The notes below the pieces were generated by a model. The model ran no database searches and had not been told where the DNA came from. It saw only the letters and a list, made by a program, of their open reading frames with translations. A stretch of 64,000 bases of DNA from Auricularia sp. M13 (taxonomy: Eukaryota > Basidiomycota > Agaricomycetes > Auriculariales > Auriculariaceae): contig CM073194.1 of assembly GCA_037042915.1 (NCBI GenBank), positions 4,774,001 through 4,838,000 on the forward strand, read 5' to 3'. Of this stretch, positions 1 through 64,000 are shown piece after piece. The translations under genes and the position numbers were made by a program. Every line of letters starts with the position of its first letter. The first letter of the stretch is position 1.

Positions 1-25
1 GCAATCGACCCCGCAATCCGGCGCT
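1..25 (+). repeat. 25-bp direct repeat, copy 1 (reaches window edge)
   Basis: The first 25 bases recur exactly at 1761-1785 in the same orientation. Because identity reaches the window edge, the real repeat may be longer. Both copies read in one frame as the tail of an F-box-like N-terminal segment (…QSTPQSGA). They bracket the F-box-like fragment at 165-1103, as expected from a local duplication. Confidence 0.7.
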
Positions 26-164
26 GCTCATAGCTTGCTCCTCGGATATGAAGTTTCGAGCTGGGATTTACGACTTGACGCTGGGGAAGCGGGCAGTGCA
101 TGCCCAGTGGAACCTGTCTCGATCTCATGTGCCAAGAAACCGATTTGAGGAGTAGGTTGATTAT

Positions 165-1103
165 TCATTCACCATAATAGCCTTCTCGGATTGTGCATGC
201 GACGCGGCGCTGTCGACAGCGCAGAATCAAGTCGTCCATCGGGAGAGATGCTTCAACAACAGAGACCTGTAGCTCACGCAGCGCGTGCGCCTTTGCGATA
301 GCGTCAAGCAGAAGACCACTGACCGCAACTAGGTCTGCGTGCGCTGTGGGCCACCAAAATTGCAGGTCCAATGCCCTCAAGCCGGGGCACTGGCTCAAGA
401 TGGAGGGGAGCATGGCGCGGATCTCCAGACCGGATGCTGCCAGGTAGAGGTCGCGCAGCGCAGGGCACGCGGTAACAAGGGCCAAGGCGTCCACACGCGC
501 TGTATCGAGTGGTGTATTGAGTCTAAGCCTCAGCGAGACGACTGCTCGAAGCGATCCGGCTCGAATGGCGGCCCAGTCAACATTTTCGAGGAGATGCAAC
601 GTGTGTGGATAGAGGGAGGCATCGACATTGCGCGCGGTCCAGCGGCGCGAGACGACCATGGGTAGGGCATCGCAGTATTCTAGGCGGATGGCACAGTGTT
701 GTGGGCCGTCTGAATCGAAGGGCTGCTCGGAAAGCGGGGGATCCAGCTTGACACTCTTCAGGTTTGGCAGCTGCTCCAGCAGCGCACTGAACTCGTGCGA
801 CTCCTCTTTAAATGTGTAGATAAGAAGGTCTCGTATGCTTGCAAGTGGTCTGTCCAGCAGGTGCCTAAGTCCGGATATGCTGGGTGTGCGGAGTTCGAGG
901 TATTTGAGGTTGCGACAGGCATTCAGTAGGCCGGCCAGGGCGACGATCTCGTCTTCGAGATCTTCTAGGCAGAGGACCAGCGATCCAATGCAATCGCATA
1001 AACCGGGACCTATGGGAAGATCCACTGCGCTGTAGCCCATCATCTCGATACACAGCCTATTGGATAATATGAAGTACTGCCATTCAGCGTCGCATGTGTT
1101 CAA
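165..1103 (-). CDS. F-box/LRR-like protein, C-terminal part (partial)
   Basis: This 312-residue open frame is rich in leucine repeats with irregular LRR spacing (for example LKYLELRTPS and LRALDLQFWW), as in the C-terminal halves of agaricomycete F-box proteins. The frame begins at a non-ATG codon, so 1103 is only the open-frame edge; the first in-frame ATG is near 1043. No F-box was found directly upstream on this strand. It may be a 3' exon or a remnant. Such proteins usually act as substrate receptors of SCF ubiquitin ligases, but without the F-box no function can be assigned here. Opposite-strand sequence at 1693-1836 looks like an F-box protein N-terminus, which suggests rearranged copies. 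Confidence 0.5.
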   Translation of the reverse strand: MNTCDAEWQYFILSNRLCIEMMGYSAVDLPIGPGLCDCIGSLVLCLEDLEDEIVALAGLLNACRNLKYLELRTPSISGLRHLLDRPLASIRDLLIYTFKEESHEFSALLEQLPNLKSVKLDPPLSEQPFDSDGPQHCAIRLEYCDALPMVVSRRWTARNVDASLYPHTLHLLENVDWAAIRAGSLRAVVSLRLRLNTPLDTARVDALALVTACPALRDLYLAASGLEIRAMLPSILSQCPGLRALDLQFWWPTAHADLVAVSGLLLDAIAKAHALRELQVSVVEASLPMDDLILRCRQRRVACTIREGYYGE

Positions 1104-2187
1104 GGCATCTATCCCATCCCGAACCTTTCTCTTGGTATCACGTTACTTCTGGGCATGGCGTTGAGGCTTGAACGAAAATTGAGCGCACACCGATCTGAGC
1201 TCTGTGCCAGAAAAAATGAGAGAAAGAGGGACGCGCGGAGTTGCAAAGCTTTGAACTAGGCTTGTCCCGCGCGTGTGTCATCTCCAAGCGCAAGCACCGG
1301 CGCGCGATGTCCCCCACACCGCCTCCTAACTTGGCGCGCTTTTTCTACGCGTCGCACATGCCAACTCGTTTGACAGCACTTGCACCTTAAGGAGCCGTAA
1401 GTAGCACATATTCGACGTCCTGCCACCGTTGCCAGCGGCTGTTTCTGCAAGTCGCGTTCACCGCCCACCGCCTGAAGCTTGATGGAATCCGCGCACGAAA
1501 AGCGTACGATAGCTATCTTGATCTTCTGCCTTTGCATGTCGGCCTCGCATTGCTCACGGTGGCGACCGTCTTCGACAGGAAACTCAACCAGGATCCCGTT
1601 ACCGCCAGGTCAGTTGATGGCGCCAGACCGGGCTGCATAGAGACCCAAAATTGCGCGGCAGATACACAAGACCTTTGCAGGCTCTGGGCCCGATGGACCT
1701 GGTGGACGCGCGCAAGGCTCTGGTGCGAGCGACAGCCGTGTTCGATGCCCAGCGGCGCGAGCAATCGACCCCGCAATCCGGCGCTTTGCGCGGACATGAT
1801 TACTTCACAAGGCGTTCAAGACAGTCTCACGTGTGAGGAAGGCGGTTTGATGGATTTAGAGTGGTCTATCATGCCCTGAAATCCGGAGAATGCAAAGAGT
1901 CTCGGACGATCGATCCCCTGTCTCCATGGAATGTGCAGTGCAGACGATCCAGCGGATGATGAGGTTCTTCGGGTCTGGCTGTGGGCGCTCATGAAGTTCT
2001 GCAGTGTTCTTACGTCTCAGAGGTCAGTTGATTTGATTTAAAATATGAAAGCTGTGTACTACAGGCACAACGAAACGCAAGCGCGGTCAAGCCCATGTCC
2101 ATTCTGTCACTATCTACGCTGCCATGAAGAGTTTAGAAAACCGCGGTGGAAGTATTAATATCTGTACAAGGGAGGGACGCCATCTTG
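1104..2187. other. Intergenic region with F-box-like N-terminal fragment
   Basis: No complete gene was seen. The + strand at 1693-1836 encodes a short alpha-helical stretch (MDLVDARKALVRATAVFDAQ) typical of the region before the F-box in basidiomycete F-box proteins. It is not followed by an F-box. It carries copy 2 of the 25-bp repeat and is best read as a gene fragment. Confidence 0.4.
1761..1785 (+). repeat. 25-bp direct repeat, copy 2
   Basis: Exact match to positions 1-25. Sequence diverges immediately after the match, so this is one edge of the duplicated tract. Confidence 0.7.
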
Positions 2188-3094
2188 CTAACGTCGGTCG
2201 GACGCTATTGCATTGAACTTGAAGGGGTATGAGTTCGACCGGCTGTTGTACATCGCGCCGCTTGGGATGCCGTGGTCTCTTTCAACACGATAGGCCTGCG
2301 CTATGGGCGAGTCAGTATTTACGTCGTTGATAACCTCTGCTGGCCGGCGAGCACCAGCGTCGAGGTTTTGTAACTCTATTTCTCGCGAAGTCGGGGAGCG
2401 TCGGTGTTGCCGACTGCTCGGCGAATCATCTTCCCATAAAACGGCAGACACAATGGCAAGAAATCCCAGGGAAATCATCAGCCCGATCGCCATCCAGACG
2501 GACAGGTTTCCGCAGATTATAGCCGGATTATTGGTGCATCTCCTGAGGGGTAGTAGCGCGTGAGCATTGAACGCGCTGCGCAGTGAGTTGAAGGTTGAAC
2601 TCACGGATCTTTGGCCCCGTGACAGTCGAGGATTCTCCTCAGTTCTGAATAGAGGATGATGCCCGATTGTTGAAGATCACCGTGCCGCAGAGTATGTCAG
2701 CGAAGAAGGCACAATGGAGAAAGAAAGAAATCATTATCGGTCCGAGACGACGGTTTATCAAGACACCCATCATCCAGACGCCTCCACCAAGGCAGCACCA
2801 GAAAAAAAGTTGGATGGCCGCTATGGGAGGTTATTCAGATTTTTTAACGAGATACTGAGGTTGGGTTTTCTGTTGCTCACCAATTGCAGGTCCGGGATCG
2901 ACTTCCTGTGGGACGCGACGCAATTGCGCAATGCCGGCACCACTCGTGACAGTGGCAATGAACCAGAAAAAGAGAGCGACCATAAAAAGTTTGAGGAAAA
3001 CCCCGTTATGGCTCCAATTGCCCCAGCCGATGCGGCTGGAGGCTGATGAATCAACGAGATCAGACTGTCGCGGACTGGTAGGTGCGCGGGACAT
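2188..3094 (-). CDS. Four-helix membrane protein with an apparent frameshift
   Basis: Exons: 2881-3094, 2605-2820 and 2188-2542, with introns of 60 bp (GTGAGC donor) and 62 bp (GTGAGT donor). Exon 1 encodes MSRAPTSPRQ…, then a helix LKLFMVALFFWFIATV. Exon 2 encodes two helices (FFWCCLGGGVWMMGVL and IMISFFLHCAFFADILCGTV). Exon 3 encodes a fourth (VWMAIGLMISLGFLAIVSAV) and a polar tail, about 225 residues in all. The helix content and continuous topology support one gene. However, exon 2 changes frame between VIFNN and ILYSELRR near 2650-2665: one frame stops there and the next continues well. A one-base indel (mutation or sequence error) explains this. I do not recognise a named family. Confidence 0.55.
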
Positions 3095-4088
3095 GGTGAA
3101 CGTGGTCCTTTTTGGTGGGCCATCGGAGAAGGGTATGGGGCAGACCTTAAGAAGACCGGCGGCAGTGCATGCCAAACACCAAAAGGAAGATAGGTGCCTC
3201 GCAGCGGAACGAGAAGCCCGCGGAGGAATGAGGAGTGAGTTGCCCAGCCAAACGACAGTCATTTGGTTGCGGAGATGTGTGAAATATAAGCTGGTGGAGC
3301 CAGACGCGAAAGCAAACACTAGCAGATTCACGGACGGAATCTTGGAAGGACGCGTAACGATCCTGTGCGAAGCGCCCGGCCTTTCTGCAAAGAAGCATCG
3401 TCAAGTCACACTGACAGTGAATAGATCCGACGGAAGAAGTAAAGCTGTTTGCTTTGGCCAGCGCGCGCAGGGAGTTCGAAGCATGCCCAGGGGAAGTTGG
3501 ACGAAGAAACACATGGCGCAGTGCTGTTCTTGCGCTTCTGCTCGACTTAAGCATATGAAAGGAGCGAGTTGGGTCGAGCGTCGCTGGCAGAGCGCTCGCG
3601 GTCTGCTGATGATGCTCGATCGAACGAAGTTGCGAGCCGGAAGCCCGCGGAGTTTGCTTTGTCCCTTGTCTTCCTCCGTTTTAGAACTTCCCATTATTTT
3701 GCCAGGAAATGCACTAGCACCACGTTCCAAAACGCTCAAACGGCGATATATCACCGATATGCGCTTCTGCGGTACCTGCACATGCTGCCCCTCTGATAGC
3801 GACTAGCACTTTGGCCGTCGCTCATAGACCAATGTTTGCTGCTTCAAGCTCGATGTCTCCTCGCTTCCAAGGATAACTTACGGCTCAGCTGTACTCGGAC
3901 CTCAGATTTCTCTGAGCAGATGATAATCCAAGGTCGTCCATCTGGCTACAGAAAAATGTGTTGAATAAACAAACGAGTGGTATGTAACCTGTGCATCAGC
4001 ACAGGCAGTGTACAACAGGACTGACCGTACATTAGGTTGTGAAAAGACTCCTCTACGTATACTATGGGTGAATAATACGACGCCTCCG
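3095..4088. other. Region without a recognisable gene
   Basis: Open frames exist on both strands (the longest, about 291 codons on +, overlaps the membrane-protein exons), but none shows plausible protein composition or exon structure. It probably holds the promoter of the membrane-protein gene and the 3' flank of the phosphatase. Confidence 0.4.
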
Positions 4089-5553
4089 TCAAGCGGTGGC
4101 ACCGCACGAAGCAACCCAGCGAGCATCGCCCCACTTCGCCGCCGCCGCTTTTGCGTGCTTTTTGACGAACTCGCGGACGCTGCACGTGCCGTACTGGCGT
4201 CCCAAGCCCGTCTGGCAGCCCAGCGAAACCGGCGCGTCGTTGAGCAGCAAGCGAACTTGCGGCTCGCCAGCGCCGCACGAAAAGCGCTCCCACAGCATCT
4301 GCGCGCCGAAGGGCACCTGGCTGCTGGTCCGGAATTTGCGGTTGTGCGGCACGGGGCCCGTAGCGCTGAGCGGGTGCGCGTCCGCGAAGAGCCCGAGCGC
4401 GGTGAGCGCGAGGTCGATGGTCGTGTCGTGCCCGAACTCGAGGTGCATCGCCTGCTCCGTCGCGTTGGTCGGCGTCAGGATGCCGACGAGGCGCGCAACG
4501 TAGAGCGAGCCGAGCGTCGGGCCCATGTCGCCTGGCAGGTTGTAACCGAACGCGCCGTCCATGAGCAGGTCGAGCTCGTACTCGAAGGACTGCAGCTCGG
4601 ACTGCTGGAACGCGCCGCACCATGGCGAGTACGCGGGTCCGAGGGCCGCGAGATCGTATGCGCAGGCATACAGCGCGCCGTGCACGTCGTCAGCGGTCAG
4701 GTTCAGACCCGGGATGGCCTTGTTCAGCCGCTTCGCGATGGGCGGGAGGTAGACCTTGCCCCACGCCACGACGCCCTGCAGGCATTCAATTCAACAACCA
4801 TCAAAGTCATTGCGGGAAGACTGGACGTACGTCGTTCCCATAGTCGTACTTCCAGTTCTTGCACGTGTTCATGGGCGTGATCCAGCTGGGCGTCACGCTG
4901 TCCTCCGCGATGCGCTCGTACGTCGAGTTGTCCCACGCGCGGCCAAAGTAGCCCCGCGCGAACCACTGCGCGCTCTCCTCCACGCGGTCCTGGATGCCCG
5001 CGAGGATCGTCGTCGCCTGCAGGTGCGGGTAGCGCAGGCGCATCGCGACGCCATGCTCGAACAGCGTCTGCCGCCCGTGCGCGCTCAGGTCGTTCGCGCC
5101 TGGAGCGTTCGCAAGGTTGGTTCAAGCCACTATATTCTGGCCGCGTGACGTACCGAGCGTGGACGTATAGCCCTTTTTGAGGAACGCAAGCCCGGCGGGG
5201 AGACGCGCCTTGGCGATGGCGCGCTTCCCCGCGTCGCTCTGCAACTTCGCGACGAGCGCCTGGATCGGCGGCAGCTCGCTCGCGAGGGGGTACCGGTCGC
5301 CGTGTCTGCCCATCTACAATTCCACTCACGCGTCAGCTCATATGCCACACCACATCCCAGCACGCACATAAAGCACCCTATCAACGACGCACTCGTCCGG
5401 GAGGTCCTCGCGGACGCCCGCGGGGACGGGCGCCTTGTGGTACGGCGAGAGATTGCCCAGCGCATGCGCCACGCTGTCGGGCACGACCGCGGCTGCTGCT
5501 GCTGCGCTGCTAGCAAGGGCGAGACTTCCGGTGAGCGACCAGACGCGAACCAT
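4089..5553 (-). CDS. Secreted histidine acid phosphatase (phytase/MINPP clan)
   Basis: Exons: 5368-5553, 5154-5313, 4831-5099 and 4089-4775; three introns of 54-55 bp with GTGCGT and GTACGT donors. The joined frame closes at 433 aa. A signal peptide (MVRVWSLTGSLALASSAAAA) precedes the mature part. Residues 64-71 hold the catalytic GRHGDRYP motif (the RHGxRxP signature), and a late GHDTTIDLAL supplies the HD proton donor, so both halves of the branch-2 histidine phosphatase site are present. The length is normal for fungal phytases and MINPP-like acid phosphatases. The family hydrolyses phosphomonoesters, often inositol phosphates, outside the cell or in the secretory pathway. Substrate preference cannot be read from sequence. 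The inositol oxygenase gene lies just upstream on the same strand. Confidence 0.9.
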
Positions 5554-6501
5554 ACTCGGTGAGCTCGATGAAGGCTGCTTGGGTGGGTCAGGGCCGCCGC
5601 CGCGTGCATCTGCGAGTATTTATACATTAGCAACTTGGCGGTCGCCGACATCATGATTGACGCCGGCGCCATGTGCTTCCTCAGTCTTATCTGCTCTCTC
5701 GGTGACGATGGGCTTTCTCCTGGCATCTGGCGACTACGGTTTGGATACTTATTGGAGCTGGCGTTTTCGGTTTCTCGTTGGGTTTCTCCAAACTTGGACA
5801 AAACGGCGTACACTTTGCATGTTCGGAAATGCAGGCTGTAATTTCTGTCAACGTTGCTTCCGAATTGGCAGTTGGAAGCCTGACGTTTCGGTCAAGCCAG
5901 TTGGGTGAAGGTGGTTCATGTTGATCTGCCCAGCCCACACTATCCGCGCAAAGGAAATCCTTTTTCTACAATCTCATTAAAATACACAAAATTGGACCTT
6001 GGAACGATGTCTTCCTTCGTAAAGTCTGCAAACGAGACTAACACAGAACCAGCTGCTCTTCCCTCTCCTTTGCGTTCGCTGAGTCTTTGGCAGCCAAAGT
6101 CGCTGTTTCAACACTCTTCAAAACACTCTTCAAGCTTCCGGTAGATAATCCCGATACCAAGAGGAATGCACAAGGTTGCTCAACTTGAAGCACGTTGCCA
6201 CCATGATCTGTAGAGCTGGATTACGACCCTGGAAACGATGTTGCTTGTTGCCTGGCCGGGCTGTGCGCCTCTGAGAGCTCGCCAGTAGGGATGAGATCGA
6301 TGACATAGAGTCACACGCTACCTGACTGGACGAAGGTCCGGAAAAGGTGCGAAGCGGGTTGCCGATCGCAATGTCGATAGTGTACGATAACTAAAAAGCG
6401 TTCAATTCGCAATAGCCCAGGGTTCATATAGTCTAGCAATAGCCCTCTTTAAGTTGCCCAAAGTTCGGTTTTCGAGTTCGTCCCTGTCTCCTGTTACCCG
6501 C
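5554..6501. other. Intergenic region between phosphatase and inositol oxygenase
   Basis: About 950 bp separate the inositol oxygenase stop from the phosphatase ATG on the same strand. Apart from the TATA box at 5617 nothing specific was seen, and short open frames here look random. Confidence 0.4.
5617..5624 (-). promoter_or_regulatory. TATA box of the histidine acid phosphatase
   Basis: On the minus strand the sequence reads TATAAATA about 65-70 bp before the ATG at 5553. The same spacing recurs before several other genes in this window. Confidence 0.5.
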
Positions 6502-7910
6502 TCACCACTCGATCTCCTCGGGGAAGAATTTCGCAATCAAGCCGGAGTAGTACGGCTTGAGCGCGTCGACGTCCGGCGGGGTGTCGCTCTTGCTGTACAG
6601 GTCGTACGGGTTGAACGCCTGGACGGCCTCGAGCGACTTCCAGTCCTTGTCACACATGAGGTGGCGGTAGGCGCCCTCGCGGTGCCACCTGCGACCGATC
6701 TCCATTAGCAGAGTCCGAATCGGAGTGCGCGTGGGAAGGGGACACGCACGGGTAGAACGAGTGGTAGCGGATCATTGAGAGGCCCTCTTCGGGAAGCGTG
6801 CATTGGTCGCGGAGCACCCAGTACAGATACTGAATAGGCGTCTCAGATGAGCCGCAGGAAGGATGAGTGGTAACGGACTTCGTCGTGTCCCCAGGACAGC
6901 ATCACATTGTCCAGCCCGCAGCCCGGGCGGTATATCCCGCATTCCGTGCTGTAAATCTCGTCCTTCGAGTCGGGATTCACGTCGAATGTGGTGGACGCGT
7001 AGATGATTTTGTCGGAGAACTTGCACCCGACGGGGAACGTGTCCTACGCGCTGAGGTTAATACCGCGATCACAGCGCAACGGGAGGCTGAAGTGGAGACG
7101 TACACCCACGACGTCCCATTGTCCTCTGCACGTGCGATTGCGTTGAGTATTATGACCTTGCGTTGTGGGGAATGCGACTCACTGAGACCCAAAGAAGAAG
7201 AGCAGTTTCCCAAGATCGTGGACGAGGCCCGTGACCTGCATCCATTCGGGCCGGCCGTCACGGCGCATCGCTTCCGCTGTCTGCAGCAGATGCTGGATCT
7301 GGGACAGCTCCGTCTGACGAAAGCATCAACACAAGGCCTAGATATACGTTGCCTCGGGCTCTGAGGCCTGGTCCACGCACATCGGGGTCGGACTCGTCGA
7401 CCAGCGTGTTGAGGAGCTCGATTGCCTCCCAGACGCCTTTGAGAGTAAACAAAACCGTCATGCGGGCGTCCGACTGAGCGCCCGGCCCAACGCACCCATG
7501 CGAGCCCGTTTCTTCTTCTTGAACTCGGCGCGGACGTTGAGATTGAACTCGACCGTCTGCTTTTCTACTCGGCGATGATATCAGTCGCCCGCAGCGCGTT
7601 CGAAACTAATCCCGCGCACCATGTTGCTCCTTGTAAAAGTTCTTGACGCGCTCGCAGGCTGCCTCGTATTGGCGGAAGGCCGCCTTGTCCTTCTCGGCGT
7701 CGAACACGGACTTGTCGTTCCATGCGGCGTCGGCGGGCGGCGGGGAGCGGGCTTTGAGCGCGTTGACTGTACAGCGAAAAAAAATCGCGTCCGAGTCAGC
7801 CACCGGCGCCTAACTCTAAAATGCTAAACTCCGTCCGCACCGGCGTCTACCGCGTCCGACGCCTTGTCCAGCGCGCGGCCGTCGCGCTTCGGGAAGGGCT
7901 CGAGGTGCAT
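6502..7910 (-). CDS. myo-Inositol oxygenase
   Basis: Nine exons: 7841-7910, 7620-7766, 7496-7564, 7381-7436, 7183-7313, 7104-7125 (22 nt), 6879-7043, 6750-6829 and 6502-6688. All phases close to 308 aa. The enzyme cleaves myo-inositol with O2 to D-glucuronate using a di-iron site. The expected ligands are visible: H122 (QHLLQTAEA), H146-D147 (GLVHDLGK), H218 (SWGHDE), H243 ([10 protein letters not shown]) and D276 (NPYDLYSK). Conserved blocks [18 protein letters not shown] and [18 protein letters not shown] are intact. It is cytosolic, with no signal peptide. No lesion was seen, so the gene should be functional. The histidine acid phosphatase lies downstream on the same strand and could feed it inositol; that link is inference. 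Confidence 0.95.
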
Positions 7911-9137
7911 CGTCGCTAAGGTCGAGGTCGGAGTACTGGTGCAAGCTGGACAGGTGGGGTCTGAATCGGAGTGCACCGGCTATATGACGTGCGCTTGACA
8001 GGCACGCGACCCGGTCAGCTGTGCGCGCTCTTACGAACGGGGGCGTAGCTAGCCATCCCGCCCGGCCCTCCGTTTTATCGTCCAGAGTCACATGCCGCTT
8101 TGCTTCTCGTTGAGACGAGCCAAACGTCTGCCTCTCTACGCAAGATAAGCTCGCGCCTCAATTTCGCACCACCAATTCGACCGATGCCTTCGATTCTCGT
8201 TTCCGTCTCACTACGCAACATACCTGTGGTAGAACCATTAGGAGAACCGGCTTCGGCTCTATCGTTGCCACAGTCTTCTTGCCAGCGTCCAATTGCAAAT
8301 GTGTACATTCTTTCCATCCCCTCATCAGCGCTTGCTGCTATCTCATCCTCTCTGTCAACCTGCTTGTCCCGAAGGTCACTGATGACCTTACCTGGTTCCC
8401 ATCGGTTCTCTTCTCTCGGTTCCCCGGATCGCGCTTGTGTGCCAGCATTTCTCTCGGACCTGTCTTTCCCGTAATGACGAACGCCATCTTGTTCTCATTC
8501 CGGGCCGTATGAAGGTCATACTCACGACTCGGATCTGTCGGAAAATGGTCCCCAAGCCGTCCCAATCTATCTGCATTGCAGGGGCTAGTCAGGGCCGAGT
8601 TCCGTATCGTGGCAACCGTCCTATCACCTCACTCTGAGTCTGCACAGTGGAAGCCCCATGCGCGTCTTCAGCTGAGATCATAGATTCTCAGCAGCGCAGA
8701 TTCGTCGGTCCGTTCTGCTCTCCAGGTCTACGATCCGAACTCTCGTTTCACCGGCTAAACAGTGAACACTTGCTACATACCAATGTCACGCGAGCAGTCC
8801 CGCGACTTCTGCATTGACTCAGTCTATACCACAGACAACAACAGGGACTGCGGCCGGTGCAGAATGTGATTCAGAAGTCATTACATGCGACTTCAACATT
8901 GGCTTCTTGAATGCTGTGATTTCCGGCAACAACTAATATGGGATCCTGCAACTTGAACCAATGCACAAAGCTTTTATTTCGTTCTCCAAAGCTGTTCAGA
9001 ACAGAAGTAAGAACAATCATTGTCATCGACCACGTCCGCGGGATTGCCGTTGTGGCTCGAAGCGCCCGCTTCATGGCGATTGTTGTGCATTCCGCTTGCC
9101 CATTCCCTCCTCTCCCCTCAACCACCACCCGCCTTGA
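7911..9137. other. Intergenic region upstream of inositol oxygenase
   Basis: It contains the divergent promoter zone between inositol oxygenase (minus) and the small membrane protein (plus). Open frames at 8075-8640 on both strands lack recognisable domains or coherent splice structure, and I do not call a gene. Confidence 0.35.
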
Positions 9138-9522
9138 ATGCCCTATCTTATCCTGCTGAATGTGCTCTTGATCTTACCCTTCCCTATCGCCATACTCACT
9201 TTCGGCGTCGGGGAACTGGAACACGTTGTGTCGACGGTGGCTATCCCGTTACTAGGTGCGTAACTTACCTTTGTGCAAATTCCACTTCCACGTTAACACT
9301 CGGATAGCGTTAACTGCCTGGGTCGGATTCTTCTCCGCCCTACGCTTGATCACGACGCCGAGCGCGATCCATCTCGCGTGTTTCGGACAGTTCGACGGCC
9401 GAGGGCTCATTGCCATTGTGCTCGCGCCGGCATGTGTCGCACAAGCAGTATTTCAGATCATCTTCCACGTCGCTCATCATAAAGCGTGTAATGGAAAGGA
9501 CTCCTCCGAGTCCATGCCGTGA
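9138..9522 (+). CDS. Small multi-pass membrane protein, unknown
   Basis: Two exons, 9138-9255 and 9308-9522, are separated by a 52-bp intron (GTGCGT donor, ATAG acceptor) and give 110 aa in frame. The N-terminal stretch YLILLNVLLILPFPIAILTF is a clear helix. Two more hydrophobic segments follow (around ALTAWVGFFSALRLI and GLIAIVLAPACVAQAVFQII), and the tail is short and polar. Small membrane proteins of this layout are common in agaricomycetes, but I recognise no family. The splice structure and hydrophobic continuity across the intron support a real gene. Confidence 0.6.
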
Positions 9523-9928
9523 GCTGTCACATCTGAAAGTCACGTCATCATCGGACTGATGTGTTTCCCCGCAGATGTGGCAACATCCAGAAAGCTGCCG
9601 ATATTGCTGGCTGGCTGTCAGTAGGTGCAGGCGCCGCCGTTACAATCTGGTCCCTCTGGGATAGCTGGAGAAAGAAGCCTGCTCAAGAACATATCATTCT
9701 GCATGACTTTGCAACCAGTGCGATTCCGCTACGTCGTGCTCGCGCGTTCGCCTAATGCCGAGGCAGAGCAGCTGAAGATTTCCCTCATTGTAGCTTGTTT
9801 TTCTCGGCTAGTATACAGCCTGTTGATAATACCTAACCCCCATGGCTGAGACCAAAAGATAAATTATGGACGACAAAGACCCCAGAAAACTACATCATGG
9901 CGCGCGCACGCACATATCACAGGACTTT

Positions 9929-10787
9929 CTACCATCCGGCCGACTCGCTCACTTCGGCCTTACTACTGTCAGAGAACTGCACGCGATACACATACGAGTT
10001 GAACGTGTGCCACGCGTCGGGGTCGCTGCTGTCCGCGCTGGCCTCGCCGCGGTAGATGCCCCACTTGGGGTACGTCTTCCCCGTCCACAGACACAGACTG
10101 CTCCTGCCGAGCTTCTTCTGGCCGTCCAGCCAGAACTCAAGCGAGCCGTTGCAGTCGCTCGCCGTGTCGATAGCAAGCCCGATCTTGTGCACCGCCTCCA
10201 TGCTCGAGCCCGTGCTGAACTCGCCGGACCAGATAGCCGTGCGGTTTGACCCGTTCGACCCGGGCGTCGTGTACGCTAGCGTCAGCGTGGTCGTGCTCGG
10301 CCCACCGCCCTCGAACTCCAGGTGGAAGGGAATGTTCTGCTGCGGCGCGGCGTATTTGTCTGCTTTCTTCCTGAGAGAGTACTACTGTTCAGCTCCACGG
10401 TATGATCAATCATACGTGGAAGACTGAAACTCACCATTGGAAGATGACAAGCCCGGAATGCGCGCGGCTGAGACGGAGCGTGTACCCGATATAGTACTTC
10501 TTGTTTGCCGTGAGCTCGCCATCCTGCAGGTTCTTCACCTCGGCGCGCCGGTAATGAGCTGCGCGCTTGTAGTGCAGGCAGGGCACGCCCAGTTTCGAGT
10601 CGTTCTCCGGCTTGATGAAGACATTGTTGCCGCCAGTTCCATCCGCGACGTGGTCACCGAGGTTCTGTGCTTCCATGTCGACACGTCCGAGCTTGGACAC
10701 CGGGTCGCCTCCATGATAGTCGATGAGAAGTTTCGCGTGCGCGGCGATGAGAAAAGGCAGGACACCGAGGAAGGGAAGAAAATGCAT
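9929..10787 (-). CDS. Secreted polysaccharide lyase, PL20/PL14-like
   Basis: Exons 10435-10787 and 9929-10370 with a 64-bp intron (GTGAGT donor) give 264 aa. The signal peptide MHFLPFLGVLPFLIAAHA is followed by a beta-jelly-roll type sequence. The blocks YKRAAHYRRAEV, KYYIGYTLRLS, LVIFQWKKAD and KTYPKWGIYRGE resemble fungal PL20 glucuronan lyases and the related PL14 group. These enzymes cut uronic-acid polysaccharides by beta-elimination outside the cell. The family call rests on remembered motif similarity and needs a profile search; concanavalin-like lectin/glucanase folds are an alternative. It lies 2 kb upstream of inositol oxygenase on the same strand. Confidence 0.65.
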
Positions 10788-11445
10788 GTTGAAGGTGAGG
10801 CGATTTAAAAGGGACGAGTCGAAGTAGAAAGTCGAGCGCAGAAAGAGAGGACGATGTAGCAACTGTCAACCATTGTCGTCTTATGTATCCTGTGACCTAG
10901 CTCACTGCCTGAACGGTGTGGCTGAACACGGGGAGACCACCATCCCGAGTCAGAGGCAACGGCGCCCATTCACGGGCAGTTGGGGCCGTGATCCTGCGAA
11001 TCGGGTCGCAATGGATAATGCGTGTCAGCTGTACCAGTCGAACAGTGAGCAAACAGCCTGGAACGCGTGGAGAAAACGCTGGCAATCAGGCCTTACTCAC
11101 CGCAACCCGGTGCAGGCAGGCCAAGCAGCAAAACATCTTTCCAATTCCGTCCGTCCGCGGGAAATCTTTCGGCCTCCTCTGACCGAATGGCGCGCTTCAC
11201 CTTGATTGCACTCCAATCTGGAAATCCGAGAATCGGGTTGCTGACGGTGTGGCCTTCCCTCAAGTCTGAGTCTGACCTTGAGGCGTCGACCGCTCGCACA
11301 TCAACCAGCCGATTCCGCGACAGCAGAAGCAAACGGGCGTGAAAACTGCGAGAGATCACATAGACGTCTGTTTCATTCCGTACATACGATCAAAGTGCAG
11401 CATAGGGGTTCTGCGGCGGTTGGAGGGAGACCGGGGAGCGAAAGA
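10788..11445. other. Intergenic region
   Basis: It lies between the ATG of the lyase and the 3' end of the zinc-knuckle protein, both on the minus strand. A TTTTAAAT stretch just upstream of the lyase ATG may serve as its TATA element. No gene was seen. Confidence 0.35.
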
Positions 11446-12953
11446 TCAAAAAGTAAACGGTTGCAGGCCGGCGCTCATCAGCTGCCGCACGGACAGTCCG
11501 ACGGTATCGGGGAATGTAGATCGCTCAGCAGAAAGAGCGAGTTGGGGGTCATCCGCTGGTAAAGAGCAATTCGGCCTGCCACGCGGCCGCAAGAACAATC
11601 GCGTCGTCCCCTCCAGCAGGACGTCCGCGTCGAGCTGGCTGACGTCGCGCGCGCGCTGAGCGGCGCCCAAGTCGTCAGAATTTTCCGATTCGAAACTGGC
11701 GGGTCGTAAGCATTTGGCGGAAGCAGGCGTGGCAGTGTGGCGGAATGAGTACTGTGGCGACGGGCCCGGGGAGAGGTATTGAGAATATAGTTGAGCGTAG
11801 TCAATGGTGTCTTCGTCGACGTCGAGAGAAGTAGTGTCAAAGGAGCCGAGAATCTGAGGTCGGGGTACAGCAACAGCAAGAGAGAGGATGGTTTCGACGT
11901 CTGGAGAGTCGTTGCGTGCAGAGAGACTCTCCGATGCGAGGCGTGAAGAAGCCGCAGCTGAATCTACGGGCAGAATGGCGTCGGGGGAATTGTCGGCACT
12001 AGTGTTGTCGTCCAGATACACCCAGCCCTTCGGCTACGAAGGAATGCGTGAACAAGAGAGTTGAGAGGAATTTGGCAGTAGTGGCGAACCTTCTTGCGGC
12101 GGCTTTTGCAGTCGCTTGCGGTGTGCGCAGACCATTGATCTTTCGAGATCCAGCGGCTGCATAGGTCGCATTGCACCTCCCAGAAGTTTGAATCGCGTAT
12201 GCGGTGATCCGTGAGGAGGCCAAACTCGGAAACAGCGCCCTCATCAAGCGAGTGTCGTACAATTTCGACGGGGATGTGAGCAGGCCTGAGCTCCGTAAGT
12301 CATGGTTGTAAGAGGTCAAAGGTGATTTAAGAAGTACCTGCTGAGGATGATACGCTGGTGTTTCCCGGGACATGCACGTTTGTGTCTCCTCCAGATGTGC
12401 AGGTACTTCCATTCCGCGCCAACCTTGTACCATTTCCTGCACAGGGCGCATTGCACGCCGGTATCCGAGAGAGAAATAACACAAGCGTCCGAGAGAAGCT
12501 CTTGCCGGCGCGCCTCGACTTCAGCGGGCCAGGTAGATGTGGAGGGCTGCGTATGATCCTCCGATGAATTGGCGCTGATCGAAGACAGCGAAGCGGGATG
12601 TTTGGATTCTGTTGGTGACGAAAGGGTCGCGCTGACAGCGATGGTAGAGGCACTGTCCCAATCGTGCTCGGATAGTCTCCTATTATGATTAGGATCAAGC
12701 TTAACCCGCAAGGGGCATTGGAACTCACAGTTCAGAAGCAGCGGTGGCCGTATTCTCAGATACTGCGCTCGATAGGGGACTAAGTGTACCGGGAGAACGA
12801 TTAGATTGAGATGATCTATTCGAGCGAAGAAATCAGTGAGTTTGTGAACTCAAGCCGCTGCTACGCGCAGACGCACGATGATGGGACGATTTTCAGTCGA
12901 ATCTTGAACCCAGAGGACGTGGTTGCTGCTGGCTCGCCGCGGCTATGGTGCAT
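11446..12953 (-). CDS. Protein with two zinc-knuckle-like CxxC…H…C motifs
   Basis: Five exons (12877-12953, 12729-12815, 12338-12679, 12090-12285 and 11446-12033) close in frame to 429 aa. Two similar motifs sit in the middle: VQCALCRKWYKVG…HIWRRHKRAC and VQCDLCSRWISKDQW…HTASDC. Both have C-x2-C-x2-W followed by H and C, so they look like duplicated zinc-binding units. The N-terminus is Ser/Thr-rich and the C-terminus (about 195 aa) is acidic and probably disordered. A DNA- or RNA-binding regulatory role is possible but not shown. One donor is GTTCGC, weaker than its neighbours. Confidence 0.7.
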
Positions 12954-13649
12954 TATTATAAGCCGTGTAAATTCACGCTCCTGGGATGCGTACCTGGCGT
13001 GACACGTTGTATTCAGCCGTTCAGCGTGCTTTGCGCCTCGCTTGGGGTGGTCGGGTACGTAGGACCTAAGGGCCGATGGTGAATGGGCAGCTGTATGCAC
13101 CAACATGTTCCAGCAACGAGCTACGGCGAAGGTTAAGCTGCTATCAGCAGTTTGTCATGCACAGGGGCACGGGGAAACTGTGGCGACAATTTTTCGCACT
13201 CCGCAGGCTGGCGGCTCAGCTTCTGCTTACCCACGTCCGGTCATGACCAACGACTTCTCAGCCAGGAAGCGCGAATTCTGGAACGCTGAAGCGGAGCATG
13301 TGCCTTGCGTACCCGTTGCATAAAACAGGCTATCTTTTCTGGCTATTCCTGACGCTCCTGGCATGGCCGCGCTGCAAATCACTCGACGGCTCGCGTGTTC
13401 GCAATAGCGGCTCCGCCTACTGCAGCTCATGCACTTTTGGCGAGTGGATTGCAAGGTCAGGCGTGTCTCGTGGATTCGGTTCTCTGACATATTCGTGCTC
13501 GGGTCTAGCCATGCTTCGTAACGATTCGGGACGATAGGCATGGTTTTATTGATTAAACTTAGAGAAAGCTCAATGAATCAACTTGAAGGATCTAATTTTC
13601 GCCCATTTCAGGCTGTGTCCATGGACCAATTTTTCTCGCGCAGTAACAT
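12954..13649. other. Intergenic region
   Basis: About 700 bp between two minus-strand genes. Short open frames only; nothing recognisable. Confidence 0.35.
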
Positions 13650-14284
13650 CTAGTCCTCGGGGTCAGCCGGGCTCGCTGGGCCCGGGTTGAAGAGCAAGGC
13701 GTCGATCCCGATGGGCATGGACTGTGCGACGATCTTCCAGGTGTGCGAGCCCACGGGGGACCCATGGCTGCTGAAGAAGCGCTGTTAAACCCGTGAGATT
13801 CAGGGAGACTATGAAGATGAGACGAGGGTGGCTTACCCCGTTGTACTGCGTTTCCGGCGACGGGTTGACGTTCTCGAGGCTGCCGGCGTCTTCGCCGTCG
13901 CGGAAAAACCTGACTTCGCCCTTGGCGCCTTTAGGGCTGACGGTGTAGACGGAGCCACCACTCCCGACGAAGGTCACCTCGGCGCTGCCACCCTGCGCGT
14001 TGGGATGTGCGTTCAGATTCAATGCGTCGACGCAGTGAGAAAGCTACGCACGACTGGGATGACGGTGCAGCTACCGCCGCGAACGAGCGAGTTGTTATCG
14101 TTGACCCTGGTAGAGCCGGCCGAGAACGTCCATGCGGTGGCTATTGCAAATGGAGTCAATGAGCAACGCACAAGCGTAGCGACGCGTAATGCAACGCACA
14201 CTTGTCGTCAATGGTCGCGCTGTCCTGGGCGGCGACGAACGAGAACGCAACAGCGGCGAGGGCGAGAAGGCGAGCAGAAAACAT
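13650..14284 (-). CDS. Small secreted protein, unknown
   Basis: Exons: 14200-14284, 14052-14140, 13837-13992 and 13650-13781; the frame closes at 153 aa. The signal peptide is MFSARLLALAAVAFSFVAAQ. The mature protein is beta-rich with WTFSAGSTRVN, AEVTFVGSGGSVYTVSP and SHTWKIVAQSMP, and carries a single cysteine. The family is not recognised; small secreted proteins of this kind are abundant in wood- and litter-decay fungi. The oddity is upstream: a 683-bp TIR element begins within 1-2 bases of the ATG, so the usual TATA-to-ATG spacing is broken. Confidence 0.7.
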
Positions 14285-14286
14285 TA

Positions 14287-14969
14287 GGGGGTTTCACGGT
14301 AGGCTTTTCAGGCCGTTTCTGGGCCGTTTTGATGCCGTTTCTGGAGTCATTTTACGGCCATTTCGAGCTGAGAAAAGGCATCAAAAACGACCTGAACTGT
14401 GAAACCCCCCTCCAGAAATCCATTTTACGGTCAGTTTTGATGTCTTTTTCCCCATCCCGAGAACGAGTCCCTACTCCCCTCCAGGCCCCTATCTATGTCG
14501 ATGAACTTGTTCCGAAGGCTTGAATAGTTATATAGACATATCCCAAGTTCTTCTATGATTTGTACAGATAGTATTTAGCAGGGCAAAGACGAATAGAGTG
14601 AGAAAATTATAGCATAGGGTGCTTTATAGCTTATGTACCAATATATGCACCATAGGGGACCTTCAGCCTGGTTCTTTGCTGCGTCACGAGGAGCGGAACA
14701 GCTTTACGGCGGGTCTACAGCGTGGGAACTCTGAGGCTTTGCCGCTGAGGCACCAGTAACCGCGGACCGCACGCAAGGGAAAAATGGAAATGTACAAAAA
14801 CAAAAAACGACCGCAGAAACAACTTGAAGCCGTTTCTGCAAAAGCCGTTTCTAGGCCGTTTCCGGTACTGTTTCGTGTGTTCCGGGGTCCCGTTTTTGCA
14901 GAAATGGACAAACAAAACGCCGTTAGAAATGGCGTAGAAACGGCCCAGAAACGCTACCGTGAAACCCCC
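14287..14969. mobile_element. Non-autonomous TIR DNA transposon (MITE-like)
   Basis: The ends are inverted: GGGGGTTTCACGGTAG at 14287-14302 and its complement at 14954-14969. The TSD is either TA (14285-14286 and 14970-14971) or ATT (14283-14285 and 14971-14973), with element limits shifting by one base. GCCGTTTCTG-like 10-mers are repeated at both subterminal regions, as in transposase-binding arrays. A further copy of the terminal motif lies near 14399-14409. No transposase frame is present. Confidence 0.75.
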
Positions 14970-14971
14970 TA

Positions 14972-15858
14972 TTGTGTTGAAGATAGGAAGTGGGATGCGA
15001 GGCAAGATCTCCAGTGCGCCCAGTATTTATAATTCCCTGCTCCTCAGCCAAAATGACGGAATCCGGCGGGATTGTGTATCCCGAGGTCGAAGCGCGGGAT
15101 GTCCGAGAGCTTCGCCTGTGCAATGACTGGCCTCCCAGGTGACAATTCAACTGGCCCTTCAAGTTGTCCGCAAGTCTCTCGCACAGCACCCCTTACCCCG
15201 ACACTTGCTCTTGTACGTCCGACCTAAGGCGCCCGCTCTGTCGCTGCAGGCGCAGATACGGGACGAGCTCCATTTTTATTCTGTCATAACAGGCCCGTTG
15301 GAAGACGGAATGCCGTTAGCGGGCCTCATCGCCACGCAAGGCGCAGCTGCGTTTACACGTGGATCTGCAGATCAACTCGCGAATTGGGTGGGATTCTCCG
15401 CTTCACCGCATAATGGAATGATCAAGTCCGATCCATCGCGGCCGATCACTTGCGGTGGGACAATTTTGAAAGAAGAATAGAGCCTCCCATCAGGAAAACC
15501 CGATTCTCCCTAGTGCGACCTAACTGAACTCTGTTGACGTGCGCGCTGATACCCGTTGCCGCAGTCCGTCTCTTTCGGGACGGTGCCTCCAGTGCAACTC
15601 AATCTGACTTCTGGCGCTGCGAGCGCATCCCGGAGCTACCACACGGCAATCTCTGGAGCCAAGGAGCGGGCAGCAGCTGCTAGCCAGTATCTGGAGCATT
15701 CAATCCGAGATCTCATACGCTCCCGTACGCATATCTCGCATGTGCCGCTCTCACTTACCGAGATTGAGACTTTCCCTCCAGCTGCCCAGCATACAGTCGA
15801 GGAGCACCCACATTGCCTTAGACGATATCCACAGCCGACCACTGTGTCTATCCTCCTT
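14972..15858. other. Region between two elements, no firm gene
   Basis: A plus-strand ATG at 15052 opens MTESGGIVYPEVEARD and could be followed by short introns, but I could not build a convincing model. A further open frame at 15556-15969 runs into the palindrome. Possibly a decayed gene. Confidence 0.3.
15024..15031 (-). promoter_or_regulatory. TATA box displaced from the small secreted protein gene
   Basis: On the minus strand it reads TATAAATA. With the transposon removed it would lie about 50-55 bp before the ATG at 14284, matching other genes here; at present it is about 740 bp away. Confidence 0.45.
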
Positions 15859-16563
15859 ATAGTGTACAATAATTATTTTATCCAAAATCGAGCCCCCATT
15901 CAGTTTTTCGAGGTGTCTTCCAAGATCTCACCCCTCCATCCAAGAATTGGTGAGGGATCCAAGTTGTAGTGCCTGTCATCCAGATTGATGTCACCGGATC
16001 CAAATCTGGTGCCGGCAATCCAAACATCGCACACCCCAGATCCAAGAAATGCCTCCGGAGATCCAGGTCCATGTAATCCAACTCCAAGTATCTCTGAGCT
16101 CCTTCATGAGAAAAATCGAAGTGATTATTTATTTACACTGGGGTTGTCGGAGTCCGCTGCTTCTCGGGCCCGAAGGTCGGTGTTGTCCGGAGGGTCGGCA
16201 TCCACATTCATTGAACCGCTCCGGGGATCGGTCGGGCAATGCCGACCTTCGGGCCCGAGAAGCAGCGGACTCCGACAACCCCAGTGTAAATAAATAATCA
16301 CTTCGATTTTTCTCATGAAGGAGCTCAGAGATACTTGGAGTTGGATTACATGGACCTGGATCTCCGGAGGCATTTCTTGGATCTGGGGTGTGCGATGTTT
16401 GGATTGCCGGCACCAGATTTGGATCCGGTGACATCAATCTGGATGACAGGCACTACAACTTGGATCCCTCACCAATTCTTGGATGGAGGGGTGAGATCTT
16501 GGAAGACACCTCGAAAAACTGAATGGGGGCTCGATTTTGGATAAAATAATTATTGTACACTAT
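15859..16563. mobile_element. Foldback palindromic element with 322-bp arms
   Basis: Arms 15859-16180 and 16242-16563 are inverted copies around a 61-bp unique spacer (16181-16241). Translations of the two arms match residue for residue over more than 100 codons, so identity is essentially complete. The outer ends read ATAGTGTACAATAATTATTT. A TA sits at each edge (15860-15861 and 16561-16562), compatible with a Tc1/mariner-type insertion. No transposase is encoded. Open frames inside are mirror images of each other and not host genes. Confidence 0.85.
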
Positions 16564-18540
16564 TCCCGCTACCTTGGTAGTGGGTCTTAGCCCTGCAACA
16601 CCAGCGAATCCGCACTATTTAATTATTGATAGTAAACTGCCACTTTTGATGAACTTCCCCTTTTATGGTAACTTCCGCCGGAGCGTTCGGCTTGAGCAAC
16701 TGCGCATCTGCCGGGTTCCTCTTGGCACGCTCGGCCCAAATGCGGTTGTGCCCGGATGCAAACCGTCGGCAAACTCCAGTAGGAAGAGTGTCCAGGCGTC
16801 AGAATAAGTCCTATGCTCTATTACTAACCTGGTTAATGGCCCAGGAAATTATATTAAGTGCATATGAAGGCGAAATGGTGGGCGGAATTTTGAATTTCGG
16901 CCCATATCGTGGGTATTTGACTCAGACCTGGACATCAAGGGACGAATAAAGAAATCTGGCCACGAGATCTTGTAGAGAATGCCTTATAACATTTAAATCC
17001 CAGAGGACGAGAGATGAGACTATACCTGCGGTGAGATCATTCACAATTGGTGCTGATTCATGACCAGGTCACCGAGTGGCATAAACCATTATAATGTGCT
17101 GATTTATTCATATTAATGGCACCTTGAATACACTTCAATTACGTTTGAATGTGTTGAGGCTTGCCAGAACTTGGTGTTGGTGCCGCACGACGTCGGTCGT
17201 TCTGCTGTGGTTGTGCCCGGAAGCATTTTGCCTCCCGTGCGCGTCTCATGAAGTGCAATGAACCTCAATAAAGCTGGTCACAACATCTCCTGCTGGGCTA
17301 AAACTAGTCTTTATGACTATATGTGTCTATTCCTCCTTTCCATGATCATTTCCTAGGCTTTGGTGGGACATTATCATTTAGGCATTTGGCTGGCAGTGTT
17401 GCGGTCTTCGTCGGGTCCCTCCTCCCCCGCTGTTTCATTTCGCCGTCCCGTGGCCCTCGCATCTCGTCCGGGCGCCCAAACTCCTTGCGCCCGGCCCCGC
17501 GGCCCTTTCGTCGGCGCGTCCTAGCGGTCTCTCCGCTCGGCGAGTACCTCGGTCTCTTCCCAGGAGAAGGGCAATACGACGGGATGATTCTGGTTTGGTT
17601 GGGCTCTATTTATCCCGGGTTTCCTGTCTCGCCAAGGACGCCCCGGCGGTCTCTCTCGGCCTGATCTGTGGCGCCCGCGTGGCAACCGGTCGGTGGCGCA
17701 ATTGGTCCGCGGACCCCCTCGGCCTTGCTTCCGTAGTATATATACCTGGGCCGTCGCCCCTCTTGTACCTTAGGTTTGGTCTGGTCTATCATACCGCTTA
17801 TCTGCGCCTCCCTCTCCCCACTCATCCCTTCCCCTCGAGCGTCGTCTCGGAGAGTGATATAGCAGTCACCGTGACAGGCAGACACCATTTGCAGCTTATA
17901 TCTCCCGCTAGGTGGCACCTCATCTCTCAGTACCTCGTTCCCAAGTTCTTTACATATATATCTCCAGATTCACCAAGGCTGAATGAAGGAGATGGCTTCA
18001 ACCACCGTCTAGGACGTGTTCAATGGTCCGGAGGACTTATCACGGAACCTATCGGGCGTCGCCGGTGAACGGCGTTTGGGATACTCACCGTCTGCACCTG
18101 GCACCCTGGGCGTCGCGCAGGAAATACGGGGCGATGCTTCGCAGCGCACATGCTTCTCACCCTCGGGAAACCCCTCAGGAGACTGCTTTAACTTGCCTTT
18201 GCCACACTAAGACTTTCTGCTCCCTGCTGTGTACATCTGGATCGCAAACTTGTGTTGCTGCTCTCGCAACACATCGTCCATCAGCAGACGACTTTTGTCC
18301 TGCACGTCCGCTACAGGATCGATGCGAGGTACCGCCATCGACATGCACCCGCTCCCCATTCCCCGCTTCTGCTCCTGCAAAGGAGCGCATTCCCGCAGGC
18401 GATCTCCGTCCTTTATGTTTTATGACACAATTTGAGTCCCGCCAAACGTCCGCATGAGACCATTGTCGGGATACACACAATCTTCATTTCATATCGCGCT
18501 TCCCAGAGCCGATTTATGGACCTGCAGGCCTCGGAATGCA
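16564..18540. other. Gene-poor, probably repeat-derived region
   Basis: About 2 kb between the palindrome and the hAT MITE. It has AT-rich tracts, TATA-like and pyrimidine-rich stretches (around 17600-17960) that could be solo-LTR sequence, but no terminal repeats or target duplication were identified. No gene was recognised. Confidence 0.3.
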
Positions 18541-18548
18541 TTCTGTAG

Positions 18549-19030
18549 TAGCGCTCAGTTAGTTATCCCCCGCGGGGTAACTAACACGTTACTAACAATG
18601 TGTGTTAGTAACACGGTGTTAGTAACATTGTTAATAATAAGTGAGTATATAGTAAGTATATATTCTGAAGACTTGCTGCTGTACCCCCTGGAGGGGTTGC
18701 TGAACAACACCTTGAGGGTATTATGTGTGTTCCCATCGGTCCTGCATGCGCAGAGCTTCCGGTGAAAACTCTGGTCGCAGTCTCACCCCCTGGTTGGCCA
18801 GGGACACCTCAAGAACCTTCAATTCACTTTGAGCACATGCTACAGGGATTTTGTAGCATCCAGTGGACCTGAGATCACCCAATGCATGTGGTTTTATCAA
18901 GTGAAGTATCTCACAGCTTCGATGATTTGATACCTCTCCAGTTAGTAACGACACTCGAGCTCAGAGTGGTCGTTACTAACGTGTTAGTAACTAACAAGTT
19001 AGTAACATTTTAGTAACTAACTGAGCGCTA
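18549..19030. mobile_element. hAT-type MITE with perfect 8-bp target duplication
   Basis: The termini are perfect 17-bp inverted repeats, TAGCGCTCAGTTAGTTA at 18549 and its complement ending at 19030. They are flanked by the direct duplication TTCTGTAG at 18541-18548 and 19031-19038. An 8-bp duplication and a YARNG start are hAT hallmarks. GTTAGTAAC motifs are repeated near both ends. There is no transposase; it is a 482-bp non-autonomous element. Confidence 0.9.
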
Positions 19031-19038
19031 TTCTGTAG

Positions 19039-21615
19039 CTTATCTTTGGTGTTCTTCAGCTTTTTGAATGTCTCATCTCAAGGACTATTCGCTCGTCCAC
19101 ATGCCTCTCATGGCGTGCGGCGTCGGTCTTGAACACACCGGCGCAAACACATTGCCCATGTAGAATAATGGACGATGGGCACTCTCCTCGCATCTCAGCA
19201 GTTCCGCCTAGGATGCAATTTTGTATCCCTCTTTCTGCAGTCCAATCCCACATAACATATCACAACACATTTCCAGAGGGCTCAAAGAGGGCTGACCTCG
19301 AGTGGTGAGTTTCCCATCCACTGCAGTGCGTTTATATGCATATGCCTCTGGCCGCACCAAACCGCCTGAGCTGCAGAGAACGCTCGGGTTTGCTCCAGGG
19401 AACTCTGCAGGCACTCTGGTATGCCTCGCACCCCCTACAACAACTCCGAGCCCATCCCATTTGACCATAGATTGTGTGCATTGTGTTGCTGCAACAAATC
19501 GCAAGTCTCAGCAATGTCAGCATGCTTGGTACATCTGGGAGACAGTAGATTAAGATTTCACATGGCTTGTGAACACTGGACTATGTAAAATCTGATTATG
19601 GGGATCATCGAACACGGTAGCGGCGCAAATGACGAGGTGGGAACCATCCTCGCATGAGCGCTGCTACTGGCGGCGTACTGCCCAAAGAATAGCAGGTTTA
19701 TGAGCACATGAACACAACCATGTACTGACTGCATAAGGTAGCGGGGTTTGCCCGCGAGGGCCCTTGGGGCGTTATAAGGAGGATATGTGTCGAGCGCATG
19801 CTGGCGATGAGTACATATGAGGCCCCGGCCGCGGCAGGCTGCATCCAACACGCAGAGACAGTTTGAGAGACGAAGTCAACCAGATTCAGAACTCTCTGGA
19901 CCACCTGGGTAGCCAGGAACAGGAACACGCACGATTACTGGACTAGTCCAAACTGTCAAACTCTGCGAGCATTGAACTCCGGTGATGGTTGGGTCGGAGT
20001 TTGTTGCTCCTTGACCTTCAACCTCCACCTCGTCGCCCAAGGCATCACACACACACACGCGCGCGTTCGAGACGCGAGTATCCCGCCGTGGCTATAATTC
20101 CCAGCAGGTTTTCTTTCAGCTTGTTCGCTCACTGTCCTTTCCACTGTGTTGTCGTCATCGCCGCCGCCGCCGCCGCCGCCGAGAATCTGACCCACCCACT
20201 GCCCTCTCGAGCGGTAAGCACCAGATGCGACTATGCATGGCTGGTTTTCTATGCGCTGTGAGTGCCGACCATTGCTGCCGCCCTATTCCCAGCCCCCTGC
20301 TATGTGTTCACTGCGCAAAGGAATTGCAAAACCTTGTCATCTCGTTTCATTCAGCGTAGGCTGTCGGATCTCGAGGTGAGCACCATCGTCAAACAGGTTT
20401 TCGTGCTGCTCTGGATCTTCTTGCTCATATCATCAATCGCTTGCCGAGCTTGCAGCGAGATGCGTTGGCTCGGTGTGTGCGCTCTTGCTGCAGCAGCCTC
20501 CTCAAACTCACGCTAACTAGCCCTCCAGATCTGCGGCGCTCCAAAAGAGTTTTGTCGTTATTTGCGGGTCGCTGGTGCGTTCGTAATCCTCCATTGTCGA
20601 TGTTCACGAAATTCGCAGGCAGAACTGGCGGGCGCGCCTTGACGATGTTAGCAGGGCGCAGGGCGCGATCATTTCACTTGTTACCCCCGCTTGTATATCC
20701 GTGGTGTTGCTTGCGTGCATGCGTGCCGCTAGTTAGCTAGTGCAAACCGTAATAATACCAATTTATTCGATTATCTGATTTGGGATGTGGGGAAGACGGC
20801 GGAGTGATGAGAGCGAACAAAGCGCAGCTATTTTTTTTTGCACATATGAAGACCATGGGGTGCAAAAGTGTGAATTCTAGTGCGGCAAGGAGCTGACGTA
20901 TCAAGAGCCAGTGCGCAAGAAGCCGCACCAGAGCGATGGCTGTCCGCTATAAACAGGGGGGGATAGGTCCTGCGCACGGCTCGCTATAGAGCGTCCATCG
21001 CGCACATGAGCGGAGCGACGTTTTCCTGATGCCGGCATTGCTCAAACTATGAGTGGATACGCAGCCACCCGTTGATCTCCTTGGCTCGGTCTCTGCTGGA
21101 AAGCACAACTTCAGGGTGCGTGCTGTTCAATTGCGACGAGAATGGTAAGTACAGTGAATTATGAGAGTATTATGCACTAGCAGCAGGCGCGGTGACTATG
21201 GGAATCATCGTCGGTTGTCTTGGAACCGCCACATGCACAGACATTATTCATGCTCGTGCAATGCAAATAGATATCTCCGCCGGTAACGGCGGGCAGTCTT
21301 GCCGAGGGCTCTCCGCAGGCCCCCCCCGGAAGGGGTCTATCTGTGCGTTGGCCCACTGGGAGTGGCCATGATGATCTTCAATGCCGTCCTGGAGTCAAGG
21401 CAGGTTTCGTGAGTGTATTCACCGACTATAGCAATCGCGGAACCATGTACAGACACGACCCAGACTGAGGAAAAATACATTATAAAACTAGCACAATTAT
21501 GAGGCGGGGGGACCAAATGACCACTGGCAGTCGATACCAACTTTGCCTCTATGCAAAGAATCAGCCGGTATCATCTGAGAATGGCTCCCTACAGTTACGC
21601 ACTGGAATAGGCAGA
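19039..21615. other. Gene-poor region
   Basis: 2.6 kb without a supportable gene. It contains a GCC microsatellite and scattered short open frames. Some plus-strand sequence at 20000-20740 resembles intron-split coding sequence, but no model closes. Confidence 0.3.
20159..20180. repeat. GCC microsatellite
   Basis: A run of about seven GCC/CGC trinucleotide units. Confidence 0.8.
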
Positions 21616-23142
21616 TTACGAGTCGTGCCGTATGGGCTCGACAGCTTGATTGGCGGCAGTCTTGGTGAGCTGCTCTTGTTCCGCCTCGAATACGACCTTC
21701 GCGTCCTCAGGCAGACTCGCCAAGGAACCGATCGAAACGCGGCGGACGAGCCTCAAGAGCGGAACCATGTCCGTACGCGAGCACTGGGACCAGTCATCCA
21801 CGAGCCGTGCAAGTCGCGTCGCGTCTCGGTCCCGGAGGAACAGGCTGGGCAGCAGAGCGGGCACCTCCAACTGTTCGTGATCACGGAGCCGCAGCGTGAG
21901 GACCTCAAGCGCCGGCATGTGGATGCTAGCTAGGTCGCCTGATATGCTCGGTGCGATCATCTGATAATGTCGGGAGGGAACGATCAACGTCAGCGTGCGA
22001 AGACAAGGCAGCGCTCGGTCCCAGGAGCCCGCAGGGATATTATGCAGCTTCACAAAGTCCGAATGCCACAGGTCCAGTTGCGAGAGCCGCTGGAGATGAG
22101 CGCTGAAGCCCCGCTTGACGCCGAGCGATATACTATCATGGAACAGAATTGACCATTGTGTCTCTCCCGCATGCAAAGTCAGGCGATGTGATATCGATGA
22201 CATGAGATTCATCGTCCACAGGCCCTGGCATCCGCGCGCGAAGAGTTCGAGTGTGTCAAGAAACCCCGATGCGCAGCTCACGCTCAGTTTGCGCATTCCG
22301 CAAGGCGACCAGGCGTTACGAAATAGCTGCGAGTAATCGATCATAGGAGCAATGTCATTGAACTCTTCGTCGCAGTTTAGTTCGATAACCTGCATGGACA
22401 TCGGTAACGGCGTTAACGTTCGCAGACGCCTGCGTGACTCCGTAAAGCTTGAGCACGGTCAGGTTCGAGAAAACCTGGCAGAATACGATGTCGAACGCTC
22501 CTCCGGGAGGTAAGTCACATTCAAGTATCGCAATGCATTGAAGGGCAGGCAGTCGGACGGCAGCCGTAGCGTATGCAGCTGAAGTTTTTCTAGGCAAGGA
22601 GCGCTCCGTGCCAGCCACTGTGCGGGGATCACTGGTGTTTCACCTGAGTCGCTGCGCAGTCCGGCAGCCTTGAAAATCTTCAGCAGCGGCGCATCTAGCT
22701 GCACCAGACTCGAGATCCGGTCGTTGATCCAAAGTTCAGCCATGCGATGCATATTGGAAGCAAGGAGCTCATACATGGCTTCAGGAGCCGTGTCAAAGTA
22801 GAGATGGCAGCGGAAATGAAACGGTGCTGGGTGAGATGGCGAGAGCAGTGTCGAGAACGCGTCGACGACATGAGGCGGCCACCGCGCGGCGTTAGAGTTC
22901 CATAGGCTAGAGTCGGCCAAAGCATCTGTGCGCCACGCGCGAGATACGTGGGACACTCTGTAGCAGTCCTTCCGCTCCAGATACCTGAAACACTCCGCGG
23001 CCAGTTCCGCGGGCAACGAGATCAACGGGTCGGGGTGCTCTGCATTCCACTTGTTCGCAGCAGAGCGCGCGGCCGGGTCAATGCAACGTAGGTTTGGGAG
23101 ATAGAGAGCGTCAGCAAGGTCCTTGTGTATGAACGCTGTCAT
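21616..23142 (-). CDS. F-box protein with LRR-like C-terminal region
   Basis: Exons 22519-23142, 22439-22474 (36 nt) and 21616-22389 give 477 aa in frame. Introns are 44 bp (GTGACT) and 49 bp (GTCACG, a weak donor). The F-box spans about residues 38-82: DPLISLPAELAAECFRYLER, then SHVSRAWRTDALADSSLW, with the usual LP…L…W pattern. The rest has leucine-rich repeats such as FSNLTVLKLYG. Members recruit substrates to SCF ubiquitin ligases through Skp1. The family is hugely expanded in agaricomycetes, so the target is unknown. No lesion was seen. Confidence 0.8.
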
Positions 23143-23754
23143 AGCTTCGCCGTGGGTGCACAGTCAGATCAGGCCAGTTATGTGGCGGAACAGTAAAAAC
23201 TTGCCTGTGGCCCTCGCGCCAGGTTCGCCTTGACAAGCTCTCGCAAGGCTTTTGCGATGAAATCGTGCAGCCGCCTTGCCTGTCCAGGCGAGAGTGTGAC
23301 CACGCAACTGGCGGCGTGTGCGGGTCCAGGGATGAAAAAAAAAAAACACAGGCAAACAAAGGTTCAAAGCCTGTTAGTGTTCCCCGGGAATGTTGCAGCT
23401 TGGACAGGGATCGCAGGCTAATGTGCCCACAGAAATTGAGCGAGATAAATTTTCGGTCGATTGTCCGATAAGTAGTTTGGTCCGCTTTCTGAGGCGTGCG
23501 TAACAAAGGACGATCCAAATGGACAACAGTACAGCCGGCAGACCTGAGCGTTGGAAGCACCTGGCCTGCGAGCGTGGATACGGTCTGCAACAGGATGGAA
23601 GGCTGTCGCCATGAGTCTCAGGCTGCAGGCCCGTTTCTTGCACAACGATTACAATCGCGATACAATAAAAATGGGTAGAGTCGTACACTAACATTGAAGA
23701 AAGATACCATATTGCATTGACGCTGCAGTGCATACATACAAGAATAGACTAATC
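23143..23754. other. Intergenic region
   Basis: About 600 bp between the F-box ATG and the reductase stop. It includes a poly-A tract near 23335-23346. Nothing else recognised. Confidence 0.35.
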
Positions 23755-24970
23755 TCACGCCTTCTTGGGCCAGTTGTCGAAGCCCAATTCGACCGCTACA
23801 GATACGCTTGTCAGCCAACAAAACACTGGAGTTGAAATAATAAGAAACCCGGACTTACGCCACGGCGGCGTGATAAACCGCTTCGCCTTGCCGCTTGGAG
23901 CGACGGCGTCGAGGGCCTTGATGTCTTCCGCGTCGAGCGTGACCTTGAGCGGCTCCTCGAGGTTCTGCGTGATGCGCGCCGGCGTGACGGACTTGGGCAG
24001 CACGACGATCTTCCGGGAGACTAGTGTAAGAGGGTGTCGCTCAATTTCTACTGATGATCTGAGGGAGCTTATACGCACTGAGCCATGCGAGGAGGACCGC
24101 GCTTGGCGACGTCTTGTGCTTCTCGGCAACGCGCGCGACGACCTCGTCCTGCAGGAGCGGCGAGCCAGTGCTACCGAGCGGGCTGTACGCCTGAGGGAGG
24201 ATGCCCTTCTCGTGCAGGTAGTTGACGAGCGGTGGGTCCGGGTTGTACAGGTGCAACTCGAGCTTGAAATCAATGAAATTAACGAATGTCATTTACACGA
24301 AGATATCGATGCAAAACTGACCTGATCTACAGCGGGGATGACCTCCGCGGTCTTGAGGAGCTCCTCGAGCTTGAGCTTTGAGAAATTTGATACTCCAATA
24401 GCCTTGGTCTTCCCCTGCTTATAGACAGCCTCCATCTGGCGCCAAGTGTCCGCAATTTCCCAGCCGTCGTGCAGGCCGCGCGTGCCGTCCGGGCGGGTGG
24501 GGAAGTTGGGGTGGTTGCCGTTCGGGTTGAGTGCGACGGGCCAGTGCACGAGGAAGAGATCGAGGTACTCCAGGCCGAGGTTGTCCAGCGACTCCTGCAG
24601 GGCCTCCGCCACGCGCGAGTGCTTCGTGCTCCAGAGCTTGCTGGTCACGAAGATCTCTGAGCGTGGGACGCCGGAGCGCCGGATGCCCTCGCCCACGGCA
24701 GCCTCATTGCCATACATCCTGACGAATATAAATGAGGAATCTTGTATAGAGCAGTATATGCGTACCAGGCACAGTCGAGGTGACGGTAACCAATCTTGAG
24801 AGCATGCTCGACGGCCGCAGTGACCTCCTCGGGCTTGCTCTGCCAGGTCCCTGCGCGAAATCGTCCAGTTAGCCGGGCATTGGTACTGCCAGCTGTATAT
24901 GCGTACCGAGGCCAATGGCAGGGATGGAAGCGCCGGTGTTGAGCTTGAAGCTGGGTACGGTCACGGTCAT
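23755..24970 (-). CDS. Aldo-keto reductase
   Basis: Six exons (24907-24970, 24766-24850, 24322-24718, 24079-24262, 23859-24020 and 23755-23795) close at 310 aa. It is an NADPH-dependent (alpha/beta)8-barrel oxidoreductase reducing aldehydes and ketones. The tetrad is intact: D47 and Y52 (HLDCAWMYGNE), K77 (VTSKLW) and H108 (FLVHWPV). Cofactor and barrel motifs IGVSNFSKLKLEELL and VVLPKSVTPARI are present. Length and order fit family members such as xylose/glycerol reductases and GCY1-like enzymes. Substrate cannot be assigned. It is cytosolic. A TATA box and a TGACGTC (CRE-type) site precede it. Confidence 0.93.
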
Positions 24971-25484
24971 TGTTGAGCTAGAGATGGTGGTGGCGTGAAA
25001 CTGGAATGCAATCGATTGCGCCTGACGTCGTGCTTTATAGTCGGCCATCCGGTCCGGGCATACCCGACCCGGACCGGCGTTGGTAACCTCTGCGTGTTAC
25101 TGTGATTTGAGTTACTAATCTTACTGACTGGACTCACTAATTAGTAACATGTTTTATTAACATGAAACAACATGAAGAGTATTCGTCTCGGAGCTGGGTG
25201 AGTGATGCTGGATTTCCTGGAGGAGAACCTGAGAAAGCATCATAGTAACTTACGATGCGCCTTACGAGACCGGATCTGAAGCCTGAGTAAAGGTGATCAA
25301 TCTCAAACGAAGCGAGGACAAAGAGAAAGAGATGCAAGCATCGACGTCGGACGATGCTATAATATTGAATGTGAACAAAGGCCTATCTGGATACCTACTC
25401 GCCAGGAAGCTCACTCATATGGACGCAAATACTTCTGCGCATAAACCGCAGGCGTCCTGAGCCCTTCCCAGCTGAAGCCCGAGG
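24971..25484. other. Intergenic region with GTTACTAA-like motifs
   Basis: Besides the reductase promoter, 25096-25160 contains several GTTACTAA/TTAGTAAC words like the subterminal repeats of the hAT MITE at 18549. They may be a remnant, but no terminal repeat pair was found. Confidence 0.3.
25023..25039 (-). promoter_or_regulatory. TATA box and CRE-like site of the aldo-keto reductase
   Basis: The minus strand reads TATAAAG at 25033-25039, about 65 bp before the ATG. A TGACGTC core (25023-25029) is immediately adjacent; bZIP factors of the Atf1/CRE type bind such cores in fungi. Confidence 0.4.
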
Positions 25485-28132
25485 CTATCTCACGTAGCTC
25501 GCACAAAGCTCAGATGCCGTCAGCCGTTCCGCCGGATTTTGCGCTATCATGCGCCGCAACAGACCCATCGGCGCACCAGGAAGGAGGTTTTGCACCTGAT
25601 CATGTGCCACAGTGTGAAATGAGTCGCAAGTTTGTACAGCGGCGGGCAAGGAACGCAGTTCCCCCAGACATAATGCACATTTGCCACACGTCCGCAGCAA
25701 ACGGCGAATAAGGCACCTGGGTGAGCATTTCAGGCGCTGGGATTCGATCGCATGATTCGGCGACGGCCACCGGGAATCTCACGACGGTCTGCGTCTTGGT
25801 TGAAGAGTCTGCTTCGAAGCAAACCGCACGTTAAAGTCAATTGTGTACTGTTTGAGGGGGAAGGGGGAAGGGCGATCTGAAGGGGCGCGGATGTAGTGAG
25901 CGAGCCTTCGCAGCGTCGGGTCCGGAGCCGATGAAGTTGCCGACGACGTTGTCGGGGAATATGTCCTGCGCGGATGAGCAGCTGTTGACCCACATATTGA
26001 CGGCAATGAGAGATTCCTCGATGCGCAACCAGACGCTCATGGACGAAATGCTACAGCCTCCAAATTCAAACGGGAAACGACTCAACGTTAGCACTCGATC
26101 ACATTGATATTGGATTTGACTGACGCACCTCGAGCACCTGAATAATAGTGGCCAAGACGTCTCGAACGTCCTCGAAGTCCCAATACGACGGATCAGCATG
26201 ATTTCCCGTCACGGGTACCCGTGCCTGAGAAAAAATGAGTCGAATGGATCCCAGAGTGAGGGAGGATGCGTTTCTATAATGTCGGGAATTGTGTTCCGCA
26301 AGGCGTTAATATTCTGGGGAAATATTGCATATGGGTCGTCGATTCGATGAAAATGATTAAGTCGTTCAGATGATGAGCGTTCAAGGACAAGTGACAAGAA
26401 GCTCCGCTCGAAATTGCTCCTCGTTCTGCCCGCTATGACACTGGAAGCAGGTGCGCATATCATTTTGCGCCATATATTCCACGGAATTATGCACAAAAGG
26501 CGCGAATCGGTGTATCAAGTTGCAATCATTTCATTTTACATGAATCCTCGAATCACAGTAACAAAGGACTCGTATGGTTGGCCTCGCAGTATGCCTCGTA
26601 AACGGCGTCGTCCTGCCAGGCGACGGATCTGTCTACTTTGGCGAATACAAGCCTCCCCGTGCGCCGTGAAATACTGGCCTGGATCGTATTTGCATCGTAC
26701 GGGCGAACCTGCTCGCGCCAATCCTGTACCAACTCTCCGTCGCGCCCCTGGCCGGTGTATTCGAACGCAGGCTCAAGCCCCACTCTGAATCCCGACTGGA
26801 GGCTGCTAGGTGCGTGATCCAGTGAAATCCTGTGCGTCTCGCTGGGGATCTAAACGACGGTCAGCTATCGAAGCATTCGGAATACACACAAAAAGCACCT
26901 CATCAGTCCCCTGGTCCTCGCTTGGCGCGTGCTCCGCTGTAGTCGCGGTGTAGTTTGATGATGTGTGTTGGGTCCCCCCCGCAATCTCGTACGTGAGCTG
27001 CGCGGGCGACGCAGCGGCATTTTCAGCCTGCACACGATGTCGCCTGGCCGCGCGCTCGTCCGCGATTGTCATTTCGCCGTCCGCGTCCTCGTCTATGGCC
27101 CGTCGCTTTGCAATACGACGGCGAGAGTAGACATCCCGCTCCACTACAATGGCGTCGTTACTGTGTTCGACGTCTGCGTCAACGCCCGCGTATCCTGAAT
27201 CGTTTTGCTGCGCAGCGTCGCCCACATTCCTGTTGCCTTCGTGCTTCCCGTTGGCGCATCCAGTGGGGGTAGCCTCTTCGCCGTCATACGCAAGCTCGTC
27301 GTCTGACTCGACGTGATCCTCCGAAACCGCGTCGTTTGGCTCCTCTTCGGCATCCCCGGACGTCCAGCCTAAGTCTGCCCTGTGCTCGTACGCAAGCCCG
27401 GCTAGCTCTGGATTCAGCCTGTGGAGCACGTTGAAGTACCGGTACTTCCTCAGCGCGAGTTCGAGATCCTCGTCACTCTGCGTCCGAAGGACGTTAGAAG
27501 TTGATACACGCTGCTCGCCACTGACCAGTTCAGTAGGCACGTCATTCGTCTCTGATTTGGAGCATTCGATACCAAGTGCTTCGGCGTCCGCAGGTGTCTC
27601 GGCTGCAGCATGGTCCTCGACTCGAGGTGGCACGTACGCCAGGTGTGGATACAAGTGCGCGAACTGCAGCGCGCCCCCGTACTCGACCGCGGCTCGAGTC
27701 GCCTTCCGGTCAGCCTGGGCAAGACGTAAGCTCTCGACATCGACGAAAGGCAGAGCAGCACCGTACAAGGATGGCATGGATTCGGAACGCACTCCTTCCC
27801 AGTGGCGAGGGTGCTGCGTGCGGTGAGCATCTCCTGTGTGACTCCGCACAAGGCGTAGACGCACTTGGTTGGTCATCGTCGGACTCGGCCTGGTCATGCA
27901 TGGGTGGTGGCGTCGTTGGCCGCTCTTCGACGTTGAGCTCGTTCTTGCGCTCTAGACCGCCTACTTCTCGGGTCTCCATTTCCGGTGGCACATTCTCCTT
28001 CCCTTCTGTGCGCTGTTGCACTTGACGTGTGTTGGTGGTCGGTGGTCGTCGCTTGCTCTCCGCGCGTGGGGTGGCACCCGGCGACTGCTCCTACTCCATC
28101 TCCTTCCAATACTCGTCCTCCGCGGCATTCAT
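25485..28132 (-). pseudogene. Protein-kinase-like multi-exon gene with apparent lesions
   Basis: A long exon (start uncertain, 3' end at about 26930) joins through a 54-bp intron (GTGCTT…TTTAG) to an exon starting IPSETHRISLDHAP. Further minus-strand exons hold kinase-like blocks: TIDFNVRFASK (DFG position), APEMLTQVPYSPFAADVW (APE and DVW), and LLRRMIAQNPAERLTASE (end of the C-lobe). The N-terminal half is acidic and low-complexity. Problems: the likely ATG at 28132 is followed after 13 codons by in-frame TAG (28091-28093), although the frame then continues well. I also could not keep one frame between DVW and the last exon. Either a later ATG and unusual introns are used, or the gene is decaying. 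Middle exons are approximate. Confidence 0.5.
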
Positions 28133-28713
28133 GTTGGATTCCGTCAGGGGTGACAGGTTGAACGTCGCATTAGTCATTGCTCACGTCGACGAGGGAGGAA
28201 ATATGAGGCGAGTTGCGTGGCGTTTGCAGCTCCGACAGTGTGTCTTTTGTATCCCGGATCCGGATGCAGGCGCAATTGCTACCACCACACGGTTTACACC
28301 GAGAGTCCTGCGTGTAACGGTCGTGCTGTTATTACAGAGCCTCAAGTCCCAATCCTGCAAACTACGTCTCAGAGAGTTAAATGCTGCAGGTACCTTTCGC
28401 TCAGCGTCTTGTCGCGTTTCCGCCTGGTTCGCGATGACCGGAATTCGAATGGCTGTTCATTTTCCATCTGTCATCTTGTTCAACACTCACGAGCAATTCC
28501 GCGTGTCTATACCACTGCCTAGCTACTAGCTAGCGTACAGCCTCAGGTGCACTGGCATTCGATGCGAAACTAAAAACATGCTTGATGCGTACATTTCCGT
28601 ATACAGATGAGCGGCGGTTCCCTAGGGCGCCAATCACGTCGGATTGCGCAGCACAACCGGTAAGGATTTATACTTTGAACTTGAGCTCTTTGGGCGGTGT
28701 CCGCGTTCCACTC
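28133..28713. other. Divergent intergenic region
   Basis: It lies between the kinase-like gene (minus) and the GPI-type protein (plus). An ATTTATAC TATA-like stretch sits near 28666 before the plus-strand ATG. Confidence 0.35.
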
Positions 28714-29899
28714 ATGTATCTTGACCTCCTTCCTCCTTCGAGCTCGCGCCGCGCCGTACCCATCCCCCGTCCCATAGTGCACCCCGAGCCTCCGCCTGCA
28801 GCCCATCCCGAGCCTCTGCCATCTGACCCGGAGGGCTCGGGCAGCAAGCCCGAAATGCCCGAAATTCCTGACTTCGGTGGGATGTCGAATCCTGGTTCCC
28901 AGAGCAGCGGCTCCGTCGTCGACGACGACAACGATGATAATAAACACATCGGCGACGACACGCGGCCGGCGTTCGACTTTCAAGGTCCGGGGGGCAACAC
29001 GCTTCACGCGATCGCCTTTGGAAGCGGGGGCGGAGACGTCTCCACTGTCCCCGCTGGACGGCCGTTCGAGGGGCGCAAACTCGGCGGTGGGACCAGGGAT
29101 GGTGTATATGGCTCGAGGTACGTCTTGCTCGCTTTATGCGGGAGTAATTCAGACGTTCGATGCTTGGGCAGCACATATGGTAATGGGAGCGGGTTTCCTG
29201 GAATGCCTGCAGGCGGACATGGGGTTGCAGGCGCTCCTCTCCCATACTACTTCTGGCCTGTATCGTGGGGCTCTGCAGTGAACTCTGAACCCGCGTACCT
29301 TCATACTGATGAGGTAGGTACATTAACTATGGAGCTTCCCGTCTCGCTTGCCGCGTTGTTCCAATATCTCATGCATCTTGTAGTTCGGAGCACCCGACAA
29401 CGTGACGCGGCCGGGCGGCGCGCAGCAGTATCTCACCGTGGTAGCGCCTCTCCCTGGCACTGCGACCTACCATGTCGTCTCAGATTCGAGCACCATCAAG
29501 CTGCTCGCGGAGACGCTCGTCGATGGCTGCGGGAAGGAAATCCGCAACTTGAAGTTTCTGGAACCGGTGGCCTTCACCGGGGCCGCGTCCGACCCGCAGC
29601 CTGAGAGCGCGATCCAGTACTACCGTGCGAGCACGGTAGCGCTCACGCTCGAGGGGTACAACAACATCGATGCTGTCACCAATGGAACTCCAGATGCGCC
29701 GCTCCCTGCTGACCTTGACAAGACGTTCCTCGAGTGTGTAAACAAGACGATCGGGGTGAGCGTGCCTCTTGTTGAACCCCCGCGCACCTTGGCGTCCACC
29801 CCAGCGAGCGCGCCCCCTCCGGTCAACGATGCCGCTTCGCTTGCCGCGCCGGTATGGCTGTTGCTCTGCTTGATGCTTGCATATCGCGCTGTCTTATAA
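28714..29899 (+). CDS. Probable GPI-anchored, Gly/Pro-rich surface protein
   Basis: Exons 28714-29117, 29172-29313 and 29384-29899 (54- and 70-bp introns, GTACGT and GTAGGT donors) close at 353 aa. The N-terminal third is Pro/Ser/Gly-rich. The centre has Gly/Tyr segments (GVYGSSTYGNGSGFPGMP) seen in conserved basidiomycete surface proteins of unknown function. A globular region follows (QQYLTVVAPLPGTATYHVVS). The C-terminus ends in a short hydrophobic tail (LAAPVWLLLCLMLAYRAVL) after a small-residue stretch, as in GPI-anchor signals. No signal peptide follows the chosen ATG, so a further 5' exon or another start is possible. Confidence 0.65.
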
Positions 29900-30357
29900 A
29901 CGCGATGAGATTGTTCTCTTCCTCAACGGCGGACCTTTTTTCTTCCTGGGACTGTTCGGCTCAGGACAATTTTGCCTTTTTCCCTTTTCTTATGTATTTT
30001 CAAGTAATGGTAGTTCGTGCCTGTTTACGAACACGGTAATGAGGGTGGAACGAAGATATAAGTTTCGCGCACAAGAGTGAAAAGTGTTCGACATGTCGCC
30101 TCGATGACCCCACCCAGTTGCTTTCAATGTTCGCGTTGTGAAATACCTGTGAGAGTTGAGTGAGAGGTGACATACGTCCACCTCCAAAGGTTCCCATCGT
30201 ACATAACCATGAGGTTAGTGCATAGATTCACGCAGACTGCAGATGTCTGAAATTTTTGGTCTTCTTTAGGTAAGAGGGGTATCGCTGCCAAACGCCGGCT
30301 CGCCGGCTCGGCAGCGGATCCCATATCGGGCTTGATCCCAAACCGCCACCAGTGACC
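29900..30357. other. Intergenic region
   Basis: About 460 bp between two plus-strand genes; terminator of one and promoter of the other. No gene seen. Confidence 0.35.
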
Positions 30358-31597
30358 ATGAGCGAGCCAGCACCCGCGCCCGAAAGCACATTGCCCTACC
30401 CTCCGCTCAAGGAGAACGCACAGTTCGTTGTCCTGTCCGACTGGTAATGTACGCAGCTGCCATCGATCAGCCGTATTTCTAATGACCTGCGCTCTCGAAG
30501 GGACGGCACGATCACCACGTTCGACTCGAATGACTGTGGGTGTGCACTGAACTAAGCGTACATCGGGTAGGCTTATCATGTGTAGATCTGACGGATAACT
30601 TTGGCATGGGCCTCGAAGAGCGCCGTAAGCTCAACATTGAGATTTTACATGAGCGCCTGACGTTCAGGTCTGCTCGCCAGTCTTGGTGGCACAGAATAGT
30701 TCGGCTGATAATGTGACAAAGGGACGCGTTCCAGGCCGAAATGCGCTCGATTCCTATGTCGTTCGAGGAATGCAAAAAGATTATGGTCCGCGGTACGCCC
30801 CATTTCAGTTTTCCTGCACACGTTTACCACAGGTCTCATGAAGTACTGCCCTTCTTCAAGACATAAAGATAGACCCGAGCTTCGCCGACTTTGAAGCATG
30901 GTGCAGGGCACACGACGTGCCGATTGTCATCGTCTCGAGGTGCGTTTATCCGGCTGTCCATAGGCCCTTCCTGCGTTGAATGAGACTAAGCGGGATGGAA
31001 CCTCTCATCCGTGCGGTCTTGACGAGTCAGGTCGGAGAGGAAGACGCGCAGCGAATTGACATCATCGCCAACACGGTCAAAGTCGAGGCGGACGGGACAT
31101 GGGACATCTCGTACCGTCATCCCACCAGGTACCGTATATCCCATCCCTTACCCTTTTTTGACACTCATTATTGTTCCTTTCAAAAATATCTCAGCGGATT
31201 CGGTCACGACAAGAGCCAGGCGATCCTGCCATACCGCAAGCTAGCGCACCGGCCGTTCCTGTTCTTCCTCGGAGACGGCGTGAGCGGTACGTCGTCTCAT
31301 CGCTGCTTCGGCTCTACCTTCACGATGTGGCTGCAGACCTCTCGGCGGCGCGGCACGCCGACCTGCTACTCGTCAAAGCGAAGGCGGGAGGCGAAAACGA
31401 CCTCGCAGCCTACTGCCGCCGGGAGGGAATCCCTCGCGTCCTTTTCGAAGACTTCCGCGGCGCGTTGAAGGTAAAATGAGCTGCACTCGGTATTCAATAG
31501 TGGTTCTCTGACTACTACTTTCCAGGTCGTTATGGGCATTGTCAGCGGCGACATGACGAAGGAGGATGTTCTCGCGATGGAAGTCGTCAAGGCGTAG
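30358..31597 (+). CDS. HAD-superfamily phosphatase (phosphoserine/DKMTPP phosphatase-like)
   Basis: Nine exons: 30358-30443, 30501-30541, 30586-30667, 30722-30792, 30861-30939, 30991-31128, 31195-31286, 31337-31470 and 31526-31597; all phases close to 264 aa. Residues 28-35 are DWDGTITT, the DxDGT nucleophile motif. VIVSSGMEPLIR carries the motif-II Ser, GHDKSQAI the motif-III Lys, and FFLGDGVSDLSAA the metal-binding GDGxSD. It belongs to the fungal group annotated as 2,3-diketo-5-methylthio-1-phosphopentane phosphatase or phosphoserine-phosphatase-like. The true substrate is uncertain; it is cytosolic. Introns are 44-68 bp, and two acceptors end in AAG. Confidence 0.88.
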
Positions 31598-31937
31598 ACT
31601 ACCATAGAACCTTTCACTCAACTCAGTGTGCGCCCAGCTGCTGTGCACTATTATTGATTTAACAGAAGTCACGATGAGCCTTCAAGCTTCACAGTTCACC
31701 ATTGCTGGTTGGTGGAGTCCATGAGCAGGCGCGCTGCGATGAGACTAACGGTTCGAATGCGACAGACAAGGCAATTATATTGCTGCGGGTATTACACAGC
31801 AAAAGGGATTAAGTGTCTGTAATCAATCCTCAGTGGGGAAAACGGTGAAGCGAAGGCTGAAGGCGCTGCCAGAGGCGGGCGCGGCCGTGACCTCTGTGAT
31901 AAATGGTCAGATATGAACGCAGAATCGGGGTGGCAGG
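31598..31937. other. Convergent intergenic region
   Basis: About 340 bp between convergent 3' ends; no feature seen. Confidence 0.35.
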
Positions 31938-32565
31938 CTACGAACGCTTGACGATGTTGTTGCCGGTGGTGACGGGGAAGTCGGTGTACATAATCGACGG
32001 GCTGAAATAATGTCAGTTCTCTGCAGCCGCAGAGGGAGTCGAGCTGAGCTCACTAGTTGTCGGCCGAGCCACCGAGGAGACGCGTGGTTCCCGTGCCAGT
32101 GGGGTTGCTTCCTGACCAGAAGACGCTCTGCGAGAGGACAAATGCTTAGCATGCGCAATGGCTAACAGTAATAAACGCCAGTGAGCTCACGAAGAACTGG
32201 TTGATGAGGCTCGCGTCGTCCGTGGTCGAGCACGGCTTCAAGGCGATCGTGTTGTCGCTCTCGCGGGTGAGGCACTTGCCGTTGAGGACGTAGCGGCCGT
32301 TGGCGTGCAGCTTGCCGTCGACGACAGAGGTCCCGTCGAAGCCCATGTAGGTTGAGTCGCACGGCTGGAACGTGAAGAGGGTGGGGTCCGCGTTCTTCTG
32401 GAGGTAAGCATCTCCGGCTGCGTCGACAACGGGAGAAAGTCCGAGGCCCGTCGCGGAGGCGCCGTTGACGACGGTGAGCTTGCCGTTCGTGAGGTCGCCG
32501 CAGGTGAGCGCGCTGGCAGAGCCGGCGGCGAGGGCGAGCGAGATGGAGGCGACGGTGAAGCGCAT
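31938..32565 (-). CDS. Small secreted protein, tandem family member 1 (intact)
   Basis: Exons 32191-32565, 32054-32127 and 31938-32001 close at 170 aa. The signal peptide MRFTVASISLALAAGSASA precedes LTCGDLTNGKLTVVNG. The core FTFQPCDSTYMGF, LHANGRYVLNGKCLTRE and IALKPCSTTDDASLINQFF has four regularly placed Cys and suggests a compact beta fold; a ricin-B-like trefoil is one guess. The C-terminal exons encode SVFWSGSNPTGTGTTRLL and NNIVKRS. Two paralogs follow upstream in the same orientation with identical intron positions. Function unknown. Confidence 0.8.
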
Positions 32566-33599
32566 TATGAAGTAGTTGCTGAAAAGAATGGAGGGTTCGA
32601 TACTGCTGGGACTGTGAGCTGCTCATGTGGCTTTTATATCTTGGCTACTGAATGCAGTACGGAAAGGGCAGACCGGTGATCGATCAGCGAGTCCACCGGT
32701 GCACCACTCGCCTGTCCAACTTAGCATGCAATCGAATCCTTCCCCGCAGTGACCCTCGGGACGACAACGAGAGGCCGAGTCTTTCCTCCGAGTGCTGCGC
32801 TCCAGCATTTCCGGCTTGCCTCTGAGATGGTACTCGATTCTCGGCCTGCTCATGGCCACTGAATACTTGAGCTAATAGCTTAAACCGTTGTGAGTACCTG
32901 ATGGGTGGCCAGGAAGTATATGCATTGACTAGGCGACCGAGGCGATATGAATCCGCAGCAGGATCCGCAGCTGTATTTTGGGCGATCTTCCTGATCCGCC
33001 AATCATGACAGGTGTGGCTCTGCTGACGATGACGTCCGTCCTCGCCTATGTATTTGTGTCCCACCGGAACTCCGACTCGCAGTTGAGGGGTTCAGGTATT
33101 ATAGCTAGCAGACCACAAAATATGACGCGAGCCTGAGAGTAATATGATTTTATCTTCGTGCCGGCTCGTGGGATCTAGTGCCAAGCGGAGCATGCATGCG
33201 ACGCTCGCGGGAGAAACGGGCTGACAGAACGCGGTCTCGGGAGATTATCAACCTGCACCAATTACGGCGACAGACAGCTACCGGTGGCTTTCGGGGCTCA
33301 CGCGCGCCGTCCATGATTGAAGATGATGGTTCTGGCCAGACTCTGTGCACGACTTGACAACCAGGTCGTCTCTTTGGAGGACAAACTATGGACACCATTT
33401 GCAATCCAGCGAAAGCTAACATTTGATCTCAGCAGTTGAAAAGAGTAAATTAAGGAGCTTGGCAATGTAATGTCCATGTATGCAATAACTCGGGAGTGGG
33501 GAACGTGGTGAAACACAGCACTGCCAGACGCCGGCACGGACGTAAGCTCTGTCCGGAGGGTCAAAAGTGAGCGCAAGCAGATGAAAATGTCCGTCCGCA
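32566..33599. other. Intergenic region in the tandem family
   Basis: 1 kb between members 1 and 2. Apart from the TATA box nothing was recognised. Confidence 0.35.
32631..32638 (-). promoter_or_regulatory. TATA box of secreted family member 1
   Basis: TATAAAAG on the minus strand, about 66 bp before the ATG at 32565. Confidence 0.5.
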
Positions 33600-34294
33600 C
33601 GCTTGACGATGCTGTTGCCGCGGCGGTCAGAGAACTCGGTGTAGATTACACCAGGGCTTAACCTCATCACAATTCTACAGCTTCGGTGAGGTGAGAGCTT
33701 ACTAGTTAGAAGACGGGCCTCCGAGACGCGTGACTCCGCTGCCCTTGGCGTTGCTTCCCTGTCAGAAGACGCTTTGCAAGAGAATGGTTTCTTGGAAACG
33801 GCGAGGAAAAAAGTTGTTAGAGTATGGGAGCACGCACAAAGATACAGCGACCCCTCCCCGCTCCACCGGGAAGAGGGGTCGCTGCATTGACCGTCGCTCT
33901 CAGGTAGTCTAGCACAAAGAAATCCCTGGAGATGCTCGCGTCGTCCTTGGTCGAGCACGTCTTGATCGCGATCACGCCGTTGCTCTCGCGGAGGAGGCAC
34001 TTGCCGTTGAGGACGTAGCGGCCATTGGCGTGCAGCTTACCGTCTCCGACCCAGGTCTTCGCGAAGACCGTGTCGGACGAATCGCATGCTTGGAATGTGA
34101 AGAGGAATTGGGTCCGCGTTCTGCTGGAGGTAGCCATCGCCGTCCGCGTCGGTGACGGGCGCCAGCCCAAGACCCTTCGCTGACGCGCCGTTGCCGACTG
34201 TGAGCTTGCCCTCCGCGAGATTCGTGCGTGTCAGCGCGTTGACGGAGCCGGCGGCCAATGCGAGGGAGACGGAAGCGAGGATGAAGTGCTTCGC
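33600..34294 (-). pseudogene. Small secreted protein, tandem family member 2 (dead copy)
   Basis: It aligns along its length with members 1 and 3, but carries several independent lesions. The start position holds GCG instead of ATG (34292-34294), although the signal-peptide-like KHFILASVSLALAAGSVNA remains. The first mature Cys is replaced by Arg. An extra base near 34105-34112 shifts the frame between GDGYLQQNADP and FLFTFQACDSS. In exon 2 the codon matching member 1's Trp is TGA (33762-33764). The first donor is GTGCTA rather than GTGAGC or GTGCGT. Exon 3 remains readable (VIYTEFSDRRGNSIVKR). This is a clear unprocessed pseudogene left by tandem duplication. No repaired reading is proposed. 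Confidence 0.88.
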
Positions 34295-34885
34295 GAGACG
34301 AATGCTGAAACGAAGCGAGAGGTACCACTGCTGAAACAGGATTTTGCCGAAGTGCCTTCATATTATACATCGCTAGTATTACGCAGTCAGGAAGGTACAT
34401 TGGGAAACTGCGCTGACTGAATTTACCTGTCCAACAGTCCATAATCGGGCTTGGAAGAGACTCTCCACATTCGCCCCGGACGAGAGGGTAATTCGCCTTT
34501 GCTGCGCGACGGAGAATCACCAGGCAATCCGCAGCCGCATTTGGTGCAATCCGCGGATCACACAATGTGGCTGTGAGGATGACAAGGCTGTTTGGCGTTG
34601 GTTTAGGGAATACTCCGAAAGGTAAGGCAGGAAGGAAGGTGCTAAATGTATGAAACATTGCTATATTATGCAGTACTCATTTCGTAGTCGCATCCTGCGT
34701 TGAAGGAGGTGAACTCGCCGGGAATCGGGCGTTTTCACCATTGATAGTGAGTTGTATTTGTACAGAAGTTAAAATGAGAAAGATTGTTCAAGTGTACAAG
34801 AGGCTTATACAATCAGACAGTGGTGAAGCGCAAGCCATATGCATTGCCCGCGGAGGGAGCACTCTTCAATTCTGCAGTCATTGAG
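34295..34885. other. Intergenic region
   Basis: About 590 bp between tandem family members 2 and 3; no gene recognised. Confidence 0.35.
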
Positions 34886-35546
34886 TCAGAATATGATGAA
34901 GCGGAGAATGCAGAACGTACGGCTGACGACACTGTTACCGCGGCGGGTAAAGACGTTGGTGTAAACAACTGATGGACTGGGGACAAGATCAGACGTGAAA
35001 AGCAGGCAGAAGGTGAACTTACTAGTTGTTCACGGGACCAAAAAGAAGACGAGTAACACCCGTACCGGACGCTGCGGCTGTCTGGAAGAAAACGCTCTGA
35101 AAAAAAAATACTGGTCAGGTGGGTAAAGCCAAGTAGTCTGCAGATACACGCACAAAGAACTGGTTTACAAGTGTCGAATCGTCCTTGGTAGCGCACTTCT
35201 TGAGGGCAAGCACGCCGTCGCTCTCGCGGATGACGCACTTGCCGTTGAGAACGTATCTGCCGTTGGCGCGGTACTTGCCATCGACGACCTGGCTAGCCGG
35301 GAAACCCATGTAGGTGGACGCACACTTCTGGAAGGTGTACACAACCGGAGTAGCGTTCTCTTGCACGAACCCGTCGCCGTCGCCGTCAGTCACAGGCGAC
35401 AACCCGAGCTTCGTCGTGCACGAAGTCGAGTTCGTGGCCTTGATGACCGTGAGAGTGCCCCGTGCAACCGTCGCGCAAGTCAGTGCGGCGCTGGCGGAGC
35501 CGGCGGCGAGGACGATCAAAGCGATGGAAGCTAGGGAGAAGCGCAT
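34886..35546 (-). CDS. Small secreted protein, tandem family member 3 (intact)
   Basis: Exons 35154-35546, 35023-35096 and 34886-34976 close at 185 aa, with intron positions as in member 1. The signal peptide is MRFSLASIALIVLAAGSASA. Conserved core motifs are YTFQKCASTYMGF, YRANGRYVLNGKCVIRE and LALKKCATKDDSTLVNQFF. It has an extra Cys in an insertion (SCTTKLGL) and a longer C-terminus ending FCILRFIIF. It is more diverged from member 1 than the dead copy is, so it is probably the older branch. Confidence 0.8.
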
Positions 35547-36689
35547 GGCGACTAAGTTCGATGGGCTGGGCTGGCTGGGACGAAGGTCGTTGTCAGCGCT
35601 GCTGAAATTAAAGTCGTGCTGAAGCAGCCTTTATACGTCCAAGCAGGTATACGGCAGCTCTTTCTGGTAGATCGAGCGGCAGGCCGCAGGGACGTCATGC
35701 ACCCGCAGGTTCCGCTCACCAGCGCCTACGATCAGCATGCACATGACGGCGAGTATGTGGTTGTGCTAATGGTTGGTGAACAAGCCGTGTGCCGAGCCGT
35801 GTGCCGACACGGCCCGCACTCACTTTTGCAAGGCCCAGTCCTCCTCTCAAATGACGTTGAAACGAATCGTATGAGCATAGATGATGATTTTTCCATGCAA
35901 GTTTTGGGAAGCCTTGGGCCGCCGCCGTTCAGGCATCTTCTCCGTGTCAGCGACGGTGTTAGCTGTTAAAGCCTGAGATCCGGAATTATCCCCGTGACAA
36001 AGCCCGACGTTCTTTGCACGCCCAGGGGTATTGTAATGGCGAGTATTCGGAACATGACGTTTATGGTATACAGGAGAGACGCCATATCGTAAATGACGTT
36101 TGCGCTCTATTTGGTGCGCGGAGCAAGCGCGGAGTGTCCATCATGCGACCTGCGCGCGCGGCGCAGGGGAGATCCTAATGCGATTGCAGGTTGGAACACA
36201 TGCGCGGTGTTTTGCCCTGCCTTTTAGTGACAGACCCGGTTCCCTCACTAGACCGCTCGGGAATTGACTCGTCGGAACCACAAACGCCTCGGACCCGCTC
36301 ATGCGGGCAGATGGCTTGTGTAGCATTTCTACCGCCCCCCGGTGTGAAGCCAAATATTGGCACCTCGCTCCCTCCTTCACAGATACACATGCCCTTAGTG
36401 AACATCAAGGCGATGGGCGGTTATCGATCAGGAAACAGCACCAACTGCGACGTCGGCGCTTGCAGGTGAGCATTTCTGGCCATATGAAATAGTTAGGTCG
36501 CCCAAGTTGGCACTCAGCTGTCGCTGGCGTCGCTGAACTCTCACGTAGTGCAGCTCCGGTCATACTCAACCGCCGTGACGAAAGCGACAACTTGAATAGG
36601 TCAGTCTGGCCAATCGCGTTGTCATGTCCTCTCATCCTACCTCAGTTCATACTCGCGTCATCTGACTATAGCGGCTTCAATTTCTGCAG
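35547..36689. other. Region that may hold 5' exons of the next membrane protein
   Basis: Plus-strand open frames at 36191-36469 end at a GTGAGC donor, and a TAG acceptor follows at about 36548. The frames could not be joined to the downstream exon with certainty. Confidence 0.3.
35628..35635 (-). promoter_or_regulatory. TATA box of secreted family member 3
   Basis: TATAAAGG on the minus strand, about 80 bp before the ATG at 35546. Confidence 0.45.
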
Positions 36690-37198
36690 TGCTCTTCTTC
36701 CTGCCATTACTGGTCACTGTCCTTCTCCTTGTGCGCCGAAGACGAGATCGTCGACGGAATCTGCCTCTCAGTCTATCCGGTCAATCGCATACGGTCGAGT
36801 CTCCACCGATGAGACGATTCACCGTCAATCCTGCGCCAGTAACACCATACAGAGTGGAGTCTGCACCCAGCAGGACCACAGTCGGGATGACGCCGGAGTC
36901 CGAGTCGATTCTCAAGCGCCAACATCTCTTGCAGAGCTTCAAAGGCTCGGGAAGTGTCCGCGTCGCCCGCACAGCGCGATCTCACGCGGCCTCGCTTGCT
37001 CCCAGTGCGGCCGAAGGAGACGCATCGAAGCTCGCAGCGCTACAAGCGGCTATGCGACGCGCGGGCTTCTCAGTCGACGCACTGGTTGCGTCTCTCAACC
37101 GCGTTCACCCGCGACAGGTCGATGATGCACGCGACGGAGCGATGTCGGAAAGTTCGATAGCGACGTCTGACGCTCCTCCGCCGACTTATTTGTCTTGA
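36690..37198 (+). CDS. 3' exon of a one-pass membrane protein with PPPTY tail
   Basis: The exon follows a good TTTCTGCAG acceptor. It starts with a transmembrane helix LFFLPLLVTVLLLVRRRRDR and continues into a basic, Ser/Thr/Pro-rich cytosolic tail ending APPPTYLS. A single helix, an Arg cluster and a terminal PPxY-type motif are typical of fungal type I surface proteins; PPxY can bind WW-domain ubiquitin ligases of the Rsp5 type. The ectodomain exons upstream are not resolved, so the gene is partial here. About 169 residues are visible. Confidence 0.6.
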
Positions 37199-37890
37199 CG
37201 CCTTGGACATTGGCGCACAGCTGTACACCACAATCCTCTGTGAATCACCGCATTAGCAGAACCTATATTGTTCTCAGAGTACAATCTCAATACATACCTC
37301 ATATGGCATGGATCTGCATTTGCGAGTTGGCACTCGGACCCAGGGGCGACACGCACCGCTCGTCGCGCAGAATGCAACTCGCTAATGCGGAACCGAGCGC
37401 CATCAGTTGATCTTGAACATGGCACTGAAGGCCGAACCGCGGTATCGTCGTGCCAGTAATATGATGCACATACCTGGCTCCCAGGGGCGATGCAGAGCGA
37501 ACAAGGAGAGACAGACGACGAACTGGATTTGTGGATGCTCGTAGCTCTTCAGGCAGAAAGTAAGCACACAGAATTTACGGTTGACATCCTGCCTGCGTTC
37601 CGTTCCTCGACCGGGTCGGCGCATGGCGGGCAGGAGAATTGGACGTGATGCCGCAACTTCGGATGATCCTCCAACGGCATAGCGGTCGTTGAATGAGGAT
37701 CCCACCCCGCTTACACAGTACCGTGCATCTTCCAGTGAGTATGTCCAGAGTAGAAAACCCATGAAGACCCGACAGCGACATCGCCGAGCAGCCATCGAAA
37801 TTGTGCAAGGCGTAACTTGAAACAGGGAAAGACAACGTACATTGGGTCAGGCAAGCATCGTACCGCGAGTATTAAACATGGCGCAGAAGA
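37199..37890. other. Convergent intergenic region
   Basis: About 690 bp between convergent genes. The minus-strand open frame at 37403-37795 has no recognisable features. Confidence 0.35.
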
Positions 37891-38706
37891 TCACAGAGTC
37901 AGGTTGTACTCGTACTCGTTGTTCGACTGTTGCGCGATCCAGAGTATGACTGCGCTGAGCATGAGCGCAACGTTCTGGGCGACGCCCGCATAGCCGTAGT
38001 AGGTGTACTTGTCCGGGTAGTGTTGGATGATGTACTTGAGCACGAGGACAACCTATTTTGCGTTTTTGTCAGTTTTGGGACGCGAAAAGTGAATGAGGCT
38101 TGGTTGGGTAGGACTCTGATCGATCAAAGGCGTGAACACTCACCACACTGCCGGCAAGACCACCTGCCATAAGTGCAAAACCCATGAACAATACAAGTCT
38201 TGCCCGCCAAACCGATCGGGCGTCCGTGGTGTCGCCCAGCAGCGTTTCCTACAGCGATATGAGCAACTCAAGCCGGCATGATGCTGTCAAACGAACCTTG
38301 TCGATCAAGTTAACGACGAGCATACCCAGAGTGGTACATATTCCAGGAAGCCAGTCCAGAAATGCGACATGAACGGGTACAGTGTCGTGCGGCGCGTCAG
38401 CCGGCGGTCGGGCATGCGCTGAGAGGATCGCGGCGTCCCAGAACGTCCATTGGGCCAGAGCAAACTGATTCCAGAGCGTGCAGTCATTATATAAGTGCCA
38501 GTAGAACCAAGTCAATAATAAAAATTAGAGCGTGCAAGGCAACTGCATTAGCAAAGAGCGAAGCTGCGGACGGCTGACGCGTTACAATGACTTACGAGGC
38601 CGCCAGCAAGGTACACGCCCAACGCACGCTTGTGCTTGATATTGAAGTTCGGGCAGGATATCAGAAGAACGCGCCGCGGGTCGTAGGACGAACGCGGCAG
38701 AGACAT
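37891..38706 (-). CDS. VPS68: Vacuolar protein sorting protein VPS68 (UPF0220/TMEM50 family)
   Basis: Exons 38596-38706, 38297-38464, 38144-38248 and 37891-38052 close at 181 aa. The family blocks are all present: RALGVYLAGGLFALAQWTFW, DWLPGICTTLGMLVVNLIDK, WRARLVLFMGFALMAGGLAG, SVVVLVLKYI, and the terminal WIAQQSNNEYEYNLTL. It has four transmembrane helices. The yeast protein acts with Vps55 at the endosome-to-vacuole sorting step. The first intron is 131 bp, long for this locus. No lesion was seen. Confidence 0.93.
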
Positions 38707-39075
38707 CGTGCAGCGACGCGGACAAGTTGGCGGTCGGCACCTTCCGGCTGGTTGCACCGCTTTCGTCTGCAACCTTGACCTCTGAAAATATTGTGTCAGA
38801 AACGGCGTTTGCGTCAGGCTAAGGCTATGATAAGCTCATTATACCCATGAATGGCGCTCCTCAAAATTCTGCTAGAAAGGTTCCGGTCTCGGAATAGGAC
38901 GCGCTGATTCACCAACCTCCTTCACGCTCCGAGTGCATATACCTGGAGAAGTAGGTCCAAGTCATCAATGTACGCAGTGGCTAAAGCGAGTCAAATGTTC
39001 TTATTATATTAAATTGGTTTATTATCCACAACATTTGAACAAATTCGCATAGTTGTCCGTTTCATTGGCGCGGCC
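38707..39075. other. Intergenic region
   Basis: About 370 bp between two minus-strand genes; AT-rich near 39000. No gene. Confidence 0.35.
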
Positions 39076-40022
39076 TCAAATGCCCTTGAGCGCTTCGTCA
39101 TCCCAGCGAACGATCTTGCCCGAAAGGCTGCTAGGGGCTCGCAGAACGAGGTTGGAAATGTGGCGCCCGGGGACCTCTGGCTCCAGGTACGTGACATCCT
39201 TATGAACGCTATCGACGTTTGGGTCGGGCAGATACTTCCTGACAGCTGCGTTGAAATCGTCCGCCATCTAGAAGTTCACTTCAGAAGATGATCCCGCGAA
39301 CATGACATCGACATACCTGCGTCTTCACGGCCCCGGGAAGGAACGAGATACAGACTTTATCCGGATGCTCCACGGAGAGGGTGCTATGGCACGTCCATCA
39401 GACATGCTGCGAGCACGGAGAAGGCATCTCACCGGTTGAGACTCTCGAGTGCAGATTTGGACGCGCTGTATGGCCCGGCTGCAGGAACGCGCGCCACGGA
39501 GGAGAGCGCAGAGCTCACGAAAATGAGCTTCGAGTTCTTGCTCATGACGGGTAGCACGGCGCGGAGCAGCTTGACGACGGCGAAAAAGTTGATATTGAAT
39601 ATTTCCTCCCAGGCCTCGAGCGGAAGTTCGGCGACGGGTGCTGGCTTCGATGGCATCTTGCCCGCGTTGAAGACCACGCCGTCGATCGAGCCTAGCGCCT
39701 GCGCCTCCTGGACGACGCGGGCGATGATTTCCTCGTTGCCGCTGGTAGACGGCGTGAGAATGGATGAATGATGTCGCGAGCGATGCATACCAGTCTCCCT
39801 GAACCAGGCGCAGCGTATTTGGGTATTTGTCCACGAGGTGGGCGAGCTCCTCAGTCGAAGATCGCTGGACTCCGACAACCCGAACCCCTTCTTCGAGTAG
39901 AGACTGCACGGCGGCCAGCCCAATTCCCCTATGAAATGTCAATCAATGAAGGATAATATGATGGAGCGGTTGTTATTCACTGACCTTGAACTGCCAGTGA
40001 TGATAACGGTACGCGCAGACAT
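39076..40022 (-). CDS. Short-chain dehydrogenase/reductase (SDR)
   Basis: Exons 39985-40022, 39791-39928, 39433-39741, 39317-39383 and 39076-39267 close at 247 aa; introns are 49-56 bp. The Rossmann motif TGSSRGIG is at residues 9-16. VVFNAGK supplies the NAG motif, and the active site is seen as IFVSSALSS…YSASKSALE (Ser and YxxxK). Classical SDR length. It resembles fungal SDRs of unknown substrate (sepiapterin-reductase or benzil-reductase-like). NADP is likely used, given the Arg after the glycine motif, but that is inference. Confidence 0.9.
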
Positions 40023-40502
40023 GATCTTGCTTAAAACTCTTCAAATTGGGAGCCTCATCTGTCGCAAACTGGCTACCTTTAAGCCAAGTACCCGGGCTGT
40101 ATGCGTCACATCCAGAAGGTTGCAGAAACCGCGCAGATCGGGCTTCGTCACGGTCCTGCAGCTTGAAGTAAGCCGTTGACGCACACATCACCTTCTTCGG
40201 AGGTTCTCAACCAACTGAGCTCCATTGAATTATCTGTCTGGCATCTGCAATGCTCGCGGGTCCAAAAATAGTAGCGCCTACACATGACATGAAAACAATG
40301 ACAAAATAATTACATAAGCGGCCCTCGTTTCCCCGTACACGATGAACTGCGGCATTGTATGACAAAATTGCAACGATGGCGTATATTCAATTTTTTTTTG
40401 CCACAATTACCGGGCACCGTTCACAGTTCACAGGGGAAGACATAAGATTTTGTGCTTCAAGTTCGGACAGTCAGGCGACACGAGGCGAAGGGAGACGACT
40501 TG
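40023..40502. other. Intergenic region
   Basis: About 480 bp, AT-rich with a poly-T tract at about 40392-40399. No gene seen. Confidence 0.35.
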
Positions 40503-40850
40503 CTAGAGCTCGGGTTTGGTCTTTCCAACACCGCCCCGGTTGACAGCATTCTTGTCCTTAGGACGCTTCGTTCGGGCCTCGGGGATGTTCAGGGCCTCGG
40601 GCGGAAAGTACTTGGCCTCTCCGACCCACGACTTGACATCGGGCGCGGCGGCTTGCGGCTCAATGGTCGGTAAGCCATAGTCTTCTGCCGCATAATCAAA
40701 TATCTGCCGCTGTCTCCAGACGCATTTTCCAGCTGCGTCAGCGATCCAGCCGCAGTCTGCAGGACGTGTCAACCACTGGGCATGCTGCAGAGGGTCGTTA
40801 ATCGGAAAAATGACTTGAAATATCCTTAAAAAGGAACTACAGCCTCTCAA
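40503..40850 (-). CDS. Uncertain exon, hypothetical protein
   Basis: This open frame is protein-like (DCGWIADAAGKCVWRQRQIF, then YFPPEALNIPEARTKRPKDK) and ends in a basic tail. A CCTGCAG acceptor within it suggests it is a 3' exon of about 80 residues. It lies only about 75 bp beyond the glutaminase-like stop, leaving little room for a separate promoter. It may be an independent small gene or the end of an alternative transcript. The family is not recognised. Confidence 0.3.
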   Translation of the reverse strand: MRGCSSFLRIFQVIFPINDPLQHAQWLTRPADCGWIADAAGKCVWRQRQIFDYAAEDYGLPTIEPQAAAPDVKSWVGEAKYFPPEALNIPEARTKRPKDKNAVNRGGVGKTKPEL

Positions 40851-40925
40851 ATAAAGGTTGTTGTTTCATTGGTAATGCGATTCTTACTCTCATGACTGCA
40901 TCGCTACGTCGGCAGTTTCCTACAG

Positions 40926-43900
40926 TTATAAAGCAGTCTACAAATCGAGCTTTGCCACGCATCAGCAAACGAGTGAGATGCAGCGAATGCACGGCATACC
41001 AAAGCAAGGTGCCCGCCGACGACGGGACGCGCTTTGAACCCGTTCGCGTTCCCGTTCGAGGTCTCATACCAATCGCCCAGCGGCGTGTTAGATCTGCCGT
41101 CCGATGCATATTTCACGACGGCCGTGATGATCTGGTTGCGAAGCGTCGTGTCGACTATACCAGCAGTCCAGATCTCCCAATCTTAGCAAGACGTCAACGG
41201 GTTTCCTCTGCGATGGCAGTTGAAAAAAGACAGACCAGACTTGGTGTATGTATGGCGCGTGTCAAGCGGGAGGCCGAAAGAGTTGATCTTTGTCTTATAC
41301 CATGCCGTTTCTAGCCATTCGTATGAGCACAGTCATAGGGGGATACCGGAAGAAGAGGAGACGAACGCAAGTCGTAAACCGACTGAGGGAAGAGGTTAAG
41401 TTTGAGAAGCCTGTCGGCGAACAGGTTGTAGGCGAGGCCCCAAGAAGCCGAGTCGCCGTACTAGCGCGCTAATGAGCACAACAGCATTACAATGAGACGC
41501 ATTCGCTCACGCTGAGTGTTAGGTGCTGACCATCGCTCGCAGTCGCAAACTTCTGCCATTGCGTGACATACGACTTTGCGACGGACTACCCGCGAAAAAG
41601 GTGAGATGTCAGTCCTGAAGGCAGTCAATGGAAACGTACCGAGTAGTTACTCGCGCGCGCGGTGTCTCCGACGAGTCGGGAAATCTCTGCCATCGCGCTG
41701 TCATGAAATCAACGGGTAAACAACTGCAGTCACGGAAGACGACTGAGGAACTCGGGGGACGCACCCAATTCCCACGATGCCCTTAATAGCAAGGTTGGTC
41801 TGGTTGGCGAGCGGCCCGGCGAAGTCGTCTGTGCTAATCTGGTTCGCGGGGATAAGCGAGTCCGAGATGAGGAACTGCGTCCACTGGTCCAAGAGACCGA
41901 ACTGGTGGACAGAGTCAGTATGACACGAGACTCCCAACATCGCAGCCTGAGCATGCGTACGTATGTCTTGAGCTGAGAAAGATCGCCGGTCTTTTGAGCG
42001 TAGCTGAGAGCCATGATCACCATGTTGCCACTCTCTACGTTGCCGTGTCAAAAGAATGTTAAAAGTTGACCTAGAAGAACCCACCTTCAACGGGCATAGC
42101 CTCGTCGCCACCTGGAATGTGCGAGATGAATGAAAGGACAGGGCATGAGTCGACCTATATACCGTCATTGTGTCCGAGGGCTGCGATTTCGGTGAACAAC
42201 TGTCACTTCCAGGAAGAATAGCATGCACTCACCCTTCGGGTAGCTGCCTCCAAGATCGTGTACAGACCTGATAGACGATGAGCACACGTCAAGTCATGAC
42301 TGAGAATTTGCACACCATTTGTTCGCTGCAAAGACCAAGTCAACACCAAGCGACACATCAGGTACACGGTACTTACGGTAGAGTCCAGTTGCTTGATACT
42401 GGAATAGACCGTCGAGCAAGTACTTGCCCAGAACGGGGTTGGTGTACAACAGCGCGGGCCACGAAGGGAAGATGACATCGACCGTGTTCATGTTCTGCGT
42501 CACGGTCAGCTTGGTCAGGAAATGGTTTCAGGCGCCTCGTCGCACCCCGTCACTGCTGATTTCTGCGGCAGATTGTAAGTGCAGTGTAACAGGGAGCAGT
42601 GTTGCGGACCGGACCCTTCATGAACAACAGGATGTCACTCGTGTTGAAGGCGCCGCTCGACGTCTTGGACACAGTCAGCTCGGTGGCCGCGAAGGTCTGC
42701 CGGATGGATAACGAGACGAGGCCGGCGTAATTGCTGGCAATCTTCGCACTGCAGCAATGATGAACACAGCACCTGAACTTTTTGCAAAGCTCGAGAAGCC
42801 TACCTATCGCTGTTGACCTTGCTGTCGAACGCAGCAGCAGCGCTAGTGGCGGCAGCGAAGTCGTCATGGAAGAATTTGATCTCAAAACCGTCTTCGTCAG
42901 TGTCTAATATGAAAACGACGATGAAGCAAATCTCCAACTCACCACGGCAGCAGCATTGGAGAGCTGCGAGAAAAAGTACGGCGAGCGCGACTGTATCACG
43001 TTGCCCTTCGTGACGTACTGGACGGAGGGGTCGCGAATGTGGCCGACGGAGAAGAAGGTGGGCTGCGTCGCGCTCGTCCCGACGTTGCCGAGGTCCTTCG
43101 CGAATGCAAACACGGGCCAGCGGTCAGAGACGGCGCGGAATGCCGTGTCCTGCGTGTTGGCGAGCTTGCCGTTGTTGATGAACTGTGCGCGGACGACAGT
43201 GTCCTGGCCCGTCTGGAACGTCAGGCCTGTTGCCTGAAACGTCATGTAGTTAGCTGATTGGGCGCAGTGAGAAGATTATTCATACATTGTTGGTCGAGTA
43301 AAACGCGGAACCGTCTAGAGACGCGGTTAGAAATTCTATGAGGAAGCATATGCGCGGGAGCAGAGCAGACGCACGTTGAATGTGGTCATTTGCTTCGGTG
43401 AAGGGCGACTGGGATTGGAGCTGAACCTGGTGGGTGAAGATAGCACCCTGTGTGGTTGACCAAGTGACCGTCTTCGAGTTGTCGCCGGAGGCCCATTCGG
43501 CGCTGATGTCCGTGTAGAGTTGCACGCTGTGAGAGGCGCCATCCGTGGAGACTGCAGTCACACTCATGTACGCGAACGGCAAAGACTGGCGGAGGAGATC
43601 GGTGGGCTGACGATTTTATGGCGTGTGAGAATGCTTCTGAACGAGTCGTACTAATTGTGCCTACGTTGACTGGCGAAAGGAAAGTATAGACAAGCCTGAC
43701 GGGTCCCGCCGTGAGCGTAAACTTGCTCGAGGTCGCAGTGAACTATGTAAATTGCATCAGTGGTGACTTTGCTCCAGGAGAAGGCCAGGAGCGTACAGTC
43801 ATGTCCGTCTGAGTGGCCTTGTTTGGGGCCGAACTTGGGATACCCATCGTCGTGTAAACTTTGCCGTCAACCCGCACATATCCAGCCCAGCCCAGAGCCT

Positions 43901-44128
43901 AAGATCGACGTAAGTTTGACGCATTTTCCAATGACTGGAGTGTACCGATCCCGTCCAGAATGTCGCCCAGGCGTCGTTCAGCGCCGTTCCAGCGCCCTGG
44001 GGAAGCCATGCAGACACATAGGGCGAGCGCACTGCCAAAGGGATGGAAGGCGGCGAGAACGGCGTAGAAGTCCAGGCAGCGAGAGCGCCGGACGCCGCGA
44101 GCAGAGCAGTTGCCAGTGAGCGCACCAT
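40926..44128 (-). CDS. GtaA-type glutaminase-like secreted protein, copy 1
   Basis: 22 exons close in frame at 685 aa: 43946-44128, 43797-43898, 43665-43742, 43375-43606, 43286-43314, 42943-43233, 42804-42880, 42615-42748, 42546-42562, 42377-42494, 42316-42325, 42233-42267, 42163-42180, 42085-42111, 41961-42034, 41765-41901, 41640-41697, 41511-41585, 41367-41460, 41236-41310, 41000-41181 and 40926-40937. It has a signal peptide ([18 protein letters not shown]) and the DUF5127-DUF4965-DUF1793 order of Aspergillus Gta[70 protein letters not shown] and [14 protein letters not shown]. The family deaminates glutamine outside the cell, though activity is proven for few members. One acceptor ends GAG. 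Confidence 0.88.
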
Positions 44129-44180
44129 GGTGGAGACAAGGGCTGCTGAGCAGGCAGGGTCCGTGACGCGTCGATGGGCT

Positions 44181-44187
44181 TTTTATA
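44181..44187 (-). promoter_or_regulatory. TATA box of glutaminase-like copy 1
   Basis: TATAAAA on the minus strand, about 53 bp before the ATG at 44128. Confidence 0.5.
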
Positions 44188-44970
44188 AGTGGCGTAGAAG
44201 ACAGGCAACACATGGACAACAAGTCAGGTGGGACAAAAGCTGTTACTGTGTGCATCATCATGCACTCATAACGTGCTCGCAGAACCAATGCTTATACCAA
44301 TGCACCGATGGGGGCCGCACGCAATGTGGGCGCAACAGGACCCGGTGACGCCCACGCATGTGCTGGAAGCCAGGAGGTAGAAGTCAAGCGGCGCATGGCA
44401 AGGCCCGACTTGGAACACTAGGAGTCCGTAACAGCTCGATATCGATGGCAACAGACAAAGTTGTTTGCGCAAGGAGGCGCAAGGCTGGAACTTGTCGGGT
44501 CCAGCGCCAGTTTTTGTTAATGCTTGAGGTTGAGTACTGTGAGGGTGGCACGGCGCCTACGGAAGGGAGACAAACTGAGAGAAAAATATCCGAGCCGATG
44601 CAGTTCTCGAAGAGCCCTGTGAATCCCGATATCCAATTGTGCAACGAGAATCAGTCGCGGTATTTATAAAGAGACCCCATGATTTGAAGAAGCCAAAGGT
44701 AATCATGTGCTGCGAGCTCAATTCATCAGCACCGATTCAGTTGGAGTGATCCCCGCCAAACTCCCTGGCTTGCAGACTGAACCTCAAGTACACGCTCTGA
44801 TGCAAGAAAAATACAGTGGGTGGATATCCGAAAGCGCGACGAGTTCCTCTGCAGTCAAACTGACGCTACATCCTCACGACGGCAAAGGAGAAGCATCCCA
44901 AATACCAGTTCATAAGATACAGCAGATGCACACGAAGCATGGCGCGCCCCGATCAACGGAAACGCGCCAG
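44188..44970. other. Intergenic region
   Basis: About 780 bp between the promoter of glutaminase-like copy 1 and the 3' end of the next minus-strand gene. No gene recognised. Confidence 0.35.
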
Positions 44971-47827
44971 CTACTGTGCGCGCGGAAGGCCAGGCAGCGG
45001 CCTCTGTGGTGGGCGCCCCGGTGGGGGCGCGGCAGGGGAGCCTCGGCCGACACCTCCAGTGCCGAGCCGCATGGGCCCTGAGATGCTCAGGCGCGTCTTC
45101 TGCGGACCAGGCTGTCGAGGGAGCCCAACAGGCCGCGGCCCGTGAGGCTGGCTCTGCGGCTTGGGCTCGTCCTCGCCAGCGGGCGGGCCGGGTTCGAAGA
45201 AGAGCGCACCAGCAGGCGCCTGCTGCACGAAGCGCACGCGCGACACGCGCGTCGCACGTGTCGCGTTCTGCGTTCGCACCGGCTCCGTCACGTCGTACTC
45301 GTCCTGGCCGCTCATAGTCGATTCAGCCAGCGTCGCGAAGCTGTCGGCGTTGCGCTTCCGCCGGATGCGCGGCGGCGGACGTGGTAGGACGGGCGACGGC
45401 GCGAGCGACACCGTCGACATTGGCCCCGCTGGCTCGGGTTCCGCTGACGGCGGCGGCACCGCAGGAGGCGTGCTGACCTCTGACGGGTTAGACATTTCTA
45501 CACAAATTATCAGTGCGTGAGCGGAGTACGATGGGCGATGCGTACCGCCAATGAACGAAGTCACATCCCACTGCGTAGCGCTCGAGTTGGGCCGCGAGCC
45601 AGACTTCAGGCCGAGCGTGAGCCTTCGCATGTCGGTCTGCACCGTGAGTGTCGGCGGGCGCCGTCTGGGCATCGACTCCGTGGACTCGGCCGAGAAGCGG
45701 CTGGTGAGCGTCTGAGGCGACGGCGCGCGCAGGTGCATGCGGAGGCTGGGCGGCGCGGGGAACTTGCTGAGCGAGAAGTCGCTCCGCGTGCTCTCGCGCG
45801 CGAGGTGCGAGTTCGAGCTGCTGCTGACCTCTTCCGTCGTAGGCACCGCGCTGGCCCTCGCGCTGGGACTGGCGCTCACGCCGCCCTCCTCGGTGGCACC
45901 GGCCGTCTCGGCGCTCATCATGCTCGCCACGCTGCGCCGCGGGTTCGGGCTGCGCGCAGGGTACGCCGCCTCGAGCTCGTCCTGCTCACGCAGCAGCGCC
46001 TCGATGCTCTGCGTCATCAACGCGTCGCCTGGGTTGCTCAGCGCGCGCGTTGCACGCAGAGAGTGCGAGTCTGAGGCGGCCGTGACGGTTATAGCGGGTG
46101 CAGACGAGCGGCGGCTTGATCGTATGGCCGCGATAACCGCAGGGTCGGTCGTGTTGTCGCGAGAGGATGGCGGGGAAGCAGTAGTCGTAACATGGCCAAA
46201 GGTCGAGGACACAGGCCGCTTGCCGTTGTCTGTGCCAGTGCTAATATGCTGCTCCTGCTCGCTGTCCATGTCGACGTCGACACCACTGTCTCGATTATTC
46301 CGAGCAGGCGCGGGAGGAGGGAGGTTGGACGATGCAACGGGTGGAAGCGGCAGAGGGCCCTGCGGCGGCGGCGTGGGTGGAGGCATGATTCCGACGCGAG
46401 ACGCACGGACGTCGTAGCCCAGGTCGACGACACGGGGCGCAAGCAACGCCAGCGCCTGTGCAGACGACGGGCGGTCGCCATTGGTGCTGCTATTGCTGCT
46501 GCCATTATCCTCGGGTTTCCTGCGCCACTGCACGATTTCCGGCGTCCCAATAGGCGTGGGCTCAGTAAAAGTGTAGCCGTCGGTTGGCCGAGCCGGCTGT
46601 TGCTGTTTCTCGACGTCGCCGTTGCGCGGGCCTTCGCCTGACAGCCGCGTGGCCAACCAATTTGACAGACCCTGCATAGGGCCACGCGAGGGACCCTGTT
46701 CTGGCCCCGGCGGACGCGGTGCTTTGCGCGGACGTGCCGTGAACGAGAACTTGGGCAGACCGACCGGGATGCTAGGCTTGGAGATGACGAAGCGCCCGCC
46801 GATCTTCTCGTTCGACGTGAGTGAACCGGCGCGGGAGAGCGACGTGGGCGGGCCGTTGACGATAAGGCGCGAGAAGGTCATCGCGGTCAGGGCGAGCAGG
46901 ATGATGTAGACCTCGACCGCCTGCAGAAACCGGCCAGCAGAGCAGTCCGCAAAATCCCCTGTGCGCACCCGGGTCAGCATCCGTCGGGCGCATCGTTGCA
47001 ATGAGGGTCGCTACGCACGCATTACCGCGTTGCCCACCGAGATGCCCCACTCGACGAGCAGCGCTGCCATGATCGGGAGGAGCATCTTTGCGAAGTTCCA
47101 CCTGTTGCCCGCGTCAGGAAAGGCTATGATGGAATAGCCCATCTTGAGCATCAGGAACGTCGTCCAACAGAGCTCGAGGACGACGTCCGCCGTATAAACG
47201 CTCGGTCGGTCGACGAAGCGCCAGATGAGCTGAAGGACCAGCATAACGACGGCCGTGAGCAGCAAGATGGCCTCGCAAATGACGCGGACAATGGGCCATT
47301 CCCACCAGCGCGCGTTGTTGGCGCCCGTACTGTCAGGCCAGCGTGATGCGTATTCGAGGAAGAACAGATAGCGAACGAAGATGGACACGGCAAGGAAGAG
47401 CTCGCGCAGGACGAGAAGGGTGCGCGTCGTCGTGTCCCGAGGATCATTACTGGTCTGGAAGATACGGAACGAGTCGAAGGTGACGCCGAGGAACGCGGCG
47501 AGCACGGAGAGAAGAATCAGGATACTCGGCCTGTCAGTCGCGACGCCGATCAGCCGCTAGCGACGGTGACTACGACAGTGACAACGAAGGCTAGTGCTCA
47601 CCGCGATAGCCCGTTGAACGCAAACAGTAACTTTGCGAACGCGAAAGCAAGAATCCCAATCGCGATTGCCGGCACATCAGCGAGAAAGGACTGCGGGCAG
47701 CAGCAGCCATCGTCAGCGAGCGCGGGGTGCTGCACACTCGGGGAGGACGCACAGCGTTAAGGTCAACCAGGCCTGCTGAATTGGTATCTCCAGCTGCATT
47801 GACGAGCGAGACCTTGTCAGGCGACAT
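44971..47827 (-). CDS. Multi-pass membrane protein with long Pro/Ser-rich tail
   Basis: Exons 47753-47827, 47602-47690, 47026-47530, 45546-46920 and 44971-45497 close at 856 aa; the last intron is only 48 bp and is divisible by three. The first about 270 residues hold six or seven helices (IAIGILAFAFAKLLFAF, SILILLSVLAAFLGVTF, ICEAILLLTAVVMLVLQLIW, LLPIMAALLVEWGISVG, VYIILLALTAMTFSRLIV). The remaining about 580 residues are low-complexity, rich in Ser, Pro, Gly and Arg, with poly-Pro runs that could bind SH3 or WW domains. Topology resembles an orphan fungal seven-helix receptor-like protein, but no signature residue proves it. Confidence 0.75.
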
Positions 47828-48807
47828 GGACCATTAGAACCGAATCGGGACGATGAGGGATGACCGAAGTGAGAAAAAGGAACGACGAGAGGCTCGAACT
47901 AGCGAGCGTCGTCCACGTCCGCGCCACGGGCGAGGGGTAAGGAACGGGAAGGGAAAGAGAGCCGGCAGAGGAGGAGGAGGACAAGTCTCCGTCCTACATC
48001 GCTCGTTGCCGATCGACCGTTTCTCGTTGTCAGGAACACCGTACGCCGGTCGCCCGTAACCAGGTTCGTCGGGAATACCTTCCCATTTCTCCGGGTCAGC
48101 TACGCGGCTTTCAGTCTGTGCCTCGTACTCTCTACACCGTACAATAAAATAAAATAAAACCACCTGGCGGTTGCTTTTACCTCCTAAACTTCCCTGATGA
48201 TCATCCAGAGTGCGGTGCTTGAGCTTGATGAGGTGCCAACATGTCGAAGGCCAATACGCTCATCGCTCGTGCTCGCTTCAAAAGTCTATCTGGACGCCAA
48301 GCAGGTCGGTGCCATTCTCGCGGTTTCAGAGGGCTCGCTTCCGCGCTGCCGAGTGCGCAAGAGCTCGGCAACTTGTTCCCCCATACATAGTTGCGAGGAT
48401 TTAGCTCCTTGCGCCGCTCAGAACTAAGGCTCGCACCCGACGTTGAACGTTCGGCCTTTTCCTCTGGGTGCAATGATTGCGAATCTTGCAGAGCGCGAAG
48501 CTCCAAGGCGGTTGCCGGACAGCCCCTGGCCCTGCATACTGTGGGCGACAAACACCAGAGCTTGGATCAGCAAAAGCCACCTCCAAATAAACCGTTCAGC
48601 ATGACAAGGCACTGCAAGATCGGGCACTTTATCTGGTCCTTCCAGTGGTAAACATTCATCAGCAGAACCCTGTGCTGGCCAAGAAGCGACAAGCCAGCAC
48701 AGTAACTGACCGGCGAAGCGACAACTTGCAGAACGAACGATGCACGAAGATCCCTGGGTAGGCGATGAGTCGAATTTAGAAGCTCTACAGTAATGATACC
48801 AATCAGT
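47828..48807. other. Intergenic region
   Basis: Nearly 1 kb upstream of the membrane protein and downstream of ArgRS. A GGA-rich tract lies at 47970-47981 and an (AAAAT)n stretch at about 48143-48157. No gene recognised. Confidence 0.35.
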
Positions 48808-50705
48808 CTACATCCGCTCGAGCGGCGTCAGAGTCAGCAGGCGCATCGCAGCGCCGAGCACGTCGCGGGCCGAAATGAACATCCAGAGACGGGCACGCGC
48901 CTTGTCCCTGTCGTCCTCGTACTTGACGGACAGGACCTCCCACGCGGCGCTGATGCTGTGCGAGAGCTTCATCGCGAACGTGATGACGCCGCTGGGCTCG
49001 TGCGTCTTGAGCGCCGTCTTGACGACGTCGGGGTACGTGCCGAGCAGGAACACGATTTCGCGCGCCTGCGGCTCGACGAGCAGCTCCGTGTGAATCTCCG
49101 CGGACGGCGGGAGCGGGACGAGCTCGGGGTTCTTGCGCTCGAGGCTTGCGAGGCGCACGTGCGCGTACTGCAGGTACGGGCCCGTGTCTCCCTCGAAGCG
49201 CGTCATGCGCTCCCAGTTGAAGGTGTAGTTGTTGATGCGCTTCGCCTGCATGTCCTGGATCTTGATCGCGCTGATGCCCACGACGCGGCTCGTCCCCTGC
49301 GGGTCCTCCAACGCCGCGTATTTCTTCTCGTCCTTGACCATCACGTCGTCGTGCATGCGCGCAGCGGCCTCGCGGATGATGTCCTCGAGGAAGACGACGG
49401 TGCCCTTGCGCGTGCTCATGCCTTGCACAAGGCCGTACGAGACGTGTTCGAGGCGCTGCGCCCACTCGTATCCCATGAGCGAGAGCACCTTGAAGAACTG
49501 CGCGACGTGCAGGTCCTGCTGCGAGCTGATGACGTAGATCATCTTGTCGAAGTGGTATTTCTCCCAGCGCTCGATGGCGCCGCCGATGTCGCGCGTGAGG
49601 TAGAGCGAAGTGCCGTCCTTCTTGCGCAGGACGGCCGTGCCGAGCTTTTCCTTCTCGAGGTCGATGACGAGCGCGCCCTCGGACTCCTTCGCGAGGCCAA
49701 GCTCGACGAGCCGCTTCAACGCCTCGTCCTGCGACTTTTGCCCGACGGTGCTCTCGCCGATGTACTCGTCGAACGAGACGTTGAGCTCGGCGTACTCCTG
49801 CTCGTACTTTTTGACGCTCATCTCGCGCCAGACGCGCCAGTTCTTCAGCGCCTCCTCGTCTCCATCCTCCATGCGCTTGAAGAACGCTCGAGCGGCTTCG
49901 TGCACAGCAGGGTCGGCGTCGGCGTCCTTGTTGATCTTGACATAGACGTCGAACAAGTGCTTAATGGCGTCCTTCTCCAGCGCTTCCTTGTCGCCGTAGC
50001 GTTCGAAGCCTACGGCGATAAGACCGAACTGCTTTCCCCAGTCGCCAAGGTAGTTCAACGAGATGACTTCCCAGCCGCAGGCGCGATACAGATTCGCGAG
50101 GAACGCGCCGATGATTGTGCTTCGCAAGTGGCCTACGTGGAACTGTTTCGCGATGTTGGGCGAGCTGTACTCTACGCACGTCAGTAACGGGGGTATAGTG
50201 TCCTCGGTTTCGCGTACCGAGCACGAGTTTTTTGCCGCGGCCAGATTCATTCGAGCCGTATTCGGGTTTCCCGCTCGCAGTATGGTGCGTCAACTGGTCT
50301 ATTTGATCCAGGATGCCTCGGGTAAGTGTGGCCGTGCGGGCGCGGAAATGTAGGAAAGGCGCTGAGACAGTTATGCTCTCAATCCACTCGTCTGGCTCAA
50401 ACTGTCACCTAGTTAGCCTAAGAAATACAAAATACATAATGGATTGAGCTTACCCCTTCCGCAACTTTGGCCGCAATCTCATCGGGCTTCCCTTTTAACC
50501 TGAATCGGGGTACAGCGACAGTGTAGTCCTCGCCCTTCTTCCCGTAATCGACGGCAGCGTATGCGACCTCAATCGAGACAGGCAATGCCTTTGCGATACG
50601 CTGCGCGATCACAATGCGCACGGCGTCGTGGAAGCATTTTGTAGGTTCGGTGCCAGGAACGTGCGGCAGGCTGGCGATGCTCGGTGCGGCTGAAGTCGAG
50701 GCCAT
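48808..50705 (-). CDS. Arginyl-tRNA synthetase
   Basis: Exons 50454-50705, 50218-50401 and 48808-50171 (introns 52 and 46 bp) close at 599 aa. It is a class I synthetase charging tRNA-Arg. The HIGH-like motif is HVGHL at residues 157-161, preceded by SSPNIAKQF. The N-terminal tRNA-binding region (FRLKGKPDEIAAKV) and the catalytic core (LNYLGDWGKQFGL, KKDGTSLYLTRDIGGA) are intact. FVVGISAIKIQD-like and WERMTRFEGDTGPYLQYAHV blocks lead to the C-terminal anticodon-binding DALR domain ending LLTLTPLERM. No lesion. Class I ArgRS in eukaryotes often lacks the canonical KMSKS, and I see QGMSTRKG in that position. Confidence 0.95.
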
Positions 50706-51882
50706 GTTCGTAGTAAGAGTACAAGCAGTATATGCGCGCAGACGCGAGATCGGCAGATGGCAGCGATGCGCAAAGATCGGTCGGATATGTACACACGCGA
50801 TACGCGTGTTTTTCAGAAGCAGATTCAGGTTCGACGAGTCACGAGCCGAGTCAAGGTCGGCGTCAAGTCATTTCAAGCTCCGGCCGAGAAAAACAAACTT
50901 TACTGTGAAAACCCAAATTGAGCACCCAGGAACGGCAAAATGCTCAGAGAAAAAATATTTCAGCATAGTAGCAGGAAGCCAGAGAGCAATATAAGACTGC
51001 AGTCTTCGCCTTTCCGATATGTCATATCGGAACGGCGAAGTCTGTAGACATATGTAGACTTGTCCAAATAAGACCAGACGCGGGAGCACCTGCTGCCGTT
51101 TAGCTCAAGATTAATTAGCTATGAAAATAAATCACCTTTATATAGTCCATAATGACTGCCCGCGCAGAGTATCCAGTCGCCATGCAGCAAGAATCGCGTC
51201 ACGCGGCATATAAATTGTTAAGGACCAGACGCAAATACAATACCAAGGAGGCAAAAGACAGGTATGCAGCATTCCAGAGTTTGACGAAGTTTGCGGCTGC
51301 CTACCGAGGCTACGAACTTGAAGCTGGCCACTGTGCGTCCGGCCAAAGAGCACCGGCAGACTAGGCGCAAAATAAAGCAAGAGAGTAAGACCAGTACACC
51401 TATCAAGCTGCAAAAATGGCGTGCCTATGCGTGCCACGTCCAGCCCAGAGAGCAGGCACAGTGAGCCCTTTGCGAGACAGGGAAAGCCCGCAGAAGACCA
51501 GAGCTCAGGCAAAAGCGCAGGTCTCGTGCTCAATAGCCAAGGGTAAGCAAAATGTCAGTCAGTGCCTCGCAGGCGCTGCATCAGATGGAAGAAGCAAGGA
51601 GAGTAACGATGTCACGGTTCATTCTCCGCTTCAATACGTTCCACTTCCGAGCAGTTACGTCAGAGGCACGTGACGTCCCTGGAATAACGTACATTATCGA
51701 TTTATCGCAAGTTTTTTGCGAGACTCTAGAATATGCTTTTTAATATCGCTAGACCCTAACCAACACAGTTTATCCTCTAGAAGACTTGAATAATGGAAGT
51801 GGCTAGGCACACGTAAACGCTAGTCATTCAATGAGAAGGAATGTCCGATGAAGGGCTCCTGAGTTTATGTGACGACATAATA
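50706..51882. other. Intergenic region with a hairpin
   Basis: About 1.2 kb with no supportable gene; a hairpin is listed separately. Confidence 0.35.
51004..51040. repeat. Inverted repeat (hairpin)
   Basis: CTTCGCC-T-TTCCGATATG faces CATATCGGAA-C-GGCGAAG with no real loop. It could be an attachment site, a MITE relic or a cruciform-prone site. Confidence 0.6.
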
Positions 51883-52608
51883 TCAAGCAAGCTTGCGCGC
51901 AGGAGGCGTGCAAACGAAGATGGTGCCCTCGTCATCCGTGGCAGCACACGTAGTGGCGCAGCATCCGCCCGTCGGGCAAAGCTCGAAGTGGTCAAAGCAC
52001 TGTCCGTTGTTGTCGGGGAGAGGCTCGGTGCTGCCTGGGATTATACGATCCGTCGCACACACGAAAATTGTGCCCTCCTCGTCGGTCGCCTGGCAGAAGG
52101 AACCCTCCCAGCAGCACCCGCCGGTGGGACAGGTCTCTGAGTGTGCGGGGCAATAGCCGTGATCGCTGGGGAACGGTGGGATACCAACAGGACCCGAGGG
52201 CTGCTGCTGGGGTGCTGCACATACGAAGATCGTGCCCTCGTCGTCCGTTGCAAGGCACTCGGTCGCGCAGCAGCCGCCTGTGGGGCAGAGCTCGAGTCCG
52301 GCGCCGCACTCGCCATTGTTGTCGGGGATGGGCTGAGTGCTACCGGGGATGTCGCGGTCGGTGACGCAGACGAAGATGGTGCCCTCCTCGTCAGTCGCTT
52401 GACAAAATGTGCCGTTGTCGCAGCATCCTCCTGTAGGACAGAGATTGGCGGTCGCAGGACAGTGACCGTTGTCGTCCGGAGTCGGCGGTGTGCCACTCTG
52501 ACGGGAGCGAAGCAGGGTCTTCGGGATGGAGACATGAGGCGCGGCCACCACAGTACTGGCAAGCAGGAGCGAAGAAAGGAGGGCGAGCGCGGTGGTGCGA
52601 ATCATCAT
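51883..52608 (-). CDS. Secreted cysteine-rich protein with four tandem repeats
   Basis: A single-exon frame of 241 aa. The signal peptide MMIRTTALALLSSLLLASTV is followed by a possible Arg-rich propeptide site (LLRSRQ). Then come four repeats of about 45-52 residues, each with the core CPTGGCC…C.ATD(E/D)EGTIFVC and six Cys. Repeats 1 and 3 share NGTFCQATDEEGTIFVC-type cores, and repeats 2 and 4 share CCAT(E/T)C.ATDDEG. The unit was therefore an A-B pair that duplicated. The spacing C…C…CC…C…C suggests a knottin- or granulin-like disulfide fold. A role in defence, adhesion or chitin/cell-wall binding is only a guess. Confidence 0.85.
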   Translation of the reverse strand: MMIRTTALALLSSLLLASTVVAAPHVSIPKTLLRSRQSGTPPTPDDNGHCPATANLCPTGGCCDNGTFCQATDEEGTIFVCVTDRDIPGSTQPIPDNNGECGAGLELCPTGGCCATECLATDDEGTIFVCAAPQQQPSGPVGIPPFPSDHGYCPAHSETCPTGGCCWEGSFCQATDEEGTIFVCATDRIIPGSTEPLPDNNGQCFDHFELCPTGGCCATTCAATDDEGTIFVCTPPARKLA

Positions 52609-52702
52609 TCTTGAGCGAAAGGTGAACGGGAAACTTTGGCTGATTACGGTGGGTGATTGAAGATGATTGGAGGCTGACAGTTTACCGGCGCTGAGCGCTG
52701 AA

Positions 52703-52709
52703 CTTTATA
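52703..52709 (-). promoter_or_regulatory. TATA box of the cysteine-rich repeat protein
   Basis: TATAAAG on the minus strand, about 95 bp before the ATG at 52608. Confidence 0.4.
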
Positions 52710-53567
52710 CCAACCGTAACGTATTGTCCGGCGCCTTTCTCTTGCCGAATCCGTTTGCAAATCGCGAATCCTCGGATCATTTACGATCTTACGTGCACGT
52801 GCGCGCCGGCGGCTGTGCCACGAAGCGCGTAAATCCCGTGGAAATTCTCCAACTGCAGCTGCAGCGTTCGTAAAATAATTGGCTCTGGTCCATCACAGCG
52901 CGGGCCTGGCGTGGGCACAATATCATAATCAATGAAGTGACAACGCATCGTTTCCTCCAATCTGCATATGCAAGTCAGCTCCGGCGCCTCACCTGACGTG
53001 GCCGCCGAGGCTTGCCCCGCGCTCGGACACACTCTTGACACCGAGGCCGCGGGCTCCGTACCATCCTGAAACAGACGGGTTACGGTTTGAGACCGCGTGT
53101 CCCTGGCGCCCAGGAACAGATGCTGCGGGCTTGCTGCCAGCTTTGTCGGAGAAAGGTCTGTAACGACGGCCTCGGGCCTCCGAGTCCGGCAATCCGATGC
53201 TCACGCAGGCAATCAGTCTGGGGTGCGAGCCGGGCGTTCCTGTGGAAGGTTTCCTCATCACTCTGAACCTATGCGTCCTCCAGGAAGCTGTACATAGTCC
53301 AAGAAGGTCCGGAATAGCGAATCATGTAAAGCTAGTCACAGATACAACTGGTCTTCATGGGATAGCAGGGTAGGTTATGATAAGAAATACAGCAATGGTG
53401 CAAGACAGCATGCCCAATAGAGCAAAACGATAGGATACACAGCGTGAGAGCGCTTGGAAGAGGAGTTTACTTCAGACGGAGAAGTCGGTGTTGGGTGTGC
53501 GATCTCAGCACTGATGAGATTAGGAGCATCGCAGTGAGCGAAATTATAGGATGAACGATCATGAGAC
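52710..53567. other. Intergenic region
   Basis: About 860 bp. Short open frames on both strands without recognisable domains. Confidence 0.35.
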
Positions 53568-56500
53568 TCACTCCAGTGCCAACTGCGACATGAGAATAAG
53601 TACTGTGCTGTCCAGCAGACTGCGAGAAGGACGTACAATTGCGAAGTTGCCACCAACATGAGGTCGAGCGTTGATTTTTACGGTGTTTATTGGGTTTGGC
53701 GAGCCGGTGCTCACATCATACACATCTGGAAAGGGACCACTATCGCCAGGAATAAGTCCAGCATAGTTGCGAACGGCCCCAAGAATCTGCTGCCTGAAGT
53801 TGGTACTATTGGTCACCGCTGCCGCCCAGATGTTCCACTCTATAGGTTTGGTGAGCACTTCGCAAAAACCGACGTCACGATTGGAGGGTCACCTGTGATA
53901 GCTAAGGAGCCCCGCGAGTCCAATGCTATGCCTCGAGTTTGGAAGACCGACGGGTAGTACGCCTCCTCTGTCAGACAGGTCAGTTCCGGAGCAACGACGA
54001 CTGCACAATGCAATATAGACTCACGATTATCGTAGATCGTTTGATTTATAAGACGCAGGTTGAGTAGCTTATCCATGTACAGATTGTATGCGAGGCTCCA
54101 AGAGGCATCATCCCCGTACTGCAACATTGTCTCACTATTAGTGCAATGGGGAGGGAAGACATACATACGTTCAAGAGTAAATGCGGCCGCCCCGCACTAT
54201 CAGCGGACACCGCGTTCTGTTCCCATTCTTGAGCATATTTCCGCGCAATGGTCTACTGAGGTTTGGATCATCTTCTTAACGACGTCCGCCATGTACTCAC
54301 GTCATAGTAAGTCGAGCCCGTCTTGTTTCCCGTCAGATCAGCGATGGCGGCCATGGCTCTAGAAATGGCCTGAGCAAGACTGAACAGCCTGCTCCTCTCG
54401 GGCACTCTCACCCAATGCCGAGGATGCCCTGAAGCGCAATGTTTGTCTGATTCTTCAGGCCGCCAGCGAGCTCATCAAGGGCAAATAGATTCGCTGAGTC
54501 GGGATAGAGGGCATGGTCGACGAGATAGGACGCCCAGCCGTCGAGCAACTCGATCTGAGGCAGATGAGACGGCAATATGAGCAGACCTGGAGGCGCGTAC
54601 GTATTGGGTGAGCTGGGAATTATCCCCGCTTGCGCGCGCGGCATCGAGAGCCATGATGAGAACACTCGACGAAGCTGTGAGACCATCAGTTGGAACAGCG
54701 CTGGAAATCCGCGCATATAACACTGCCGCACCTGCAATCGGAATCGAAGATATACTGCCTGCAGCAAGTGGGTCTACGCTGTAACTGTCAAACACAGGGT
54801 TACTCACCATTACGCAGTCCGTTGGCTGCTCTGCATTAACGTAGGCGGCAACAGGGACATGCTCAACTGACCGATTGGATACAACCCGAGGTCGTGAATA
54901 CAGGACTTGCTGTCGCTATTCGCAGACTCGAAGGCTAGAATCGGCTCCAGGGCAGCCATTGCCAAGGTAGGGCTCGTGTACCTAAGCAGAGGCCACATTG
55001 CATACACTGCGTCCACCGCATTCACCGTCTGAAAGCACGAGTCAGTAGTCAACAGGAATCACTACGCGGCACATGCCCGAGTATTAAACATGTCTGAAAG
55101 CATAGCGTCAACAGCATCGGCCTCACAAAGCAGTGCCAAACGCACCTTTGACGAGGAGCATTGGCCGACCAGTGCTAAGAGTCGTTAACTCCGTCGCGCC
55201 CAACGATTGTCTTGCTGACAAATAGAGCAACGCGGGATAGTCGACAGCGGCATCGGAATAGCCTGTGGACGCTGCTTTAACTTTGTCATCGAAGTCACTG
55301 GAGATCCGCGCGACGGTGCTGAAGTCGCTCATCACGAATGGTAGCTAGAGCCAGCGTGAGAGTTTGCGGTGGGCAAGGTATGACGTGCGCATGTACCACG
55401 TCCTCGATATTGTCGTATTTTGTAGTGAAATACGGTCGTAAGGACTGCGTGTTCGGCAAGTCGATTGTCGCCACGTGATCTCGCATGTGCCCTATTGCAA
55501 ACACTGCCGGTTCTGAGACGAAAAGAACCTGACCCATGTCTTTGCAGAACGCGAAAACGGGCCAATTAGTGTCGATTCCCCTAAAATTGTCGTCTCTAGT
55601 ATTGAGAAGGGTGCGATTTGTCACAAATTGGTTTCGCGTCGGGGAATCGGCTCCGGATTGGAACGTGAGACCGGGCTGAACAAAGGTGAGTAGTTGATGT
55701 GGACGCTACTGAGGAACGCACTCCTGAAGACAAAAAATAAGCGGCACCATCTGTTGCCAAGTCAGACGAGGTCGAATCAATGTTGGGTCGGGAGTTCTCA
55801 CCTTGAATCCGATCTAAATCCTCAGTAAGTGGATCAAGGGCCTGCAGCTGAAGTTTGTGTATGACAAGGTCGCCGTTGACCGTCGTATTCCATTTCATCG
55901 GTTGACTCGTACGCGACCATAACCATTCACCACTAATGTCCGCGTAAATCTTGACACTGTGCGGCTTGCCGTCCATTGAGGCGGCTTGGACGTGGAAATA
56001 ACCAAATGGTATTGATTGGCGCAAGAGATCGTCAGGCTGTGGCGTACTTAGGCTTGAGTTTCCGCAGAGCGTCCATGAGCAACCGACATACCGTGATGGG
56101 AGATATAAATGTGTATGTGAGAGATACAGGGCCCGCAATTAGAGTGAAGACGCTTGACGTTGCCGTCATCTGCTTCGTGTGAGTAGGTAGGCACGCGATA
56201 AATAGATGTTCGGCGCACAAAGAAGCCGCTTTGCTGAGCCTTTGGAGGTTGAGGACTACCGGTGGCGCCCATTGTGGTGTACGGTTGGTCATCGACAACT
56301 GCAGAAGTATAAGCGTAAGATGGAACTGCGGCTACTTGCACGAACGAGCGAAGCCAGCCCATCCTAAGATACGGCTGTTGTCGGCAAACAAGGCCCATCC
56401 ATCGTTGAGGTTTCTCGTATTGCCTCGAAGCCACGCAGAAAGATACGGAGAGCGGACTAAGAGCGGAATGGCGCTGGGGGTGAAGGATGCGTTGTGACCG

Positions 56501-56616
56501 TGCTGGTCGGCCTGGGCGGCGCTGCGGATACAGTAGAACGCAGCCAGCTGCAGAATGGCATTCCACGGCCGCAATTGGTACCCGTGCGCGCCGGGCGGCT
56601 GCCATGACCAACGCAT
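53568..56616 (-). CDS. GtaA-type glutaminase-like secreted protein, copy 2
   Basis: Many short exons. The first begins at ATG 56616 (MRWSWQPPGAHGYQLRPWNA, then a hydrophobic signal segment). The last, 53568-53582, encodes only LALE and stop, mirroring the 12-nt last exon of copy 1. Readable blocks in order: IPLLVRSPYLSAWLRG, ILGWAGFA, LLRQSIPFGYFHVQAASMDG, TNWPVFAFCKDMGQ, YSDAAVDYPALLYLSARQSL, MWPLLRYTSPTLAMAALEPI, SSVLIMALDAARASGDNSQL, NIALQGILGIGAMAAIADLT, DASWSLAYNLYMDKLLN and NARPHVGGNFAI. Same domain order as copy 1 but substantially diverged, so the duplication is old. About 680 aa expected. No stop or shift was found in the exons joined; exon boundaries were only partly worked out. Confidence 0.8.
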
Positions 56617-57595
56617 GTCGTGATGGGTGAGGGGTAAGGCCAAGGGCGTCGATCCCGCGATCCAGCTCCGACCTCCAATCCTTAATTTTGTGATTGGCGC
56701 CGAGGCATTGCGATGCTGATCCTGTGCCGTGGCCGTCGCCGTCGGGCTTCTCTGCCCATGAGCTGTGTCAGGTCGCAATACCGGTGCCGAAACCACGACG
56801 TAGTAGGGCTACGCACATCTACAAGGTGCAATCTGAGACGATCGGTGTTTCGAACTGACCCAGGCCGAACAGTTGCAGCTTTCAGATACCGATAAGCGGG
56901 TTTTATGAAGAAGATAATAATGATAGAAGACAAGCGCTAGGTCCGGCAATGTTGTTAGCTCTACCAGGACTACACATCATTCTCGAGTCGCACCGTTGCA
57001 AGCGGATGCGGGTCCGAGCCTGGCTCTAGGCTAACACTGCGCAAGTCGTCATTGCCTTGTTGCGACACATGTTTATGTTGTTCCAGTGTGATCTGCAATA
57101 GATTTAGCCTGCGTATACAGTAGATCTATGCATTCACGAACACGCAAACCTTCGGCACTGCGGTCCCGGAGAAAGGACAACTACCCGCCGCCTATGCACG
57201 AAGATTGCACGAAGATAATCAGGCGTGTCAGGCGCCATGCTGAAGTTGAAGCTGAGGCCGTCGTGGAAAGTCGGGGTCGGAGGACTGATGGTAACCACAA
57301 CGCGAGCAAGCAGACACGGCAGAACGCCCATATATAGTTGACAGCCCAGTCATAGCCTGTCAGGGCGAAAATCACCATCTTTACGGGTCTGTGTAGTCTA
57401 GTGGCGCATTCAGGAGCGGCTCTGGTGGGTCTGCAGTGGCAAGATAGCCAGCGAATCTGAGTAAAGCGAACAAAGCCATAAAGAAGCGGCTTTCTTGCGG
57501 TAGATGACCCGCCCAGTTGTTACCCGCAATCTGTGAAGCCAGTGCAGGATCCAACACGCACGCCGTTTAGCTGTAAGCATCTGTGTCAGAGCCAA
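56617..57595. other. Intergenic region
   Basis: About 1 kb upstream of glutaminase-like copy 2; no gene recognised. Confidence 0.35.
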
Positions 57596-57808
57596 TGTCC
57601 CAAAAAGTGCAAGTTGGCTATGAGGATTGACCAAGTGTGATGAGTCCTGATAACAGGGTCAGCCAACCCCCTACCTGATCAAACAGCTTCAGGGGGTATA
57701 CTCGCTTACAGGCCTATTATAGGGCTGACAAGGCCGATACAAGTTTATAATGCGGACAAGGCGGATAAGAGCTGATCAGCCGCCCCGCCCGATATTACGA
57801 AAACTCCC

Positions 57809-57836
57809 CCAGCTACCGCTCCTATGCGGCAGCTGG
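57809..57836. repeat. Stem-loop
   Basis: CCAGCTACCGC, TCCTAT loop, GCGGCAGCTGG: an 11-bp stem with one A/C mismatch. Confidence 0.65.
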
Positions 57837-57948
57837 GACTTACTTTCTGTATTTACAGTTGTACATTTACTACTTACTGGTATTACTAACTGGGAACATT
57901 TTCTAGACTTACTCCAGGTTGTACATGACTTGTGCACTTTTCCAACTT

Positions 57949-58030
57949 AGCCTGGATTTGAACCAACGCCTTGCCTGCTGGCCACACGCGCCCTCGCGCG
58001 AGCTACCAGCTAGGCTATTACGCCAATGTC
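57949..58030 (-). ncRNA. tRNA-like sequence (SINE head or tRNA pseudogene)
   Basis: On the minus strand an A-box-like TAGCCTAGCTGGTAGC is followed, about 35 nt later, by an exact B box GGTTCAAATCC. These are the two internal promoters of RNA polymerase III. TAGCCT and AGGCTA can pair at the ends, but the acceptor and T stems do not fold as a standard tRNA. It is therefore more likely a tRNA-derived SINE head or a decayed tRNA than an active tRNA gene. Confidence 0.5.
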
Positions 58031-58430
58031 TGTACTGGTGGAGCAACGTATACATGCCCGCTCCACCGCTCCACCGGACCTCCGCTCCATTGAACCGCAG
58101 CTCCCCTTCCTCCTGGAGCCCCCCCAAGCACCATCTCACGACTGGCCTGACCTCTCAGTAGCTGGGCCTTGAGTGAACAGGTGCTGGGGGTACTTGTTGC
58201 TGGTGAGGGTTGATCCCCTCTGATGAGGCCCTATCCCAGGCCGCAGAGCTCTGATCAGGCCTTGATTAGCGCTGGTCACCGCTTATCACTCCACATTGAC
58301 GAGTTATCAGTACTTACCAGGTCTTATAGGCGCTTAAGGCATCTCATAGGTGCGTATAGGCATGTATCACGATGCATAGAGCACTGATAAGAGCATAATC
58401 GCTGATCACCGATTTGCGATTTTTGGGACA

Positions 58431-58864
58431 AAGGTAAGTAGCACAGCTGGCCGACGCCCGGCTCCGCGTAGGGTTAATATCCCGGGTACGAATGTTTCTA
58501 GGCCCTTCGTCGTCCGAAGCGAGGGTCCTGAGCTCGGGCTATGACAGATGGCCTCGGACCAGCGTCATCAGTCGCAACCCAAAGTCTAGTGTACTTTTGC
58601 TCGATTAAAAAGGCCCCAGCATTTCCGAAAAGCCGACGTAGATAGCTTTAGAAATGTTCCTCCGCAGCAGAAAGCACGACAATCATAGCAGCACATTTTG
58701 CGCGCTGATGCAGGGTTTCGCGGCGCAGATACGGGTTCGATACCGGCCGGGATATCCCGCTCGGCCACTGATACAGCAATAATTCCGCAATAAAGTACAA
58801 TGACGAGCGTAATAACTGTATGGAATATTCTAAGAGTGAGGTTTCTGAGTGAGTTGCGAGTATG
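58431..58864. other. Intergenic region
   Basis: Contains an isolated B-box-like GGGTTCGATACC near 58729, without a matching A box. No gene. Confidence 0.35.
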
Positions 58865-60555
58865 CTAATGAAATTGTCCTGGGTTGAAGAGCTGAAGAAA
58901 GGCCATTGAGGGGTAGAATGGCACGTCTATACTTCGTACTCGGCCTCCCACGGCCCTGTATCCCGGCGCGCCCATAGCGCCTTCCTCCCCCGAGAGTACG
59001 AGCGCGAGTTGGCCAAGATTTGAGTTGCCAGACACAACGAACGCATCAGAATACAAGCTATATACCGTAAGCTCGGCGATAAGCTGTCGTGTCAGCGCGA
59101 CTCTGAGGGCTGTCGACGCTCGGAGGAACTCGCTTTGCGTCCAGCGTGGCGAGAGAGCGCGACGAATCGCGGGAGAGGTCGCGTTCGTCGCGGGCGCCGG
59201 TGGCCCGTAAAGCCGGTCGAATTCTTCTTTCTCCTCCGGCGAAAGCTCTTCAGACGGGGTGTGAATAATGTCGAACTCGTTTTCCTCGTCCAGCGCAGTT
59301 AGACGCTCAGTTATGCCGGTCTCGGCGGTCATTACGACGAGAAGCGGCCTCGGATCGGACTCGTTTCGTGGCGGGAAGGGGCTCGGCGTGAGGTCGTTCA
59401 TGTAGAGTCGTTTGAGGGCTATCTTCGCCGCCTTGAAGTAGATAGAAAGGTCATCCCTGATTACAGTCAGCTTCGCAGCTCTAAGTGCGAGCTGCGTGCA
59501 CGTACTGTCGCATATGGGAACCCGAGCGGGAAACATCGCTCCATTCTAGAACTTTGTCTCCCAGCCGTATCTGAAGCCTGAAGAAAGCTCCAGTATGGTA
59601 ATCGATCAGAAGGGTGCGTTACTTACGCTATTACTGGACGCCTCTGACGGCTGTCCGGATTGTCCAGCTCTACACGAGAGCGCAGCCGGTCGATCTGGGC
59701 TTGCATCCTCTCATTCGGCACCCACTCCTCCCTCAGCGTCGCGACCTGCTCAAGGAACGCCTTCTCGGTGCCGCGAAGGATGCTTTCGCCGTATGGTAGT
59801 GTCAAATGCGTGTCGTCCAGCCACCACATCTTCGCTTTGCGGATGAACTCGTCCATCGCATCGGAGTCGATCGAACGCTCCCGCACAATGGCATCCATCA
59901 CCAGCGTTTGCCGATGCCCACGCGTGAGGTAGAGCCGGGTGGCATTCTCCCAGCCCTGGATGCCGAATTCGTGCCACCTTCTACGGTTGACCTTGTAGAT
60001 GTCTTCGGGAAGGTCACAGTCGTACTTGGGCGGGACGAAGTAGTCGTCGAGCCTGCCGTAGGTCCATGCGCTGGTGTCTGCAACGACGGTCCACCCCATC
60101 TCGGCGGACATAGCCTTCGCGCGCAACTGAGACCCCTTAACCTCATGTGACAAATGGAATAAAAGATAACGTACGTAGACATTGTATTCAGAACCAAAAC
60201 CAGCGTCCCGCTCGACGCTTTTTCGAACGATGATCCTCTGGCATTCGCCATCGGGAACAGTTTCGTAATTGGTAACTGGAGCGGTTGGAGCTTGCGAAAG
60301 TTGCGGTGCATGGGGGCGCGGTAGGAACAAGAATAGACATATGGACGTCAAGGCAACCACGGCTATGAGGGCGCAGGAAATGAGCGCGAGGCGGATGGGA
60401 GAGAGCCATTTGCTTTGGCGGACAGCGGCGACAGAGTGCGTAGGCTCCGGAGCGTCGTCATCCTGGTCCTTGGTCGTATCGTCCAGCAGTGCGACGCGCA
60501 CGCCTTCTTCCTCACCGTTGTCCTTGCGCGGGTCATGAGCATAAGATACAGGCAT
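58865..60555 (-). CDS. Type II membrane protein, fucosyltransferase-like (GT23/O-FucT fold)
   Basis: Exons 60175-60555, 59627-60126, 59506-59577 and 58865-59456 close at 514 aa; the first intron is 48 bp, also readable in frame. A cytosolic N-tail of about 55 residues is followed by one helix (LALISCALIAVVALTSICLF), a Pro-rich stem and a luminal domain. Blocks DAGFGSEYNVY, WTVVADTSAWTYGRLDDYF, VVMTAETGITERL and LYSDAFVVSGNSNLGQLAL resemble fungal fucosyltransferase-like proteins. The donor-binding VHIRRGD-type motif appears as SHMRQDD, so activity is uncertain. Golgi location is inferred from topology. Function is a tentative family assignment. Confidence 0.65.
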
Positions 60556-62044
60556 GGGTGGTGGGAGAAGGAGAAGAGAGCTGCGGACGTCCCGCGGCCG
60601 CAGCCCGGACGGATGCTTGTGTAGATCGTCGTGAGCGCCAAAATCAGAACGTTACTGAACACACAGATGCCGATCATACAGCAGCATCGGAATACGAGCT
60701 AACCCTGTAAATCTTAGTCTATGGCCTATCGATGGAAAAGACAATGAGACCGTACGAGGAGGCACTGGCGCGGTTCATGAAGAATGTCCGGCAGGGTTGT
60801 CCCACGGGCAGCACATGGCAGATCGAACAAACTCATGATCAGCGTGTTAAATCCTGGTGGCAGTGCATAAGGTACATCGGATTTCTGGAGGACCTGGACA
60901 AAGCTGCAACGTTCAGCATTCAAATGAAAAGCTAGGTTCTAGGACAGTGCGTAAGAGACAGTGAAAGAAGACTATCCAAGAAGTTGTTCTCTTCTTTGCC
61001 TGCATTTCCGAGTACTAGTCTCGCCGGTACCTTACCGCAGCAGCGCAGTCGTCTTTGCCGATTCCTTCACGGAATCTCGGAGATACCATTCTATCCTATC
61101 CCAGCTGCATAACGATCAGGCGGCTGCAATCCCTGCGGCCCACTAGCACGATGTCGTCATGATATCGTGTTGGCGGGCTGGTAGGAAGCGGTACGGGCTG
61201 CCACCGTATGGAGCAGCCGCCAGCTCTCAGATGGCGTATGGGCTTGAATAAAGTACCGCGCAGGATGGAGCTGGAGTGCCGGGCTTTTCCTGAAGCGGGA
61301 CGTGTCTATATAGGCCCATAGTTCCTGTACCTACCTACCTACCTACCTACCAAGTAACATTAGCTCCGCAATCATGATAAGGTTGGTGCATCAGAATACG
61401 GACTGAGAGTGAGATTTCTGTGCGACACCCTCAGTCATTCTCATTCAACTATTTCAGAATGGTAGTTAATCTCGTAACACATCTGTCCAAATCCTGCAAG
61501 GGACAAAGAAAGAGACAAACGAGAGCCTACTTCGTAGGTTGAACGACGATCTCGGGGTTCACTTCGGTTGCTTCCGCGTTTGGAATTCGAACGTCATACC
61601 CGCGACAACTCCAGACCTCACGCGTACTCAAGATATGAATTTGCTAGAGACAGAAAAGGTCGCCATCTCAAACTGTGACGCTTCATCAGCAGGGACGCCT
61701 CTACGCGTAGCGTACAGTGGACACAGCTGCACTTCTTCGACATGCACGGATGGTTGGACTACGCCTTGGACTTCCCGTCTTGACTGGGCTGGATCAGAGA
61801 GACTTCGTCGAATCCTAGTACTCAGCTGAACACTGGCATCTGCGCTGTTGGATAGATGCCAGAGAGGAACGAACTTCGAATCATCGATATCTGGCAGTTC
61901 TTGGGCTCGATTGACTCTAACCTGTTGAGCCACTACGCTTGCTGAACTGTGGCATGGGAACATGGTGTGTGACATCATTGGCATTGCAATCGTTAATTCC
62001 CATTTACTTACAACAATTATTTTCGTACAGCATGTTATGAAAGC
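60556..62044. other. Intergenic region
   Basis: 1.5 kb between the fucosyltransferase-like gene and the permease. It contains a CCTA microsatellite. No gene could be supported. Confidence 0.35.
61330..61350. repeat. CCTA tetranucleotide microsatellite
   Basis: About five CCTA units in a row. Confidence 0.85.
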
Positions 62045-63733
62045 CTACGCAATCCAGAACCAGATCCTTTCCAGCCAGTTCCGAGGCGTGATAACAGGCC
62101 AAGTGGGTTCCAGACGGTCGATTTCAGCCTTACCGGACCAGATATCCATATCCTCGAGCTTGACAAACCTGGTCTTCTTGACGAACTTGTAGCCAAGGAA
62201 CAGCGACAAGAAAATCGGTATGTCGATGTACGGCGGGATGAACGACTTGGCGCTGAACCGTCCCGGGAAGAACGCGTCGAAGCCGTTGAAGAAAGCGATG
62301 AAGAGGCAGAAGAAAATTGAGAAGTACGCGAGGTAGGGCTGGCCGCGCGCGCGGTACGGCATCGACTCGCGCGGGACGCCGTGGAACTGGAGCGCCTTGT
62401 AGAAGCGCACATAGGTGAAGCACACGCTCGCCCAGACGATGAGCGTGCTGACCGCGCTCAGGTTGCTGATCCAGAAGAAGACCTCCGCCGCGCGGTTGTT
62501 GACGTTAAGGTACACGAGCAGGCTGAGCAGCGTCGTCGCGCCCACGCACGCGTACGGCACGCCGAACCGCTCGAACCGCAGGAACGCGGGCGCCTTGCCG
62601 TCCAGCGCCGCGCTGTACAGCACGCGCGTCGACGCGTAGAAGAACGAGTTGCCTGCAGACCACGCAGAGGTCAGCACGACGGCGTTGATGATCGACGGCA
62701 GCGCGCTGATGCCCGCGTTGGAGATCGCAATGACGAACGGGCTCTGCGCGGCGCCCGGCGCAGAGCTGCTGATCGCGTTCAGCAGTTTCGGGTCCTCTGA
62801 GGACACGCAGAGGCCGACCAGGAAGAGCGCCAGCACGTAGAAGATGGCGATGCGCCAGAACACGCGGCGGATGGCCTTGGGAATGTTGCGCCGCGGGTTC
62901 TCGGTCTCGCCGGATGCGACGACGACCATCTCGCTGCCGCCTTACGAGAACGTTGCCTGGATAAACACCTTCCAGAACGCGAGGAAGCGGCCGAGCGCGC
63001 CGGGGCGCAGGTACTCGTTCATTGGCCCAGGGTTGTTCCAGTACCGAAAGCCGATAACGTCGCCCGAGGGCGAGCCGCCGACGGTGATGATAAACATGAG
63101 CAGGATGAGGACGACGATCGTGGTGAGCTTTATGGCGCCGAACGCGAACTCGGCCTCGCCGTAGACGCGCACGGGGAAGCAGTTGACGATGACCATGGGG
63201 ACGAAGAAGATCGTGATGAGCGCGGCCTGCGGGATGCTGTGGTCCCAGAAGTCAAGCACGACGACGGATATGGTGACCTCGATTGGTACGCCGATCGCGA
63301 ACTGGTACCAGTAGTTCCAACCGAGCGTGAAGCCCAGCGCCGGGTCGACGTAGCGCGCCGCGAAGATGGGCACCGCGCCCGGGATGGGCAGCCACGCCGC
63401 CATCTCGCCCAGACTGTTGATCACGCAGTACAGGTTGAAGCCCGTTATCGCGTACGACAGGAACGTGGAGAGCGGCCCCGCGAGCGACAACACCTGCCCG
63501 CTGCCGACAAACAGGCCCGTGCCGATAGCGCCAGACAGCGCGAGGAATTGGACGTGCCGCGATTTGAGCCTGCGGTCGAGCGTGCCGACATGCTGCGCGT
63601 GGGGCTCCTCTTGCGCTTCCTCGACCTCGACCTGCTCGGCCTTCTCGTTATCGCTGGGCTCCGAGTGCACGCTAGGAGTTGCGTGCGGCTGGTGTGCAGC
63701 TTGCTGCGCCTCGATGTCATCGCGTACCGACAT
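62045..63733 (-). pseudogene. Amino-acid permease interrupted by one in-frame TAA
   Basis: A continuous, intronless 563-codon frame except for TAA at 62942-62944. Before it: an acidic N-tail, SRHVQFLALSGAIGTGLFVG (the yeast-amino-acid-transporter signature), LGWNYWYQFAIGVPIEVTI, and FIQATFS. After it the same frame continues GGSEMVVVASGETENPRRNI, then helices to the end LERIWFWIA. The family has Tyr at the stop position (FSYxGxE), so one base change explains it. All 12 expected helices are present. The missing introns are unusual for this locus. Sequence error, recent inactivation or readthrough are the options. Such proteins are plasma-membrane proton/amino-acid symporters. Confidence 0.85.
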
Positions 63734-64000
63734 CCTTTCCGTCAACGCCGTGTCTCGGACAAGGCTGCCTATTGAGGAGGATGGGAGAGCTGGGCAAGGG
63801 AGCGCGCATCAGTACGATGATGCCCCAGGTTTACTTCTGAAGTTCTTACGTTGACAGTGCACGCGCTCAGGTATTCTGCCAAGGCAGTACGACAGGATCG
63901 ACCGCCGTCATAGCAGTGGAGGTAACCGTGGACACGGCGAACGACGACGACGATGTTTCGCGACTGTAAGAGGGTTCTAAGGCAAGAGTGGTGCGGAGTT
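63734..64000. other. Upstream region of the permease
   Basis: Presumed promoter, cut by the window edge. No element identified. Confidence 0.3.

Follow-up and report, generated by a model that had tools for sequence, protein, structure and literature searches.

A DNA transposon of the Pangu type very probably inserted into the start codon of a secreted-protein gene in Auricularia sp. M13, where a 3-bp target duplication rebuilt the ATG and the promoter was displaced to the far side of the element. This reading comes from comparing the locus with related sequences across the genome (52 Mb in 14 contigs), and the event it describes belongs to a known kind, the ordinary transposon insertion, of which the locus is a well documented example. 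The window, that is, the whole stretch of 64,000 nucleotides that was analyzed (contig CM073194.1, positions 4,774,001 to 4,838,000), has a G+C content of 55.6% and contains the following features:

13650..13781, minus strand: exon 4 of the secreted-protein gene with the stop codon (gene model and paralogue alignment)
13837..13992, minus strand: exon 3 (gene model and paralogue alignment)
14052..14140, minus strand: exon 2 (gene model and paralogue alignment)
14200..14284, minus strand: exon 1, encoding a hydrophobic, signal-like N-terminus (gene model, with GT-AG introns where the paralogue aligns)
14282..14284, minus strand: start codon ATG, with A and T in the duplication and G in the flank
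14283..14285, no strand assigned: left copy of the target duplication ATT, overlapping the start codon at 14282-14284
14286..14970, no strand assigned: non-autonomous DNA transposon of 685 bp, probably Pangu-type (PHIS/Harbinger2), recognized by its terminal repeats AGGGGGTTTCACGGTAG and its copies
14971..14973, no strand assigned: right copy of the target duplication ATT, assigned from sister copies
15024..15031, minus strand: putative displaced core promoter (TATA box) TATAAATA, common to the element-free paralogue (promoter piece 39/50, E 4e-4)

The four-exon gene model encodes 153 residues in an uninterrupted frame, and a Pfam search of the protein, in pieces and as the joined model, returned no family. 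Relatives of the gene are present in C2 near 5.100 Mb, on the contig that also holds the window (64–65% protein identity for the two pieces of the protein compared), and in C7 near 2.268 Mb (50–55% identical); a third match, in C10, is weak (46%, E 0.0125).

An earlier note on this DNA had placed a 683-bp terminal-inverted-repeat element directly against the ATG; the element was confirmed, and its length was corrected to 685 bp. Its terminal inverted repeats start with AGGGGG, are perfect over 17 bp and sit within 52-nt arms that are 81% complementary, so that imperfect pairing extends to about 50 nt. The element holds no transposase frame (the longest ORF wholly inside it, among the ORFs listed, is 75 aa), and its ends match those of a long element on C7, L040, over 126 bp at 76% and 183 bp at 88%; the missing transposase frame and the ends in common with a longer relative mark it as non-autonomous, or MITE-like. 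There are eight near-complete copies in the genome, the window copy included, which are 97–100% identical, and one further copy at 82%. The window copy itself is 96.7–98.2% identical to the seven other near-complete copies and 82% identical to the eighth sequence compared. The same ends also delimit related subfamilies (about 150–430 bp) and longer elements with lengths between about 3.2 and 3.7 kb. One copy (L026, 1482–1501; C8 near 2744577) directly adjoins CCCCCTAA, an end resembling that of another element, which suggests an insertion at the edge of an older element.

Taken alone, the window copy fits an ATT and a TA duplication equally. The other genome copies and their duplications, which the earlier note had proposed to search for, were collected with a pattern for element edges. 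This search counted 108 edges (100 listed) against 33 in a backwards control, and some of the edges with three mismatches are therefore chance matches. Thirty-six copies were scored, with single-ended edges and the pairs C8:569358, C8:1099500, C9:734629, C10:3576264 and C7:2546181 left out. The flanking triplets are identical on both sides in 33 of the 36 copies and read AAT or ATT in 30, AGT in two and ATA in one. Because the edge pattern included AWT (mismatches were tolerated), the central triplet is in part a product of ascertainment; no pattern specified the flanking C and G. Among the 33 copies with identical triplets, 26 have a C before the triplet and 25 a G after it (counted from the tally), and the complete oriented target CAATG occurs in 17 of the 33, giving C-AAT-G as the preferred target among the scored sister copies. 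The remaining three copies (L052, L059 and L071) have AAT at one end and ATT at the opposite end, which could reflect the joining of ends from two insertions or a mutation in one triplet.

A nested pair (L039, C3 near 3930400) provides both the filled and the unfilled state of one site. Here, a 678-bp member (2104–2781) lies within a 3.2-kb member (2000–5171) with AGT duplicated, and comparison of the filled site, AACAGT-element-AGTACC, with the unfilled AACAGTACC in nine sister elements gives a duplication of exactly 3 bp. If the duplication were instead TA, as in Tc1/mariner-like elements, the ATG would lie beside the insertion and would never have been interrupted. Every listed edge does have TA before the G-rich end, but TA was part of the pattern used to find these edges. 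The middle bases of the triplets correlate between the two sides of the element, as a duplication of 3 bp requires (33/36 copies), which speaks against a TA duplication, as do the 3-bp difference at the nested site and the DDE_Tnp_4 transposase of a relative. We give the TA reading almost no credence: the sister copies together with the nested filled and unfilled site rule out a Tc1/mariner TA duplication, and they equally rule out the canonical Harbinger TWA duplication. The same two lines of evidence uphold the proposal, made conditionally in the earlier note, that the element landed inside the start codon and that a 3-bp ATT duplication rebuilt the ATG.

The sequence of events would then be as follows. 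A transposase encoded by a relative of 3.65–3.67 kb presumably acted in trans to move the non-autonomous element, which would have inserted by cut-and-paste into a C-AAT-G site whose ATG was the start codon of the secreted-protein gene. Staggered cleavage would duplicate AAT, and the downstream side would read ...CCCCCT-AATG, with the ATG rebuilt, the reading frame kept, and the TATA box and natural 5' leader left on the other side. We infer that the insertion is fairly young. The target motif accounts for both the precise site of insertion and the restored start codon: ATG is part of CAATG, and duplicating AAT regenerates it. For the same reason, an ATG stands at one edge in 26 of the 36 scored copies (counted from the tally).

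The displacement of the promoter was assessed by local alignment of window positions 13400–15400 with the C2 paralogue, which carries no element. The coding alignment begins exactly at the ATG (446/639 identical). The promoter piece TATAAATACTGG lies beyond the element in the window and directly before the ATG in the paralogue, with 39 of 50 positions identical (E 4e-4); the comparator is a paralogue rather than an allele, and this promoter match is short. Further upstream there is an exact 16-bp match (E 0.005) at nearly equal spacing, 94 versus 93 bp. The alignment of the element-free promoter with the far side of the element bears out the claim that the insertion separated the ATG from its TATA box. 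With the element removed, the A of the ATG would be 59 bp away from the first T of TATAAATA and 52 bp away from its last base, and the corresponding TATA-to-ATG distance in the paralogue is 56 bp. The additional claim that this spacing recurs at other genes holds for the paralogue, the one gene on which it was checked, and finds no counterpart in the C7 relative, where local alignment returned coding matches and no promoter match. When the genome was searched with the upstream flank, no second copy turned up; the same search also missed the weaker promoter similarity of the paralogue. A foldback element occupies window positions 15859–16563, about 0.8 kb past the displaced TATA box. Its two 331-nt arms are 99% complementary and enclose 43 nt, and related copies, mostly 78–86% identical, occur at roughly a dozen further genomic sites.

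Pangu elements are described as having ANT duplications and terminal repeats of 11–40 bp that start with AG or GG, with autonomous members of about 3487 bp that encode a DDE transposase and a second ORF lacking known motifs, and they are reported from three basidiomycetes among others (available part of Han et al. 2015, PMC4482050). They were equated with Repbase Harbinger2 in the accessible portion of a 2025 paper (PMC12730594). The family described here has 3-bp ANT duplications, the ATA copy being the exception, terminal repeats within the same length range that start with AG or GG, and long relatives of 3666 and 3651 bp. In the 3666-bp copy, L040, removal of two introns yields a 459-residue protein that matches DDE_Tnp_4 (PF13359, E 1.5e-31) and DDE_Tnp_1 (PF01609, E 1e-10), so that the family includes a relative with the DDE transposase of autonomous Pangu elements; the separate transposase ORFs had given only matches below the Pfam cut-off, which the exon-joined model resolved. 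Candidates for the second ORF of the long relatives lie on the strand opposite to the transposase, two of them without a Pfam match at E 1.

Filed by its duplication, ends and size, the window element fits a non-autonomous relative of Pangu. The family resembles Pangu, as outlined in the available part of PMC4482050, in its ANT duplications, AG-starting ends and relatives of autonomous size near 3.5 kb with a DDE transposase, and the window copy differs from an autonomous Pangu in being a 685-bp derivative without transposase. The 5-bp preference C-AWT-G, with its flanking C and G, is unmentioned for Pangu in that part of the paper. The DDE_Tnp_4 transposase of the relative and the 3-bp duplication are shared with canonical PIF/Harbinger elements, for which the same text gives TWA, whereas the duplication here is mostly AWT. 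Han et al. linked Pangu to bacterial IS5 by the ANT duplications (PMC4482050). Insertions of IS5 upstream of genes can activate them, but IS5 is prokaryotic and, unlike the family in the window, duplicates a tetranucleotide, most often CTAG (available part of PMC5493358). The promoter MITEs of Fusarium, as presented in the accessible text of PMC3599309, are likewise short inverted-repeat elements directly upstream of genes; the window element differs from them in having inserted in the start codon itself. Among the publications considered, judged by title or the start of the abstract, none reports a CAATG target for the family or such a start-codon insertion in a fungus.

A second insertion close to a start was found at a locus on C1 near 3318536 (L043, 2004–2413), where a related element of 405 bp ends 4 bp before a probable ATG. 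The exon beginning with this ATG is strongly coding-like, and later exons encode Ssl1 (E 1.2e-19) and TFIIH C1-like (E 3e-14) domains; the exons would appear to belong to a single gene for the TFIIH subunit Ssl1. No other Ssl1 locus was found in the genome. Since yeast requires Ssl1 for viability, an element just before its start is evidently tolerated at this locus. A third copy (L057) may lie within about 20 bp before a start, as judged by eye.

These near-start cases raise the possibility of an active preference of the family for start codons or the 5' ends of genes, over and above its motif. The frequency of start-like ATGs near element edges was compared between 70 flanks, with the nested L039 copy left out, and 318 background values. 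At high scores, the flanks are ahead of the background (3/70 versus 3/318 at score 3.5 and 2/70 versus 2/318 at score 4), and the two best-scoring flanks, those of the Ssl1 locus and of the window copy, lie above all 318 background values; L057 points the same way. However, the counts at lower scores (4/70 versus 9/318 at 2.5 and 3/70 versus 7/318 at 3) count against a preference, and only two or three copies produce the excess at high scores; one of these is the window copy, which was selected for sitting at a start codon and so should not count. The frame following the ATG stays open for 20 codons in 12 of 23 ATG-flanked insertions, compared with 57% of 159 CAATG sites in the window. In this test the window copy is the sole insertion to reach the top of the background, which the two paralogue starts nearly or fully reach as well. 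Coding-like flanks, defined as those whose stronger direction scores 10 or more and read by eye, are about equally frequent away from the element (10/68) and toward it (8/68); these 68 flanks represent 34 places, with two L051 copies taken as one and the nested L039 copy left out. The open-frame, coding-flank and start-score comparisons thus give no clear support to start-codon targeting, which we consider very unlikely. Since CAATG contains ATG, an exact hit needs no special targeting, and the target motif and chance suffice for the one observed here.

What the insertion does to expression can be framed from the leader. Read from the old TATA box, it would contain eight upstream ATGs, each opening a short frame that terminates ahead of the main ATG. 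At -12 relative to the ATG of the gene there is an in-frame stop, which excludes an N-terminal extension from the element. A search of the leader for a GTRNGH splice donor found none, and removal of the upstream ATGs by leader splicing was rejected on this ground. The old promoter now lies about 690 letters further from the gene, and we consider it somewhat more probable than the alternatives together that transcripts continue to begin close to the old TATA box, giving them a leader of about 700 nt with eight upstream ATGs and reducing protein output.

The main alternative is that the element itself now supplies the promoter, with a start near a TATA-like site and a shorter leader. Two such sites, TATATAA at -250 and TATAAA at -344, lie on the strand of the gene, and the Ssl1 locus indicates that an element in this position can be tolerated. 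Short A/T motifs are common, however, five ATGs still precede the main ATG downstream of -250, and the element at the Ssl1 locus is of another subfamily and says nothing on where transcription starts; a promoter within the element seems to us rather doubtful. Similarly doubtful is the view that the insertion has silenced the gene for good and that it is becoming a pseudogene: the displaced core promoter and the eight upstream ATGs would favor silencing, but the modeled frame is open over its 153 residues and the introns can be aligned to the paralogue.

Beyond this locus, the lineage might be seen as a self-repairing device for promoter replacement, possibly kept by selection since the ORF survives, although we regard this as quite improbable. 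If it were true, hits on starts would never damage the protein and would always swap the upstream region, given that C-AAT-G is a common fungal start context. The locus offers a clean natural case in which a transposon alters the upstream region of a gene and leaves the protein untouched. How this affects transcription and translation can be measured directly with the help of the element-free paralogue and the Ssl1 case.
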